Assembly (NCBI GenBank): GCA_947629325.1
Contig: CANRDE010000005.1
Span: forward strand, 1 to 58,017
DNA length: 58,017 nucleotides
Direction of reading: 5' to 3'
Origin: an uncultured Bacilli bacterium
Lineage (GTDB): Bacteria > Bacillota_I > Bacilli_A > RF39 > UBA660
Part shown: one piece after another, positions 1-58,017 of the stretch
Layout of the letters: the number at the start of each line of letters is the position of its first letter
Position numbering within the stretch: the stretch's first letter is position 1
The notes under the pieces: model-generated
What the model was told of the DNA's origin: nothing
Database searches by the model: none
The model's input: the letters and a program-made list of their open reading frames with translations, nothing else
Made by a program: the position numbers and the translations under genes

Positions 1-280
1 GAAATTCTCCATGAATTTTATACGCATTATTTTTCATTTCTTCTGAAAAATCTAGTCCTATATATTGATATCCCTTTGTATTAAAATAAAAATAAGTTCT
101 ACCAGTTCCCGCCCCTAAATCCAAAATTGTAGCATGTTTTAATAAATGCTTTTCGAATTCTTCATAAACATCTAAATCTTCTATATAGGTGCCAAAATCT
201 TTGCCATATTGTTCTGCAATTAAATCATAGTTTTTTCTAACACTTTCTCTTGTATTAAAGTTTATTATATCTTTATTCAT
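1..280 (-). CDS. SAM-dependent methyltransferase (partial, cut by window edge)
   Basis: The minus-strand frame is open from an ATG at 280 to the window edge, giving the first 93 or so residues. Around residue 52 it has the class I methyltransferase SAM-binding motif LDLGAGTGR, followed by YIGLDFSEEM, which fits the acidic loop after strand 2. A Shine-Dalgarno sequence (GGAGGAAAAC on the minus strand) sits just before the ATG. This is the usual start of a small Methyltransf_11/25-type enzyme. The substrate cannot be told because the C-terminal half is outside the window. Confidence 0.8.
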   Translation of the reverse strand, partial: MNKDIINFNTRESVRKNYDLIAEQYGKDFGTYIEDLDVYEEFEKHLLKHATILDLGAGTGRTYFYFNTKGYQYIGLDFSEEMKNNAYKIHGEF

Positions 281-437
281 TGTTTTCCTCCTTTTCATAA
301 CTTATTTATTATATTTTTATGATAACAATATTTTATCAAAAAAACTCTTTTTTCGATACATAAAAGAAATTTTGGAATACTGTGTCATTACCTATTCGCT
401 CTATTGATGGGCCAACTTTTCGGACATTCAAATATAT

Positions 438-465
438 TCATCTCTATTTAGAGATGACTTTTTAT
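438..465 (+). terminator. Hairpin plus T-run, orphan terminator
   Basis: The stem TCATCTCT/AGAGATGA (8 bp, loop ATTT) is followed by CTTTTTATT. It has the form of an intrinsic terminator on the plus strand but no visible gene feeds into it. It may be left over from a lost gene or a small RNA. Confidence 0.5.
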
Positions 466-485
466 TAAGTTAATATTAAAAATAA

Positions 486-494
486 TGTTATAAT
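486..494 (+). promoter_or_regulatory. Extended -10 promoter element TGTTATAAT
   Basis: TGTTATAAT lies 24 bases before the ATG at 519, with the Shine-Dalgarno AAAGGAG in between. The same TGnTATAAT pattern precedes most other plus-strand genes in the window. No good -35 hexamer is visible at 17 bp. Confidence 0.6.
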
Positions 495-518
495 TATTTT
501 ATAGAAAAGGAGAATACT

Positions 519-1280
519 ATGAATTTTGAATATAAAAATTTTGATGGAACTAATAATGACATAATAGAAATAATATCATCTGATTCTGCTCTGGGATTAT
601 TGAAAAGAAGTGGCAACGAAAATATTAAAATTTGTTTACCCTTATCATTAAGTATTGGTAAATTTGGTAGCACTACGCCATTTAATAGAAAGATATTATC
701 TGAAATTTATAAAAATGGGGAATCTTATGATTTTACTGAAGATTTTAAAAAATTAAAAAGAATTAGCGCTAAGTGTAAGAAGATTAGAGTTTGGTCAAGC
801 CATTTAGATACTGATGAGTATTGTTTACTATTATTAATATGCTATTTATATAAAGATAAAGAAATAAGTGCTATTTTTTCGGAGGAAATTAATTGGGATG
901 CTACTACAATAGGGTCTGTCAGTGAAAAAGAAGTTTCTGAACTTGAAAAAAGAGAACATATATTAACAAAATGGCAAAAAGAAAATTATTGTAATGTATG
1001 GGAAAATGTTGTTAATAGTAACCAAGAATTAAGATATATGATAAATGGATCAGTCGTATCCTGTGATTTTGATAGTTTTAATAATAAAATTATTAATAGA
1101 CTAAAAAAAGCAGGGAAAATACCCATGTTTAAATTTGTAGCTGATTTAATGAGTAATCCAATAATTCCATGTGTAATATATTCGGATTCAATATATATCT
1201 TTTTAATAGAAAAATTAGAGAAAATGGGAGTAATAAAAAGTTATATAATTAATGATAAAAAATATATTGAGGTAGTTTAA
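519..1280 (+). CDS. DUF1835/DUF3658-type protein
   Basis: This 253-residue protein starts at an ATG with a clear AAAGGAG site. The N-terminal half has the DUF1835 layout, including a segment near residues 91-110 (VWSSHLDTDEYCLLLLICYL) like the conserved acidic/leucine block of that family. The C-terminal half, with LTKWQKENYCNVWENVV and then D-F-D-S-F-N-N, fits DUF3658, which commonly follows DUF1835. The biochemical role of these domains is not established. It is monocistronic, convergent with the MBL-fold gene, and has its own extended -10. The assignment rests on pattern recall only. Confidence 0.6.
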   Translation: MNFEYKNFDGTNNDIIEIISSDSALGLLKRSGNENIKICLPLSLSIGKFGSTTPFNRKILSEIYKNGESYDFTEDFKKLKRISAKCKKIRVWSSHLDTDEYCLLLLICYLYKDKEISAIFSEEINWDATTIGSVSEKEVSELEKREHILTKWQKENYCNVWENVVNSNQELRYMINGSVVSCDFDSFNNKIINRLKKAGKIPMFKFVADLMSNPIIPCVIYSDSIYIFLIEKLEKMGVIKSYIINDKKYIEVV

Positions 1281-1357
1281 TTGATAAAATATCCTCCTAT
1301 ATAAAGTCATATTTATTTAGGAATAATTATTTTATAAATTTCAAAATAACTTAAATA

Positions 1358-2071
1358 TTAAATAGTAATTTCTAATCCGTCGCTTGGAATAATAACATTT
1401 TTAATTTTTTGTTTTTTTAGTTCTTCTCTTGTATCATCTTCTAAATGACTAACAATAAACTTACAATTAGGATATTTACTACTTAAATAAATAATACTAT
1501 CTATTCCCATGTGTTTATCGGTACTTTTAATAAACATACAATCACAAAACAAATAATCACATACACTAGCCATATATAAAACATTTTCACATATTGTAGT
1601 ATCACCCGTAAATCCTATTTTGGCCTGTTTAGTTGCAAATATATAGCCATAAGCTGGTTTCATTCTTCCGTGATCCACTAAATATTTTGTTACTTCATAG
1701 TCATTAATTCTAAAAGAAGGTTCAAATATATATTTTAAGTTGATGGCTTTGTTAACCTCTTTTGCTGGATGGGGAAAAGCAAGCTTTAATAATGTTTTAT
1801 TTTTCTTTTTTCCATCTTTACTACAATAAACATTGATATCTTTATTGTCTGATCTTGACTTTAGCAAAAAATAAAATGGAATATCAAAATAATGGTCACC
1901 ATGAAAATGGGTTATTAAAACGTGTTTTATCACTCTAGGATTAACTCCTAATTTAAATAGATTTTTACACATACCATTAGGAATGTCTATTAATATATCA
2001 TCATCTATCATATAGGAAGCACTATTATATGAAGTCCACATACTTCCGCTACCAATTACTTTAACTTTCAT
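1358..2071 (-). CDS. MBL-fold metallo-hydrolase (RNase Z-like)
   Basis: This 237-residue protein has the metallo-beta-lactamase signature THFHGDH at residues 54-60, the later metal ligands in DHGRMKP and GFTGDTT, and SHLEDDT near the C terminus. The compact layout resembles RNase Z/phosphodiesterase-type MBL proteins, but the exact substrate is not shown. The start is an ATG after AAAGGAT. A degraded second copy lies in the mobile element at 52827-53195. Its C-terminal end matches closely, so the family is duplicated in this genome and the element copy is dead. Confidence 0.85.
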   Translation of the reverse strand: MKVKVIGSGSMWTSYNSASYMIDDDILIDIPNGMCKNLFKLGVNPRVIKHVLITHFHGDHYFDIPFYFLLKSRSDNKDINVYCSKDGKKKNKTLLKLAFPHPAKEVNKAINLKYIFEPSFRINDYEVTKYLVDHGRMKPAYGYIFATKQAKIGFTGDTTICENVLYMASVCDYLFCDCMFIKSTDKHMGIDSIIYLSSKYPNCKFIVSHLEDDTREELKKQKIKNVIIPSDGLEITI

Positions 2072-2131
2072 TTTACTTATCCTTTCTTACAATTACCTCT
2101 TCTATTGCATGAATCTAACCATTATAATTGG

Positions 2132-2656
2132 CTAATATTGTTTTATAAATTTCTTTTTTAAAGCTTTTTTATTACCTTTAATATCAAATCTATATATAGC
2201 AATTAATACAAATATTAATTCTATTATAGTAGCTATTAAACCTACTATTGCATAAACACTTATACTATAAACTATAAATAATAAACAAGAAATTACTTCG
2301 ACTATTCTTGTAATTTTTAAACTATCTTGCCATAAAGCTATAGTATATAATATTACGGCAATACTAGGTAAAATACTAACTAAATCAGTATAAAAAATAA
2401 TTGATATGATTACCATTATCAAAATAATGATAACTGAGCAAGCAATATTTTTACTTTTACTAAAAAGAATATTCCTAATTATAGTTGTTAAATTAATTAA
2501 ACAACCGATTGGTGCCCCTAAAAACAAATATTGTAAGGCAAAAAATATACTTGAAAATATTTGTAATCTTAATAATCTGTTCTTTTCATTTGTTTGAAAA
2601 CTAATTATTAAAATTATTAAAGCCATTAAGCCCATTAATTGACCAAGCCAAAACAT
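2132..2656 (-). CDS. YgjV-type inner membrane protein
   Basis: This 174-residue protein has about five hydrophobic segments. It has the family pattern near the N terminus: a G-Q-hydrophobic helix, SFQTNEKNRLLRLQ, then ALQYLFLGAPIGCLINL and an Arg in IIRNILF. This matches the YgjV family (PF10688), whose function is unknown. The C terminus is Lys-rich and cytoplasmic. It lies between pnuC and the MBL-fold gene on the same strand, so the three may be co-transcribed. Confidence 0.7.
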   Translation of the reverse strand: MFWLGQLMGLMALIILIISFQTNEKNRLLRLQIFSSIFFALQYLFLGAPIGCLINLTTIIRNILFSKSKNIACSVIIILIMVIISIIFYTDLVSILPSIAVILYTIALWQDSLKITRIVEVISCLLFIVYSISVYAIVGLIATIIELIFVLIAIYRFDIKGNKKALKKKFIKQY

Positions 2657-2685
2657 ATCTCACCATCATTTCATTTACTTTTTTT

Positions 2686-3336
2686 CTAATTATTATTTTT
2701 ATTTTTTTTAATCCATTTATATAATCCATAAATATTTATTAATAAATATCCTATTGAAACTAGTAGCATCATTAATGAATTAGGGCCTTTATTAACAAAA
2801 CTTATTAACCATATAAATAAGTCTATACTATTATTAAATAACCAAATTATCCAACATTCTTGAAATCTTAAATTCATAAGTATTATTCCACATAAATTAA
2901 TAATATTACTACTAGAATCTAAAAAAGCTAAGTTTTGGGTTGGAATTTTAGATAATAATAGCCCTAATAAAACACTGCCAACTATACAACTACTAACTAT
3001 AATAATGGAATTTTTAAACGTAAATTTTCTTATCTTTACTTCTTTTTTTTCATCTTGTATCTTATTTCAACTTATATAACCTTGAATTTGAGATGGAAAA
3101 TATATCAGTAATGATAATATTGCCATTGCATATAAACCATTTATATAACTAACATAAGCACTTAATAAACAATATAGAGCACCATAAATATAATTATAAG
3201 TCTTACCTATACTAGCATAATATGAATTTAAAAGTCCACTTGCCAGAATTATAGTTCCTAAAATATAATCTTTTGATATAATTCCACATATAATAGAAAA
3301 AACTATTATTAAAATTGTTATAATTTTATTTCTCAT
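2686..3336 (-). pseudogene. pnuC: PnuC-type vitamin/nucleoside transporter, interrupted by one in-frame TGA
   Basis: Two fragments (3336-3067, 89 residues; and 3066-2686) lie in the same frame and together give 217 codons, about the usual PnuC length. The only interruption is TGA at 3069-3067. The first part ends QIQGYIS and the next codons read NK, so the TGA falls where PnuC proteins have a conserved Trp (GWxxWKKN-like). PnuC carries nicotinamide riboside or related vitamins across the membrane, and the predicted helices fit. It is either a fresh nonsense mutation or a UGA read through as Trp. No other lesion is visible, so decay is recent or absent. Confidence 0.75.
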
Positions 3337-3344
3337 AAATAATT

Positions 3345-3530
3345 CTACTTCTTAGTTGCCCCAGCATGTTCAAATTGAGATCCATTCTGGTTTATTATTT
3401 CTATTATTTTAGCATCTGCTAATTTCAAATTTTCTTGAAATTCATCAATTGTTTTTTGACTACAATAATTTTTAATAAAATTATATATAGTTTCTGCAGC
3501 CTTATCCATTTTATCCTTATTTTCTCTCAT
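3345..3530 (-). CDS. Small hypothetical protein upstream of pnuC
   Basis: This 61-residue, charged, mostly helical protein starts at an ATG behind a strong AGGAGGTTAC site. It is separated from the pnuC start by 8 bases, so the two are probably one transcript. I do not recognise the family. It has no signal peptide or membrane segment. The good ribosome-binding site is the main reason to treat it as real. Confidence 0.55.
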   Translation of the reverse strand: MRENKDKMDKAAETIYNFIKNYCSQKTIDEFQENLKLADAKIIEIINQNGSQFEHAGATKK

Positions 3531-3616
3531 TTCAAGTAACCTCCTTGTCTAACTATCTTTGTAGTAATATTTATCATGTATATTTATATTCTAGTGTTAA
3601 ATATGCTTTTCTTATT

Positions 3617-4060
3617 TTATTTTGTTAAATATTTATAATAATATAATTCTTGTCTTTTTTTATCAAAATAATCAAATATAAACCCCTTTTTTTCATAAAA
3701 TTTAATGGCTATTAAAAATTTAGGGTCTACAGTCAAAAAAGCTTTTTTATATTTATTATTTATAACGTATTGCATACACATATCAAATATCTTAGTCCCA
3801 ATCTTTTGGTTTCTATAATCTTTTCTTATATAAAACGAATTAAAATAACATTCGTCTTTATTGATTATTTTCACTCCACATATACCTATTAAACTATTTT
3901 TGTCTTCAACGCTAATTAAAATATTAGGTTCTTTTTGTAAAGCATCATAATCTTGTTCCTCTAACCATTTTCCCCAATAATCTATTTTAAATTCTTCACA
4001 AATAATATTTTTAATAAATTCTTTTATATTATATTTACATTGATTAATTTTAATTTCCAT
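3617..4060 (-). CDS. GNAT-family N-acetyltransferase
   Basis: This 147-residue protein has the acetyl-CoA binding motif A of GNAT enzymes: FYIRKDYRNQKIGTKIFD at about residues 74-91, followed by KAFLTVDPKFLIAIKFYEKKGF, which is the typical motif B region. The substrate is unknown. It starts at an ATG with GAGAG upstream. It lies 15 bases after cutA on the same strand and probably shares its transcript. Confidence 0.85.
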   Translation of the reverse strand: MEIKINQCKYNIKEFIKNIICEEFKIDYWGKWLEEQDYDALQKEPNILISVEDKNSLIGICGVKIINKDECYFNSFYIRKDYRNQKIGTKIFDMCMQYVINNKYKKAFLTVDPKFLIAIKFYEKKGFIFDYFDKKRQELYYYKYLTK

Positions 4061-4075
4061 AATATTCTCTCATCA

Positions 4076-4378
4076 TTAATTACTTACTTCTTCATCAATC
4101 CAATTTAAATAATCTTTATTATAGCTATTTAAATCAAATACAGCCATTTCAAAACAATCATAACTATGGATTTCTTTTATAACATTATATATTTTTTCTT
4201 GTACTTCTTTTTTGGTTTTCATAAATACTAAATATTCTTTGCTCTCTTCTATTTTATGTTGCCAATTCCATTTACTACTACTTTCAACCATTTGACAACT
4301 TGCCACTAATTTTTCCTCTAATAATTTGGAAATAACCTTATTGGCTTCATCTAAATTACTAAAAGCAACCTCTATCAT
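4076..4378 (-). CDS. cutA: CutA-like divalent-cation tolerance protein
   Basis: The 100-residue product has the CutA pattern: MIEVAFSNLDEANKVISKLL, then EEKLVASCQ, SKWNWQHKIEESKEYLVFMKT, and a C-terminal YLNWI. CutA proteins are small trimeric cytoplasmic proteins linked to metal tolerance, although their role in bacteria is still debated. The longer frame begins at a TTG at 4396. The ATG at 4378 is preferred because AAAAGGA lies 7 bases ahead of it and CutA proteins begin at this point. It lies between the HD hydrolase and the GNAT gene. Confidence 0.85.
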   Translation of the reverse strand: MIEVAFSNLDEANKVISKLLEEKLVASCQMVESSSKWNWQHKIEESKEYLVFMKTKKEVQEKIYNVIKEIHSYDCFEMAVFDLNSYNKDYLNWIDEEVSN

Positions 4379-4411
4379 ACAATAATCCTTTTTCAAATTA
4401 AAATATTCACT

Positions 4412-5041
4412 TTAATCTTTGTTATTTCTAATATTATTAGCAATAATTGTAAATATTTCATCATAAGCTTTACAATCATGTTCAACAAATAAATCGAATA
4501 AACCTTTTGCTCCTTTTTCTATCGCTTTCTCATTTAAATCCATATTAACTAGTTCTGCATTCTCAGGCGCAAAAATATTAACATATTTTCCGTCATCATA
4601 TAATTTTGCTTCTAAACAAGCCTCTAATTTATCGCATTCGTAAGCAAATTTGGATTCATTTGTTTCATGTCTATTAAATTCATCTAATAATTCTTCATAT
4701 TCTTCTTTTTTAACTAAACTATCTAATACTTTACTTATAGCAGCTTTTCTCATTTGAGCCTTTTCTTTTTTATTAACATGATCATAAGGCGTTATATCAC
4801 CAATTATTACTTCTTCAAGCTCATGTAGCACTAACATTCTCAAGACTTTGTTAAGATCGATTTTAACTTCAAATTCCGAATCTATTGCTATAGCCAAAAT
4901 ACAAGTACCATAAACGTGTTCTGCAACACTTTCTAATCTTTCTTTTGATACATGCCATAATTTCCAACCACTTCTGATTTTATTCTTTAATGTGGTTGCT
5001 AAATTATAAAATTTTATTACATTATTTACCTTTTCTTGCAT
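4412..5041 (-). CDS. HD-domain hydrolase (YfbR-like/HD_3)
   Basis: This 209-residue protein has the HD_3 layout: RSGWKLW, ESVAEHVYG, then LVLHELEEVIIGDITP and a distal ECDKLEACLEAK. The canonical HD pair reads HE here (HELEE), a substitution of the second metal ligand that still carries an acidic group. Relatives hydrolyse nucleoside monophosphates or related phosphates. The substrate here is inferred only to family level. There is no good Shine-Dalgarno before the ATG. The leader contains the long dyad at 5158-5204. It is first in a run with cutA and the GNAT gene. Confidence 0.8.
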   Translation of the reverse strand: MQEKVNNVIKFYNLATTLKNKIRSGWKLWHVSKERLESVAEHVYGTCILAIAIDSEFEVKIDLNKVLRMLVLHELEEVIIGDITPYDHVNKKEKAQMRKAAISKVLDSLVKKEEYEELLDEFNRHETNESKFAYECDKLEACLEAKLYDDGKYVNIFAPENAELVNMDLNEKAIEKGAKGLFDLFVEHDCKAYDEIFTIIANNIRNNKD

Positions 5042-5348
5042 AAATGTTCATTGACTAAAAATTATTTATAAACTACCAATTAATTATTTTAAATTAATTC
5101 TTTATGTACCTACCTCATTTTGGCAATTTAATAATATGTTTAGTACAACTAACCTCCTTTACAAGTATTATTGTTAATTGTATTATACTATAAATACTTG
5201 TAAATTCCTACATTTTTTCTTTTTTCCATTAACTATTTTACATAGCAATTAAGTCTTAATTTATGTCAAACAATTTTAAATTGCAATTTTTATTATTTAA
5301 ATATATGATATAATAAACTTATATAAAAATACATGGAGTTGAAGTGTT
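5042..5348. other. Divergent intergenic region with a dyad and an extended -10
   Basis: There is no gene here. It holds the leader of the HD/cutA/GNAT run on the minus strand, including a free-standing AAAGGAGG sequence at about 5153-5160, and the 12-bp dyad listed separately. On the plus strand TGATATAAT at 5306-5314 precedes the ATG at 5349. Confidence 0.6.
5158..5204. promoter_or_regulatory. 12-bp perfect inverted repeat around a minus-strand -10
   Basis: The arms TTTACAAGTATT (5158-5169) and AATACTTGTAAA (5193-5204) are perfect inverted repeats 23 bases apart. Between them, on the minus strand, lies a TATAAT (5182-5187 on the plus strand reads ATTATA). Each arm holds a TACAAGTA core. The placement suggests an operator for the HD-hydrolase/cutA transcript, or a hairpin next to the AAAGGAGG sequence. 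The regulator is unknown. Confidence 0.5.
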
Positions 5349-5948
5349 ATGAGAAAAAATATTTTGAAACTATTAATAGGTTCCTTATGCGTAAGTGCAC
5401 TTGTAGGAATTATGATTATTATGTCTGGATCTTTTGGCGAATTAGAAATTAAAGTACTAGTAACAACATTATTAATATTTTGTTATTCTATTCCAGGACT
5501 TTGTTCATCAACAATTTATGAAAAAGGCAATTTACGTTTGTTCTCCATTTTGGGAATGGGACTAGCATTAATTACCTGTATATATATGCTTTGTCTAATA
5601 TGGAACATAGTCGAATTCAACCTTTTTGATACCTTTAAATGGAAAATAATTGGTACTTTGAATCTTTTATGTTGGTCAAGTGGACACATTTCATTAATAT
5701 TATTAATTAATAATAAACATAATATAGTTTCTACATTAAAAAATTTAACAATTCTTTTTTCGGCAATAATGGACTATATGATACTTATATCTTTATGGTC
5801 TATATTAGATTTATCAGATTTTTATTACAGGTTAATGTGGGTATTTGGAATATTAATAACATTAGGAACTATTGGAACTCCTATTTTAAATACAATATAT
5901 GGAAAAAATTCTACGCCTAAAAATAATACTAGTAATATAGAAGAATAA
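5349..5948 (+). CDS. Hypothetical integral membrane protein
   Basis: This 199-residue protein has about six hydrophobic segments and a short polar C-terminal tail (GKNSTPKNNTSNIEE). The start ATG follows GGAGTTGAAGTGTT, and TGATATAAT lies upstream at 5306. The family is not recognised. It is a single gene closed by a strong terminator and faces the P-type ATPase gene convergently. Confidence 0.6.
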   Translation: MRKNILKLLIGSLCVSALVGIMIIMSGSFGELEIKVLVTTLLIFCYSIPGLCSSTIYEKGNLRLFSILGMGLALITCIYMLCLIWNIVEFNLFDTFKWKIIGTLNLLCWSSGHISLILLINNKHNIVSTLKNLTILFSAIMDYMILISLWSILDLSDFYYRLMWVFGILITLGTIGTPILNTIYGKNSTPKNNTSNIEE

Positions 5949-5967
5949 ATCTTTATTTTAAGCCTAT

Positions 5968-6000
5968 AAAAATAACCAGTCATATGAGTGGTTATTTTTA
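5968..6000 (+). terminator. Intrinsic terminator after the 5349 gene
   Basis: The stem AATAACC (5971-5977) pairs with GGTTATT (5990-5996), and flanking A/T bases extend it. It is followed by TTTTA. The A-run on the other side could let it serve the convergent gene too. Confidence 0.65.
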
Positions 6001-6086
6001 TTATTGTATTTTCTTAATTTTTTATCTATTAAAAATTCATCCCATATTTTAAAATCTATACTTATAGGTATGAATTTTAAGTGCTT

Positions 6087-8687
6087 TTAATCTTTAAATT
6101 TTTTAGCTATTATTTTTTTAATCATTTCATCAATAAGAAACACTACTAAAACTACTATTAAAGTATAAGCCAATTGTAAAAAGTTAATTGAAGTTATTTG
6201 AAAAATCTTTTTAAGCGGCGTTGTAAAAATAATTATTTGAATTATAAAAAGAAACATGATACTTTTATTTAATTGTTTATTAGCGAATATTTTATTATTT
6301 AATACTTTTTTCTTTAAATTTCGACAAGAATAAGCAAAGACCATTTCTACCAAAATTAAGGTTAAGAAGGCCATTGTTGACGCTATTTCTAAACCATTTA
6401 ATTTTAAATTGACAAAAAAGATAAGCATAATTGCCAATGTTTTTAAAACTGCAGCAATTAACATTTTAGAGATTAAGAAAGGCGTAAAAAAGGAACTATC
6501 TTTTTTACGAACGTCTCTTTTCATAACATCATCATCGGGAATTTCAAAAGCTAGAGCAATAGCTGGTATACCATCAGTAATTAAATTAATGTACAAAAGT
6601 TGAATTGGTAAAAAAATTTCAATTCCCATAAGCATGCCTATAAAAACAACTAAAATTTCAACGATATTTCCGGTTAATAAATATACTAAGACGTTTCTAA
6701 TATTATCAAAAATTCTTCTTCCTTCTTTAACAGCACTAACAATAGTGGAAAAACCATCGTCTGTTAAAATAATATCAGACACATTTTTAGATACTTCTGT
6801 ACCTGTAATTCCCATCCCTACCCCAATGTTAGCGGCTTTTAAGGCTGGCGCGTCATTAACTCCATCTCCAGTCATAGCTACAACTTTATTATTGGATTTC
6901 CAAGCTTCTACAATTTCTAATTTATTAGTAGGACTTACCCGAGCGTATACTGAATAATTAGTAATTTTGTCTTGTAATTCTTTTTTATCCATTTTATCTA
7001 ATTCTAAACCGGTGATTGCTTCTTTTTCATCTTCTAAAATTCCTATTTCTTTAGCAATTGATACGGCTGTTCTTAGACTATCCCCTGTAATCATTATGGG
7101 ACGAATATGCGCTTCTTTACAAGACTGTATGGCTTCCTTAACGTCATCTCGAGGTGGGTCTATCATTGCAGTTAAACCAACAAAAACCAAGTTATTTTCC
7201 AGATTATCTTTTTTATAATTATTATCTAAGCTTTTAAAAGCATATGCTAAAATTCGATAAGCTTTAGCACACTCTTGATTTTCTAACTCCCGCAATTTTT
7301 CAAGCTTGCTTTTGGTTAATTTTACTATTTTATTATTTTCATAAACATACTTACAATTGGAAATTATAGAATCAAAACTTCCTTTAGTATAAAGCGTTAT
7401 ATTATTAGTATCTTTATTTATAGTGGACATCATTTTTCGCTCAGAATCAAAAGGAATTTCATCTATTCGGGGATTTTTATTTTTAACTTTTTCAATATCA
7501 AAATATTTTTCACAAAAATTATATAATGCTATTTCGGTCGGATCTCCGATATATTCATCATTATTTTTTTCAACATCATTATTTAAAGCCATTATTTTAA
7601 GAAGAAAATTATCATTTTCAATGTCATCTGAATTTAATATATTATTATTATAAATTATTTCTCTTACCGTCATTTTATTTTGGGTTATGGTTCCAGTCTT
7701 ATCAGAACAAATTATTTCTGTACATCCTAAAGTTTCAACACTAGACATTTTACGAATAATAGCTTTTTTCTTTGCTAAATCAGACATTCCCAAAGATAGG
7801 ATGATAGTAATTACAGCTGGCAATCCTTCAGGAATAGCTGCTACAGCTAAGGAAATAGAAAGCATTATAATTTCTAATAACTTCATGCCTTTTATTAAGC
7901 CAATAATAAACATAATCACAATTATAATTGCAATTATAATAGATAAAAATTTACTAATATCTGTAATTTTCTTTTGCAAAGGAGTTGATTCTCTTTCTTC
8001 TGTATTTAAACTTTTAGCTATAAGTCCAAATTCAGTTTCCATTCCCGTTGCACAAACAACTGCTAAACATTTACCATAAACAACATTAGTTCCAGAATAA
8101 ATCATATTACTTCGTAAAGATAAAGGAACATCTTTGTTAATTTCATCAATATTTTTAACAACGGGAATTGATTCTCCTGTTAACGAAGATTCATCAACTT
8201 TTAATGATGATTCCCAAAAAATTCTAGCATCAGCGCAAACTTGATCGCCTGCTTCTAAAACTAAAACATCTCCTTTAACAATGTCTTCACTATTTATAAT
8301 ATGAATCTTGCCTTCTCTTTTTACTTTAACCTTTGTTAATTGCATTTTTTTAAGCGATTCTAAGGCTTTATCTGCTTTTAATTCTTGGACAAAACCCATT
8401 GTGGCATTAATAATAACAATGGCTAGGATTATAATGCTATCTATAAAACTTTCATTATTTAAAATAGCTAAGATAAACGAAATAATAGCAGAAATTATTA
8501 AAATAATAATCATTAGATCGTAAAATTGTTCTAAAAATTTCTGAATTTTACTTTCCTTTTTGCTTTCTTCCAATTTGTTTTTTCCATTATTGGCTAGTCT
8601 TTTTAAAGCTTCTTGTTCACTTATTCCGTCTTTAGAAGAATTCAAATTCGTTAGAACTTCTTTATATTTCAACTTATAATATTCCAT
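6087..8687 (-). CDS. Calcium-type P-type ATPase
   Basis: This 866-residue protein is a full-length P2-type cation pump. It shows an N-terminal cation_ATPase_N domain, TGES (170-173) in the actuator domain, PEGLP (286-290) in helix M4, the phosphorylated Asp in DKTGT (329-333), KGSFDS in the nucleotide-binding domain and TGDGVNDAPAL in the hinge. PEGLP and the overall layout match bacterial SERCA-like Ca2+ exporters. Ion choice is inferred from the family. The start ATG follows AGGAGTAAAG. It is a single-gene unit. Confidence 0.92.
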   Translation of the reverse strand: MEYYKLKYKEVLTNLNSSKDGISEQEALKRLANNGKNKLEESKKESKIQKFLEQFYDLMIIILIISAIISFILAILNNESFIDSIIILAIVIINATMGFVQELKADKALESLKKMQLTKVKVKREGKIHIINSEDIVKGDVLVLEAGDQVCADARIFWESSLKVDESSLTGESIPVVKNIDEINKDVPLSLRSNMIYSGTNVVYGKCLAVVCATGMETEFGLIAKSLNTEERESTPLQKKITDISKFLSIIIAIIIVIMFIIGLIKGMKLLEIIMLSISLAVAAIPEGLPAVITIILSLGMSDLAKKKAIIRKMSSVETLGCTEIICSDKTGTITQNKMTVREIIYNNNILNSDDIENDNFLLKIMALNNDVEKNNDEYIGDPTEIALYNFCEKYFDIEKVKNKNPRIDEIPFDSERKMMSTINKDTNNITLYTKGSFDSIISNCKYVYENNKIVKLTKSKLEKLRELENQECAKAYRILAYAFKSLDNNYKKDNLENNLVFVGLTAMIDPPRDDVKEAIQSCKEAHIRPIMITGDSLRTAVSIAKEIGILEDEKEAITGLELDKMDKKELQDKITNYSVYARVSPTNKLEIVEAWKSNNKVVAMTGDGVNDAPALKAANIGVGMGITGTEVSKNVSDIILTDDGFSTIVSAVKEGRRIFDNIRNVLVYLLTGNIVEILVVFIGMLMGIEIFLPIQLLYINLITDGIPAIALAFEIPDDDVMKRDVRKKDSSFFTPFLISKMLIAAVLKTLAIMLIFFVNLKLNGLEIASTMAFLTLILVEMVFAYSCRNLKKKVLNNKIFANKQLNKSIMFLFIIQIIIFTTPLKKIFQITSINFLQLAYTLIVVLVVFLIDEMIKKIIAKKFKD

Positions 8688-8740
8688 AAACTTTACTCCT
8701 ATTATAGGAACATTATAACATACTTTAGCATATTTACAAA

Positions 8741-9628
8741 TTATATATTCTTATAAATGGGCTGTCTCAAATGATTGTTTTTAGTTCTTTCTATATATTG
8801 CACAAAACAAGTCATATGAGGGTTTAAAAAATTTATATTAGTTGTAAAATCAATAAATGGACTCTTTTTTAATATTTTAGATTTTTTTATTTCCGTATAT
8901 AATTTATATTTCTTGGCTAAAGATACTTTACCAACAAAATATAATTTTTTATCTCTTAATTCTCCTAAATACAAAGTAATACTTTCATTTTTGTTTTTAT
9001 CAGAATAGCCACCAATCACAAATTTTTCCTGTTTAAAATTTTTGATTTTAAGCCAAGAAGCAGTTCTAGTATTTATATTATATAAACTTCTTTTTTCCTT
9101 AGCTACAATTCCTTCCAATCCTAATTTCTTAATGCTTTGAAATAGGGCTTTACCATTTTCTTCAACATAGTTGGTTTTTATAAATACATCATTGTCTTTT
9201 ATGGTGGCTAATATTTTCTTTCTAGCTAATAAACTTAAATTAGTTAAATCTTTATTTTGATAAATAATATCAAAACACATAAAAATAATGGGATTTTCTT
9301 GACTTTGAGTATTTATTTTCGTTTTATTTTTTAAATGTGTTCTTTCCTGAAGCTTACCAAAAGACGGCAAATTATTATTAAAAGCCACTATTTCTCCATC
9401 AAAAATAGTTTTAGCTTTTACTAATTTACTTATTTTTTGTAATTCTGGAAATAAATTCGTAATATCTTGTTTATTTCTAGTTTGCACTATTACTTTTTCC
9501 GAAGTAGCAAATATTATAGCTCTTATACCATCAAATTTTACTTCAAATAAATAATCTTTATTATTAAATGGTTTTTCTACTTCTTTAAGAAGCATTGGCT
9601 TCCAATTTTTATTTTGCCATATATTCAT
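8741..9628 (-). CDS. ATP-dependent DNA ligase, stand-alone LigD-type ligase module
   Basis: This 295-residue protein has the nucleotidyltransferase motif I EVKFDGIRA at about residues 28-36 (adenylated Lys in KFDG), then GEIVAF, MCFDIIY, GLEGIVAKEK and WLKIKNF as motifs III-V, and a short OB-fold C terminus. It has no polymerase or nuclease domain, so it is a minimal LigD-type ligase. Its ATG overlaps the Ku stop (ATGA), which shows translational coupling and a joint role in non-homologous end joining. Confidence 0.9.
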   Translation of the reverse strand: MNIWQNKNWKPMLLKEVEKPFNNKDYLFEVKFDGIRAIIFATSEKVIVQTRNKQDITNLFPELQKISKLVKAKTIFDGEIVAFNNNLPSFGKLQERTHLKNKTKINTQSQENPIIFMCFDIIYQNKDLTNLSLLARKKILATIKDNDVFIKTNYVEENGKALFQSIKKLGLEGIVAKEKRSLYNINTRTASWLKIKNFKQEKFVIGGYSDKNKNESITLYLGELRDKKLYFVGKVSLAKKYKLYTEIKKSKILKKSPFIDFTTNINFLNPHMTCFVQYIERTKNNHLRQPIYKNI

Positions 9629-10374
9629 GATTTTTTCTTCAAACTCTTTTCTAAAGCTTCTAATAAATTATTTATTTGTTCCTTATTTTTTCTCTTTGTT
9701 TTTTTAATTTCTTTCCCATTTAATTTATCGTCTATCGCTTCCTTGATATTATTTTGATATTCATCATGGTATTTATCAGGTTCAAATTTTCCTTTCCACT
9801 CCTCGATTAATTTAATAGCTAAATTTAATTCTTTATCATTTACTTTGCCTTCTATTTCTTCTTCTGGAAGCATAATTTCTTCTTTAAAAAATAAGGTGGT
9901 CATAATTATTCCTACATTACTAAATCTTAAAATACAATAATAAAATTTATTTCCTAACACTGTTTTAGCTAAACCTACCATTTGGGTTTTCTTCAAAGCT
10001 TCGCAAAATAAATTATATGCCTTATTAGTTTTCTCTGTTTTTAAAATATAACTTTTTTCAAAATAAACCGGATCAATATCTTTTATCTTTAGAAAAGCAA
10101 TTATTTCTATTTCATGCTCGTTTTCTGGCTTTAATTTATCTAAATCTTCTTTAGGAAAAGTGATATACTTATCATTTTCATACTCATAGCCTTTAATAAT
10201 ATCTTTTTCTTTAACTTGTTTTTTACAATGATTACAATATTTAATGTATTGAATTCGATTTAGACAAGCTTTATGCAATTGATTAAAAGATGTATCATTA
10301 TTCTTAATGACAGGATTCATGACTATAGGAATATTTACTAAGCCAAAAGAAATATTATTATGAATGTTAGGCAT
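9625..10374 (-). CDS. ku: Ku-type DNA end-binding protein
   Basis: The 249-residue product shows the bacterial Ku core: SFGLVNIPI near the N terminus, LHKACLNRIQYIKYCNHC, then EKSYIL and GLAKTVLGNKFYYCILR. The C terminus is Lys-rich (KKTKRKNKEQ), as in Ku tails that bind DNA and recruit ligase. A longer frame begins at a GTG at 10383, but that GTG is part of the GAGGTG ribosome site. The ATG at 10374 is the better start. The stop codon TGA overlaps the ligase ATG. Confidence 0.9.
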   Translation of the reverse strand: MPNIHNNISFGLVNIPIVMNPVIKNNDTSFNQLHKACLNRIQYIKYCNHCKKQVKEKDIIKGYEYENDKYITFPKEDLDKLKPENEHEIEIIAFLKIKDIDPVYFEKSYILKTEKTNKAYNLFCEALKKTQMVGLAKTVLGNKFYYCILRFSNVGIIMTTLFFKEEIMLPEEEIEGKVNDKELNLAIKLIEEWKGKFEPDKYHDEYQNNIKEAIDDKLNGKEIKKTKRKNKEQINNLLEALEKSLKKKS

Positions 10375-10470
10375 TAAGTTCACCTCAAAAATATTATTGG
10401 CTTTTTTTCTAAATTTATGTGTAATTATCTTTCATATAAAGATTATTTTTTGCTATAATATAAATGAATA

Positions 10471-11802
10471 ATGGAGGTGTTATTTATCAAAACTTATTAC
10501 ACTACTAGTATTTTGGCTGTTATAACGCTTCTTTTTTTAATATTTGATTCATTTATTCCAGAGCAAAAGCAAAATGTTACTAAAGTCAGTAATTCCTATT
10601 TAACAGGTATAATTGTAACCAATAAAGACAATATTTTGACCCTTAAAGATGAAGAAAACCAAATTTTCCAATTTGAAAATAGTAATATTAACAAGGTTAT
10701 AGGGACTAAATTATCTATTGAATATAAAGACAATAAAATAATAAACTATCAAGTTTTAGACGAATCTCCAATTCCTCTTGACTGGCTAGATGATGGTCTT
10801 TTTCAAAATTATTATTTAGATAGTTTTAATAAATTGCAAACTCTATCTTTAGAAGAAAAAATAAGCCAACTATTATTAGTTCACTACACTAATGATTCCC
10901 TTCAAATTCAAGAGCAATATCAATTTGGTGGTTTTATATTTTTTGAAAAAGACTTTAAAAATAAAACCAAAAAAGAAGTGAAAAATATGATTCAAGAATT
11001 ACAAAAAATTTCTAAGATTCCTATTTTAACTACTATTGACGAAGAAGGAGGAAAAGTATCAAGAATTAGTAGTAATCCAAATCTAGTAGCAGAGCCTTTT
11101 AAATCCTCACAAGAATTATATAATTTAGGAGGTTTTAGTCTGATTCAAAAAGATGTTATAAATAAAAGTCAAATTTTATCAGAATTAGGATTAAATCTAA
11201 ATCTAGCTCCTGTTGTAGATGTTTCTACTAATCCAAATGATTATATTTATTCTCGAACTTTAGGTTTAGATACTACTTTAACAAGTATCTATGCGCAAAC
11301 AGTTATCGAAGCCAGTAAAAATACAAATGTTTCATATACCCTCAAACATTTTCCTGGTTATGGTAGCAATTTAGATACCCATAAAGGAACATCCATAGAT
11401 AGCAAATCATATGAGGATATTCTGAAATATGACATACCACCTTTTGAAGCCGGTATTAAAGCTGGTGCAGAGGCAATTATGAATAGTCATAATATTGTTC
11501 AAAATATTGATAGTACTCCTTCATCTTTATCTAAAAAGATGCATGAATTACTAAGAAATGATCTTCATTTCACCGGTATTATTATTACTGATGATTTAAA
11601 TATGGGGGCTTTAAAAAACATTGAAAATATTGAAACTAAAGCACTCTTGGCTGGTAATAACATTTTAATTACTTCCAATTATAAAAACAGTTTTAATAAT
11701 ATCAAAAATGGAATAAATAGTGGCTTAATAACGGAAGCAGAGATTAATAAATTGGTATTTAGGGTAATTGCGTGGAAATATTATAAAAATCTTTTAACAT
11801 AA
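10471..11802 (+). CDS. GH3-family beta-N-acetylhexosaminidase-like, membrane-anchored
   Basis: The roughly 440-residue product has one N-terminal membrane helix and then a GH3 catalytic domain: FGGFIFFEKDF, TIDEEGGKVSR, LAPVVDVSTNP, KHFPGYGSNLDTHKG and ITDDLNMG, whose Asp is the expected nucleophile. The DTH set fits NagZ-type hexosaminidases acting on wall glycans. The start is unsettled: ATG at 10471 overlaps the GGAGGTG site (10473-10479), and the next in-frame codon at ideal spacing is ATC at 10486-10488. TGCTATAAT at 10451-10459 is the promoter. Confidence 0.85.
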   Translation: MEVLFIKTYYTTSILAVITLLFLIFDSFIPEQKQNVTKVSNSYLTGIIVTNKDNILTLKDEENQIFQFENSNINKVIGTKLSIEYKDNKIINYQVLDESPIPLDWLDDGLFQNYYLDSFNKLQTLSLEEKISQLLLVHYTNDSLQIQEQYQFGGFIFFEKDFKNKTKKEVKNMIQELQKISKIPILTTIDEEGGKVSRISSNPNLVAEPFKSSQELYNLGGFSLIQKDVINKSQILSELGLNLNLAPVVDVSTNPNDYIYSRTLGLDTTLTSIYAQTVIEASKNTNVSYTLKHFPGYGSNLDTHKGTSIDSKSYEDILKYDIPPFEAGIKAGAEAIMNSHNIVQNIDSTPSSLSKKMHELLRNDLHFTGIIITDDLNMGALKNIENIETKALLAGNNILITSNYKNSFNNIKNGINSGLITEAEINKLVFRVIAWKYYKNLLT

Positions 11803-11812
11803 ATATCACTTT

Positions 11813-11828
11813 TAAACCATATGGTTTA
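11813..11828. promoter_or_regulatory. Perfect 16-bp palindrome before tspO
   Basis: TAAACCATATGGTTTA is a perfect palindrome ending 2 bases before the AGGTG ribosome site of the TspO gene. It is G/C-poor and lacks a T-run, so it is not a clear terminator. It could be an operator or a small RNA hairpin at the translation start. Confidence 0.45.
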
Positions 11829-11841
11829 TTAGGTGATGTTA

Positions 11842-12297
11842 ATGAAAAACTTTTTTCTTAAAGTTTACTATCTATTTTTCCCACTTTTATGTGGTTCAAT
11901 AATTGGTTTAATTATCGCTGATTTTATTGATTATGGGACTTTAAATAAACCTTTATTATCGCCACCAGGATTTTTGTTTCCAATCATATGGTCAATAATT
12001 TATTTACTATTAGGTATATCTTATTATTTGTTTAAAACCAATAATTCCTGTACTATAAAAGAAAGTAAAATATATTACACTCAATTAGGAGTTAACTTAT
12101 TATGGAGCATATTTTTCTTTGTGTTTAAATGGCGGTTCTTTTCTATATTTTGGACTATTTTGCTTTTAATATTAGTAATTTATTTATTATATTTGTTTTT
12201 CCAAAGATATAAATTATCAGGTTATTTAAATATTCCTTATCTATTATGGTTAATTTTTGCCACCTATTTGACCATTGGAGTTTATATATTAAATTAA
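11842..12297 (+). CDS. tspO: TspO/MBR-family membrane protein
   Basis: The 151-residue product has five membrane helices and TspO landmarks: a KPLLSPPGFLFPIIWSIIYLLLG block (the PxxxFxxxW region), then QLGVNLLWSIFFF, and a final LWLIFATYLTIGVY. TspO proteins bind tetrapyrroles and help in stress responses. The frame can be read from a GTG at 11833, but that is inside the AGGTG ribosome site. ATG at 11842 is preferred. It ends overlapping the convergent permease gene by 4 bases. Confidence 0.88.
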   Translation: MKNFFLKVYYLFFPLLCGSIIGLIIADFIDYGTLNKPLLSPPGFLFPIIWSIIYLLLGISYYLFKTNNSCTIKESKIYYTQLGVNLLWSIFFFVFKWRFFSIFWTILLLILVIYLLYLFFQRYKLSGYLNIPYLLWLIFATYLTIGVYILN

Positions 12298-13412
12298 TAT
12301 ATTAAGTTAGTAATTATAATAATTATTGTTAGAAATAAGGTATTAAATAATGTAAATAAACCAAGATATTTTAAGAAATTGCGTGGTTGATGTTTTAAAA
12401 ATTCTTTTAGAGTAATTAAGCTTGCTAAAGAAGAAATTAATATTCCTAATGAACCTACATTGACTGCAATTAATAAATCTCTGTAATTAGTAGTAAATTT
12501 AGACAATAAAATTGCAGATGGAACATTGCTAATAAATTGACAGGAAATTATACCGGCTAAAAGAGTATTTCGATTTACTAAGTTAGTAATAAAATTAACT
12601 ATAAAGTCAATACGAGCCAAATTGCTAGAAAAGACGAAAAAGGCCATAAAAGTTAATATAAGTGCATAATCGACATATTTAAATCTTTCTATATCAATAA
12701 GAATAATACTCATAATTACTATTCCAAGCGCTACTATACTAGGAAAAACTCTAAAAATGCTTAGTATTACTAATATGAATAAAACAATATATACCACCAA
12801 CTTTTGCTTATCTATTTCTATATTTTCATTATTCTTTATCTCTAGTGATTCATTTTTTATAAAACAACAACATATAAACAATAATATTGCTACAACAAAA
12901 AATTGTCCTAACAAAATACTAATAAATTCGGCAGGATTAATATTAAAATATGAATACAAATATAAATTTTGAGGATTACCATAAGGAGTAATCATTCCTC
13001 CCATATTAGCAGCAATTGTCTGCATAATAAAAACAAAAGCTAAATATTTATCATTTTTGGTGTTATGTAAAACTAAATATGTTAATGGTAAAAAAGTAAT
13101 TAAAGACATATCATTAGCTACAATTAAATCAAATATAAAAGTGCCAAATACTAAAGCTAAAATAACTGCTCTCCTTGTATGAAATATACTTATTAATTTC
13201 TTTGATACCAATTCAAAAAAATTAGTGTTTTTTAATCCAGCTACTACAATAAGCATGCAAAATAGACATATTAAAGTATTCCATTCAAAATAAGAAAAAT
13301 ATTCTCTATCTGGTGGAATAATAAAACAAGAAATAATTGCTAAAATTAATGCGATTATTAAAACAATTTCTTTTTTGACAAAATTTAGGACTTTTTCTTT
13401 CACACTAATCAT
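12294..13412 (-). CDS. ArsB/CitM/SLC13-type permease
   Basis: This 372-residue protein has about ten membrane helices. Signature pieces are LIVANDMSLITFLPL, a re-entrant-loop-like MGGMITPYGNPQN and NVPSAILLSKF in the second half, as in the ion-transporter superfamily of ArsB, NhaD and SLC13 proteins. The substrate is not shown. The ATG at 13412 is only one base from an AGGG sequence, so the GTG at 13403 could be the true start. It converges on tspO. Confidence 0.8.
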   Translation of the reverse strand: MISVKEKVLNFVKKEIVLIIALILAIISCFIIPPDREYFSYFEWNTLICLFCMLIVVAGLKNTNFFELVSKKLISIFHTRRAVILALVFGTFIFDLIVANDMSLITFLPLTYLVLHNTKNDKYLAFVFIMQTIAANMGGMITPYGNPQNLYLYSYFNINPAEFISILLGQFFVVAILLFICCCFIKNESLEIKNNENIEIDKQKLVVYIVLFILVILSIFRVFPSIVALGIVIMSIILIDIERFKYVDYALILTFMAFFVFSSNLARIDFIVNFITNLVNRNTLLAGIISCQFISNVPSAILLSKFTTNYRDLLIAVNVGSLGILISSLASLITLKEFLKHQPRNFLKYLGLFTLFNTLFLTIIIIITNLIY

Positions 13413-13450
13413 ACCCTAACTGTAAGTTTATTATAAACTATTTAAAATTA

Positions 13451-13477
13451 AAAAGAAAGTGTTTAACTTTCTTTTTT
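13451..13477 (-). terminator. Intrinsic terminator overlapping the holin-like gene stop
   Basis: On the minus strand AAAAGAAAGT pairs with ACTTTCTTTT across a 5-base loop, with further T bases. The TAA stop of the 13463 gene lies in the loop, so the terminator stem is part of the coding sequence. Confidence 0.6.
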
Positions 13478-13726
13478 AGCTACATCATCCAATAATTTTT
13501 TTAAATTGTTAAAAACATCATAAGTCCCACCTGTAAATAAACCTACTGTAGTCAATACTAAACTAAAATCTTTGGTAATAACATAATATATTATAGCTGT
13601 TATAATGCCTATTAATAAATTTTGTAATGGTATTAAATAATTATTTATTTTAGGATTTTTCTTGGCCATTATACCAAGTAAGAAGGTAACAAATGATGTT
13701 ACAGCCACAAAAATCGAATGTAACAT
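13463..13726 (-). CDS. Small holin-like membrane protein
   Basis: This 87-residue protein has two or three hydrophobic segments and a charged C terminus. The pattern LIPLQNLLIGIITAIIYY followed by GLFTGGTYDVFNNL is like holin-type proteins of Bacillota phages and their chromosomal relatives. No other phage gene is nearby, so a lysis role is doubtful. The ATG follows GGAGGAAAAAT. The gene ends inside its own terminator. Confidence 0.6.
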   Translation of the reverse strand: MLHSIFVAVTSFVTFLLGIMAKKNPKINNYLIPLQNLLIGIITAIIYYVITKDFSLVLTTVGLFTGGTYDVFNNLKKLLDDVAKKES

Positions 13727-13801
13727 ATTTTTCCTCCATAATATTATATGAAATATATCATTATTTAAAAATTATTAACACCTACAAACTAAGTATCTAA
13801 G

Positions 13802-14470
13802 TTAATCTCTTCTATTATTAAATACTAATATTAATCTCAATATTTCTATAACCGAGCTTAATACTGATGCCACATATGTAAGAGCAGCGGCTGACAACAT
13901 TTTAGATACTCCTGTATCTTCTCCTTTTCCAATTAAATTTAATTTTGATAATTCGGCTTTAGCCCTTTTACTGGCGTCAAGTTCAACTGGCAAAGTTATT
14001 AACTCAAATATTAAACCAATAATAATAAGACCAATACCTAAGGCAAAAATTTTAAAATATTGAGTAAATAACCCGATGACAATTACGATCCAAGAAAAAT
14101 AGGAAGCAAAACTAACAATTGGAAAAATAAAACTCCTTATTTTTAAAAATGTATAGTTATTTTTATCTTGAAGAGCATGACCACATTCATGAGCTGCTAC
14201 GGCAGCAGCGGCTATTGTCTCCCCTTTAAAAATATCATGCGATAATTTAATAACCTTACGATTGGGATCATAATGATCAGTTAAATTTCCTTCTGTCTCC
14301 ACTATATAAATATCGTCTAAACCATTAGCATCCAATATTTTTCGGGCCACTTCAAACCCAGATAAACCATTACTATTTTCTTCATTTTTATATTTTCTGT
14401 ATGATGAATTTATATTTATTTGGGCTACTAAAGGAATTATAAAAATTAATAAATAAAGTATCAATTCCAT
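13802..14470 (-). CDS. YugP-type membrane zinc metallopeptidase
   Basis: This 222-residue protein has an N-terminal membrane helix, the zinc motif AAHECGHALQ at about residues 93-102, a pair of membrane helices after it, and a later ELDASKRA segment typical of the YugP family. It is probably a membrane-facing protease of unknown substrate. The ATG overlaps the cysS stop by one base (TAATG) and its GAGGTGA ribosome site lies within cysS, so translation is coupled. Confidence 0.85.
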   Translation of the reverse strand: MELILYLLIFIIPLVAQININSSYRKYKNEENSNGLSGFEVARKILDANGLDDIYIVETEGNLTDHYDPNRKVIKLSHDIFKGETIAAAAVAAHECGHALQDKNNYTFLKIRSFIFPIVSFASYFSWIVIVIGLFTQYFKIFALGIGLIIIGLIFELITLPVELDASKRAKAELSKLNLIGKGEDTGVSKMLSAAALTYVASVLSSVIEILRLILVFNNRRD

Positions 14471-15855
14471 TATATCACCTCATATATAGTTCCTTCCCTA
14501 GTATCTCTTATTATTATACCCATATTTTTTAATTCTTCTCTAATTTGGTCAGCTTTTACAAAATCTTTATTCTCTTTAGCTAATTTTCTTTCCGCTATTT
14601 TTTGCTTAATAAATTCTTCATTTATTTGAACTTGTTCTTTTTGAGTTAAATTCAAACTTAATACTTCATCAAAATTTTTAATTAATTCATATTTTGTTTT
14701 ATCATTAAGATTGCTTTTTAAGACGTCATATACTATTGCTAAAGCATTAGCAGTATTTAAATCATCTTCTAAAGCAGCTTTAAATTTAGTTTTATAACTA
14801 TCAAAAGCTTCTGTTTCTATTTCTCCATTATGATTTAAATTTAAAACCTTATTTTTTAATTTTTTATAAGCTATTTCACAAGAATCTAACAATTCATAAG
14901 AAAAAGACAATTGCTTCCGATAATGACTTTGTAAAACCATATATCTAAAACTTAAAGGATTATACCCTTCCTCTTTTAAAGTTGAGGGTGTCAAAATATG
15001 ACCTAAACTTTTACTCATTTTAACATTATTAGTTAATAACCAAGCTAAATGAACCCAATAGTTACACCATTTATGCCCTAAGTAGGCTTCGCTTTGTGCT
15101 ATTTCATTAGTATGATGGGGAAAAACAGCATCCTCGGCGCCAAAGTGAATATCTAAATATTCACCTAAATATTTAATAGCAATACCCGAACATTCTATGT
15201 GCCAACCAGGGAACCCTCTTCCAAATGGACTATCCCATTGCAATTCTTGATTACCAAATTTCGAGTTAGTAAACCAAAGAACAAAATCAGCCGGATTCTT
15301 TTTATTCTTATCTTCTTCAACATCGCTTCGACTAGCTACTATTAATTCTTCTTCTTTGCGACCAGATAGTTCATAATATTGAGAATATTTACTAGTATCA
15401 AAATAGATATTACCATTACTTTCATAGGCATACCCATCTTTTAATAATTTAGTAATTATTTTTATATACATATCAATTTCTTTAGTTGCGGGAACAACAG
15501 TTTTAGGCCAATTTATATTAACAAGTTCACAGTCTTGTTTAAAAGCTTCGGTGTAAAAATTAGCTATTTCTTTAGAAGTTTTATGCTCTCTTTCCATAGC
15601 AATGGCCATTTTATCTTCGCCAGTATCTCCATCACTTTTTAAATGACCAACATCAGTTATATTCATTACCCTTTTAACATCATATCCTAAATATTTAAAA
15701 GTCTTTTCAAATACATCTTCAATAATATAAGTTCTTATATTACCTAAATGTTGATAGTGATAAACTGTTGGACCACAAGTATACATTCGAATTATTCCAT
15801 CTTCATGAGGAATAAATTCATCAATTCTTTTCGTTAAAGTATTATATAATTTCAT
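14470..15855 (-). CDS. cysS: Cysteinyl-tRNA synthetase
   Basis: This 461-residue class I enzyme charges tRNA-Cys. Visible signatures are MYTCGPTVYHYQHLGN, where the first Cys is a zinc ligand and HLGN is the HIGH-type motif, then WHIECSGIA with further zinc ligands, and KMSKSLG at about residues 277-283 as the KMSKS loop. The length is normal for the family. It lies 10 bases after gltX, as gltX-cysS pairs often do in Bacillota. No T-box leader is seen ahead of the pair. Confidence 0.96.
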   Translation of the reverse strand: MKLYNTLTKRIDEFIPHEDGIIRMYTCGPTVYHYQHLGNIRTYIIEDVFEKTFKYLGYDVKRVMNITDVGHLKSDGDTGEDKMAIAMEREHKTSKEIANFYTEAFKQDCELVNINWPKTVVPATKEIDMYIKIITKLLKDGYAYESNGNIYFDTSKYSQYYELSGRKEEELIVASRSDVEEDKNKKNPADFVLWFTNSKFGNQELQWDSPFGRGFPGWHIECSGIAIKYLGEYLDIHFGAEDAVFPHHTNEIAQSEAYLGHKWCNYWVHLAWLLTNNVKMSKSLGHILTPSTLKEEGYNPLSFRYMVLQSHYRKQLSFSYELLDSCEIAYKKLKNKVLNLNHNGEIETEAFDSYKTKFKAALEDDLNTANALAIVYDVLKSNLNDKTKYELIKNFDEVLSLNLTQKEQVQINEEFIKQKIAERKLAKENKDFVKADQIREELKNMGIIIRDTREGTIYEVI

Positions 15856-15865
15856 TTAAAATCTC

Positions 15866-17284
15866 CTAACTTAATCTTTCAAGTACTTTATCTTGACCTA
15901 TTAAATAAATTTCATCAGGAAGTTCAGGACCATGTTCAATACCACTTATCTTTATTCTAATTGGCATATATAATAATTTCCCTTTTATACCAGTTTTTTC
16001 TTTAACTCTTGTAATAACTTCAGCGATATTTTCAACATTCCATTCTTTAATTTTAGCAATTTCTTCTTTATAAGCATTTATAACTACCGGGATGTTTTCA
16101 TCACTTTGTAAAAATTCTTCATTTTCCTTACTAATATTTATTTCATTATTAAAGAAAATATTAACAAGATCATTTATTTCCTTGCCAAATGATAAATGAT
16201 CTTTATAAATTAATAATAATTTATTAATCCATTCTTCGGATTTTCCCCTTACATCATGGGTTAAAAATGGTCTAATAAATTTAAGATAATCTTCATCACT
16301 CAAAGCTTTTATGTATTTGGCATTAAACCAATTTAATTTTTTAACATCATATTGACTAGATGACTTACTTATTCTATTTTCATTGAAATTTTTAATTAAT
16401 TCTTCCATACTGAAAATTTCTTGATTTGTCTCTGGACTCCAACCAAGCAATACTAAATAATTAACAATGGCCTCTGGTAAATAACCGTCGTTATATAAAT
16501 CCATGAAAGAAGCATCACCATTCCGTTTGGATAATTTATTTCCATCACTACCTAAAACCATAGCAACATGTATATAAGTTGGCTTTTCCCAACCAAAGGC
16601 ATCATATAATAAATTATATTTTGCGGTTTGATCTAAATATTCTTTTCCTCTTATAACATGAGTAATTTGCATTAAGTGATCATCTACCACATTAGCAAAA
16701 TTATAAGTAGGATATCCATCACTTTTTAGTAATATTTGATCATCTAACACACTATTATCTATTTTTATTTTTCCATAAACGACATCATCTACAATGGTTG
16801 TACCGGTTTTAGGCATTTTTTGCCTAATAACATAAGGAACGCCCTTTTTTAAATTTTCTTCAATGGTCTCTTTGCTTAATTTAGAACAACGTCCATCATA
16901 TAAAAATGGTTTCTTTCTGGCATTAGCCCTTTCCCGCATTTCTTCCAATTCTTGCTCTGTGCAAAAACAATAATATGCATGACCTTTTTCCACTAATTCC
17001 AAGGCATACTTTTTATACAAATCTAATCTTTCACTTTGAATATAAGGGCCAAATTCACCTTCATTATTAGGGCCTTCATCAATTTTTATATCACATAATT
17101 TTAAAGTATTATATATAAAATCAATGGCGCCTTCCACTTTTCTATTTTGATCGGTATCTTCTATTCTTAAAATAAATTTTCCTCCATTATGTTTAGCTAC
17201 TAAATATTCAAATATAGCTGTTCTTAAATTACCAATATGCATAAAACCAGTAGGTGATGGAGCAAATCTTGTTCTTGGTGTCAT
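15866..17284 (-). CDS. gltX: Glutamyl-tRNA synthetase
   Basis: The 472-residue class I synthetase shows RFAPSPTGFMHIGNLR with the HIGH-type motif at the N terminus and KLSKRNGD as the KMSKS-type loop, plus an all-helical anticodon-binding C terminus. In Bacillota GltX often also charges tRNA-Gln, which is then amidated. Whether it does here cannot be told. The frame begins at a GTG at 17293 lying in the AGGAAGTG ribosome site. ATG at 17284 gives the expected MTPRTRFAPSPTG start. Confidence 0.96.
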   Translation of the reverse strand: MTPRTRFAPSPTGFMHIGNLRTAIFEYLVAKHNGGKFILRIEDTDQNRKVEGAIDFIYNTLKLCDIKIDEGPNNEGEFGPYIQSERLDLYKKYALELVEKGHAYYCFCTEQELEEMRERANARKKPFLYDGRCSKLSKETIEENLKKGVPYVIRQKMPKTGTTIVDDVVYGKIKIDNSVLDDQILLKSDGYPTYNFANVVDDHLMQITHVIRGKEYLDQTAKYNLLYDAFGWEKPTYIHVAMVLGSDGNKLSKRNGDASFMDLYNDGYLPEAIVNYLVLLGWSPETNQEIFSMEELIKNFNENRISKSSSQYDVKKLNWFNAKYIKALSDEDYLKFIRPFLTHDVRGKSEEWINKLLLIYKDHLSFGKEINDLVNIFFNNEINISKENEEFLQSDENIPVVINAYKEEIAKIKEWNVENIAEVITRVKEKTGIKGKLLYMPIRIKISGIEHGPELPDEIYLIGQDKVLERLS

Positions 17285-17435
17285 ATTAATCACTTCCTAA
17301 CCAATATTTTAGCATATTATTTACCTTTTTTCATTAATAATTATCAAATATCTATTACTAGAAACTTAGTAACATGTGTTTTCTGAACTATCTAAAGTTT
17401 AAAAGATATGTTATAATTTTTATAAGGTGAAAAAT

Positions 17436-17867
17436 ATGTTACTTTATAAAAGCTCTAATTGGGAAGTTGTTTTTTGTGATTGGTGTCAAGAATTTATTGG
17501 TTATTGCAGTATTTCCTCAAATAAAAAAAATCTCAGCAATCTGACTCCCGAAGAATGGCAAGAATTAGGACAAATTGAAAAAGAATTAGAAAGAGTATGC
17601 AAAAAACTATTTAAAACTACAATGTTTAATTTTGCTTGTTTAATGAATAATGCTTATCTAGATAAGACAGAACCTCATGTTCATTTTCACTTTTTCCCTC
17701 GTTATAAGAAAAAAATAAAAATATTTAATAAGACTTATGTAGATAAACATTTTGGTTATAATTTTTGGAAATGGGCTTTAGATGATAACCAGCAACAAAA
17801 AGATATATTTACTAAAGAGGAAAGATTACAAATTTTTGAATTAATGAAAAAGGAATTTAAAATTTAA
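17436..17867 (+). CDS. HIT-like (histidine triad) family protein
   Basis: The 143-residue product has the histidine-triad core EPHVHFHFFPRY at about residues 84-95 (H-x-H-x-H). Earlier it has MFNFACLMNNAYL, which fits the nucleotide-binding strand of HIT proteins. The N terminus (LLYKSSNWEVVFCD, GYCSI) also fits. The substrate is unknown, and relatives are nucleotide hydrolases or transferases. The GTG at 17427 belongs to the AAGGTG site, so ATG 17436 is used. TGTTATAAT at 17409-17417 makes a very short leader. It abuts the tex stop convergently. Confidence 0.8.
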   Translation: MLLYKSSNWEVVFCDWCQEFIGYCSISSNKKNLSNLTPEEWQELGQIEKELERVCKKLFKTTMFNFACLMNNAYLDKTEPHVHFHFFPRYKKKIKIFNKTYVDKHFGYNFWKWALDDNQQQKDIFTKEERLQIFELMKKEFKI

Positions 17868-20033
17868 TTAAATTCCTTTTTCAATTGGCTTTTGCATACT
17901 CAAAGAAACCTTTTGTTTTTCTAAATTTATTTCATCAACATAAACATCAATTATATCGCCAACCGCTAACACTTCACTAGGATGCTTAATAAATTTATCG
18001 GCTATTTTAGAGATGTGAACTAAACCATCATTTTTAATACCAATATCCACAAATGCGCCAAAGTCTACAACATTTCTGACTGTTCCTTGTAACTTCATCC
18101 CCACTTTTAAATCTTCTAAATGAAGAATATCTTTTTTTAAAAGTGGCTTTGGTAACATATCACGTGGATCTCTATTAGGTTTTTTTAAAGATTCTATTAT
18201 ATCTTCTAAAGTATAAATATCGATATTTAAATATTTGGAGATTTCCTCTTTATTTAACCCATCTAATTTTTCATTCAGTTCTTCGCTTCCTATTTTATCT
18301 AATCTAAATCCTAAATAATCTAATAATTTTATAGCTTGGGGATAGCTTTCTGGGTGAATACTAGTGGCATCTAAAATGTTTTCGCCATTTAATACCCTTA
18401 AAAATCCTATAGCTTGTTCATATGTCTTATCATTTAAAATTTTTTTGGTTAGTAATTCTTTTCTTGTTTTAAATGCTCCCAATTCGTCTCGAAATTTAAT
18501 TATTTTAGTGATAGTGGATTTAGTTAAACCCGAAATATATTTTAAAATAGAAGGAGAGGCTGTATTCAAATTAACACCTACTTGATTAACAATTTTTTCT
18601 GTTGTAAATTCCAAACTTTCTTTTAACTTTTTATTAGTTACATCATGTTGATATAGCCCGACTCCTATACTTTCAGGATCAATTTTAACTAATTCCGACA
18701 AAGGATCTTGTAATCTTCGCCCAATGGAGATAGCACTTCTTTCTTCTACATGTAAATCTGGAAATTCAGATATGGCTAGTTTACTAGCTGAGTATACAGA
18801 AGCTCCGGCTTCATTAACAATAATATATTCGACTTTTCGATTTGCACTTTTTATAACATCGGCAATAAAAGATTCTGATTCTCGACTAGCTGTACCATTA
18901 CCAATAGCTATAACATCTATTTGATAATCGTTTATTAATTTTAAAACTGCTTCTTTACTTTTATCATATTCATTTTTAGGCTCATGAGGATAAATAACGG
19001 CAATTTTTAAAGGTTTACCTGTTTTATCTAAAACAGCTAATTTACATCCAGTCCTATAAGCAGGATCGAATCCCAATATTACTTTTTCTTTTATTGGCGG
19101 TTGCATTAATAATTTTTCTAAGTTATCACTAAAATTATTTATCGCTACATCTTCGGCTTTTTCCTTTAATTCTGCCCTTATTTCTCTTTCAATGGAAGGG
19201 GCTATTAATCTTTTATAACTATCTTTTATGGCCATTTCTACAATGGCAATTAATTCTTTATTGGTATTATTTTTAATGACTTTATTTTTTAAATAGTCTA
19301 ATATGATGGTTTCATCAATATCAATATTAACTGCTAAAACTTCTTCCTCTTCCCCACGATTAATAGCTAAAACTCGATACATTTTTAGATATTTAATCGG
19401 TTCTTTAAAGTCGTAATAGATTTCATAGGTTTTCAATTCATCCTGACTATTCTTTTTCTTTTTACTAATTAAGATACCATTATGAAAAGTTAAATATCTA
19501 ATTTGTTTACGGAAACTAGCATTATCGCTAATCCATTCTGCTATAATATATTGAGCTCCTAAAATTGCTTCTTCGCTGGTTTTGATATTTTCATTTATAT
19601 ATTTTTGGGCAATATCCTTAATATTTCCATTTACATTAAAACTCATAATTATTTTTGCTAATGGTTCTAAACCATTTTTAATTGCCTCAGTCGCTTTAGT
19701 TTTCTTTTTTTCTTTAAAAGGCCGATAAATATCTTCTATTTCTACTAATTTAGTAGCAGCCTCAATTTTAGCAATCAGTTCATCTGTTAATAAACCTTTT
19801 TCTTCAATTAATTTTTTTATTTCGTCTTTTCTTTTTTGTAAATTTATACCATAAGTATATTCTGTTTCAATAGCTCTAATTGCTGTTTCATCAAGATTAC
19901 CAGTAATTTCTTTTCGATACCTCGCAATAAAAGGAATCGTGTTTCCTTCTTGAAGTAAATTTAAAGTATTTTTTATACTTTTGGTACTTATATTTAACTT
20001 ATCTTTTAATTCACTTATTATTTTTTCATTCAT
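17868..20033 (-). CDS. tex: Tex-type RNA-binding transcription accessory protein
   Basis: This 721-residue protein has the full Tex order: an N-terminal helical region with PFIARYRKE, a YqgF-like RNase H fold domain (GFDPAYRTGCKLAVLD), helix-hairpin-helix segments (VNLNTASPSILKYISG), and a C-terminal S1 domain (GTVRNVVDFGAFVDIG). Tex binds RNA and is linked to transcription and toxin expression in other bacteria. Its ATG overlaps the stop of the U32 peptidase gene, so it is downstream in that operon. Confidence 0.95.
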   Translation of the reverse strand: MNEKIISELKDKLNISTKSIKNTLNLLQEGNTIPFIARYRKEITGNLDETAIRAIETEYTYGINLQKRKDEIKKLIEEKGLLTDELIAKIEAATKLVEIEDIYRPFKEKKKTKATEAIKNGLEPLAKIIMSFNVNGNIKDIAQKYINENIKTSEEAILGAQYIIAEWISDNASFRKQIRYLTFHNGILISKKKKNSQDELKTYEIYYDFKEPIKYLKMYRVLAINRGEEEEVLAVNIDIDETIILDYLKNKVIKNNTNKELIAIVEMAIKDSYKRLIAPSIEREIRAELKEKAEDVAINNFSDNLEKLLMQPPIKEKVILGFDPAYRTGCKLAVLDKTGKPLKIAVIYPHEPKNEYDKSKEAVLKLINDYQIDVIAIGNGTASRESESFIADVIKSANRKVEYIIVNEAGASVYSASKLAISEFPDLHVEERSAISIGRRLQDPLSELVKIDPESIGVGLYQHDVTNKKLKESLEFTTEKIVNQVGVNLNTASPSILKYISGLTKSTITKIIKFRDELGAFKTRKELLTKKILNDKTYEQAIGFLRVLNGENILDATSIHPESYPQAIKLLDYLGFRLDKIGSEELNEKLDGLNKEEISKYLNIDIYTLEDIIESLKKPNRDPRDMLPKPLLKKDILHLEDLKVGMKLQGTVRNVVDFGAFVDIGIKNDGLVHISKIADKFIKHPSEVLAVGDIIDVYVDEINLEKQKVSLSMQKPIEKGI

Positions 20034-22234
20034 ATATATTTTTTAACTCTTTCTATTAATTTTTTTACTTCTTCATAACTTTCATCTAATAATTCAATCC
20101 GAAAATTCGTAATACCTATTTCTTTTAGATAACTAATTTTATCAATTAAATCGGTTTTATTAGTATTTAGTATGGTAGTACTATGAAAATTTTCGTTATT
20201 AATAATTCGATATAATTTATTATTTCGATCTTTTAAATAATACCTATTATTATTTTGACAAACATGACATATTTTCTCTGTATTTAATATTTCTTTTAAA
20301 GGACAATATTTCATAATCATTAGTTCAATATTACCATATATTAAAAATTCAACGTTTATATTCGCAGAATAATTATCCATTATATCCTTTAAATTATCTA
20401 AATTATTTTCTGGTGATAAACATATTTCTTTTGTATAATTACTTATATAATTTAGAGAATAATGATTAGTAATATTTAAAAAATAATCACTTCTTTCATT
20501 AGGGTATTTATCTAAGCTGGCATAATCAGTCACTAATAAATGAGAATAGCTATAATTATGATTTAAATTATCTCTCGGAATGCGATAAATAAAATTATCT
20601 TGCATTAATTTTTTGTTATTAACTATGATATTTTTAACATTTAAATCTTGAAGAGCCTTTATTTGCTCACTCGTTCTAGCTAAAACATTTAATTCGGTTG
20701 TAACTTTTTGCCGTTTAACAGTATCTATAAAAGGAATTTCTATATATGGCGTTTTTTTATTCTCTCTTAAATTTTGTAACTCCAATAAAGCCTTTCGTTT
20801 TAATTCATTTAAAACTTTTAGAGGTATAAATATGTTATCATCACTAACTATCTTTATACTAGCTATTTTAAAAGGACTATTTCCAACTTTAGAAAAAGCT
20901 TCCGCAATTCTTTCTTTTAACAAAGGCGCATTATGAGATTTTTCAACTACTTGAGTACTATTTAGAATAATTTGATTTTCATTATCTTTAACTATTATTT
21001 CTAGAGGTTTTGATATTTGGGCTTTAATAGTAATATCGATTGGAATTTTTTTACAGATATTTTTTTCAATTTCAATAAGAGGATTAGTTAAATATACATC
21101 ATTTAATTCTTTTAAATGAATAAAATTATCAAGGTAAATAACCTCTCCTTTTTTTCCACGATTTACTAAATTATTATTTTTATCATAAAGAAAATTGGTA
21201 GTAATCCCGATATTATTTGGCATAAATCTAATGCCTTCAAATTGCTTTAAATCATGTTCTAACTTAATGGCAATTTTATTCTTAGTAACATTCGTTACCT
21301 TTCCAATCCACAAGCCTTGATGATTTGGGGCTTTAAAATTCATTATATTTGGATCATTAAATAAATGACTTTCCGTGTATTCTCGATTAAAAATTGCTTG
21401 TAATAATTCCAAATCGGCTTTAGACACCTTTAATTCTTTTCCTTGTTCATATTGATCCATTAAGCTGCGATAAATTTTGGTAACTACTGCGACATAAGCT
21501 GGAGACTTCATCCGGCCTTCTATTTTAAAACATTTAATATTACTTTCCATTAACTTTTTAAAATTAGTAATCGAACACAAATCCTTAGGGCTTAATAGAT
21601 AATCGCCATTAGTTTTAATTTCCTTATCATTTTCTATTAGTTTATATGGCAAACGGCACATTCCCGCGCATTCGCCTCGATTACCACTTCTATTCAAAAT
21701 AAAAGAGGAAAATAAACATTGACCACTATAAGAAATACAAAGTGAGCCATGAATAAAAACTTCTTTTTCTAAATCAGTTTCAATATTATTTATATACGAT
21801 AAAGGTAATTCGCGAGCAAAAACAATTCTTTTAATACCTAATTTTTTTAAAAAATTAATTGATTCTTTCGAATGATTATGCATTTGGGTTGAAGCATGAA
21901 TTTCTAAGTTGGGAAAACTTTGATGTACTAAATTGATCAAACCAATATCTTGCATAATTAAAGCATCAACACCAATTTGGTGGAGCTGTTTAACATAGGA
22001 AAAGGCTTCATTTATTTCTTGTTCATAAACTAAAGTATTAACTGTAATATAAATTTTGACGCCATAAAGATGACATAATTTAGTAGCTTCCTCAATTTGT
22101 TCTATATTAAAATTATCAGCAAAAGCTCTAGCTCCAAATTTTTTGCCTCCTAAATAGACCGCATCAGCCCCATTATTTATAGCCGCAACTAAACTTTCAT
22201 AATTACCAACAGGTATTAATAATTCATGCTTCAT
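20030..22234 (-). CDS. U32-family peptidase-like protein (RlhA/YhbU type)
   Basis: This 734-residue protein has the U32 core: NNGADAVYLGGKKFGAR, EIHASTQMHNHS, FIHGSLCISYSGQC, then the Cys cluster NRGECAGMCRLPY and KCFKIEGRMKSP. The C-terminal part fits the DUF3656 extension found in the RlhA/YhbU branch, which acts with an iron-sulfur cluster on 23S rRNA hydroxylation in E. coli. It lies between tex and two likely RNA-modifying enzymes, which supports an RNA-modification role. Its TGA stop overlaps the tex ATG. Confidence 0.85.
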   Translation of the reverse strand: MKHELLIPVGNYESLVAAINNGADAVYLGGKKFGARAFADNFNIEQIEEATKLCHLYGVKIYITVNTLVYEQEINEAFSYVKQLHQIGVDALIMQDIGLINLVHQSFPNLEIHASTQMHNHSKESINFLKKLGIKRIVFARELPLSYINNIETDLEKEVFIHGSLCISYSGQCLFSSFILNRSGNRGECAGMCRLPYKLIENDKEIKTNGDYLLSPKDLCSITNFKKLMESNIKCFKIEGRMKSPAYVAVVTKIYRSLMDQYEQGKELKVSKADLELLQAIFNREYTESHLFNDPNIMNFKAPNHQGLWIGKVTNVTKNKIAIKLEHDLKQFEGIRFMPNNIGITTNFLYDKNNNLVNRGKKGEVIYLDNFIHLKELNDVYLTNPLIEIEKNICKKIPIDITIKAQISKPLEIIVKDNENQIILNSTQVVEKSHNAPLLKERIAEAFSKVGNSPFKIASIKIVSDDNIFIPLKVLNELKRKALLELQNLRENKKTPYIEIPFIDTVKRQKVTTELNVLARTSEQIKALQDLNVKNIIVNNKKLMQDNFIYRIPRDNLNHNYSYSHLLVTDYASLDKYPNERSDYFLNITNHYSLNYISNYTKEICLSPENNLDNLKDIMDNYSANINVEFLIYGNIELMIMKYCPLKEILNTEKICHVCQNNNRYYLKDRNNKLYRIINNENFHSTTILNTNKTDLIDKISYLKEIGITNFRIELLDESYEEVKKLIERVKKYI

Positions 22235-22880
22235 ATTTAAATTTCTCCCAAATTTCTCCTTTAGGTTTTAGTTTAAAATCCATTATTTCATCTTTTACGG
22301 GGTGTTTAAAGCTTAAATGATATGCATATAAAGCAATTTGTTTTTTATCTTTTTGACCATATAATTGATCACCATATAAGGGCCAACCCCGGCTTGCAAA
22401 CTGCAATCTAATTTGGTGATGTCTGCCTGTTATCAAACTTACTTTTACTAATGTTAAATCTTCCCATTTAGCTAACACTTTATATTCTAATTGAGAGAAT
22501 TTACCTAATTTAGAAGAAGAAATTTTACTAACTTCACCAACTTTTTCAATATAATCTTCCATGATTCCTTCTCCTTCAATATTACCATGGCAAACCAATA
22601 AATATTCTTTTTGGAACTCGTGTTTTTGAATAGCTTGGGATAATCTACTAGCAGCTTTGCTAGTCTTTGCATATACCATAATACCACCAACCGGTCTATC
22701 TAAACGATGAACAAGTCCTAAATACACATTTCCAGGTTTATTATATTTTTCTTTCAAATAAATTTTCAACATTGTAAGTAAATCTAAATCTTTAGTATAA
22801 TCACTTTGACATAATATATTAGGTTTCTTTTCTACTACTATTAAATGATTATCTTCATATAAAATATTCAGATTAGTCAT
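22224..22880 (-). CDS. RluA-family pseudouridine synthase
   Basis: The 218-residue product has the RluA-family catalytic motif GLVHRLDRPVGG (catalytic Asp in HRLDR) and the later TGRHHQIRLQF and GDQLYG segments. It has no N-terminal S4 domain, so it is a short form. The target, rRNA or tRNA, is not shown. The frame runs back to a TTG at 22886. ATG 22880 is preferred. It overlaps the upstream methyltransferase by 8 bases and the downstream U32 gene by 11 bases. Confidence 0.9.
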   Translation of the reverse strand: MTNLNILYEDNHLIVVEKKPNILCQSDYTKDLDLLTMLKIYLKEKYNKPGNVYLGLVHRLDRPVGGIMVYAKTSKAASRLSQAIQKHEFQKEYLLVCHGNIEGEGIMEDYIEKVGEVSKISSSKLGKFSQLEYKVLAKWEDLTLVKVSLITGRHHQIRLQFASRGWPLYGDQLYGQKDKKQIALYAYHLSFKHPVKDEIMDFKLKPKGEIWEKFKYEA

Positions 22881-23724
22881 TTTCAACCCGTCCCGTTATG
22901 CCACATGATAAATATAAATTGGAATTTTCTATAGGCAAACACAAATCATCGACCATTATTTTTTGTCCTTTAAAATTTAATTTTAAAATATTCTCTAAAC
23001 TAATATTTGGTAAATTTGTAGAATAGGTATTTATAATAAAAAATAAAAAATCTTCTTTTAAAATTTCTTTACATAGTTTTATTAATTCTTCTAAATCATT
23101 CTCTAAAGACCAAACTTCTCCATTAGCTCCTCTACCATAACTAGGGGGATCCATTATAATAGCATCATATTTATTGCCTCTTCTAATCTCTCTTTTCACA
23201 AATTTAACCACATCATCAACTAAATAACGAATTGGTTTATCTTCTAAGTTATTTAATTTAATATTTTCTTTAGCCCAGTCAATCATTCCCTTAGAAGAGT
23301 CAACATGAGTGACAGAAGCACCAGCATAAAGACATGCTACAGAAGCAGCCCCAGTGTAAGCAAAGAGATTAAGAACTTTGATTTCTCTTTTACTAGCTTT
23401 TATTTTTTGCATTGCAAAATCCCAATTTACGGCTTGCTCAGGAAAAATACCGGTATGCTTAAATCCCATTTCTTTTATTAAAAATTGTAACTCTTTATAT
23501 TTTATAACCCATGTCTGAGGCGTTTTAAGATGATTCTCCCAATGCCCACCACCTGTATTACTTCTATAATAGGTAGCATTAATTTTAAATTCGGAAAAAT
23601 CTCCTAAATCCCAAGTAATAACTGGATCGGGCCTTAATAATAAAATATTTTGCCAACTTTCCAATTTCATTCCTTTACTAGTTTTTAAAATTTTATAATC
23701 TTGCCAATTATTACTTACTAACAT
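22873..23724 (-). CDS. Class I SAM-dependent RNA methyltransferase (RlmI-like)
   Basis: The 283-residue product has the SAM-binding motif VLNLFAYTGAASVACLYAGA, the acidic loop VTHVDSSKGMIDWAKEN, and the catalytic-type motif IIMDPPSYGRG. These match the RlmI/RlmK-type methyltransferases, here without an N-terminal PUA domain. The exact modified base is not shown. The GTG at 23736 is inside the AGGTG site, so ATG 23724 is used. It is the first gene of the rRNA-modification run ending in tex. Confidence 0.85.
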   Translation of the reverse strand: MLVSNNWQDYKILKTSKGMKLESWQNILLLRPDPVITWDLGDFSEFKINATYYRSNTGGGHWENHLKTPQTWVIKYKELQFLIKEMGFKHTGIFPEQAVNWDFAMQKIKASKREIKVLNLFAYTGAASVACLYAGASVTHVDSSKGMIDWAKENIKLNNLEDKPIRYLVDDVVKFVKREIRRGNKYDAIIMDPPSYGRGANGEVWSLENDLEELIKLCKEILKEDFLFFIINTYSTNLPNISLENILKLNFKGQKIMVDDLCLPIENSNLYLSCGITGRVEND

Positions 23725-23764
23725 AAAATAATTCACCTACAAATTATTATACAAAAATAAATAA

Positions 23765-23788
23765 AAAACGTAAACTAGCTTACGTTTT
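23765..23788 (-). terminator. Intrinsic terminator after trxB
   Basis: AAAACGTAA pairs with TTACGTTTT across a 6-base loop, and the minus-strand side ends in a T-run. It closes the lgt-trxB unit. Confidence 0.75.
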
Positions 23789-23789
23789 A

Positions 23790-24680
23790 TTAATTACTAA
23801 TCTTGGATATATTACTTACAGCATAAATAGCATCATTGGCCGCAGTAACTAATTGATAAATTGGTTTTTTTATAACATCACCAATGGCATATACCCCTGA
23901 TATTTTTGTTTCATATTTTTCATCAACTACTATATATCCTTGTTCATCTAATAATCCCAAATCAATAAACATATCCGTATTAGGTTTATAACCTATATAA
24001 ATAAATACTCCCGAAACATTTAAAGACTGATCATTATCTAGAATTATACTTTCGATTTTACCATTGTTCTCTTTGTATTCTTTAATATTAACATTATAAA
24101 TAATTTCAATATTTGGGCTATTTTTTACCTTAGATTCCAAAATTTTTTCCCCTTTAAATCTATCTTTCCTATTTAATAAATAAATCTTATGACAAATTTT
24201 AGATAAATATAAGGATTCTTGTAAAGCACTACTTCCACTTCCTACAACTGCAATATCTTTGCCTTTATAAAAGGCGCCATCACAAGTAGCACATGTACTA
24301 ATTCCTCGTCCTAACAAATCTTTTTCATTATCAAGGCCTAAAAATTTAGGCTTCGTACCTGTGGCAATTATCACATATTTTGACTTATATTCGCCTTTAT
24401 TGGTGATAACAACTTTAACGTCCCCTTCTATTTTTAAATTTGTAACTTCTTCAAATTTATAGGGTATTTCAAAATCTTTAACTTGGGCAAATAATTTTTC
24501 GGAAAAATCAGCCCCTTTAACATTTATTAATCCAGGATAATTACTAATAACATCAATACTATTAAGCATGCCTCCGGGAATTCCCTTATCTATTAATAAG
24601 ACATTTTGGTTGGCCCTTTTAGCGTAAATACCGGCGGTTATGCCACCAATGCCCATTCCTATTACAATTAAATCGTACAT
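23790..24680 (-). CDS. trxB: Thioredoxin reductase
   Basis: The 296-residue flavoprotein has the FAD-binding GMGIGGITAGIYA, the redox pair CATC in STCATCDGAF, the NADPH-binding GSGSSALQ and the C-terminal YAIGDV. It passes electrons from NADPH to thioredoxin. The frame extends to 24740 but the ATG at 24680 follows AAAGGAT and gives the normal MYDLIVIGMG start. It follows lgt with a 13-base gap, an order common in Bacillota. Confidence 0.95.
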   Translation of the reverse strand: MYDLIVIGMGIGGITAGIYAKRANQNVLLIDKGIPGGMLNSIDVISNYPGLINVKGADFSEKLFAQVKDFEIPYKFEEVTNLKIEGDVKVVITNKGEYKSKYVIIATGTKPKFLGLDNEKDLLGRGISTCATCDGAFYKGKDIAVVGSGSSALQESLYLSKICHKIYLLNRKDRFKGEKILESKVKNSPNIEIIYNVNIKEYKENNGKIESIILDNDQSLNVSGVFIYIGYKPNTDMFIDLGLLDEQGYIVVDEKYETKISGVYAIGDVIKKPIYQLVTAANDAIYAVSNISKISN

Positions 24681-24693
24681 AATCTTATCCTTT

Positions 24694-25506
24694 CTAAAAT
24701 TCAATTGGTTGATTTTGCCCTTCGTTATATAAATCTTCAAATCGACCTTTTCGACTTAAAATTACAAAGGCAAACAAGCCAACTATAAACAAAGTTATTG
24801 ATACTAATTGAGCAACTTTAAACCCACCTAACATCAAAGAGTCAGTGCGCATTGATTCAATAAAAAATCTTCCTACGGAATAATACATCATATATAAACA
24901 TGTTAACTGTCCTCTTTTTAAATATTTATATCTTCTTATAATTAATAATAAGATAAAACCAACAAAACAATAAATGCTTTCATAAAAGAAGGTAGGATGA
25001 TAATATTGGTTTCCTATTTTCATTCCTTCAATTATTTTTTCGGGAATATGAAGTTGTTTTAAATGATAATAAGTTGTCGCTGGTCCATGAGCTTCACTAT
25101 TAAAAAAGTTTCCCCATCTTCCTATAGATTGGGCAAGTAGCACAGGTACTAATGCCATATCACTTATTTTAATAGTACTAACTTTATATCGCTTAGTATA
25201 AACAATGAGGGTAATAAATCCGCCAATTAGACCACCATGAATGGCTAAGCCACCTTCCCAAATTTTAAAAATATCAAGTAAGTTATCTTTATAATAAGAA
25301 AAATTAAATATACAATAATATAAACGAGCTGAAATAATTCCAATTATAATAACCCAAAAAGCTAAGTTAAATAAGAAATCTTTAGGGAAATTAAACCGCT
25401 TTCCTTCTTTTATAAATAGAAATATAGCAAGCAACATGGCAATTAATAATAATAAAGAATACCATCTAACTTCGAAGCCCCAAATTGTAAACGCTATTGG
25501 ATTCAT
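24694..25506 (-). CDS. lgt: Prolipoprotein diacylglyceryl transferase
   Basis: The 270-residue product has seven membrane helices and the Lgt signatures IWEGGLAIHGGLIGGF and QSIGRWGNFFNSEAHG, with the conserved HGGL and the Arg/Asn/Glu of the active site, and a final GRFFIE. It attaches diacylglycerol to prelipoproteins such as the cyclophilin at 28635. ATG 25506 is used since GGGAGTG precedes it by about 6 bases. Confidence 0.95.
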   Translation of the reverse strand: MNPIAFTIWGFEVRWYSLLLLIAMLLAIFLFIKEGKRFNFPKDFLFNLAFWVIIIGIISARLYYCIFNFSYYKDNLLDIFKIWEGGLAIHGGLIGGFITLIVYTKRYKVSTIKISDMALVPVLLAQSIGRWGNFFNSEAHGPATTYYHLKQLHIPEKIIEGMKIGNQYYHPTFFYESIYCFVGFILLLIIRRYKYLKRGQLTCLYMMYYSVGRFFIESMRTDSLMLGGFKVAQLVSITLFIVGLFAFVILSRKGRFEDLYNEGQNQPIEF

Positions 25507-25593
25507 TATATTCACTCCCATTTTATTATAAACTAAAATAACATTTATGGAAATATTATTTTAATTTTTTGACACAAGGTTTTATAATATTTA

Positions 25594-25627
25594 AAAATGT
25601 TGAAAACTAATTTGGTTTCAACATTTT
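25594..25627 (-). terminator. Intrinsic terminator overlapping the uvrA stop
   Basis: AAAATGTTGAAA pairs with TTTCAACATTTT (12 bp). On the minus strand the stem begins at the uvrA stop codon and is followed by a T-rich tract. Confidence 0.7.
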
Positions 25628-28445
25628 ATTCTTTTTCTTTGGCAAATATTTTTTGCAAAAATTGCCCTGTATAAGAATTAGCAATTTTGCTAACTTCTTC
25701 GGGAGTGCCAGTCGCAATGACTTCTCCCCCAAATTTTCCTCCTTCGGGTCCTAAATCAATTATATAATCAGCTTGCTTTATCACATCTAGATTGTGTTCA
25801 ATAACTATTACCGTGTCACCATTATCAACTATTCTATTTAAAACTTCTAATAATTTTTTTATATCGGCAGAATGGAGTCCGGTTGTCGGTTCATCCAAAA
25901 TAAATACTGATTTTCCGGTAGCTTTTTTTTGCAATTCTTTAGCAAGTTTTACCCTTCCAGCTTCTCCTCCAGATAAAGTTGGTGCTCCTTGACCTAAGGT
26001 TATATATGATAAACCAACATCATACATAACTTTTAATTTGTCTCTAACTTTTGGAATATTTTCAAAAAATGGTAAAGCTTCGCTTACTCGCATATCTAAA
26101 ACATCAGCAATACTTTTCCCTTTAAACTTGACATCTAAGGTTTCTTTATTATACCGTTTTCCCCCACAAACATCACAAGGAACGTATACATCAGGTAAAA
26201 AATGCATTTCAATTTTTTTAACTCCATCGCCCCAACAAGCCTCACATCTTCCTCCTTTAACATTAAAAGAAAAACGGCTTTTGTCATATCCTCGAATCTT
26301 TGATTCTTTCATATTAGCAAAAACATCCCTAATATCATCAAATACCCCAACATAGGTGGCGGGATTACTTCTTGGAGTTCGACCAATAGCATCTTGGGAA
26401 ATATTAACTACTTTATCAATGTTTTCAATGCCCTTAATTTCTTTACATTTACCAGGAATATCTTTAGCTTTATATAATTCTTTATGTAAAGTTTTATATA
26501 AGATTTCATTAATTAAGGTTGATTTGCCACTTCCAGAAACGCCAGTTACGACTACAAATTTATTTAAAGGAATTTTAACATTAATATTTTTTAAATTATT
26601 TTCTTTCGCTCCTTTAATTTCTAAAAATAATTTATTACCTTTTCGGTGATGTTTAGGAATTTCAATTTTTTCTTTACCACTTAAATATCTTCCTGTAATT
26701 GATTTTTCATTGGCCATTACTTCTTCCGGAGTTCCCGCTGCTACTATATAGCCTCCTTCTTCACCCGCTCCTGGACCAATATCTACTAAATAATCGGCAG
26801 CTAACATTGTATCGGTATCATGTTCTACAACTATTAAAGTATTACCAAGATCGCGCATTTCTTTTAAAGAATTAATTAATTTTTCATTATCCCTTTGATG
26901 TAATCCAATAGATGGTTCATCTAATACATATAAAACGCCAGACAACTTGCTTCCTATTTGCGTAGCTAATCTTATTCTTTGCGCTTCTCCTCCCGAAAGG
27001 GTTGCAGCACTTCTAGCCAATGTTAAATAACTTAACCCAACATTCATTAAAAATTCCAAGCGAGCTAGTATTTCTTTTAACAATAAATTACTAATTTCTT
27101 GTTCTTCTTTTGTTAATTTTAATTTTTTTAAAAAATCTGTTAGTTCATCAATAGCCATAGTAGTTAAATCATAAATATTTTTTTTATTTATTTTAACAGC
27201 TAAAATTTCATCTTTCAATCTTGTGCCATGACAATGATTACAAGTAGATTCTACCATAAATCCTTCAATCCATTCTCTGATCCATGAACTACTTGTTTCT
27301 AAATATCTTCTTTCTAAATTATTAACAATTCCTTCATATCTTGATTTTGAATTTCTAGTACTACCATTTTTAGCAACATAATGAAAATCCATTATATCAT
27401 TTGTTCCATATAAAATAATATCTAAATCTTTACGAGGCATGTCTTTTACGGGTAGATCCAAATCTATATTATAATGTTCGGCTACAGTTTTTAAACTACT
27501 TAAATACATATTATTATCTAAATTTATAGCAACAATTGCGCCCTTATTTATACTTTTATTTTTATCTGGTATTAATAAATCCTCACTGATTTTTAACTTA
27601 GTTCCTAATCCTTTACACTCTTCACAAGCGCCATAGGGTGAATTAAAAGAGAACATGCGAGGTTCAAGGTTAGAAATAGAAAAATTGCAATATGGACAAG
27701 CATAATTTTCACTCATTAAAATATCTTCTTCATCATTTATTCTAATAATAACTAAACCATCAGCCATCTTACAACTTGTCTCAATTGCTTCAAAAATACG
27801 ACTACGTTCGTCAATGTTAACAAGTAATTTATCAATTAAAACATATATGTCATCTTTAATATTCTTTTCAAGCTTTACTTCATCAGAACTATTGTATAAA
27901 ACTCCATTAATTTTTATTTTAGTAAAGCCTTTACTTCTTAAATCTTCAATTAAATCTTTATGAGTTCCTTTTTCTCCCCTTACAATGGGTGCATATATTT
28001 CAATTTTGGTATCTTGCTCAAAATTTAAGACTTTATTGGTCATTTCTTCAATACTTTGACTTTTTATTGGAATTTTATGAGTAGGACAAAAAGGAATACC
28101 AATTCTAGAAAATAACAATCTAAAATAATCATATAACTCGGTAATTGTTCCAACCGTTGATCTAGGATTTTTATTAGTAGTCTTTTGATCAATAGAAATA
28201 CTAGGAGAAAGGCCCTCAATAGAATCAACATCAGGCTTTTCACTGTTACCAATAAATTGTCTTGCATAGGCCGATAAACTTTCTACATATCTTCTTTCGC
28301 CCTCAGCATAAATAGTATCAAAAGCTAAACTGCTTTTTCCACTACCAGAAACGCCTGTCATTACAATTAATTTATTTTTCGGAAGTTCTAAATTAACATT
28401 TTTTAAATTATTTTCGCGCGCTCCTCTTATTACTATTTTATCCAT
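25626..28445 (-). CDS. uvrA: Excinuclease ABC subunit A
   Basis: The 939-residue product is full-length UvrA, the damage-recognising ATPase of nucleotide excision repair. It has two ABC modules (Walker A GVSGSGKSSLAFD and GVSGSGKSTLINE, signatures LSGGEAQRI and LSGGEAGRV) and zinc-binding Cys clusters (CPYC with CEEC, and CEAC with CDVC). The ATG at 28445 gives MDKIVIRG; codons back to 28460 precede the ribosome site. It has a near-consensus promoter containing a dyad at 28505-28533. No uvrB lies in the window. Confidence 0.97.
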   Translation of the reverse strand: MDKIVIRGARENNLKNVNLELPKNKLIVMTGVSGSGKSSLAFDTIYAEGERRYVESLSAYARQFIGNSEKPDVDSIEGLSPSISIDQKTTNKNPRSTVGTITELYDYFRLLFSRIGIPFCPTHKIPIKSQSIEEMTNKVLNFEQDTKIEIYAPIVRGEKGTHKDLIEDLRSKGFTKIKINGVLYNSSDEVKLEKNIKDDIYVLIDKLLVNIDERSRIFEAIETSCKMADGLVIIRINDEEDILMSENYACPYCNFSISNLEPRMFSFNSPYGACEECKGLGTKLKISEDLLIPDKNKSINKGAIVAINLDNNMYLSSLKTVAEHYNIDLDLPVKDMPRKDLDIILYGTNDIMDFHYVAKNGSTRNSKSRYEGIVNNLERRYLETSSSWIREWIEGFMVESTCNHCHGTRLKDEILAVKINKKNIYDLTTMAIDELTDFLKKLKLTKEEQEISNLLLKEILARLEFLMNVGLSYLTLARSAATLSGGEAQRIRLATQIGSKLSGVLYVLDEPSIGLHQRDNEKLINSLKEMRDLGNTLIVVEHDTDTMLAADYLVDIGPGAGEEGGYIVAAGTPEEVMANEKSITGRYLSGKEKIEIPKHHRKGNKLFLEIKGAKENNLKNINVKIPLNKFVVVTGVSGSGKSTLINEILYKTLHKELYKAKDIPGKCKEIKGIENIDKVVNISQDAIGRTPRSNPATYVGVFDDIRDVFANMKESKIRGYDKSRFSFNVKGGRCEACWGDGVKKIEMHFLPDVYVPCDVCGGKRYNKETLDVKFKGKSIADVLDMRVSEALPFFENIPKVRDKLKVMYDVGLSYITLGQGAPTLSGGEAGRVKLAKELQKKATGKSVFILDEPTTGLHSADIKKLLEVLNRIVDNGDTVIVIEHNLDVIKQADYIIDLGPEGGKFGGEVIATGTPEEVSKIANSYTGQFLQKIFAKEKE

Positions 28446-28504
28446 ATCAATCACCAACATTCTTTTATATTTTAATACTTTTTAATAAATAATCAAGTAA
28501 CTAT

Positions 28505-28533
28505 ACTATATCAAACGTTTGTATGTTTGACAA
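28505..28533 (-). promoter_or_regulatory. uvrA promoter with a dyad in the spacer
   Basis: On the minus strand TTGTCA and TATAGT are 17 bp apart, with TGA before TATAGT (extended -10). The spacer holds an inverted repeat TCAAAC/GTTTGA (28511-28516, 28525-28530) and the palindrome CAAACGTTTG. An operator here would block the promoter. It resembles but does not match the Bacillota LexA box (GAAC-N4-GTTC), so SOS control is only a suggestion. Confidence 0.6.
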
Positions 28534-28550
28534 GAAAAAATAAAATTTAG

Positions 28551-28580
28551 AAAAAGACATTGAATAATTCAATGCCTTTT
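28551..28580 (-). terminator. Intrinsic terminator after the cyclophilin gene
   Basis: CATTGAA pairs with TTCAATG and the stem is extended by an A-run and a T-run on either side, so it can work in both directions. A second 6-bp hairpin (GTAGAG/CTCTAC, 28585-28601) lies between it and the gene. Confidence 0.65.
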
Positions 28581-28634
28581 CATCGTAGAGTAAACCTCTA
28601 CAATATTAATATGGTTTAAATTTAAGAATTTATA

Positions 28635-29255
28635 CTATTTATTCTCACTAATTTTAACAAATCTAATTGTTTTTATTATTTGGGGAATTGTGGGCATATC
28701 GTATTGATCAGTACTTACTTTAGAAATTTCCACTACCTCATCATAACCAGCAATAACTTTTCCAAAAGCGGCATAATCTCCATCTAAATAGTTTAAATAT
28801 TCATTACTATTAACACAAATGAAAAATTGACTACTGGCCGAATTCATATCATTAGCTCGAGCCATAGATACAGTTCCTTCTTCATGCTTTATATTATTAT
28901 CATAGCCATTATTTTTAAATTCTCCTACAATAGTATCAGTTTCCTTAATATTATTATTTCTATCATAGGCTCCACCTTGAATCATAAAGTTTTCAATAAC
29001 CCGATGAAAAATCAAATTATCATAAAAATGATCTTTAACTAAATTTTGAAATTTTTCTACTGTAATAGGAGCTATATCTGGATATAATTCTATTAATATA
29101 ACTTTGTTACTATTTGTTACCAATTTAACATAATTGGTTTGTTCTTCTACCTCTTCATAATGATAATTTTCAATATCACCAATTTGATAATTATTATCTC
29201 CACATCCGGTAACTAAAACAACAATAAATAATAACATTATAAAGATTTTTTTCAT
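28635..29255 (-). CDS. Cyclophilin-type peptidyl-prolyl isomerase, lipoprotein
   Basis: The 206-residue product starts with a lipoprotein signal peptide and lipobox (LVTGC, about residues 11-18 of the ATG-29255 product), so it should be anchored outside the membrane. The mature part is a cyclophilin: LIFHRVIENFMIQGG, SMARANDMNSASSQFFIC and FGKVIAGYDEV. It speeds prolyl isomerisation in secreted proteins. The frame extends to 29276 but AAAGGAG precedes the ATG at 29255. Confidence 0.92.
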   Translation of the reverse strand: MKKIFIMLLFIVVLVTGCGDNNYQIGDIENYHYEEVEEQTNYVKLVTNSNKVILIELYPDIAPITVEKFQNLVKDHFYDNLIFHRVIENFMIQGGAYDRNNNIKETDTIVGEFKNNGYDNNIKHEEGTVSMARANDMNSASSQFFICVNSNEYLNYLDGDYAAFGKVIAGYDEVVEISKVSTDQYDMPTIPQIIKTIRFVKISENK

Positions 29256-29364
29256 AATATCTATCTCCTTTATCATTTTAGCTTAATATTATTTGCAATT
29301 CAATATTTTTATTCAATTATTAATTTGTTATAATTTAATTATAAGCGGAAAGGAATATTTTTTT

Positions 29365-30066
29365 ATGAATAAAAAAGCTATTTATTTACTACTTATTATT
29401 TTAGTTATAATAGGAGGATTGTTCACTTATAATAAATTTTTTCAAAATAAAACAAGCGAAATAAAAAAGGAAACTGTTGAACCAACTATATCTCCTATTC
29501 AAAATGATTACATTGACACTAACCCAATTATTATAGGTATATATAAATATTCTAAAATTAAAGGAAAACGAGAGTTAATTAAAGAATATAGCAACTCTTG
29601 GTCTTATCATCAAGACATTGTTTCCTTAGAAATATTTTATACTAACGAAGAGGAAATTGAAGCTACTCTTATTCGCAATTATTTTGATACTTTTAGAAAC
29701 CAATATTCGAATGGAAATTCGTATAAAACTGGCTTTATTATCAATTTTACAACCAATGATACCAAAGTAAATAAAACTATTTTAAGTCCAAAAGATACCG
29801 AAGATTTCTTTGATTTTTTAGAAATTTATTTATATGATGATTATCATCGACATGGAGAATGGTATAGCCATACAACCGAAGAAGAAATGACTCCAGATAC
29901 TATTTTCACTTCTATTAAGCTAACAGCAGGTCAAAAAATTGCCGAGATAAATTCCGATATTCTATTAACTGCTTTTACTTATGATAATGATGACTTCGAT
30001 TCATATGATAATTATAGAGGTCAAAGCAAGTATAGTGTTATTATAAAAAATTCAAATAATATTTAA
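29365..30066 (+). CDS. Hypothetical membrane-anchored or secreted protein
   Basis: The 233-residue product has one N-terminal hydrophobic helix (residues 5-23) and a polar domain outside, with acidic stretches and EWYSHTTEEEMTPDTIF. I do not recognise it. The frame is open back to 29293. ATG 29365 is preferred because it places the membrane helix at the N terminus and a GAAAGGAA site lies upstream. TGTTATAAT at 29326-29334 is the likely promoter. Its last 15 bases overlap the convergent HAD gene. Confidence 0.6.
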   Translation: MNKKAIYLLLIILVIIGGLFTYNKFFQNKTSEIKKETVEPTISPIQNDYIDTNPIIIGIYKYSKIKGKRELIKEYSNSWSYHQDIVSLEIFYTNEEEIEATLIRNYFDTFRNQYSNGNSYKTGFIINFTTNDTKVNKTILSPKDTEDFFDFLEIYLYDDYHRHGEWYSHTTEEEMTPDTIFTSIKLTAGQKIAEINSDILLTAFTYDNDDFDSYDNYRGQSKYSVIIKNSNNI

Positions 30067-30675
30067 TAATTCGGCAAAATTATTAATTTTATAATCATAC
30101 TTTTCTACTTTACCAAAACCATAACTAGCATACACAAAAGGAAGATGTGCTTCTTGAGAGGCAATTCTATCTTTTTCCGTATCCCCGACATAAATAGGAT
30201 TTTTAAGGTTGTTATCTTTGACAACTTTTTTTATTGCTTCACCTTTTGAAATATGATACTTACTAGCAGCCATATAAAAGGAAAAATATTTTTCTAAATG
30301 AGAATAATTGAAAAATGCTTCAATATAACCATCAGCACAATTACTAACAATACCTAATTTGTATCCTTTAATTATTAATTTCTGTAAAGTATCTTCTACA
30401 TTTTGATAAATTATGCCGCCTTTTTCTTGAAGATCTAAATTAACTTGATGAGCCATTTCTTGAAAAATTTGGATTGCTTTTTCCGGGGCTATATTAGGCA
30501 TGTAATGAACTGCGCATTCATCATTAGTCATTCCCATACACTTTATAACAGTATCTAAGGAAATCTCTTCTAAAGCATATTTTTTAGTTATAATATTAAC
30601 ACTTTTATATGTTTCCAAAGTAACATCCCAAAGAGTTCCATCTAAATCAAAAATTATAGTATCAAATTTATTCAT
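30052..30675 (-). CDS. HAD-family hydrolase (phosphoglycolate phosphatase-like)
   Basis: This 207-residue protein has the HAD motif I FDLDGTLWD at residues 9-17 (nucleophile Asp in DLDGT), motif II LGIVSNCADG, Lys in SKGEAIKKV and motif IV YVGDTEKDRIA. The cap is the small helical type of the Gph/PGMB branch. The substrate is not shown. The ATG follows AGGTGAAATT. It overlaps the convergent hypothetical gene by 15 bases. Confidence 0.88.
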   Translation of the reverse strand: MNKFDTIIFDLDGTLWDVTLETYKSVNIITKKYALEEISLDTVIKCMGMTNDECAVHYMPNIAPEKAIQIFQEMAHQVNLDLQEKGGIIYQNVEDTLQKLIIKGYKLGIVSNCADGYIEAFFNYSHLEKYFSFYMAASKYHISKGEAIKKVVKDNNLKNPIYVGDTEKDRIASQEAHLPFVYASYGFGKVEKYDYKINNFAELLNII

Positions 30676-30759
30676 AATTTCACCTATCTTTATTATATCT
30701 TACCTAAAAATCAAATATACAATAAAGATATTATATCATTTAAAAAGGCCTCTTGAAAT

Positions 30760-30790
30760 AAAAAAAGCAAACTTTTGACAAGTTCACTTT
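30760..30790 (-). terminator. Imperfect intrinsic terminator after the DUF362 gene
   Basis: AAGCAAACTT and AAGTTCACTT pair with two mismatches, and the minus-strand side runs into seven T bases. It begins at the stop codon of the DUF362 gene. Confidence 0.5.
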
Positions 30791-31670
30791 AGTCTATATT
30801 TACAATTTCATAAGCTCGAGAGCCTAATCCCAATCGTTCTGCTTCTTCTACAGTATGAATAGCATGTTTTTCTTCCATCCGCTTAACTAATGATGTTTTT
30901 CCGGAATCATCAGAGTTAATAATTGCATCATAACAAGCTTGATCAAGAGCCACGGGATCTAAAGAGGCAAAAATACCGATATCTTTCATTTCTGGATCAT
31001 GAGGGTTAGAATCACAATCACAATCAATTGAAAGATTATTCATAACATTTATATATACCATATTTTCTTTTCCAAAATAATTAATTACTGCTTCGCATGC
31101 TTCTGCCATGCTTTCTAAAAATCCATCTTGATCATCAGTGTGATGCCACATTTCATCCGGATCTTTGGTGATACCAACTGAATGTATCCAAGCCTTACCA
31201 TTTTTAGAAGCTACTCCTATACTCATATTTTTAAGGGCACCGCCAAAACCACCCATCGCATGGCCTTTAAAATGAGATAGCATTAACATTGAATCATAAT
31301 TTTTTATATGGCTACCAACAATATTAATTCCTTTTAAATGTTGACCGGTTAAGACGGGAATTTCGATTTCCCCTTCTTCATCCATAATATCACATGGAGC
31401 AATATCTAAAAATCCATGATCTTTAATAGCTTGGTAATGGTCATCAACATTAAATCTTTTTCCTCTATAAGCAGTACAACATTCTACAATAGTGCCTTTT
31501 AATTCGCTAACTAATCCCTTAATTAACTGAGGATTTAAATAGTTATGGCCACCCGGTTCACCAGTTGAAATTTTAACAGCTACCTTCCCTTTCAAATCTC
31601 TATTTAAAGCTTTGTATATTTTAATTAAAGCTTCACTATTAATATTTTTAGTAAAATAAACTTTTTCCAT
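30789..31670 (-). CDS. DUF362-domain protein
   Basis: This 293-residue protein has the DUF362 pattern: VAVKISTGEPGGHNYLNP, then LTGQHLKGINIVGSHIKNYDSMLMLSHFKGHAMGGFGGALKNMSIG, and DPVALDQACYD. Many DUF362 proteins carry a ferredoxin-like Cys cluster and this one does not. The cysteines CDCD are not in such an arrangement. The biochemical role is unknown. The start ATG follows AAAGGAG. Confidence 0.85.
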   Translation of the reverse strand: MEKVYFTKNINSEALIKIYKALNRDLKGKVAVKISTGEPGGHNYLNPQLIKGLVSELKGTIVECCTAYRGKRFNVDDHYQAIKDHGFLDIAPCDIMDEEGEIEIPVLTGQHLKGINIVGSHIKNYDSMLMLSHFKGHAMGGFGGALKNMSIGVASKNGKAWIHSVGITKDPDEMWHHTDDQDGFLESMAEACEAVINYFGKENMVYINVMNNLSIDCDCDSNPHDPEMKDIGIFASLDPVALDQACYDAIINSDDSGKTSLVKRMEEKHAIHTVEEAERLGLGSRAYEIVNID

Positions 31671-31697
31671 ATCGAGTCTCCTTTTCTTTATTTATAT

Positions 31698-32504
31698 TTA
31701 CTTATTTCCTACTTTAACTTCTAAATATTCTCCTGGAACTTTAATATTATTTTGCTCATATTCTTCTTTTAAATATTTCATAAAAGCTCTATTTACAGCA
31801 TAATGATTATCAGATTTACAATCAATTAAAACTTTATATATATAATGATTTCCACAAAGTTCTTCCACTCCTAGTAATTGCATATCATTTTTTACTTCAT
31901 TCATTTTTATTAACTTCTTATTAATATTATTTAGAATGGTTTCCAATTGTTTTAAAGATACATTATTGCTAACGGAAAAACTTAAATAATACATAGTATC
32001 ATACATACTATGATTTATGACGCTTGTAATAGCACTATTTTGAATTATTAATACTTCTCCATTATATCCTTTTACTTTAGTAGTTTGTAAACCAAGCTCA
32101 ATAACTTCCCCACGAAAGCCATTAATTGTTATTATGTCGCCTTGAACATAATGATCATCAAAAATAATAGTAATGCCCGATAATAAATTTTTTATAGTAT
32201 CTTGAAAAGCTAAACCTAAAACAGCTCCTACAATACCTAAAGAAGCTATAATAGCACCAGTTTGAACACCATAAAGGTTTAATATTGCTAAGACAACAAT
32301 AATCGCAATTAAATATTTAATAATACTTTTAATTAAATTGATTATTGTGGCTTCTTTATTCATTTGAAAAGTGGTTTTCTTTTTTCCTTTTCTCTTAAAA
32401 AGCGTCTTATTAAGTAAATGAATAATTATTTTATATACTACAATGGCTCCAACAATATAAACTATTGGTAAATATAATTTAGGAGTTAAAATAGTTTTTA
32501 ACAT
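31698..32504 (-). CDS. MscS-type mechanosensitive channel
   Basis: This 268-residue protein has three membrane helices. The third pore-lining helix is Gly/Ala-rich (IIASLGIVGAVLGLAFQDTIKNLLSG), as in MscS. The beta domain then shows GDIITINGFRGEVIELGLQTTKV. It releases solutes on hypo-osmotic shock. It lies 5 bases after the DUF308 gene and is probably in one transcript with it. The start follows AAGAGGATAAG. Confidence 0.92.
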   Translation of the reverse strand: MLKTILTPKLYLPIVYIVGAIVVYKIIIHLLNKTLFKRKGKKKTTFQMNKEATIINLIKSIIKYLIAIIVVLAILNLYGVQTGAIIASLGIVGAVLGLAFQDTIKNLLSGITIIFDDHYVQGDIITINGFRGEVIELGLQTTKVKGYNGEVLIIQNSAITSVINHSMYDTMYYLSFSVSNNVSLKQLETILNNINKKLIKMNEVKNDMQLLGVEELCGNHYIYKVLIDCKSDNHYAVNRAFMKYLKEEYEQNNIKVPGEYLEVKVGNK

Positions 32505-32509
32505 TATTC

Positions 32510-33160
32510 TTATCCTCTTTTCTTATTCTTACTCTTACTCTTTTCTTTTTTCTTGGGTTTTTCCTTTTTTTCGGAAACCTCTTCTGCTTCTATAATATTA
32601 GATGATTCCATAATTACATTATCATTATCATTTTCATTTAATGGCGATTCTATTTTATTACGATATATAAAATAACTAACAAAATCAATTAAACCATAAA
32701 TTATCATAAATATGCCGATAATAGATAATGCTAAATTTGATACCAAAATTATATATAAACCAATTCCTATTAATGCTAATCCTACTACTAATAATGAATA
32801 AAATTTAGAACCTCTATCGGTAGTATAAAACGTTTGAATGATTTTATTAAGCCCGGCTATTAGAACCCAAATACCTACTATAAATCTTAATAAAAGCTCT
32901 ATAGCATCAGCTAAAAAGATAAATACAACACCTAGAACTATTGCTGTAATGCCAAAGGCCAATTCATTACGATTAACAACACCTAATCTTTTATCTTGAA
33001 TATAATAATTTGCTGTTTTATAAATTCCTATTAAAATTAGTACCCCTCCTAAACAATAAGAAATAAATTTTATTACTACATCGGGATTAGTAAACAAAAT
33101 TATTCCTATTACAAAAAATACAATTGCACTAATTAAAGAAATACTTTTTGATTTTTTCAT
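32510..33160 (-). CDS. DUF308 (HdeD-like) membrane protein
   Basis: This 216-residue protein has six membrane helices in three pairs with the DUF308 pattern FVIGIILFTNPDVVIKFISYCLGGVLILIG repeated. The C terminus is acidic and then Lys-rich. HdeD-like proteins are linked to acid resistance in E. coli, but the role here is not shown. A second DUF308 gene lies at 40821. It is next to the mscS gene. Confidence 0.85.
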   Translation of the reverse strand: MKKSKSISLISAIVFFVIGIILFTNPDVVIKFISYCLGGVLILIGIYKTANYYIQDKRLGVVNRNELAFGITAIVLGVVFIFLADAIELLLRFIVGIWVLIAGLNKIIQTFYTTDRGSKFYSLLVVGLALIGIGLYIILVSNLALSIIGIFMIIYGLIDFVSYFIYRNKIESPLNENDNDNVIMESSNIIEAEEVSEKKEKPKKKEKSKSKNKKRG

Positions 33161-33211
33161 AATTCACCATCCTATTTAGATTATACAATTAATTACTTTA
33201 TTAATCAAACT

Positions 33212-34006
33212 TTATTGATTTAAAAAATTGCATTTCTGACATAATTGTTCTATTTTTTGATTATTTTTAAATCCCTTTAACATTGCTTCATATTTATTGC
33301 TTTTGATAACTTCTTCTAAAGTATTATGAAAAATATTTCCTAGCTTCATTATTCCTTTACTATCTAAACAACAAGGCACGATATCTCCATTTACTAAAAT
33401 TCCTATATGATCTTTTAAAGCATAACAAGTACCTTTTTTAGTATTATAATCATTCTCTAAAGAAGGCCATTTAAATTCCTTATTAATACTAATAAAAACA
33501 TTATCACAAATTTTAAAGCCATTCTTAAGTTCAATTTTTTTCGCGAATGCCTTTGATAAAATACTAATTATTTTCTCATTATATTTATTATTAACCCAAA
33601 ATCTCAAAGAAAAATAAGTATTTTCTTTTAAATTATTAATAACCGTAACAATATTATTTAAATATTCTTCTAAAGGAATTTTATAGCTAGGGTCAAAACT
33701 ATGTAAGGAAATATTTATCTGCCTAATGTTATGATTATTTTGAATTTTTTTAATCAAATAACCGTTAGTTGTAATGTTAATATTAAAATCTTGGGATCCT
33801 TTATCTATAAATTCATTTACCTCCGGATGAAGTAATGGTTCACCCAAAATATGAAAATATAAATATTTAGTATAAGGTTTTAATTGGTTTAAAATATAAG
33901 AAAATTCTTCCATATTTAAATTTTTTAAAGGCCTAGTATTTTTAATACAAAAGGGACAATTTAAATTACACCGGTTTGTTATTTCTAAATAAACTTTTTT
34001 ATACAT
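33212..34006 (-). CDS. Radical SAM protein with SPASM-like C-terminal Cys cluster
   Basis: This 264-residue protein has the iron-sulfur motif CNLNCPFC (Cys13, Cys17, Cys20) and then a GEPLLHPE segment of the radical SAM barrel. The C terminus has GDIVPCCLD and CQKC, which fits a reduced SPASM-like second cluster. SPASM enzymes modify peptides or act in cofactor maturation, but no precursor peptide is evident nearby. The ATG follows AAAAGGAAG. Confidence 0.85.
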   Translation of the reverse strand: MYKKVYLEITNRCNLNCPFCIKNTRPLKNLNMEEFSYILNQLKPYTKYLYFHILGEPLLHPEVNEFIDKGSQDFNINITTNGYLIKKIQNNHNIRQINISLHSFDPSYKIPLEEYLNNIVTVINNLKENTYFSLRFWVNNKYNEKIISILSKAFAKKIELKNGFKICDNVFISINKEFKWPSLENDYNTKKGTCYALKDHIGILVNGDIVPCCLDSKGIMKLGNIFHNTLEEVIKSNKYEAMLKGFKNNQKIEQLCQKCNFLNQ

Positions 34007-34102
34007 AAAGACTTCCTTTTAATCATTATATCAAATTTTGGCTAAAAGCAAAATAATTATATTTTTGTTTGGAAAATGATAAAATGATGATGGAGGTTAA
34101 AA

Positions 34103-35494
34103 ATGTACGATGTTGTAATTGTTGGAGCTGGACCAGCAGGTTTATTCACCGCTTATGAATTAATTAAAAAAAATTCTAAATTAAAAATATTATTAATAGA
34201 TAAAGGTAAAATGATTAAAAATCGGTTTTGCCCTATGAAAAAGACCAATAAATGTGCTAATTGCGAACCATGTAATATTTTATCTGGTTTTGGAGGAGCG
34301 GGAACTTTTTCGGATGGTAAACTGAATTTTGTTCCCAAATTAGGTAAATCAGATTTGACTAAATACATGAGTCTTATAGAAGCCAATAAATTAATAGATG
34401 AAACGGAAGAAATATTTAATGAATTTGGTATGGATAGTAAAGTTTATCCTACTAATATGGACAAAGCTTTAGAAATTAAAGAAAAAATCGCTAAAATAGG
34501 AGCAGAATTACTTTTGATAAAACAAAAACATTTAGGAAGTGATAAACTGCCAGAATATATTGAAAGAATAACGAAATATTTAAAAAATAAAGGAGTCGAA
34601 TTAATCGAAAATGGAAATGTTTTAGATATTGAAGGAAATGGGCCTTATAAAATAAAATATTGCACTAATAACACTAATAAAATTTTAAATTCTAAATACG
34701 TAGTTATTGCTCCCGGAAGAACAGGAGCCAAATGGATTCAAGAATTAGCGGATAAATATAATATTTCTTATACTTCATATAATATTGAGGTTGGAGTCAG
34801 AGTAGAAGTAAGAAAAGAAATATTAAAAGATATTTGCAATATTATTTATGATCCTACTATTTTTATTAAAACTAATACTTATAATGATGAGATTAGAACT
34901 TTTTGTACAAATCCTGAAGGTTTTGTCGCTAAAGAATCATATCTAGGATATATCTGTGTTAATGGGCATGCCCTTAAAGAAGTAAAATCTAATAATTCTA
35001 ATTTTGCTTTTATATCCAAAGTTAGTTTAACTCATCCATCAACTAATACTAGAGAATACGGGGAAGCAATTGCTAAAATAGCTAATGTTTTAGGAAACGG
35101 AAAACCTATAGTCCAAACTTTAAAAGATCTTAAAATGGGAAGAAGATCAACTATGGAAAAAATTAATAAAGGATTTATTGAGCCAACCTTAAAAGATGTT
35201 GTGGCTGGAGATTTAGCCTTAGTTTTGCCTCATCGAATTCTTAAAAATATATTGGAAGGATTAGAAATTTTAGATAAAATAATCCCTGGGGTTAACAATG
35301 GCGAAACCTTATTATATGGACCCGAAATAAAATTTTTTAGTAATGAAATAACTACTAATAATAATATGAAATTAGAAAATCATAATATTTATTTTATTGG
35401 AGATGGAGCGGGTAAATCTGGAAATATTGTCACAGCCGCCGCCACAGGATTAATAGCAGCTCGAGATATATTAAAAAATTTTAAAAAAAATTAA
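34103..35494 (+). CDS. FAD-dependent oxidoreductase
   Basis: This 463-residue protein has the Rossmann motif VGAGPAGLFTAYEL at the N terminus, a Cys-rich CPMKKTNKCANCEPCN segment, SGFGGAGTFSDGKLN, and a C-terminal FIGDGAGKSGNIVTAAATG. It matches the family of large NAD(FAD)-dependent dehydrogenases. The substrate is unknown. GGAGG lies 6 bases before the ATG, with a TGATAAAAT promoter-like element at 34077-34085. Confidence 0.85.
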   Translation: MYDVVIVGAGPAGLFTAYELIKKNSKLKILLIDKGKMIKNRFCPMKKTNKCANCEPCNILSGFGGAGTFSDGKLNFVPKLGKSDLTKYMSLIEANKLIDETEEIFNEFGMDSKVYPTNMDKALEIKEKIAKIGAELLLIKQKHLGSDKLPEYIERITKYLKNKGVELIENGNVLDIEGNGPYKIKYCTNNTNKILNSKYVVIAPGRTGAKWIQELADKYNISYTSYNIEVGVRVEVRKEILKDICNIIYDPTIFIKTNTYNDEIRTFCTNPEGFVAKESYLGYICVNGHALKEVKSNNSNFAFISKVSLTHPSTNTREYGEAIAKIANVLGNGKPIVQTLKDLKMGRRSTMEKINKGFIEPTLKDVVAGDLALVLPHRILKNILEGLEILDKIIPGVNNGETLLYGPEIKFFSNEITTNNNMKLENHNIYFIGDGAGKSGNIVTAAATGLIAARDILKNFKKN

Positions 35495-35503
35495 TAAATT
35501 TTG

Positions 35504-35532
35504 TTGACAAAAATAATAAAATCGATTAGGAT
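35504..35532 (+). promoter_or_regulatory. Promoter of candidate small RNA
   Basis: TTGACA (35504-35509) and TAGGAT (35527-35532) are 17 bp apart, with an alternative TATAAA starting at 35532. This is one of the few perfect -35 hexamers seen in the window. It lies after the FAD oxidoreductase gene and has no coding frame downstream. Confidence 0.6.
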
Positions 35533-35538
35533 ATAAAT

Positions 35539-35630
35539 CACCAATTCGGAAAATACTGAATTGGTGCTAGTATCACACTAGTCAACCCCTTTTTATTCTT
35601 TGAGGCCATGCAAATGGCCTCGTTTTTTTT
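35539..35630 (+). ncRNA. Candidate small RNA with three hairpins and terminator
   Basis: The transcript starting near 35539 would fold as CACCAATTC/GAATTGGTG (9 bp, 35539-35547 with 35558-35566), then CTAGT/ACTAG (35567-35581). A single-stranded CAACCCCTTTTT stretch follows, then a perfect 8-bp terminator GAGGCCAT/ATGGCCTC (35602-35621) and eight T. It has its own promoter and no start codon with a ribosome site. The C-rich single-stranded stretch could pair with Shine-Dalgarno sequences, as in C-rich small RNAs of Bacillota. I recognise no Rfam family. PFOR is the convergent neighbour. Confidence 0.55.
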
Positions 35631-35640
35631 GTAAAATGAA

Positions 35641-35660
35641 AAGCCACTTTTGAGCGGCTT
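35641..35660 (-). terminator. Intrinsic terminator after PFOR
   Basis: On the minus strand AAGCCGCT pairs with AGTGGCTT (one G-T pair) across a CAAA loop, followed by TTTTCATTTT. The stem starts right at the stop codon of the PFOR gene. Confidence 0.7.
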
Positions 35661-38600
35661 AAAGTAATTTTTTATAATAATTATATCTTTTAATAGCGTT
35701 GTCTTTTTGCAACATTAATAATTCATGAGCTAAATCGTTATCTTTAATTTTCAAAGCTTTATATCGTACCTCGTTATCTAAAAATTCTTCATATCTATTA
35801 AAGTCAGGCTCTTTACTATCTATATATAATTTTTCCTCTTCTGGATTATAATGCATCAACAATTGATAACCAACATCAACCGCTAATTTTTCTTCGCTTA
35901 CTGAACATGACATTCCGTTTTTGATGCCGTGTTCAACACAAGGTGAATAAGCTATAATTATAGCTGGTCCTTGATGTTCCATTGCTTCTTTAAATACTTT
36001 AATTGTTTGCATTATATTACTACCTAAAGATATACTTGCTACATAACAATTTGGATAACTCATCGCTATTCTAAACAAATCCTTTTTATAGGTTTTTTTC
36101 CCAAAATCAGCAAATTCTGCTACTGCTCCAATCTTACTGGATTTACTTGCTTGACCTCCAGTATTAGAATATACCTCAGTATCTAAAACTAAGCATTTGA
36201 TATTTTCATTTTGGGACATCACATGATCCAACCCTCCAAAACCAATATCATAAGCCCAGCCATCACCGCCAAAAGCCCATACTACTCGAGCCGGTAAATA
36301 TTCTAATAATTCCTTTAACTCTTGCGGAATTTTTTTATTTTGTAATTTGTCTTTTATAGCTAAAGTTATTTTTGAATCTTCAAAATTTTCTAAACATTCT
36401 TGATATAACTTTTTAACTTCTAAATCAACTGATTCCTTAGATTCTTCCATTATATACTTAATTCTCTCTCTTTTATTTTTATAAGAGCAATGAATCCCCA
36501 AAGCAAATTCCGCATTATCTTCAAATAATGAATTAGCCCAAGGAACTTTATAAGGCGTTGACGGAACGCTTCCCCCATAAATTGAAGAACATCCTGTAGC
36601 ATTGGCAATAACTAACTCATCGCCGAATAATTGGGTTAATAATTTTATATAAGCTGTTTCACCACAACCAGCACAAGCTCCATGAAATTTAAATTTACTT
36701 TGTTTTAAACTTGCTCCCTTTATATTAAATTTATCAAAAATTTCGGGATTTTCATAATCTTCAAAATATTTTGAGCTAACTATTTGATTTTCTTCATTAC
36801 CTTTAGCAAATTTTAACGCATTAGTAGGACAATTTTTAATACATAAACCACAACCAGTACAATCTTTTTCGGATATTGCTAAATAATAGTTATAATCTGG
36901 ATTTCCTAAACATTCTTTACCTATTTTTTCTTTTAAAAGTAGAGGCCTTATAACTCCATGAGGACAAACAACATTACATAGACCGCATTGAATACATTTT
37001 TGCCAATCCCAAACTGGTACTTGATAAGCTGTATTTCGTTTTTCGTATTGAGTTAAATTCCAAGGAAAAGCTCCATTTCGATATGGAATTAAGTCGCTTA
37101 CTTTAAGGGTATTTCCTTGACGATTATTTATTTTAGCAAACACATTTTGTTTTAATTTTACCATTTCTTCATTAAAAGAAATATTTTCTAATACTTTTAA
37201 ATTATTTAAAGAGTCTTTTATGGCGTTTAAATTATTATTGATGATATCATCACCTTTGGTAACAAATGTTTTCTTAATTAATTCAGAAACCTCTTCAAAG
37301 CCATTTTCTATGTTAAGTAATTTCAAAATTATAATTTCTATTATTTTATTTATTTTGCCACTTATATTATTATCCATTGCAATTTTTGAGGCATCAATAA
37401 AATAAACCGCAATATTCTTTGATTGAATAATTTGTTTAAGTTTATTAGGAAGATAAATATTTAATTCATTAGAATCTTTATCAGTATTTACTAAAAGTAT
37501 GCCATTTTCCTTAATATCATTTAAAATATCAAATTTTTGTAAATATTCATCCTTTGTCACAACTACTATTTCGGGATTTAAACAGTAAAAAGGCGCTTGA
37601 ATTTCATTTTTACTCCATCTTAAATTAGATACTGTTACTCCACCACTTTTTTTAGAGTCATACTCAAAATATCCTTGAACATAAAAGTCTTGTTTGGCTA
37701 TGATTTTTAAAATTTCTTTGCTAGCACTTACCATCCCATCAGAACCAAAACCAAATATTTTTATTTCTTTAGCATTTAATTTTATATCATAATCATATTC
37801 CGTTAAACTTAAATTAGTTATATCATCACAAATTCCAATCGTAAAGTTATTTTTTAAATCGCTACTTAACATTTTATAAACACTATAAATTTGGGATGGA
37901 GTAGTATTTTTGCTTGCTAATCCGTATCTACCCCCAACTATATTAATATTCTTATTTTTTAATGCACTTATTATATCTAAATATAAAGGCTCTCCTATAC
38001 TTCCCGCTTCTTTAGTTCTATCTAAAACAGCAATATTTTTGACTGACTTTGGTAAAACCTTTAATAAATAATCACTACTAAAAGGTCTATATAAATGAAC
38101 AATAATTAGTCCTACTTTCTCTCCCTTTTTATTTAAATCATCAACTACCAATTTAATTGTATCGGTAACACTACCCATAGCAATAATAATATTTTCCGCA
38201 TTAATATCGCCATAGTAATTGAATGGCTTATAATCCGTATCCATTATTTCATTTATTTTTTGCATATAATCATTTACAATATCGGGCATTTTATTATAAA
38301 GCTCATTACGAGCTTCAACTGATTGAAAATAAATGTCCTCATTTTCGGCCATTCCGTATTGTAAGCCACAACCAACATTCAATGCTCTTTTCTTAAATTC
38401 TTCTATACTTTCCCAAGGAATTAATTTAAGAACTTCGGTATCATCAAGAGACTCTATAGTATTTAATTCATGACTAGTTCTAAAGCCGTCAAAAAAATGA
38501 ACGAATGGTAAACTACCCTTAATAGCTGCCAAATGAGCGACAGCCGCTAAATTTTGAGCATCATATACATTAGCGGAAGACAACATACAAAAACCAGTAT

Positions 38601-38994
38601 CCCGAGTGGCATATACATCCGAATGGTCCCCAAAAATAGATAATGCATGAGTTGCAACAGTTCGGCTAGCTACATGAATTACTCCTGGTAAACATTCACC
38701 CGCGATTTTATACATATTAGGAATCATTAAAAGTAAGCCTTGACTTGCTGTAAATGTGGAAGCTAATGATCCGGATAATAAAGCACCATGCATTGCCCCA
38801 GCGGCTCCAGCCTCACTTTGCATTTCAATAACCTTAGGTTTGCTATTAAATAAATTTTTTAAATCTGTATGAGTTAAAAAATCAATATTAGAAGCCATTG
38901 TACTAGATGGAGTGATAGGATAAATACTACATATTTCGCTAAATAAATAGGCAATATTACTACATGCCGTATTTCCATCAATTTGTTTTTTCAT
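35659..38994 (-). CDS. nifJ: Pyruvate:ferredoxin (flavodoxin) oxidoreductase, single-chain
   Basis: The 1111-residue product has all PFOR domains in one chain: the N-terminal pyruvate domain (YPITPSSTMA), the EKR-type middle, two 4Fe-4S motifs (CIQCGLCNVVCP and CTGCGLCIKNCP), CAGCGET in the TPP domain and the TPP-binding GGDGWAYDIGFGG with SNTGGQASKSS. It converts pyruvate and CoA to acetyl-CoA, CO2 and reduced ferredoxin, as in anaerobes. The GTG at 39003 lies in the AGGTG site, so ATG 38994 is used. Confidence 0.97.
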   Translation of the reverse strand: MKKQIDGNTACSNIAYLFSEICSIYPITPSSTMASNIDFLTHTDLKNLFNSKPKVIEMQSEAGAAGAMHGALLSGSLASTFTASQGLLLMIPNMYKIAGECLPGVIHVASRTVATHALSIFGDHSDVYATRDTGFCMLSSANVYDAQNLAAVAHLAAIKGSLPFVHFFDGFRTSHELNTIESLDDTEVLKLIPWESIEEFKKRALNVGCGLQYGMAENEDIYFQSVEARNELYNKMPDIVNDYMQKINEIMDTDYKPFNYYGDINAENIIIAMGSVTDTIKLVVDDLNKKGEKVGLIIVHLYRPFSSDYLLKVLPKSVKNIAVLDRTKEAGSIGEPLYLDIISALKNKNINIVGGRYGLASKNTTPSQIYSVYKMLSSDLKNNFTIGICDDITNLSLTEYDYDIKLNAKEIKIFGFGSDGMVSASKEILKIIAKQDFYVQGYFEYDSKKSGGVTVSNLRWSKNEIQAPFYCLNPEIVVVTKDEYLQKFDILNDIKENGILLVNTDKDSNELNIYLPNKLKQIIQSKNIAVYFIDASKIAMDNNISGKINKIIEIIILKLLNIENGFEEVSELIKKTFVTKGDDIINNNLNAIKDSLNNLKVLENISFNEEMVKLKQNVFAKINNRQGNTLKVSDLIPYRNGAFPWNLTQYEKRNTAYQVPVWDWQKCIQCGLCNVVCPHGVIRPLLLKEKIGKECLGNPDYNYYLAISEKDCTGCGLCIKNCPTNALKFAKGNEENQIVSSKYFEDYENPEIFDKFNIKGASLKQSKFKFHGACAGCGETAYIKLLTQLFGDELVIANATGCSSIYGGSVPSTPYKVPWANSLFEDNAEFALGIHCSYKNKRERIKYIMEESKESVDLEVKKLYQECLENFEDSKITLAIKDKLQNKKIPQELKELLEYLPARVVWAFGGDGWAYDIGFGGLDHVMSQNENIKCLVLDTEVYSNTGGQASKSSKIGAVAEFADFGKKTYKKDLFRIAMSYPNCYVASISLGSNIMQTIKVFKEAMEHQGPAIIIAYSPCVEHGIKNGMSCSVSEEKLAVDVGYQLLMHYNPEEEKLYIDSKEPDFNRYEEFLDNEVRYKALKIKDNDLAHELLMLQKDNAIKRYNYYKKLL

Positions 38995-39088
38995 TAGAAT
39001 CACCTATTTTAATTATAATTCAAAAAAACCATATTTACTAGATATATCAAAGACATTATGTTATAATTTAGTTATCATGGAGGCTAAT

Positions 39089-39496
39089 ATGGAGGCATGG
39101 GTAGAAGACTTTTTAACTTATATAATGGAAGAATACAATTATTTATGGGATAGTGCTTCCCCTCAATTAAAGGAAGCTATAATAGATGCAGAGACTGGTA
39201 AAAGAATAAGCGTTTCCCCTACTGAGATGACAAAATATCAACAAATAAGTTATTTAAAATCTTTACTAACTAATCCTATACAGGATTTAAATCAATTAAG
39301 TGATTATGATTTACAATATTTTTATGGTAAATTAATGGCTAAGGCTCCAGATGAATTAAAAGAAATTTTAAAAATAGCTGATTCCGGAGTAGCTTTTTCT
39401 ATTCCTGCCGATTTAATAAAACTATACGAAGAAATTAGATACGTTCAACATTTATTACAAAAAAGATTATCTACCCCAACCCCTTTGGGAAGATAA
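39089..39496 (+). CDS. Hypothetical protein with an internal duplication
   Basis: The 135-residue product is not recognised. It holds two similar halves: SPQLKEAIIDAETGKRISV and APDELKEILKIADSGVAFSI, each followed by a helix with KSLL or QHLL. The pattern L-K-E-x-L-x-x-A-D/E-[ST]-G suggests a repeated helical hairpin. A frame start at 39077 (ATG) overlaps the GGAGG site, so ATG 39089 is used. TGTTATAAT at 39059-39067 is the promoter. The last codons form one arm of the terminator. Confidence 0.65.
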   Translation: MEAWVEDFLTYIMEEYNYLWDSASPQLKEAIIDAETGKRISVSPTEMTKYQQISYLKSLLTNPIQDLNQLSDYDLQYFYGKLMAKAPDELKEILKIADSGVAFSIPADLIKLYEEIRYVQHLLQKRLSTPTPLGR

Positions 39497-39504
39497 TCTT
39501 TTTT
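39459..39504. terminator. Bidirectional terminator between the 39089 gene and enolase
   Basis: AAAAAAGATTATCT (39459-39472) pairs perfectly with AGATAATCTTTTTT (39491-39504) over an 18-base loop. The left arm is coding sequence of the 39089 gene and its stop is within the right arm. A/T runs on both sides let it serve both convergent genes. Confidence 0.75.
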
Positions 39505-39510
39505 ATTATT

Positions 39511-40740
39511 TTATTTATTGAGCATTTCTTCGATTTTCATCAACCGATTATATTTAGCAATTCTTTCTCCTCGACATACCGAACCGGTTTTTATAAAAGG
39601 AATCCCAAATCCTACTGCTAAATCCGCAATAAAAGTATCTTCTGTTTCGCCACTACGATGACTAATAATTGTTTTATAATTATTCTTTTTAGCCATCATT
39701 ATAGTTTTAGTCATTTCTGAAATGGTTCCTATTTGATTAGCTTTTAGTAATATGGCATTACCGGCTCCGCTCCTTATTCCTGCTTCTAGTAAAGTTGAAT
39801 TAGTACAAAAGTAGTCATCACCAACAAGCATTACTTTGTCACCAACTAACTTAGTTAACACTGCTAAACTTTCTAAATCATTTTCTTCAAAAGCATCTTC
39901 AATACTAATAATTGGGTAATTCCTAATTAACTCAATATAATATTTAATTAACTCGTTAGCAGAAAGTAGATTACCATCTATTCTATAAACATTTTTATTA
40001 CGATCATATAATTCGGAAGCTGCCACATCTAAAGCAATTAATACATCTTTTCCAGGCCTATAATTGGCATCATTAATTGCATCCATTATTAAATCTAATG
40101 CATCCGTTGTTTTATTTAAATTAGGAGCAAAGCCCCCTTCATCACCAACACCAGTTGATAATCCTTTATTTTTTAAAATCTTCTTTAAGGTATGAAATAT
40201 TTCACTTGCAACTTGAATTCTTTTAGATTCGCCTTTAACAATAGGAACTATCATAAATTCTTGTACATCTAAATTGTTATCAGCATGCATACCTCCATTT
40301 ACAATATTTATCATTGGTATAGGTAAAGTCACTTTACCATAAGTAATATATTCATATAATTCTTTATTTTGAAGCTTAGCCAAACATTTTAAAGACGCTA
40401 ATGAAACTGCTAACATGGCATTGGCCCCCAAATGACTTTTATTGGCTGTTCCATCTAGTTTTAATAGGGTTTTATCTACAGTCACTTGATCAATTTTTTG
40501 ACCAATTAATGCATTTCTAATTGTTGTGTTAACATTTTCTACTGCCTTTAAAACCCCTTTTCCTAAATACCGAGCACTATCATTATCTCGTAATTCCAAG
40601 GCTTCCTTAGAACCTGTTGATGCTCCACTAGGAACGGAGGCAATGGCTGATATATTATTAGCTAAAATCATCTCTACTTCAATTGTTGGATTTCCTCTAC
40701 TATCCAGAATTTCTCTAGCATGGATATCTTTAATATTCAT
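39511..40740 (-). CDS. eno: Enolase
   Basis: The 409-residue product has enolase signatures: AREILDSRGNPTIEVE, GGMHADNNLDVQEFMIVP, GDEGGFAPN, LALDVAASELY-type metal ligand region, SIEDAFEENDLE and SHRSGETEDTFIADLAVG. It converts 2-phosphoglycerate to phosphoenolpyruvate in glycolysis. It is slightly shorter than the usual 430 or so residues. The GTG at 40749 belongs to the AGGTGG site, so ATG 40740 is used. Confidence 0.97.
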   Translation of the reverse strand: MNIKDIHAREILDSRGNPTIEVEMILANNISAIASVPSGASTGSKEALELRDNDSARYLGKGVLKAVENVNTTIRNALIGQKIDQVTVDKTLLKLDGTANKSHLGANAMLAVSLASLKCLAKLQNKELYEYITYGKVTLPIPMINIVNGGMHADNNLDVQEFMIVPIVKGESKRIQVASEIFHTLKKILKNKGLSTGVGDEGGFAPNLNKTTDALDLIMDAINDANYRPGKDVLIALDVAASELYDRNKNVYRIDGNLLSANELIKYYIELIRNYPIISIEDAFEENDLESLAVLTKLVGDKVMLVGDDYFCTNSTLLEAGIRSGAGNAILLKANQIGTISEMTKTIMMAKKNNYKTIISHRSGETEDTFIADLAVGFGIPFIKTGSVCRGERIAKYNRLMKIEEMLNK

Positions 40741-40792
40741 TTTTACCACCTATAATTTTAGTATAACCATCTTCACCATTTTTAACAATTAA

Positions 40793-40819
40793 AAAATAGA
40801 TGCTTTATACATCTATTTT
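40793..40819 (-). terminator. Intrinsic terminator after the 40821 gene
   Basis: AAAATAGATG pairs with CATCTATTTT (10 bp, 7-base loop), and the minus-strand side continues in T bases. It directly follows the stop codon of the DUF308 gene. Confidence 0.7.
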
Positions 40820-40820
40820 A

Positions 40821-41372
40821 CTAAGCTAGAAAATATTTGCTTCGACGTCGTAATAATAACACGTTTATAAAATTGATTAAGCCATAACCTATTAAACAAA
40901 TTCCTGTCACAGTAATTGCGGCCTCGCCTTTAGTAAAGAAAGTAATTATCCCTACTACAGCCAATAACACTCCTACAGCTAGAACAATAATCCATGACGA
41001 TTCATTAAACTTTTTTAATAAAATTCCATAATAAACTTTTTGGGATCCCGCAACTAAGAAATAAATTCCTAACATAATTGATAATACATTGCCTAAAAAC
41101 ATAGCTACTACTCCTATAATAATTAAGAGTATACCAAAAATTAAATTACTATTATATAAAGCAATATTTCCTCTTTTTATATAAGATACAATCGCTGTAA
41201 CTCCATTTAATACTAATATTATCCCGGTTAAAATCGATACCACAAGATTACTAAAATTTGGATTAGAAAAAAATATAATTCCTACTAGTAAATAAATAAT
41301 TGATAAAATCATTTCGGTAATTGTAATTGTATTAAATATTCCTTTTACATCCCCAATAAACTTTTCTAACAT
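40821..41372 (-). CDS. DUF308 (HdeD-like) membrane protein
   Basis: The 183-residue product has six membrane helices with the DUF308 pattern LVGIIFFSNPNFSNLVVSILTGIILVLNG and its later partial repeats. It is a paralogue of the gene at 32510 and lacks the long charged tail of that protein. GTG 41381 overlaps the AGGGTGA site, so ATG 41372 is used. It diverges from the FemAB-type gene. Confidence 0.85.
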   Translation of the reverse strand: MLEKFIGDVKGIFNTITITEMILSIIYLLVGIIFFSNPNFSNLVVSILTGIILVLNGVTAIVSYIKRGNIALYNSNLIFGILLIIIGVVAMFLGNVLSIMLGIYFLVAGSQKVYYGILLKKFNESSWIIVLAVGVLLAVVGIITFFTKGEAAITVTGICLIGYGLINFINVLLLRRRSKYFLA

Positions 41373-41460
41373 AATTTTCACCCTAATAAAATTATACTAA
41401 GAAAATCTTTCTTAATCAAGAATTTTATGATATAATATAACACTTGGAAAGAGGTGGCTT

Positions 41461-42705
41461 ATGAATCTACGTACATTAAATATTGAAGAATTCACTAATT
41501 ATCAACAAAATCATCCTTTATCTTCTTTTTATCAAACCGTTAATTATGGTATGTTAATGGCGGAAATTGGCTATGATTATGAATTAATAGGCCTTGTAGA
41601 TGATAAAAATAATATATTAGCAGCATCTCTAATTTTATTAAAACCCATTGGAATAAAGTGCTTTTATGGATATGCTCCCAGAGGATTTTTGATTGATTAC
41701 CATAATGAAGAATTAGTAAAAAACTTTACAACAAAATTAAAAGAATATTATTATGAAAAAAATGTAATATTTATTAAAATTAATCCTTGTTTACCAGTTG
41801 GCGAAGTAGATAATAAAACCTTTGAAACTATTCCTAATAATAATCAACCTATAATTAATGTTTTAAAAAATAATAGTTATAAAAAATTATTAGACAATCT
41901 TTATTTTGAAGCAATGTTACCTCGATTTAATGCTATTATTGACTTAAAGAATTTTAATTTTAAAAACTTAAATAAAAATACTAAAAATAAAATTAAAAAG
42001 AGCGCGCGAAAAGGTTTAACTTTTGAACATGTAGAAAAAAACGCCATTCCTAAATTTTATGAATTAATCAAAAATAAAGAAGATTTTAATGAATATTATT
42101 ATCATGATTTTTATACTGCTTTCGAAAAAGATCAAAATATAGATTTGTTTTTAATATCTATTAATTATTACGACTTTTTACAAAATAGCCAATATGTTTA
42201 TAATGAAGAGGCGGAAAGAAATAATAAATTAAATGAAAAACTAGTTAATAACAATTCTGAAAAAGCAATAAACACGAAGATGAATAGTGATAAAATTTTA
42301 TTATCTTATAAAAATGATATAATGGAAGCTACTAAAGGAATGGCAGAAAATAAAAAAGTATATATAGCAGGAGCTTTAGTAGTTAAACATAATAAAACTG
42401 TTAGTATAATATATAGCAGTTATGATAAAGCTTATCGTCGTTTTGTACCAAACTATTTCTTACACTATAATATTATAAAATATTATCAAGAAGAATATGA
42501 TTATCTTGATTTAAATGGAGTTGTAGGAGATTTTAAAAATGACAATGTATATTCTGGCTTAAATAGATTTAAAATCGGATTTAACCCTCACATTTATGAA
42601 TATATAGGCGAATATGATTTGATTGTTGAGCCAAAAAGTTATGATATTTTATTAAAAAATGGTATTTTAGCTAAAGAATTTAACAAAAAAGCTATTAAGA
42701 AATAA
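41461..42705 (+). CDS. FemAB-family peptidoglycan bridge aminoacyltransferase
   Basis: This 414-residue protein has the FemX/FemA/FemB fold signature: SSFYQTVNYGMLMAEIGYDYELIGL, a GYAPRGFLIDY segment, KKSARKGLTFEHV and a later DLNGVVGDFKNDN and LNRFKIGFNPHIYEYIGEYDL. These enzymes add amino acids from aminoacyl-tRNA to the lipid II or peptidoglycan stem peptide, so the cell has a wall with branched cross-bridges. Which amino acid is unknown. TGATATAAT (41428-41436) and AAAGAGGTGG precede the ATG. Confidence 0.9.
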   Translation: MNLRTLNIEEFTNYQQNHPLSSFYQTVNYGMLMAEIGYDYELIGLVDDKNNILAASLILLKPIGIKCFYGYAPRGFLIDYHNEELVKNFTTKLKEYYYEKNVIFIKINPCLPVGEVDNKTFETIPNNNQPIINVLKNNSYKKLLDNLYFEAMLPRFNAIIDLKNFNFKNLNKNTKNKIKKSARKGLTFEHVEKNAIPKFYELIKNKEDFNEYYYHDFYTAFEKDQNIDLFLISINYYDFLQNSQYVYNEEAERNNKLNEKLVNNNSEKAINTKMNSDKILLSYKNDIMEATKGMAENKKVYIAGALVVKHNKTVSIIYSSYDKAYRRFVPNYFLHYNIIKYYQEEYDYLDLNGVVGDFKNDNVYSGLNRFKIGFNPHIYEYIGEYDLIVEPKSYDILLKNGILAKEFNKKAIKK

Positions 42706-42723
42706 TAAATCTTAATAGCTTTT
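42688..42723. terminator. Bidirectional terminator between femX-like gene and argS
   Basis: AAAGCTATTAAGA pairs with TCTTAATAGCTTT (13 bp). The left arm codes for the last residues of the FemAB protein, whose stop lies in the loop. The argS stop follows the right arm on the other strand. Confidence 0.75.
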
Positions 42724-42725
42724 CT

Positions 42726-44456
42726 TTACATTTTTTCGGGAACATCAATAGCTAAAATATTTAAGAGAATTTTGTTGACCTTATAAACGATACTGGTTAA
42801 ATATAACCATGATTCTCGTAAATCTTCATCTTTTTCTTTTAAAATATAATTTTCAGTATAAAAACGGTTATAACAAGTTGTCAAATTATATAAATAATCA
42901 GTTATTTCGTTTAAAGATTTACTAGTAAAAGCATTATTAATAACTTTATCTAAATTATTTAAGTCTAAAATAAGCTCTCTTGTAAATTTACCTTTTATCT
43001 TTTTTAACGAATGGTAACTAACGTTACTTTCTTTAGCTTTATTTAATAATGATTTCATCCTAATAGTAGAATATAAAATATAAGGCCCGGTTTTTCCTTC
43101 CAAATCACAAAACTTTTCTAAGTCAAAATTATAATCAGTTTCTCTTCTTGGTAACATATCAGCATATTTGACCGTTGCCATAGCAATCATTTCGGCAATT
43201 TTATCTCGTGATTCAGTGATATTAGGATTTAATCTTTTCATGCATTCATCTTTGACTTGTTCTAATAAATCAGTAAGATTCATTACTCCTCCATCCCGAG
43301 TCTTAAAAGGTCTACCATCCCGACCGTTCATGGTCCCAAATCCCGCAAAAACTAATTTGACTTGATCACTTACAATTTGAGCTTTATAGGCCGCTCTAAA
43401 AACTTGAAGAAAATGAAGATCTTGTCTTTTATCGGTTATATACCATATTTCATTGGGATTATAATTTTTAACCCGTTCATAAATTGTAGCTAATTCCGTA
43501 GTACTATATAAAATACCGCCATCACTTTTAATTAATAACATTGGTGGTATTTCTAATTTATCAGTTGGTAACCCTACAGGAATTACTTTAGCGCCTTCAC
43601 TCTCTTGTATAATATCTAATTTAGATAAATAATCTAACATTTCGGGCACATATTTTTCAGAATCACTTTCACCTTTATATAAATCAAATTTTGCATTAAG
43701 CCTCTTATAAATTTTATTAATATCTTTTTTAGATACAGCCATTATTTGAGTCCATAAAGCATAAATTCCTTTTTCATTATCTTGCAGCCTCTTAGTCATT
43801 TCTTGGGCTTCTTTTAAATAAGTCTCATCTTCTTTAGCCTTGTTAGAGGCAAAAGGATATATTTCTTCTAATAATTTATTATTTATTTCTACTTGAGGGT
43901 ATTCACCAACATAGTCCTTTTGAAAGAATGGCCAATCAGGATGTCTTTTTTCCAATTCTAACATAACTAATCCTAAAGGGCGTCCCCAATCGCCTAAATG
44001 AGTATCCGATATAGTTTTATATCCTAAATATTCACATAACCTTTTTAAAGCTTCCCCAATATTTGCACTTCTCAAATGACCAACATGTAAGCTTTTCGCC
44101 ACATTTGCTCCCCCGTAATCCAAAAAAATCAATTGATCCTTTGGCGAATAGCTGTAATCATCAATATTAAGAAATTCAATTAAAGCATTTTCACTAATGC
44201 GTAAATTAATAAATCCTGGTCCTGCTACATTAACATCTTCAAAATAAACATCTTTTTTTAAAATATCTGCAATCTCATTGGCTATGATAATGGGACTTTT
44301 ATGATATATTTTAGCTAAAGACATTGCCCCATTATATTGATAGTCCCCCAAATCTGGTTTATTCGATTCATTTACAACAACCTCACTGGTTTTGTACTCT
44401 AACACATCTAAAGCATTTAATATTTTATCTTCTAAAATTTTATAAAACTTTTTCAT
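42726..44456 (-). CDS. argS: Arginyl-tRNA synthetase
   Basis: This 576-residue class I synthetase has the HIGH motif HVGHLRSANIG within FLDYGGANVAKSLHVGH, the Arg-tRNA synthetase N-terminal add domain and a helical DALR-type anticodon domain (GPYILYSTIRMKSLLNKA). The KMSKS loop is replaced by the usual RDGRPFKTRDGG of this family. It charges tRNA-Arg. The ATG follows GGTGATTTT. No T-box leader is visible. Confidence 0.96.
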   Translation of the reverse strand: MKKFYKILEDKILNALDVLEYKTSEVVVNESNKPDLGDYQYNGAMSLAKIYHKSPIIIANEIADILKKDVYFEDVNVAGPGFINLRISENALIEFLNIDDYSYSPKDQLIFLDYGGANVAKSLHVGHLRSANIGEALKRLCEYLGYKTISDTHLGDWGRPLGLVMLELEKRHPDWPFFQKDYVGEYPQVEINNKLLEEIYPFASNKAKEDETYLKEAQEMTKRLQDNEKGIYALWTQIMAVSKKDINKIYKRLNAKFDLYKGESDSEKYVPEMLDYLSKLDIIQESEGAKVIPVGLPTDKLEIPPMLLIKSDGGILYSTTELATIYERVKNYNPNEIWYITDKRQDLHFLQVFRAAYKAQIVSDQVKLVFAGFGTMNGRDGRPFKTRDGGVMNLTDLLEQVKDECMKRLNPNITESRDKIAEMIAMATVKYADMLPRRETDYNFDLEKFCDLEGKTGPYILYSTIRMKSLLNKAKESNVSYHSLKKIKGKFTRELILDLNNLDKVINNAFTSKSLNEITDYLYNLTTCYNRFYTENYILKEKDEDLRESWLYLTSIVYKVNKILLNILAIDVPEKM

Positions 44457-44515
44457 AAAATCACCATAAAATTATTTTATCAAAATATTACTAATATTAC
44501 AAACTTGTATTAAAA

Positions 44516-44540
44516 AAAATCAAGTATCAAGCTTGATTTT
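44516..44540 (-). terminator. Intrinsic terminator overlapping the RDD gene stop
   Basis: AAAATCAAG pairs with CTTGATTTT over a 7-base loop, with eight T bases on the minus-strand side. Confidence 0.7.
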
Positions 44541-45153
44541 ATTCTTTTACTATTTTAGTATTTGCTAACAAATCATGTAATCCTCTTTTATCTTTACGAA
44601 CCATTAAGGTTACTAAGGTTACAATTCCTACAAAAATAAATATATAAGTAACTATAGAATTTGCAACCATATAATAATTAGGAGAAATACAATATATTAA
44701 TATAGTATTTATTAAAATTGGCAATACACTACCTACATAAGCAAAATAAATTGGTAATATTCTTAAACTATATTTCCCTAAAGACACTTCTGTATTATCA
44801 ACTGTCGTAACTTTTATTTTCATAATTTTTTTACCCAATGTTTGGCCATTGTTAAATTTTTGAAATATAACAAAATAACCAAATAGTACTATAATAGTAA
44901 CTATATTATAAGGAACACTATATTTATTAAGATAGTAAAAATTATTTTTATTTTGCTCAATCATTTCTTGTTCATTAATTTCTCTATTATAATAGTTAGT
45001 TAATACTTCGCTATATTTATTATACGTTGATACATACTTATCATACCAAGGATTTATAAATTTAATGCCACTAATGAGTCCTATTAAAAAGAATAATAAT
45101 AATACATCTATCAAATAAGCTAATATTCTTTTTGTAACCTTAACTTCTTCCAT
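44539..45153 (-). CDS. RDD-family membrane protein
   Basis: This 204-residue protein has the RDD pattern: KRILAYLIDVLLLFFLIGL with the Arg-Asp in helix 1, QTLGKKIMKIKV before the third helix, and RGLHDLLANTKIV at the end. RDD proteins are of uncertain function and some are transport related. It is the last gene of a minus-strand run (Abi_2, HtrA, RDD). Confidence 0.88.
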   Translation of the reverse strand: MEEVKVTKRILAYLIDVLLLFFLIGLISGIKFINPWYDKYVSTYNKYSEVLTNYYNREINEQEMIEQNKNNFYYLNKYSVPYNIVTIIVLFGYFVIFQKFNNGQTLGKKIMKIKVTTVDNTEVSLGKYSLRILPIYFAYVGSVLPILINTILIYCISPNYYMVANSIVTYIFIFVGIVTLVTLMVRKDKRGLHDLLANTKIVKE

Positions 45154-45163
45154 CCAAATCCTC

Positions 45164-46276
45164 CTAACTAGTTGGTAATGAAGATACTAATTTAACTGAC
45201 ACCGTCTTCTCTTTACCATCCCTTAAGAATGTTACATTTATTTTATCACCAACTGAGTATTTATACAACTCATATCTTAAATAAGCAACATTACTAATTT
45301 CTTTATCATTTATTTTAATAATTATATCATTAGGTTTTATTCCTGCTTTATCTGCTGCACTATTACTTTCAACATCACTAACCCAAACCCCGGTTGTAAT
45401 ATTATATTGTCTTAAATAACGAGAATATTCAGGGAAACTTAAAACATTTGTAACATTTAACATTGATATACCTAAATAAGGATATTTACTAGATTTCCCG
45501 TTAATAATTTGCTCCGCTTTTTCAATAGCTGTTTCAATCGGAATTGCAAATCCCATTCCCTCGACACCAGTTGTACTTATTTTAGCAGAAATTACGCCAA
45601 TTACTTCGCCATTTGAATCACATAAAGGGCCACCAGAATTGCCACTATTTACAGCAGCATCTGTTTGCAAAACATTCATTATATAATCTGTATCATTACC
45701 ATTACTCAAAGATACTTCCACTAATCTTTCTTTTCCCGAAATAATTCCTCTAGTAACTGTCCATGAATAGGCATAATCAAGAGGAGCTCCCACTGTAAAA
45801 GTTGTATCCCCTACTCGTAAAGATTCTGTAGTTCCAATTTCTACTGGATTAATGTTTTCTTTTTTATTAACTTCAAGAACTGCTATATCAGCATATTCAT
45901 CTCCACCTAATAAAGTAGCCTCTTCTACTGTTCCATCCGTATAAGTTACTTTAAAATTATCACCATCAGCAATAACATGATGATTAGTAATAACATAAAA
46001 TTTTTTATCGTCTTCTTTATATATAAAGCCACTTCCTGATGCATATAAAGTGTCACCCCTATAATTTGAAACTATTATTACCGAATTATAAACCTTTTCT
46101 ACCGCATCGGCAATTCCTTTATCAGTTACAGTAACATCTTTTTCTATTTTAGTAACTGTTTCTTGAAATATAGCGGGAAATTTGTACATTATTCCATAAG
46201 CTAAAAATACTCCTAAAAATAAAATAAATATTGTATATACTACTATTCTAGTTTTTTTATTCGAATTTTGTTTCAT
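45164..46276 (-). CDS. htrA: HtrA/DegP-type membrane serine protease
   Basis: This 370-residue protein has an N-terminal membrane helix (about residues 11-29), a trypsin-like domain with the catalytic triad in TNHHVIADG, DIAVLEV and NSGNSGGPLC, and one C-terminal PDZ domain (YLGISMLNVTNV, AADKAGIKPNDIIIKING-like). It handles misfolded proteins outside the membrane. Its ribosome site GAGGAT lies inside the Abi_2 gene, which ends one base before the ATG, so the two are coupled. Confidence 0.95.
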   Translation of the reverse strand: MKQNSNKKTRIVVYTIFILFLGVFLAYGIMYKFPAIFQETVTKIEKDVTVTDKGIADAVEKVYNSVIIVSNYRGDTLYASGSGFIYKEDDKKFYVITNHHVIADGDNFKVTYTDGTVEEATLLGGDEYADIAVLEVNKKENINPVEIGTTESLRVGDTTFTVGAPLDYAYSWTVTRGIISGKERLVEVSLSNGNDTDYIMNVLQTDAAVNSGNSGGPLCDSNGEVIGVISAKISTTGVEGMGFAIPIETAIEKAEQIINGKSSKYPYLGISMLNVTNVLSFPEYSRYLRQYNITTGVWVSDVESNSAADKAGIKPNDIIIKINDKEISNVAYLRYELYKYSVGDKINVTFLRDGKEKTVSVKLVSSLPTS

Positions 46277-46277
46277 T

Positions 46278-47213
46278 TTAATTCATCCTCACAATCTCTT
46301 TATAATTTAATGGAAATCCCATAGCATCTAATATAGAATTTATTTCAATAGTATCAATCTTGCCATCTAAAATATCTAACTCATAACTTATTTCATTCAT
46401 CATTAAAGTAAAATCATCCTTCTTTAAAATTTGCTTCATTATAATTACAATTGCAAATAAATCATTTTCACCATAAATATAATTTCCATCATCATCTCTT
46501 TCGATATTTAATATATCATGATATTTAGTATGGGCAATCTTTTTATGAGTTCTGTTATTATAACACATATCTTCATGAGCACATAAATTCCGATAATTTG
46601 CTAGTATGGGTAGATAATCAACTAAATTACTAATCGATACTCCGTATATATCAGCAATTTCTTCTTGATCTTCTTTTTGTAAAATGGAATATAACTCTCC
46701 TACAATGCCAAATGATAATACTTTAACAACTACCCATAAAGGAATATAGCCGTAATTAGTTATATAATGGCTTGTCGCCGCATGTTGTTTACCATTAACA
46801 TTAATTTGGCGTTTCATCTTGCGTAATAAATCATTAATTTGTCTTGATTTCGAATAATCTTTTACAAAATTATCAGCATTTAAGTAATTTTGCTCTTTAA
46901 ATCCATGATTTTTACTCATTACATACGCTAAAATACTTTTTAAGTTATTTTCCACAATTAAAATATTTTTAAATAAAATATTTCTAAGCTGACGATCAAA
47001 ATTAAACATTGCATGTAATTCTCGAAAATTAGTTCCAGGAATAAATTTCCTACTTCCATCATTTTTTAGGAACAAATGACGATAACCCATTAGGAAAAAA
47101 TAATTTTCCCGCAGTAGAACTTCTTCAACATAATCTACATCATCAATAATTAGTCCTTTATCTCTTAATAATTCAATTTGTTCTTTTAATGTCTTAAATG
47201 TTTTAGACCCCAT
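46278..47213 (-). CDS. Abi_2-family (AbiD/AbiF-like) HEPN-type protein
   Basis: The 311-residue product matches Abi_2 (PF07751): LLRENYFFLMGYRHLFL near the N terminus, NFDRQLRNILFKNILIVENNLKSILAYVMS, YIPLWVVVKVLSFG, and LANYRNLCAHEDMCYNNR. The RNLCAH is an R-x4-H motif of the HEPN RNase type. Family members act in abortive infection against phage, probably by cutting RNA. ATG 47213 is used over GTG 47222 in the AGGTG site. It is coupled to htrA downstream, an unusual setting for a defence gene. Confidence 0.85.
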   Translation of the reverse strand: MGSKTFKTLKEQIELLRDKGLIIDDVDYVEEVLLRENYFFLMGYRHLFLKNDGSRKFIPGTNFRELHAMFNFDRQLRNILFKNILIVENNLKSILAYVMSKNHGFKEQNYLNADNFVKDYSKSRQINDLLRKMKRQINVNGKQHAATSHYITNYGYIPLWVVVKVLSFGIVGELYSILQKEDQEEIADIYGVSISNLVDYLPILANYRNLCAHEDMCYNNRTHKKIAHTKYHDILNIERDDDGNYIYGENDLFAIVIIMKQILKKDDFTLMMNEISYELDILDGKIDTIEINSILDAMGFPLNYKEIVRMN

Positions 47214-47335
47214 ATTATTCACCTATACAAATTATATCATAAGAAACAATATAAATATATCTATTTTTATTGTACTTTTTATAATATTTTGGTGATGTTT
47301 TGGTGAAATTTGTTATAATGGTATAGGTGATTATT

Positions 47336-48238
47336 ATGCCAACATTATATACTCATTATGAATTTGGCCAAACAGTTTTAAACAATTTAAATGGGGATGT
47401 GCAAAAAGAAATAAAAGAAAACATTAATTATTATAATATGTTTAATCAAGGATTTGATAATATTTATTATTACTTATTTAGATGGATTCATTATCGTAAA
47501 TTTGGAATTTATGCCCATAAACATAATATAGATTTGTTTTTTAAAAATATTATTTTATTTATTCAAAATAATAATTTAGAAAACGATTCGAAACTTACTA
47601 CGATGTTTTATGGCTTTTTAAACCATTACACATTAGATACATTGATGCACCCTTTAATAAATTATCAAGTTAGTAATTTGAAAATTCCTCACACTAAATT
47701 AGAATATATGCTTGATTATGAATATTATCAAGAATTAAATTCCGAAAAGTGGAATGGTAAATTATATCGAACTTTAATTCCCAAAGTGAAGTTTGATAAG
47801 AATTTATTAAATCTGATTAACTATAGTTTTTTTCATACTTATCAAGAAAAAAATATTGGTCTAATTTTTAAGAGATCTCATTCTTTTGGTTATTATATCC
47901 ATCGATATTTTATTTATGATAAATGGGGATTAAAATCTAAATTTTATCAAATAATTGACTTATTTTCTAAAAAAAATGCTTTTAAATTTAGTCAAAATAC
48001 TTTTTATATTAAAAAATTTGACCAAAGGATTTTGAATGAAGACAAAAATGAATGGAATAGGGGAAAAGAAAAATATAATTATTCTATGCCCGAAATTTAT
48101 GAGTATTCTTTACAGATATGTATAAATCTTAATAACTTAGCTTATGAAATAATTCATAACCAAAAAGATATTGAACCTTTGCTTGAAAAAATAAGAAAAA
48201 TTAGTCTTAAAAATATGCCATTACTCCTAGAGAAATAG
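47336..48238 (+). CDS. Zinc-dependent phospholipase C-like protein
   Basis: The 300-residue product has the Zn_dep_PLPC pattern: PTLYTHYEFGQTVLNNL at the N terminus, then FNQGFDNIYYY and FLNHYTLDTLMHPLINYQ, which supply His and Asp metal ligands. This family is widespread in Bacillota, and many members are not proven phospholipases. ATG 47336 is used over GTG 47327 in the AGGTG site. TGTTATAAT at 47311-47319 gives an extremely short leader. It overlaps the amidase remnant by 32 bases at its end. Confidence 0.8.
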   Translation: MPTLYTHYEFGQTVLNNLNGDVQKEIKENINYYNMFNQGFDNIYYYLFRWIHYRKFGIYAHKHNIDLFFKNIILFIQNNNLENDSKLTTMFYGFLNHYTLDTLMHPLINYQVSNLKIPHTKLEYMLDYEYYQELNSEKWNGKLYRTLIPKVKFDKNLLNLINYSFFHTYQEKNIGLIFKRSHSFGYYIHRYFIYDKWGLKSKFYQIIDLFSKKNAFKFSQNTFYIKKFDQRILNEDKNEWNRGKEKYNYSMPEIYEYSLQICINLNNLAYEIIHNQKDIEPLLEKIRKISLKNMPLLLEK

Positions 48239-48730
48239 CCTTTGCCACTTTTTGTTGATATTCTTTTGTATTTAATAAACCGCGTTCTTTGCCATTAGAT
48301 AAAAAACCACATTCGATTAAAATACCAGGGACATTTAATTTACTATACATATATGTACTATTAGGTATTTTTTTTATTTCTCTTTTTCCTTTTAATTCTT
48401 TATTCATAATATCCTGCATAATTTGGGCTAATTCTTGATTGTCCTTATTATAAAAAACTTGAGGGCCAAAATAACTAGCATCACTTAAATAATTTAGATG
48501 AATACTTATATATAAATCAGCATTATTTTCATTTATAATTTTAATTCTGTTATCAAAATCACTTTTTTTACGATAATTAGCGTTTGGCTTTGATAAATCA
48601 TAATCACCTTCTCTGGTTAGGATAACGGTAGCGCCTAAGCTTCCTAACTCATTTTCTAAGTATTGGCTAATATTTAAATTAATATCTTTCTCATAAATTT
48701 TTCCATAACTAGTTCCCGGATCCTTAGAAC
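48207..48730 (-). pseudogene. N-acetylmuramoyl-L-alanine amidase, C-terminal part (split by the element)
   Basis: The minus-strand frame is open from 48728 to the stop at 48207 and reads the C-terminal 173 residues of an Amidase_3 protein: SKDPGTSYGKIYEKDINL at its start, SIHLN and LIECGF later, giving the Glu and His ligands and the catalytic Glu. It has no start of its own. The first 41 codons are at 56222-56342, beyond the mobile element. The joined gene would give a 214-residue cell-wall amidase. Confidence 0.9.
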
Positions 48731-48734
48731 CATG
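48730..48734. repeat. Attachment core, left copy (CCATG)
   Basis: This is the 5-bp direct repeat where the amidase sequence meets the element. Short identity of this kind is usual for large serine recombinases, which cut at a central dinucleotide. Confidence 0.75.
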
Positions 48735-48738
48735 TGCT

Positions 48739-48756
48739 AGATACCTTTATGCACGG
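48739..48756. repeat. Left attachment arm (inverted repeat)
   Basis: AGATACCTTTATGCACGG matches the reverse complement of 56202-56219 at 15 of 18 positions, including TTATGCACGG exactly. It lies inside the element, 4 bases from the core. With the right arm it would form a symmetric attP site for the recombinase. Confidence 0.7.
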
Positions 48757-48803
48757 ATATAATAAAATTAACAAAGATAAAAGAAAGTACGTAATATCAA
48801 AAA

Positions 48804-48832
48804 AACAACCTTATAATTATGGGCTGTTCTTT
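48804..48832. terminator. Hairpin at the end of the element's minus-strand genes
   Basis: AACAACC pairs with GGCTGTT (one G-T pair). T-runs on both sides fit a terminator that keeps element transcripts from running into the amidase remnant. Confidence 0.55.
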
Positions 48833-48862
48833 TATTTTGTATAATAACTTAATTTTTATATA

Positions 48863-49204
48863 TTACTCCGCGATCCATAAACAATATAGTGTTTCTGATA
48901 ACTCTATGTCTTCTGGTGTAAAAGTATTAGTTATTGCCTTGGCTGCTCCAAACACAGCTTTTTCAGCATACATTAAATCAGAATCAAAAGTTGTTGGGGA
49001 AACATATTCAGTAGTAAAGGGTTTAAAATCAACTTTTATACATTGTTTTAAAGTTTTCCCAGAAGCTATTGCAATAGCTTGGGCTTGTTCTTCTGCGTCC
49101 TTATAAATTTTTGCTAAAATATTTCTTTTACATTCTTTTTCATTTTTAACACCAAAATTAATTTGACAAGCTGGGGCATTATTTAATTTTGATAAAGATT
49201 CCAT
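48863..49204 (-). CDS. SIMPL/DUF541-like protein fragment
   Basis: This 113-residue protein resembles the C-terminal half of SIMPL (DUF541) domains: AEEQAQAIAIASGKTLKQCIKV, then TFTPEDIELSETLYCLWI at the end, the usual final strand. Full SIMPL proteins are about twice as long with a signal peptide, which this lacks, so it is probably truncated at the N terminus. There is no good ribosome site at the ATG. It follows a decayed gene by 4 bases. Confidence 0.45.
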   Translation of the reverse strand: MESLSKLNNAPACQINFGVKNEKECKRNILAKIYKDAEEQAQAIAIASGKTLKQCIKVDFKPFTTEYVSPTTFDSDLMYAEKAVFGAAKAITNTFTPEDIELSETLYCLWIAE

Positions 49205-49208
49205 AATA

Positions 49209-49621
49209 CTAGCGATTTTTTCCTTCTAAACAAATATAACCATTCATTAAATAATTATCATTTTTAGTCCTACAATCTACAAATTCTTTTCCACCCATAC
49301 GGGGATATATAAAACTTTGACACATAAATTCTTCCAATGATCCTAAAATAAAATATTTAGGTTCTTCCACTTTCTGTTTTCCATTTAAAATATCAATTAT
49401 TTCATCATATACAAACTTTTTTCTTGAACCAATATCAAAATTTTTATGTAAATCAACTATAAAATCATCATTTGATTTATATGTGTATTTGTTTAAATAA
49501 TTTGTTATTTCTTCCAAGTATTTTATAGTTTCATCTTTGTATCAATATTTTTCTTAATGTGATAACCATAATATTTATTTTCAAGATCTTTTCGTTTTAA
49601 TTGCTTTTAAAACATATTCAT
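49209..49621 (-). pseudogene. Decayed unknown gene of the element
   Basis: An ATG at 49621 follows AGAGGTTATTT, but its frame stops at once (MNMF then TAA) and, if read on, meets a frameshift near 49530 where YYGYHIKKNIDTK should join DETIKYLEEITNYL. The open part (49517-49209, about 102 residues from a TTG) ends with GYICLEGKNR. Two lesions make it a pseudogene. The family is not recognised. It lies just after the small partner of the 960-residue protein. Confidence 0.6.
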
Positions 49622-49630
49622 AAATAACCT

Positions 49631-49924
49631 CTATAATTCTGATTTATTAGATGAATCACCCATTAAAGAATTTACTAATGTTAATATATCTTTTCTTATA
49701 AAGATTATATCTTGGTAAATCAAATTAAAATACTCACTATCCGTCATATTAATATCTGTTGCTTTATTATAAGAATTTATTGCATTTGACATTCTTGGTA
49801 TTTGATATTTTTCGTGAATACTTTGTAATAGCAGACCTAGTTTTTCTAATTCTACACTAATTTGATTTCTTTTCTCATTATCATCTAATTGTTTAAAAGT
49901 TTCTATTAATTCATTTTCTATCAT
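49631..49924 (-). CDS. Small partner of the 960-residue element protein
   Basis: The 97-residue product is helical and acidic, with no recognised domain: ELEKLGLLLQSIHEKYQIPRMSNAINSYNKATDI. The frame extends to a GTG at 49933, but AGGTGG is the ribosome site for the ATG at 49924. That site lies inside the end of the 960-residue gene, whose stop is one base away. Tight coupling suggests the two products work together, for example as effector with a binding or immunity partner. Confidence 0.65.
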   Translation of the reverse strand: MIENELIETFKQLDDNEKRNQISVELEKLGLLLQSIHEKYQIPRMSNAINSYNKATDINMTDSEYFNLIYQDIIFIRKDILTLVNSLMGDSSNKSEL

Positions 49925-49925
49925 T

Positions 49926-52808
49926 TTAACCACCTACCTTTTTTGAACTAGATACTTCTTCTAAACCCATTTTCTGACTATTAATATATTGCAATTCCAT
50001 TCTTTCACTTTCCGCTAATCTATCTCTACATTCAATAAACTTTTGATATAATTCTTCTGGTGTCAATTCTTTTGGTAATTCAAAATCTTGTTTATAAGCT
50101 GGATTTGATTTAAAAACTTGTAAAAATTCTTCATAATTTATATCAAAAACATTTTTTCTATGCGGTGTTTCTTTTGTAATTGCAAATTTTTGAGCTTCAC
50201 TTTCTACAACTTTAACAAATTCATTCATTGCATTAATTGCATTTGGATTATTCGTATTTAGTCCTGAACAAATAGTAGAATATAACTCTTCGATATTTTT
50301 TTGTCTAAATTCGGTACTAAAATATTTTTCTACAAGATCAGGCCTTACTAATCTTAAACCAGCTTTATTATTTTCTTGTTCGCAAATAATTTTTGAGATT
50401 AAATGGGGATCTAGCGTTGTTTTAAATTGTTCTTTTAAACTTATTATTTCGTTATAATGTCTTTCAGCAACTTTTTCACGATCTATAAAGATGATAGGAA
50501 CACCGAACTTTTGAGCTGCTATTTTACTTTCTTCATTAACCTTATCAAAACAAATGATATATGACGGCTCTATTTTTTCTTCGGTATATTCTCCTTTTCT
50601 CCTTCTTATGACTATTTCATTATGTCCATGTCTAGTATTATTTTTTAACTCGTCTGGGGTTAAAAATCTGCTTTCTCTTGCTGCTTCAAATCCTCTTGAA
50701 TATAAATCATTGCAACTCATTATTTCTAAAAAATCATCAGGTAAATTATTAAACCCTAAAACTACTGAATGTTCATTGGTAGGTGCTATTCCCATATTAT
50801 TTGATGAAATAAAACTAGTACAAATTTCTTGGGTTGAAGTTTTTTCTTTGGTATTCCAAGAATCATATATATCCCCAGTAGGAACTGATCCATAAGCACC
50901 TATTACATGTACCAATAAATTAAAATCCATATTTGTTGCATCTATTATTCCAGATGAATTATTTACTTGTAGTAGTGATGAATTTATTTCTTTTCCATAA
51001 CTTTTTTTAATATTTCCAATTATTTTATACACGTCTTTTAAAGTAGCTCTTGCATTTTGATTACTTAAAGATTTATCTATATCTTCAATAGTTTTCATAT
51101 CACTAGCATTAATAATTTTTTCTAAAAAATCTTTTAAATATTTTACTTCTGGCATACTCTGATATAAAGATGATTTATTATCTGAACTTAAATAAGAATG
51201 TATAAATTGCTCGGCCATACTTAAATCAATTTGAAAATATTTTAATAATATTTTATGTTTTAACTCTTTAAGATTATTGGCTTCAAAATTATTTAATCCT
51301 GTTTCTACAAATTTAGAATAATCTCTTAATTCTTCTAAATTAGTAATTCGGCTAATATTATTCATATTTGATTTAACATAACTAAATATATTGATTAATA
51401 AATCTTGATCTAATGCTTCAATATTAGTATCCAGTAATAAATTTTTTAAATTTATGTCTTTATCAATTTTATCAATAAATCCAAGTGATTCGTAAGGATC
51501 ATTATTCCATTTACTTATTTTTAAAAATAATTTACTATACATTTCCATAGTCCTAGTATCACTACTAAAAAAACTACAAGTACAAGAAAGTTGTAAAAAA
51601 GATAAATTATCATCAGTAATATTTATATTTTTTATACCTGATCCATATTCAGAAGCTCTTAATTCAGAATTAATAAATACTTTAAAAGCTTGATCTAGTT
51701 TATTACATTCAATAGCTGATAAAAGGTTATAGAGATTATAAAATCCTCTAAAATCAGCAATATGTTCTATTTTACCGTCATCCATTTCGTGACATTCATC
51801 TACTTGTCTTATCCAAGGTAAAATTTGTTGCCAATTAGAATTTACTTGATTAAAAATATTTTCATAAGTAAGACCTTCGCTAACTGATTTTGATAATTCA
51901 AATAGAACATTACTTAATTTTTGCGGTGTATCAATTTGTTTAAAAAGTATTTTTGAAGTGCTATTTATCTTTTGTATCAAATTTATGTTTTTTCTATGTT
52001 GTCCTGTAGATAATATAGATTGTAAAGTATCAGAGGTACTTATACTATTTATAAATATGCTCGGATCTAAAATAATCAATTCTTTTAATTCTTCTGGCGA
52101 TATATTTTTTAATTGTTCTGGATATTCTGCTAACGAACATAATAAAGTCTTTTTATATATTGCTTCACCCGCAACTTTAATTATTGCTTCTTTTACTTTC
52201 GGATTTTGTAAATAATCATATCTCATATCTCCGCAATATAAAGTAATATTTTCTGATTGTAATCTTAAAATTAAACTTGCAACATAATCATAATTATATT
52301 TTAAATTATCTGGTAAATCTCTAACATATTCGGGATTTTCGTCAAAAAAACTTTTTACTGTTTCATCATCATACTGCACTTTTTTCATAAATCCAAGAAA
52401 TGCCAATGGATCTTTTTTTCTTAAACTTAAAAGGAATTCCTTATCTTGCGATAATTTTGATCCTAAATATTTATATACAGAAGTTTGATATTCATCTTTT
52501 ACTTCTTTTGAATCTATTTTTCGTTGTAATTCCTCCATATAAATTCTATCATTTCTTAACTCATCAGAAGCCTGTCTTATTAAATTAGGTCTAACATTAA
52601 TTATTTTTTTTTGAATCGTAATACTTAATTTATCCATATTTTCTGGTGGTTGCCATTTTAAGTAGTCATCTGTGATAATAGGATTTTGAAGTAAAATATC
52701 CCATAATTCTTCGTTATTTCTATTTCTTAAAAATAATCTATCAAACTTTCCAAATTTGCCTTTTTCTAAACACATTAACATTTTTTCGGCTATTTTTTCA
52801 TTTTTCAT
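49926..52808 (-). CDS. 960-residue element protein of unknown function
   Basis: The start ATG follows a strong AGGAGG site. Residues 1-600 look like helical repeats, with units such as NPEYVRDLPDNLKYNYDYVASL that resemble DUF4116-type repeats. Residues 622-785 look like a compact domain: DFNLLVHVIGAYG, then VVLGFNNLPDDFLEIM, TRHGHNEIVIRRR (725-737), EPSYIICFDK and FGVPIIFIDRE (768-778). The C-terminal part (about 840-960) is charged and helical. No signal peptide or membrane segment is seen. Similar C-terminal domains occur in large proteins of gut Bacillota as I recall, but I cannot name one. It is intact beside several dead cargo genes. Confidence 0.75.
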   Translation of the reverse strand: MKNEKIAEKMLMCLEKGKFGKFDRLFLRNRNNEELWDILLQNPIITDDYLKWQPPENMDKLSITIQKKIINVRPNLIRQASDELRNDRIYMEELQRKIDSKEVKDEYQTSVYKYLGSKLSQDKEFLLSLRKKDPLAFLGFMKKVQYDDETVKSFFDENPEYVRDLPDNLKYNYDYVASLILRLQSENITLYCGDMRYDYLQNPKVKEAIIKVAGEAIYKKTLLCSLAEYPEQLKNISPEELKELIILDPSIFINSISTSDTLQSILSTGQHRKNINLIQKINSTSKILFKQIDTPQKLSNVLFELSKSVSEGLTYENIFNQVNSNWQQILPWIRQVDECHEMDDGKIEHIADFRGFYNLYNLLSAIECNKLDQAFKVFINSELRASEYGSGIKNINITDDNLSFLQLSCTCSFFSSDTRTMEMYSKLFLKISKWNNDPYESLGFIDKIDKDINLKNLLLDTNIEALDQDLLINIFSYVKSNMNNISRITNLEELRDYSKFVETGLNNFEANNLKELKHKILLKYFQIDLSMAEQFIHSYLSSDNKSSLYQSMPEVKYLKDFLEKIINASDMKTIEDIDKSLSNQNARATLKDVYKIIGNIKKSYGKEINSSLLQVNNSSGIIDATNMDFNLLVHVIGAYGSVPTGDIYDSWNTKEKTSTQEICTSFISSNNMGIAPTNEHSVVLGFNNLPDDFLEIMSCNDLYSRGFEAARESRFLTPDELKNNTRHGHNEIVIRRRKGEYTEEKIEPSYIICFDKVNEESKIAAQKFGVPIIFIDREKVAERHYNEIISLKEQFKTTLDPHLISKIICEQENNKAGLRLVRPDLVEKYFSTEFRQKNIEELYSTICSGLNTNNPNAINAMNEFVKVVESEAQKFAITKETPHRKNVFDINYEEFLQVFKSNPAYKQDFELPKELTPEELYQKFIECRDRLAESERMELQYINSQKMGLEEVSSSKKVGG

Positions 52809-52826
52809 TTGTACCTCCTATTATTA

Positions 52827-53195
52827 CTAAATTGTAATTTCTAAACTATCCTCTAGAATAATTACATTTTCAATTTTTAATTTGTTTAGTTCTTGTCTTG
52901 TTTCATCTTCTAAATGACTGACAACAAACTTACAATTAGGATACTTTTCAGATAAATATTAACATACACTTGCCATATAAAGAACATTCTTACAAATAGT
53001 AGGATCACCAGTATATATTCTATTTTATATTTTTTAGTTTCAAAAATGTATCCAAAAGCTGGTTTCATTCTTCCGTAATCCCCTAAATTTTTTTGCTATG
53101 TAATTATTTACTTTAAATGAATCTGTATATATATATTTTAAATTTAGTTCTTCATTAACACCTTTTGCTGAAATTGAGTGCAATAGTATTCTTTA
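52827..53195 (-). pseudogene. Degraded copy of the MBL-fold hydrolase gene
   Basis: The minus-strand sequence matches the last half of the gene at 1358-2071. The C terminus reads LEITI then TAG in both, and YGRMKPAFGYIFETK, DPTICKNVLYMASVC and SHLEDET-like codons are recognisable. It has several frameshifts, a stop after MASVC, a deletion of about 60 bases around the metal-ligand region, and no N-terminal THFHGDH part. It lies upstream of the 960-residue gene. Confidence 0.8.
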
Positions 53196-53342
53196 TATCT
53201 ATAAATTACTTTTATTTTAAAACTCTACTTAATAATTTTTAATTAAGTATTCGTTATTAACATTAGAATACTATCTAACATACTAGCATATCTTTATAAT
53301 TTTAGTTATTTTTTTAAAAGTTATAACAATGGTAGTCTGAAA
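53196..53342. other. Non-coding remnant between two pseudogenes
   Basis: This short A/T-rich stretch holds no open frame and no clear match to the intact MBL-fold gene, although it may be its worn-out N-terminal part. Confidence 0.4.
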
Positions 53343-53663
53343 TTAATCTTCAAATAACATAGCACTATCTAATAAGCGATTCCAATATTTATTAATTGAA
53401 TCCTTACCTTCAATACTACATATTTTATCGATTATTTCTTTTCATTGTCATTAACCAATATACTGGTAAGTTAAGGTCATCCGTTTTCAAAATATATAGA
53501 TCATCTCCACAATCTATTGTTGAATCATACACAATAATTACATATTTACCTCCAACCCATTCTTTAATTGGCTAACCTGTAAATTCATCATACCTATAAC
53601 CTTTTGATCATATCTATTGTTTCTTCATCCAAAAAATCAATATAAGGAATTGTATTAAATCAT
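53343..53663 (-). pseudogene. Degraded small unknown gene of the element
   Basis: An AAAGGATAT site precedes an ATG at 53663 on the minus strand. The product would be about 105 residues, read as YIDFLDEETIDMIKR, then KEWVGGKYVIIVYDST, GDDLYILKTDDLNLPVYWL and INKYWNRLLDSAMLFED. At least three frameshifts or stops break it. The size and acidic, Trp-containing sequence recall immunity-type proteins, but that is a guess. Confidence 0.55.
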
Positions 53664-53875
53664 ATATCCTTTCATTTAATTTATCATTAACATTATTATT
53701 TATTTCAGTCTCCTTACAACTTACTTTATATCAATTATACCATAAAAATTATCTTTTGTATTTTTTTAAGCATTTATTAAGTTTAAAATACTTATTGATT
53801 AAATCCTTTTTTATGAATAATATTTACTTTAATTCATAATGTTAATTAGATTAAAAAATTAAAGGTGATTCTTTA

Positions 53876-54022
53876 ATGGAAAAAGAAGTTAATTATATTG
53901 TTGAAAATAAAATTATAACAAATACTTTAAACAAAAAAGATTTTATAGAATTATTTAACAAAAAATTAGCTGCTATAATTTTAAACCTTGAAAATGATTT
54001 GAAAAACGGTAATCGTTCTTAA
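53876..54022 (+). CDS. Small ORF upstream of the recombinase
   Basis: This 48-residue protein (starts MEKEVNYIVENKIITN, then LNKKDFIELFNKKLA) has a clear AAAGGTGAT ribosome site and ends 34 bases before the recombinase ATG. Short ORFs at this place are common in serine recombinase elements of Bacillota and can be accessory factors. A role as a directionality factor is only a guess. It has no motif I can name. Confidence 0.55.
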   Translation: MEKEVNYIVENKIITNTLNKKDFIELFNKKLAAIILNLENDLKNGNRS

Positions 54023-54056
54023 AATATAATGCCTTCAGGATATGAAAGGAATAAAT

Positions 54057-56195
54057 ATGCTTAGAAATCATGAAAAAGTAGTAAGTAGTAGTTTTAGTAA
54101 TACTGAATTTTTAAATGATTATAATATTAATAATGTATCTAGTGATGAATACCTAGAAACAATAGAATTTAAAACAATTAAAAAATTATTATGTGAAGAC
54201 AATTTAGAATATATGACAGAATATTTAAGAACATTATTAAAAGTCTCTAAACCTAATAATCCATATTGTTTTAGAAAAAATGGACTTATAAGATCATACC
54301 ATACACCAGGAAAACGTGGTATTATTTATGTCAGATTATCACAAGAAGATTTAGACAGAGAAAAAGGAAATGTAAGTAAAAGTATTTTAAATCAATTACT
54401 TATGCTACTTACTTATTGTAATGATAAAGGAATCGAAGTAATTGGAATTTTTTATGAAGAAGATATAAGCGGTAGCGACGGAACTCGTGAAGAATGGAAT
54501 AAAACTTTATTATTCTGTGAACTTGGAAATACTGATATTTATGTTTGTAAAACACAAGCTAGATTTGCTAGAAGTATTGAATTTGTAGAAAAATACTTGC
54601 ATAAAAAATTTATTGAATGGAATATCAGATTTTTAAGTATAGTTGATAATATTGATACTTACAATAAAGGAAATAAGAAATCTAGTCAAATAACTGCTAT
54701 GGTAGATGAATGGAAAATCGAAGAACAGTCAATTAATACAAAAAAAACATTAAGAGCTAAAAATGACGCTGGGCAATGGACTGGATCATTTGCTCCTTAT
54801 GGTTATATTGAAGATCCAAACGATATGTATCATTTAGTAATTGATGAAGAAGCTGCAAAAGTTGTACGAGAAATATATTCTCAATATGCTAATGGAAGAG
54901 GATACTATAAAATTTGCGAGTCTCTTAATGAAAGAAAAATACCTACTCCTAGCAAACATAAAAAATTACAAGGATTAAAATTTGTATGTCCAAAGTGCCC
55001 TAATGGTGCTGAATTTTGGAATATCGATACAATTAGAAAAATATTACTTGATGAAACTTACGACGGTTTATTAATTCAACATAGAACGGAAAGAATTGCT
55101 TTTAATATTAAAGGATATAAAAAAATACCTAAAAACGAACAATCCATAATTGCCTGTGCTCACGAAAGAATTGTTGATTCGGAAATATCAAAAGTTGTCC
55201 GTAAAAAATTCGCTGACAGAAAAGCTAAAATTGATTTAAGTAATGCTAGACAAAACGCAAAAGAGCTTATAAAAACTATTCAAAATAATTTAAAAGATTA
55301 TGAAATATCAGAAGATAAGCTACTTATATTAAATAATGCTATTAATTATCTTGAAAATAGTATTATAGATAATGATTTAAAAGATATTTCTTTAAAGTAT
55401 GATACTTTAAGAGAAAAAACTTTAATTCTTAATAGTGAATTATATTCTAAAATTATGGAACAAATTGATATTTTAACTACAACAACAAATAGATCTCGTC
55501 CGGGAAAGAATGGCGAAGTACATATATTCAGTAAAAAAGTATACTGTGCTGTTTGTGGTAAGTCTTTTCAAAAAAATTTATGTAAATCTGGTCCAAGAAA
55601 AAAGCCATTTATGAAACCTTACTTACATTGTAGAAATCACAGAAAAACTGCCAGTATGAATTGTGATAACACTAGTTATATTAGATTCGAAGTATTAGAA
55701 GAACTTGTCTTAAATGAAATTAATACTATGATAGATAAATATGTTAATCAAAAAAGTTTAGAAAAAAATTACTACTCTAAAAAAACTAAAAAAAATTATG
55801 AGAAAGATTTAATTGTACTACAAAAAGCAAAAGAAGACATTAAGAAAAAAATAAACAAAATAAATGATCGTTTCGCTATGTTATATGATGATAAATCTGA
55901 TGGTATTATATCTACTACTGAATTTGTAATGCTCAAGAACAAATATCAAAATGATATTAATAACTTTAATATTAGAACTAGCGAAATTGATAAAGAAATA
56001 CACAAATTAAAGGAAAAAACAAGTATGGCTGAAAATGAAAGAAGCATATTAGAAAAATTTACTAGGCAAGGTATTAAACACCTAGAAAAACTAGATAGAT
56101 TTACTGTCGAAGAGTTAATATCTAAAATAACAATAGGAAAAAAAGACGAAAATAATAATCGTCCTATTAAAATATTTTGGAATTTTACAGTTTAA
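54057..56195 (+). CDS. Large serine recombinase (integrase) with N-terminal extension
   Basis: The 712-residue product has the resolvase domain with the catalytic Ser in IIYVRLSQED (residue 95), EEDISGSDGTR and the Arg pair ARFARS. A recombinase domain follows (GSFAPYGY, ILLDETYDG), then a Cys4 zinc ribbon (YCAVCGKSF with LHCRNH and MNC) and a long coiled coil (about 560-690). The 85 or so residues before the resolvase domain are extra compared with most family members. ATG 54057 is preferred over 54042 because AAAGGA precedes it by 5 bases. It should carry out the integration seen at the amidase gene. Confidence 0.93.
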   Translation: MLRNHEKVVSSSFSNTEFLNDYNINNVSSDEYLETIEFKTIKKLLCEDNLEYMTEYLRTLLKVSKPNNPYCFRKNGLIRSYHTPGKRGIIYVRLSQEDLDREKGNVSKSILNQLLMLLTYCNDKGIEVIGIFYEEDISGSDGTREEWNKTLLFCELGNTDIYVCKTQARFARSIEFVEKYLHKKFIEWNIRFLSIVDNIDTYNKGNKKSSQITAMVDEWKIEEQSINTKKTLRAKNDAGQWTGSFAPYGYIEDPNDMYHLVIDEEAAKVVREIYSQYANGRGYYKICESLNERKIPTPSKHKKLQGLKFVCPKCPNGAEFWNIDTIRKILLDETYDGLLIQHRTERIAFNIKGYKKIPKNEQSIIACAHERIVDSEISKVVRKKFADRKAKIDLSNARQNAKELIKTIQNNLKDYEISEDKLLILNNAINYLENSIIDNDLKDISLKYDTLREKTLILNSELYSKIMEQIDILTTTTNRSRPGKNGEVHIFSKKVYCAVCGKSFQKNLCKSGPRKKPFMKPYLHCRNHRKTASMNCDNTSYIRFEVLEELVLNEINTMIDKYVNQKSLEKNYYSKKTKKNYEKDLIVLQKAKEDIKKKINKINDRFAMLYDDKSDGIISTTEFVMLKNKYQNDINNFNIRTSEIDKEIHKLKEKTSMAENERSILEKFTRQGIKHLEKLDRFTVEELISKITIGKKDENNNRPIKIFWNFTV

Positions 56196-56201
56196 TTTGG
56201 C

Positions 56202-56219
56202 CCGTGCATAAGATTATCT
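56202..56219. repeat. Right attachment arm (inverted repeat)
   Basis: The sequence is the imperfect inverted copy of 48739-48756 (15 of 18) and begins 7 bases after the recombinase stop codon. Its inner end is one base from the core. Confidence 0.7.
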
Positions 56220-56220
56220 G

Positions 56221-56225
56221 CCATG
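56221..56225. repeat. Attachment core, right copy (CCATG)
   Basis: This is the second copy of the 5-bp repeat. Read on the minus strand it gives CATGG, the His codon and first two bases of the second Gly codon of the amidase DPGHG motif. Confidence 0.75.
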
Positions 56226-56342
56226 ACCGGGATCAATTATGATGACTTTACCTGTTAAAGGCATAATAGCTTCAACCTTTAAAGCGTATAATATTAAAGT
56301 TGCCATAAAAAAAGTAAATAAAACATAAAAATATTTTTTCAT
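56222..56342 (-). pseudogene. N-acetylmuramoyl-L-alanine amidase, N-terminal part (split by the element)
   Basis: From the ATG at 56342 the frame reads a signal or anchor segment (MKKYFYVLFTFFMATLILYA) and then IIIDPGHG before running into element sequence and a stop (GRTAA-type junction, codons GGC AGA TAA). The first zinc ligand His of the amidase is on this piece. The remainder is at 48207-48730. The fused product would be a membrane-anchored 42-residue stub with no activity. Confidence 0.9.
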
Positions 56343-56388
56343 ATTATATTTTATTTAACTTTCTTAAGAATATGTAATTATCTTTTTA

Positions 56389-56868
56389 TTAACTTTTAAT
56401 GCTTTTATAATTTTCTACCATTTTTTCAAAAGAAATTGCACAATTAGCAGGAGAAGGAGAATAAAGCAAAATTGCTTCTCTTTTTGTCTTTGGAAATAAA
56501 TATTTATTATATAAATCATAAGCTTTTTTTCCAGTCGTAAAAATAGATTGGATTTTTGTTTTTGGGAGTAATTTATTGACATTATTTACTTTTACATTTT
56601 TGATTGAACTATCTTGAGACAAATTAATTGTACAAGAAAAAACAACATCCCATAAAGCAATATGATGCTTAGTTAGAAATCTTTTTTTATCTTCGATGTT
56701 TTCTCCTATCTTTTCTTCATATATTGTTTCTAATATCTTCCAAAAACGGTTTTGAGGATGCATATAATAAAATCCTAAGTTCCGCGATTTAACTGAGGGC
56801 ATTGTACCTAAAATTAAAATTTCACTATTCTCATCATAAAAGGGCTTAAAAGAATATACTTTTTCCAT
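56389..56868 (-). CDS. Hypoxanthine-DNA glycosylase (UDG family 6-like)
   Basis: This 159-residue protein has the UDG superfamily motifs in the family 6 form: LILGTMPSVKSRNLGFYYMHPQNRFW at about residues 18-43, ALWDVVFSC, and a C-terminal LYSPSPANCA. Family 6 members remove deaminated bases, mainly hypoxanthine, from DNA. The ATG follows GGAGGAGCG. It lies after the amidase start and before rpsI, outside the element. Confidence 0.88.
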   Translation of the reverse strand: MEKVYSFKPFYDENSEILILGTMPSVKSRNLGFYYMHPQNRFWKILETIYEEKIGENIEDKKRFLTKHHIALWDVVFSCTINLSQDSSIKNVKVNNVNKLLPKTKIQSIFTTGKKAYDLYNKYLFPKTKREAILLYSPSPANCAISFEKMVENYKSIKS

Positions 56869-56913
56869 ATAAGCGCTCCTCCTTTTAATTAAATTAAGCT
56901 AATTAATAAGCAA

Positions 56914-56938
56914 AAAAGTCCAATTAACTTGGACTTTT
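56914..56938 (-). terminator. Intrinsic terminator after rpsI
   Basis: AAAAGTCCAA pairs perfectly with TTGGACTTTT (10 bp, 5-base loop), and on the minus strand the T-run follows. It closes the rplM-rpsI operon. Confidence 0.8.
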
Positions 56939-56955
56939 GAAACACTTGAAATATA

Positions 56956-57375
56956 TTAACGTTTACTAAATTGTGGCGCACGACGAGCTTTTCTTAAACC
57001 ATATTTCTTACGTTCTTTAACTCTTGGGTCTCTTGTAATTAATCCATGGTTCTTTAAGATATGTCTATAGCTATCTTCTCTTGTTTGATCTGTATTAGCA
57101 TCAAATTTTAATAATGCTCTAGTAATAGCCAATCTTATTGCTCCAGCTTGACCATTAAATCCGCCACCATTAACTTTTACTTCAATATCAAATCTATTCT
57201 CGTTATCAGTAGCTACTAATGGTTGTTTTATATCCATTACTAATGTAGCGAATGGCATATATTCATCAATATCAACGCCATTAACAGTAATTTTTCCAGT
57301 TCCACCTACTAATTTTACTTGTGCAACTGCTTGTTTTCTTCGACCTGTAGCAGTCCAAATTTGTTTACTTGCCAT
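56956..57375 (-). CDS. rpsI: 30S ribosomal protein S9
   Basis: This 139-residue protein has the S9 landmarks: [24 protein letters not shown] near the N terminus, [20 protein letters not shown], and the C-terminal [21 protein letters not shown] that reaches the ribosomal P site. The ATG follows AGGAGGAAAC. It lies 8 bases after rplM, as is usual. Confidence 0.98.
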
Positions 57376-57383
57376 GTTTCCTC

Positions 57384-57815
57384 CTAATCAATCTCTAATA
57401 CTGAAGGCTTTTGGGCTTCATGTTTATGATTACTATCTGCATATACAAATAATTTTTTGCCCATTGCTCTGCCTAAGCTATTATGAGGAAGCATACCTTT
57501 AACTGCTCTCTCAAGCATTTCTTCAGGATATTTTTCAATCATTACTTCAGCATTTCTTTCTCTAAGTCCTCCAGGATAGCCTGAGTGATTATAATATTTT
57601 TTATCTTTTAATTTATTACCTGTTAAGGCTACTTTGTTAGCATTAATAATAATAACATAATCACCACAATCAACATATGGAGTGTAAGTTGGTTTATGTT
57701 TACCACGTAGTACATGAGCTGCTTTAGTAGCTACTCTACCTAAAGGTTTATTTGCAGCATCAATTACAAACCAATTTCTTTCAACTGTTTCTTTTTTTTG
57801 CATAAATGTTTTCAT
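57384..57815 (-). CDS. rplM: 50S ribosomal protein L13
   Basis: This 143-residue protein has the L13 pattern: [32 protein letters not shown], then [33 protein letters not shown] and [18 protein letters not shown]. It begins the rplM-rpsI operon behind a consensus promoter. The ribosome site is AAAGGGAAAA. Confidence 0.98.
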
Positions 57816-57888
57816 ATTTTTTCCCTTTCATTATGTCACCTATTAAACTTTCCCAGGGCTTAATAAATTTCATAAATAAAATGTACCA
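57816..57888 (-). promoter_or_regulatory. rplM leader region, possible L13 leader element
   Basis: The leader between the predicted start of transcription and rplM is about 73 bases and holds CCCT and AGGG segments that could pair around AGTTTAATAGGTGAC. Bacillota often have an L13-binding leader here. The match is by position and rough shape only. Confidence 0.3.
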
Positions 57889-57894
57889 TTTAAA

Positions 57895-57923
57895 ATTATA
57901 TGTAAAAAGTTATCCTTTGTCAA
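57895..57923 (-). promoter_or_regulatory. Consensus promoter of the rplM-rpsI operon
   Basis: On the minus strand TTGACA and TATAAT are exactly 17 bp apart, a perfect housekeeping promoter. A full -35/-10 pair of this quality is rare in this window. Confidence 0.8.
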
Positions 57924-57972
57924 TTAAAAATTCACTTTTAGCAGGATAAACGCATGAGAAATTTTTAAATAG

Positions 57973-58001
57973 AGTCTATGTTTGATTTTCAAGCATAGAC
58001 T
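57973..58001. terminator. Intrinsic terminator upstream of the rplM promoter
   Basis: AGTCTATG pairs with CATAGACT, with a further 4-bp inner stem. T-rich sequence follows on the plus strand. It probably ends the gene beyond the window edge. Confidence 0.5.
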
Positions 58002-58017
58002 TTATTTGTTTAGTATT

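Follow-up and report, generated by a model that had tools for sequence, protein, structure and literature searches.

A TGA codon at an invariant tryptophan position of pnuC in an uncultured Bacilli bacterium, a probable recent nonsense mutation under the standard genetic code

The interrupted pnuC frame and its surroundings

The window analysed here, a stretch of 58,017 nucleotides, represents one contig of a genome assembly of an uncultured Bacilli bacterium (883,844 bases, 34 contigs, completeness estimated at 82.5%) and has a GC content of 26.5%. The minus strand of positions 2686 to 3336 carries a full-length pnuC frame of 216 codons plus a terminal TAG, whose translation contains exactly one internal stop. 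This agrees with the original prediction, which described a frame of the usual PnuC length with a sole TGA at 3069-3067. The locus comprises the following features.

2686..3336, minus strand: pnuC frame (nicotinamide riboside transporter family) with one stop, matching PF04973, TIGR01528, and 4QTN; probable recent pseudogene or null allele
3067..3069, minus strand: in-frame TGA, codon 90, at a position where homologues have an invariant Trp (translation and alignment)
3067..3336, minus strand: 89-aa N-terminal fragment that translation under the standard code should yield; it matches PnuC weakly, with 23 bits
2686..3066, minus strand: downstream 126 codons of PnuC, with no in-frame ATG, GTG, or TTG before 2877
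2132..2656, minus strand: intact Imp-YgjV family membrane protein (PF10688, 94 bits), downstream neighbour of pnuC
3345..3530, minus strand: 61-aa ORF without a family match, upstream neighbour of pnuC

With the stop read as Trp, the product matches the Pfam family NMN_transporter (PF04973; residues 26-210 of 216) with 101.1 bits at a cut-off of 27.3 and TIGR01528 with 94.6 bits at a cut-off of 42.45, and the solved PnuC structure 4QTN is matched at 2e-24. The N-terminal and C-terminal halves of the frame each match PnuC on their own. A separate start of the C-terminal half near the stop was considered and is ruled out by the position of the first in-frame ATG, GTG, or TTG codon, which lies only at 2877. 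The closest intact relatives share 86% identity, and the column of codon 90 holds Trp in 11 of 11 aligned homologues and likewise in 4QTN, as had been claimed for this position; the surrounding sequence, QIQGYIS[W]NK, is close to the predicted GWxxWKKN-like motif. The frame thus resembles PnuC in its length, in its match to the full profile, and in the Trp that homologues carry at the stop position, but it differs by the in-frame TGA, and with the standard code supported by the evidence given below, translation should yield 89 residues only.

Beyond the 61-aa ORF, GNAT, CutA, and HD-domain genes follow upstream, and the neighbourhood of pnuC is mostly unconserved among relatives. A search for RNA elements returned no Rfam match anywhere in the window. 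Elsewhere in the window, adjoining genes for Ku and an ATP-dependent DNA ligase (8741-10383) form a two-gene NHEJ pair in this reduced, low-GC Bacilli genome.

Decoding of UGA in the source genome

The low GC content, the small genome, and a TGA at a Trp codon are features that the present case shares with the UGA=Trp code of Mycoplasmatales and Entomoplasmatales (NCBI table 4). In contrast to that code, however, the source genome has retained the release factor RF2 together with its frameshift autoregulation: prfB was found with the canonical frameshift signal GGGAGGTCACTTTGAC (CTT-TGA-C). This site works by RF2 acting at UGA in competition with the +1 frameshift, and its presence is therefore evidence against a recoding of UGA. 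Among 38 congeneric genomes, prfB was matched in all 38 (in 33 of them above the cut-off), and the frameshift site was present in each of the five congener loci examined.

The sole tRNA-Trp recovered from the source genome (82.5% complete) has the anticodon CCA. Since the tRNA set of the source genome is incomplete, the search for a tRNA-Trp(UCA) was extended to the 38 congeners, where a pattern for a UCA anticodon arm gave 26 hits, none of which contains a tRNA according to ARAGORN. As a control, the matching CCA pattern retrieved tRNA-Trp from most of the 38 genomes. Of the two genes that the original prediction proposed to look for, prfB is thus present, whereas of tRNA-Trp only the CCA form was found. 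On the same grounds, i.e., RF2 present and no tRNA-Trp(UCA), a Codetta screen has judged UGA to be a stop codon in RF39 genomes that had been misfiled as Mycoplasmatales (PMC8629427).

The alignment of 307 reference ORFs from two congeners (ca. 1.06 Mb) to 372 kb of DNA of the source genome, i.e., about 42% of the genome including the window, revealed 248 TGG codons and no genuine TGA at positions with Trp in the congener. This final scan was based on non-overlapping reference ORFs, because antisense shadow ORFs had made the initial scan noisy. Two candidates for a TGA at a Trp position were rejected: one (L067, position 4893) falls within another ORF, on its antisense strand, and has several stops close by, the other lies (L063, position 11691) in a leader upstream of an ATG with a ribosome-binding site. 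The genome-wide check for further TGA codons of this kind that had been suggested consequently came out negative for the sampled part. In the window itself, TGA ends 5 of the 55 kept ORFs, namely, pnuC and four ordinary genes, in line with the earlier statement that TGA is otherwise a stop here; the TGA of Ku (9625-10383), for example, overlaps with the beginning of the adjacent ligase gene.

Loss and decay of pnuC in related genomes

A comparison with other genomes at this codon, as originally recommended, was based on 71 pnuC relatives retrieved by an alignment query; a contig scan with a single protein yielded no confirmed ones. The nearest named relatives are metagenome-assembled genomes (MAGs) of uncultured gut Bacilli, many of them from samples labelled 'Lapin'. 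Relatives have Trp at codon 90, and a TGA occurs at this codon in none of the related loci from named MAGs that include it. The lesion is accordingly missing from the intact orthologues (W90 in the 11 aligned homologues), and the stop is private to the source genome.

Among the congeners, pnuC is patchy, being present in 4 of the 38 genomes and set in a mostly unconserved neighbourhood; it is frequently lost or moved between lineages. Within the bacterial family, it has been broken independently and in various ways. Related copies are interrupted by single TAA stops (L092 and L131) or by frameshifts (L117, L126, L142, and L143), and truncated remnants were found in four further cases (L139 and L145-L147). 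An apparent TGA as a Trp codon in another relative (G047/L043) was rejected as a wrong-frame reading after a frameshift. The single-stop cases, two with TGA and two with TAA, show no preference for TGA, albeit in small numbers. A gene that is so patchy and so repeatedly broken implies that the salvage of nicotinamide riboside via PnuC is dispensable in many members of this gut Bacilli family.

The second TGA case stems from the same bacterial family (L039, G127:C2:4602-5231). Its pnuC frame is intact save for a single TGA, which lies at another conserved Trp, W176, and its genome encodes two release factors, one of them with a UGA frameshift site. As a separate observation, a short contig stretch holds two distinct pnuC paralogues, with about 30% identity to each other, in three of the relatives (L082, L083, and L087).

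Age of the lesion and competing explanations

A TGA at a Trp codon needs no special explanation, as it is expected from ordinary mutation: 10 of the 15 transitions that create a stop in the pnuC of the window affect TGG codons, five leading to TGA and five to TAG. Apart from the TGA, the frame is intact. The dN/dS ratio between the interrupted copy and its two nearest intact counterparts is 0.12-0.15, compared to 0.08-0.11 among intact copies, and it is similar on both sides of the stop. Changes unique to the branch of the window amounted to 21 nonsynonymous and 21 synonymous ones, versus 17 and 32 on two sister branches together, an excess that is not significant (Fisher p = 0.20). The intact frame and the low dN/dS ratio indicate that either the lesion is recent relative to the divergence of the species, or the gene is still in use at some level, or the assembly is in error. 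The intact frame fits a very recent mutation, but it fits equally well a functional gene with some level of readthrough or an error in the consensus.

Our preferred explanation, which we consider probable, is a recent nonsense mutation under the standard code in a dispensable and frequently lost transporter gene. A TGG-to-TGA change at codon 90 would have occurred recently in a lineage of gut Bacilli with a low GC content, a reduced genome, and the standard code. RF2 would terminate translation at the UGA, and the resulting fragment of 89 residues should not be capable of transport. As pnuC is dispensable and often lost in the family, the broken gene would simply be a copy that has not yet decayed further. 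The case is alike to known bacterial in-frame nonsense alleles and pseudogenes (e.g., PMC7918605) in having a single stop, an otherwise intact frame, a low dN/dS ratio, and a dispensable gene, without any notable difference. Of the three readings offered originally, the one-base mutation of TGG to TGA is best supported.

The alternative that survives best, although we regard it as unlikely, is that the tRNA-Trp(CCA) misreads UGA at a few per cent, so that small amounts of full-length PnuC arise and the gene retains a weak function. The frame past the stop has not decayed and its dN/dS ratio is low, and the tRNA-Trp of the source genome, as read from its sequence, has a U11-A24 pair as well as two G-U pairs topping the anticodon stem. 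The A24 is the state found in the Hirsh UGA suppressor of Escherichia coli. It has been reported that bacterial in-frame stops often do not mark pseudogenes by dN/dS (PMC7918605), and that a tRNA-Trp(CCA) with an anticodon stem shortened to 4 bp promotes readthrough of UGA (PMC13092985). The stem of the source tRNA, however, still has five pairs. Based on the Hirsh-type A24 and the short-stem effect, low-level reading of the UGA in pnuC may be regarded as chemically plausible, but the same tRNA-Trp occurs in two congeners, and its anticodon loop and the arm that follows recur unchanged in most of the genus, which points to a background property rather than an adaptation to the stop in pnuC. 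Moreover, no other sampled gene depends on readthrough, and the stop is confined to the source genome. At low efficiency, the UGA readthrough proposed in the original prediction is plausible but unlikely. The tRNA-Trp(CCA) in question (L022, 1501-1574) has its G-U pairs at the two outer positions of the anticodon stem, and the copies in the two congeners are identical. In a broader version of the idea, the tRNA-Trp(CCA) of the whole genus, with its A24 and its G-U-capped stem, would decode UGA at a low but useful level, and the stop would be tolerated for this reason; pnuC, like similar genes interrupted by one TGA at a Trp (L039 as the second example), would stay weakly functional. This version strikes us as very improbable.

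It is also rather improbable that the base stems from an error in the assembly or the consensus, or that the metagenome assembly has fixed a minor allele, while the gene is intact in the population. The assembly is fragmented into 34 contigs and incomplete, the nearest relatives are metagenome assemblies themselves, and the lesion affects a single base in a pnuC that is otherwise intact. Nevertheless, short-read assemblies of adequate depth rarely contain erroneous single-base substitutions, and several kinds of lesion have broken pnuC in relatives; we infer that the base is real.

An early step of UGA-to-Trp reassignment in the lineage can be dismissed, since the low GC content, the genome size of about 0.9 Mb, the rarity of TGA stops (5 of 55 ORFs, pnuC included), and the TGA at another pnuC Trp in L039 are outweighed by RF2 with its UGA-dependent frameshift site in both genomes, the tRNA-Trp(CCA) as the only form found, the 248 TGG codons versus no genuine TGA in the sampled DNA, the genuine gene ends at TGA, the lesions of pnuC that are not specific for TGA, and the verdict of the Codetta screen on RF39 (PMC8629427). 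The original prediction had itself named contrary observations, i.e., Trp codons in close relatives, or the lack of any other such TGA together with that of a suppressor tRNA, and within the reach of in silico tests these have been made, for other TGA codons in the sampled part of the genome. Taken alone, a single TGA in a frame of a low-GC, Mollicutes-like genome, even at a conserved Trp, is no evidence of a change of the code. The case of the window is best read as an ordinary nonsense mutation under the standard code and is mainly of value as a negative example.

A further gene remnant may be present in the same window. In the segment 48863-49204, a SIMPL (DUF541) protein is represented by its C-terminal part (positions 114-200 of the 205 in the profile); the N-terminal part is lacking, and the segment overlaps the end of another frame.
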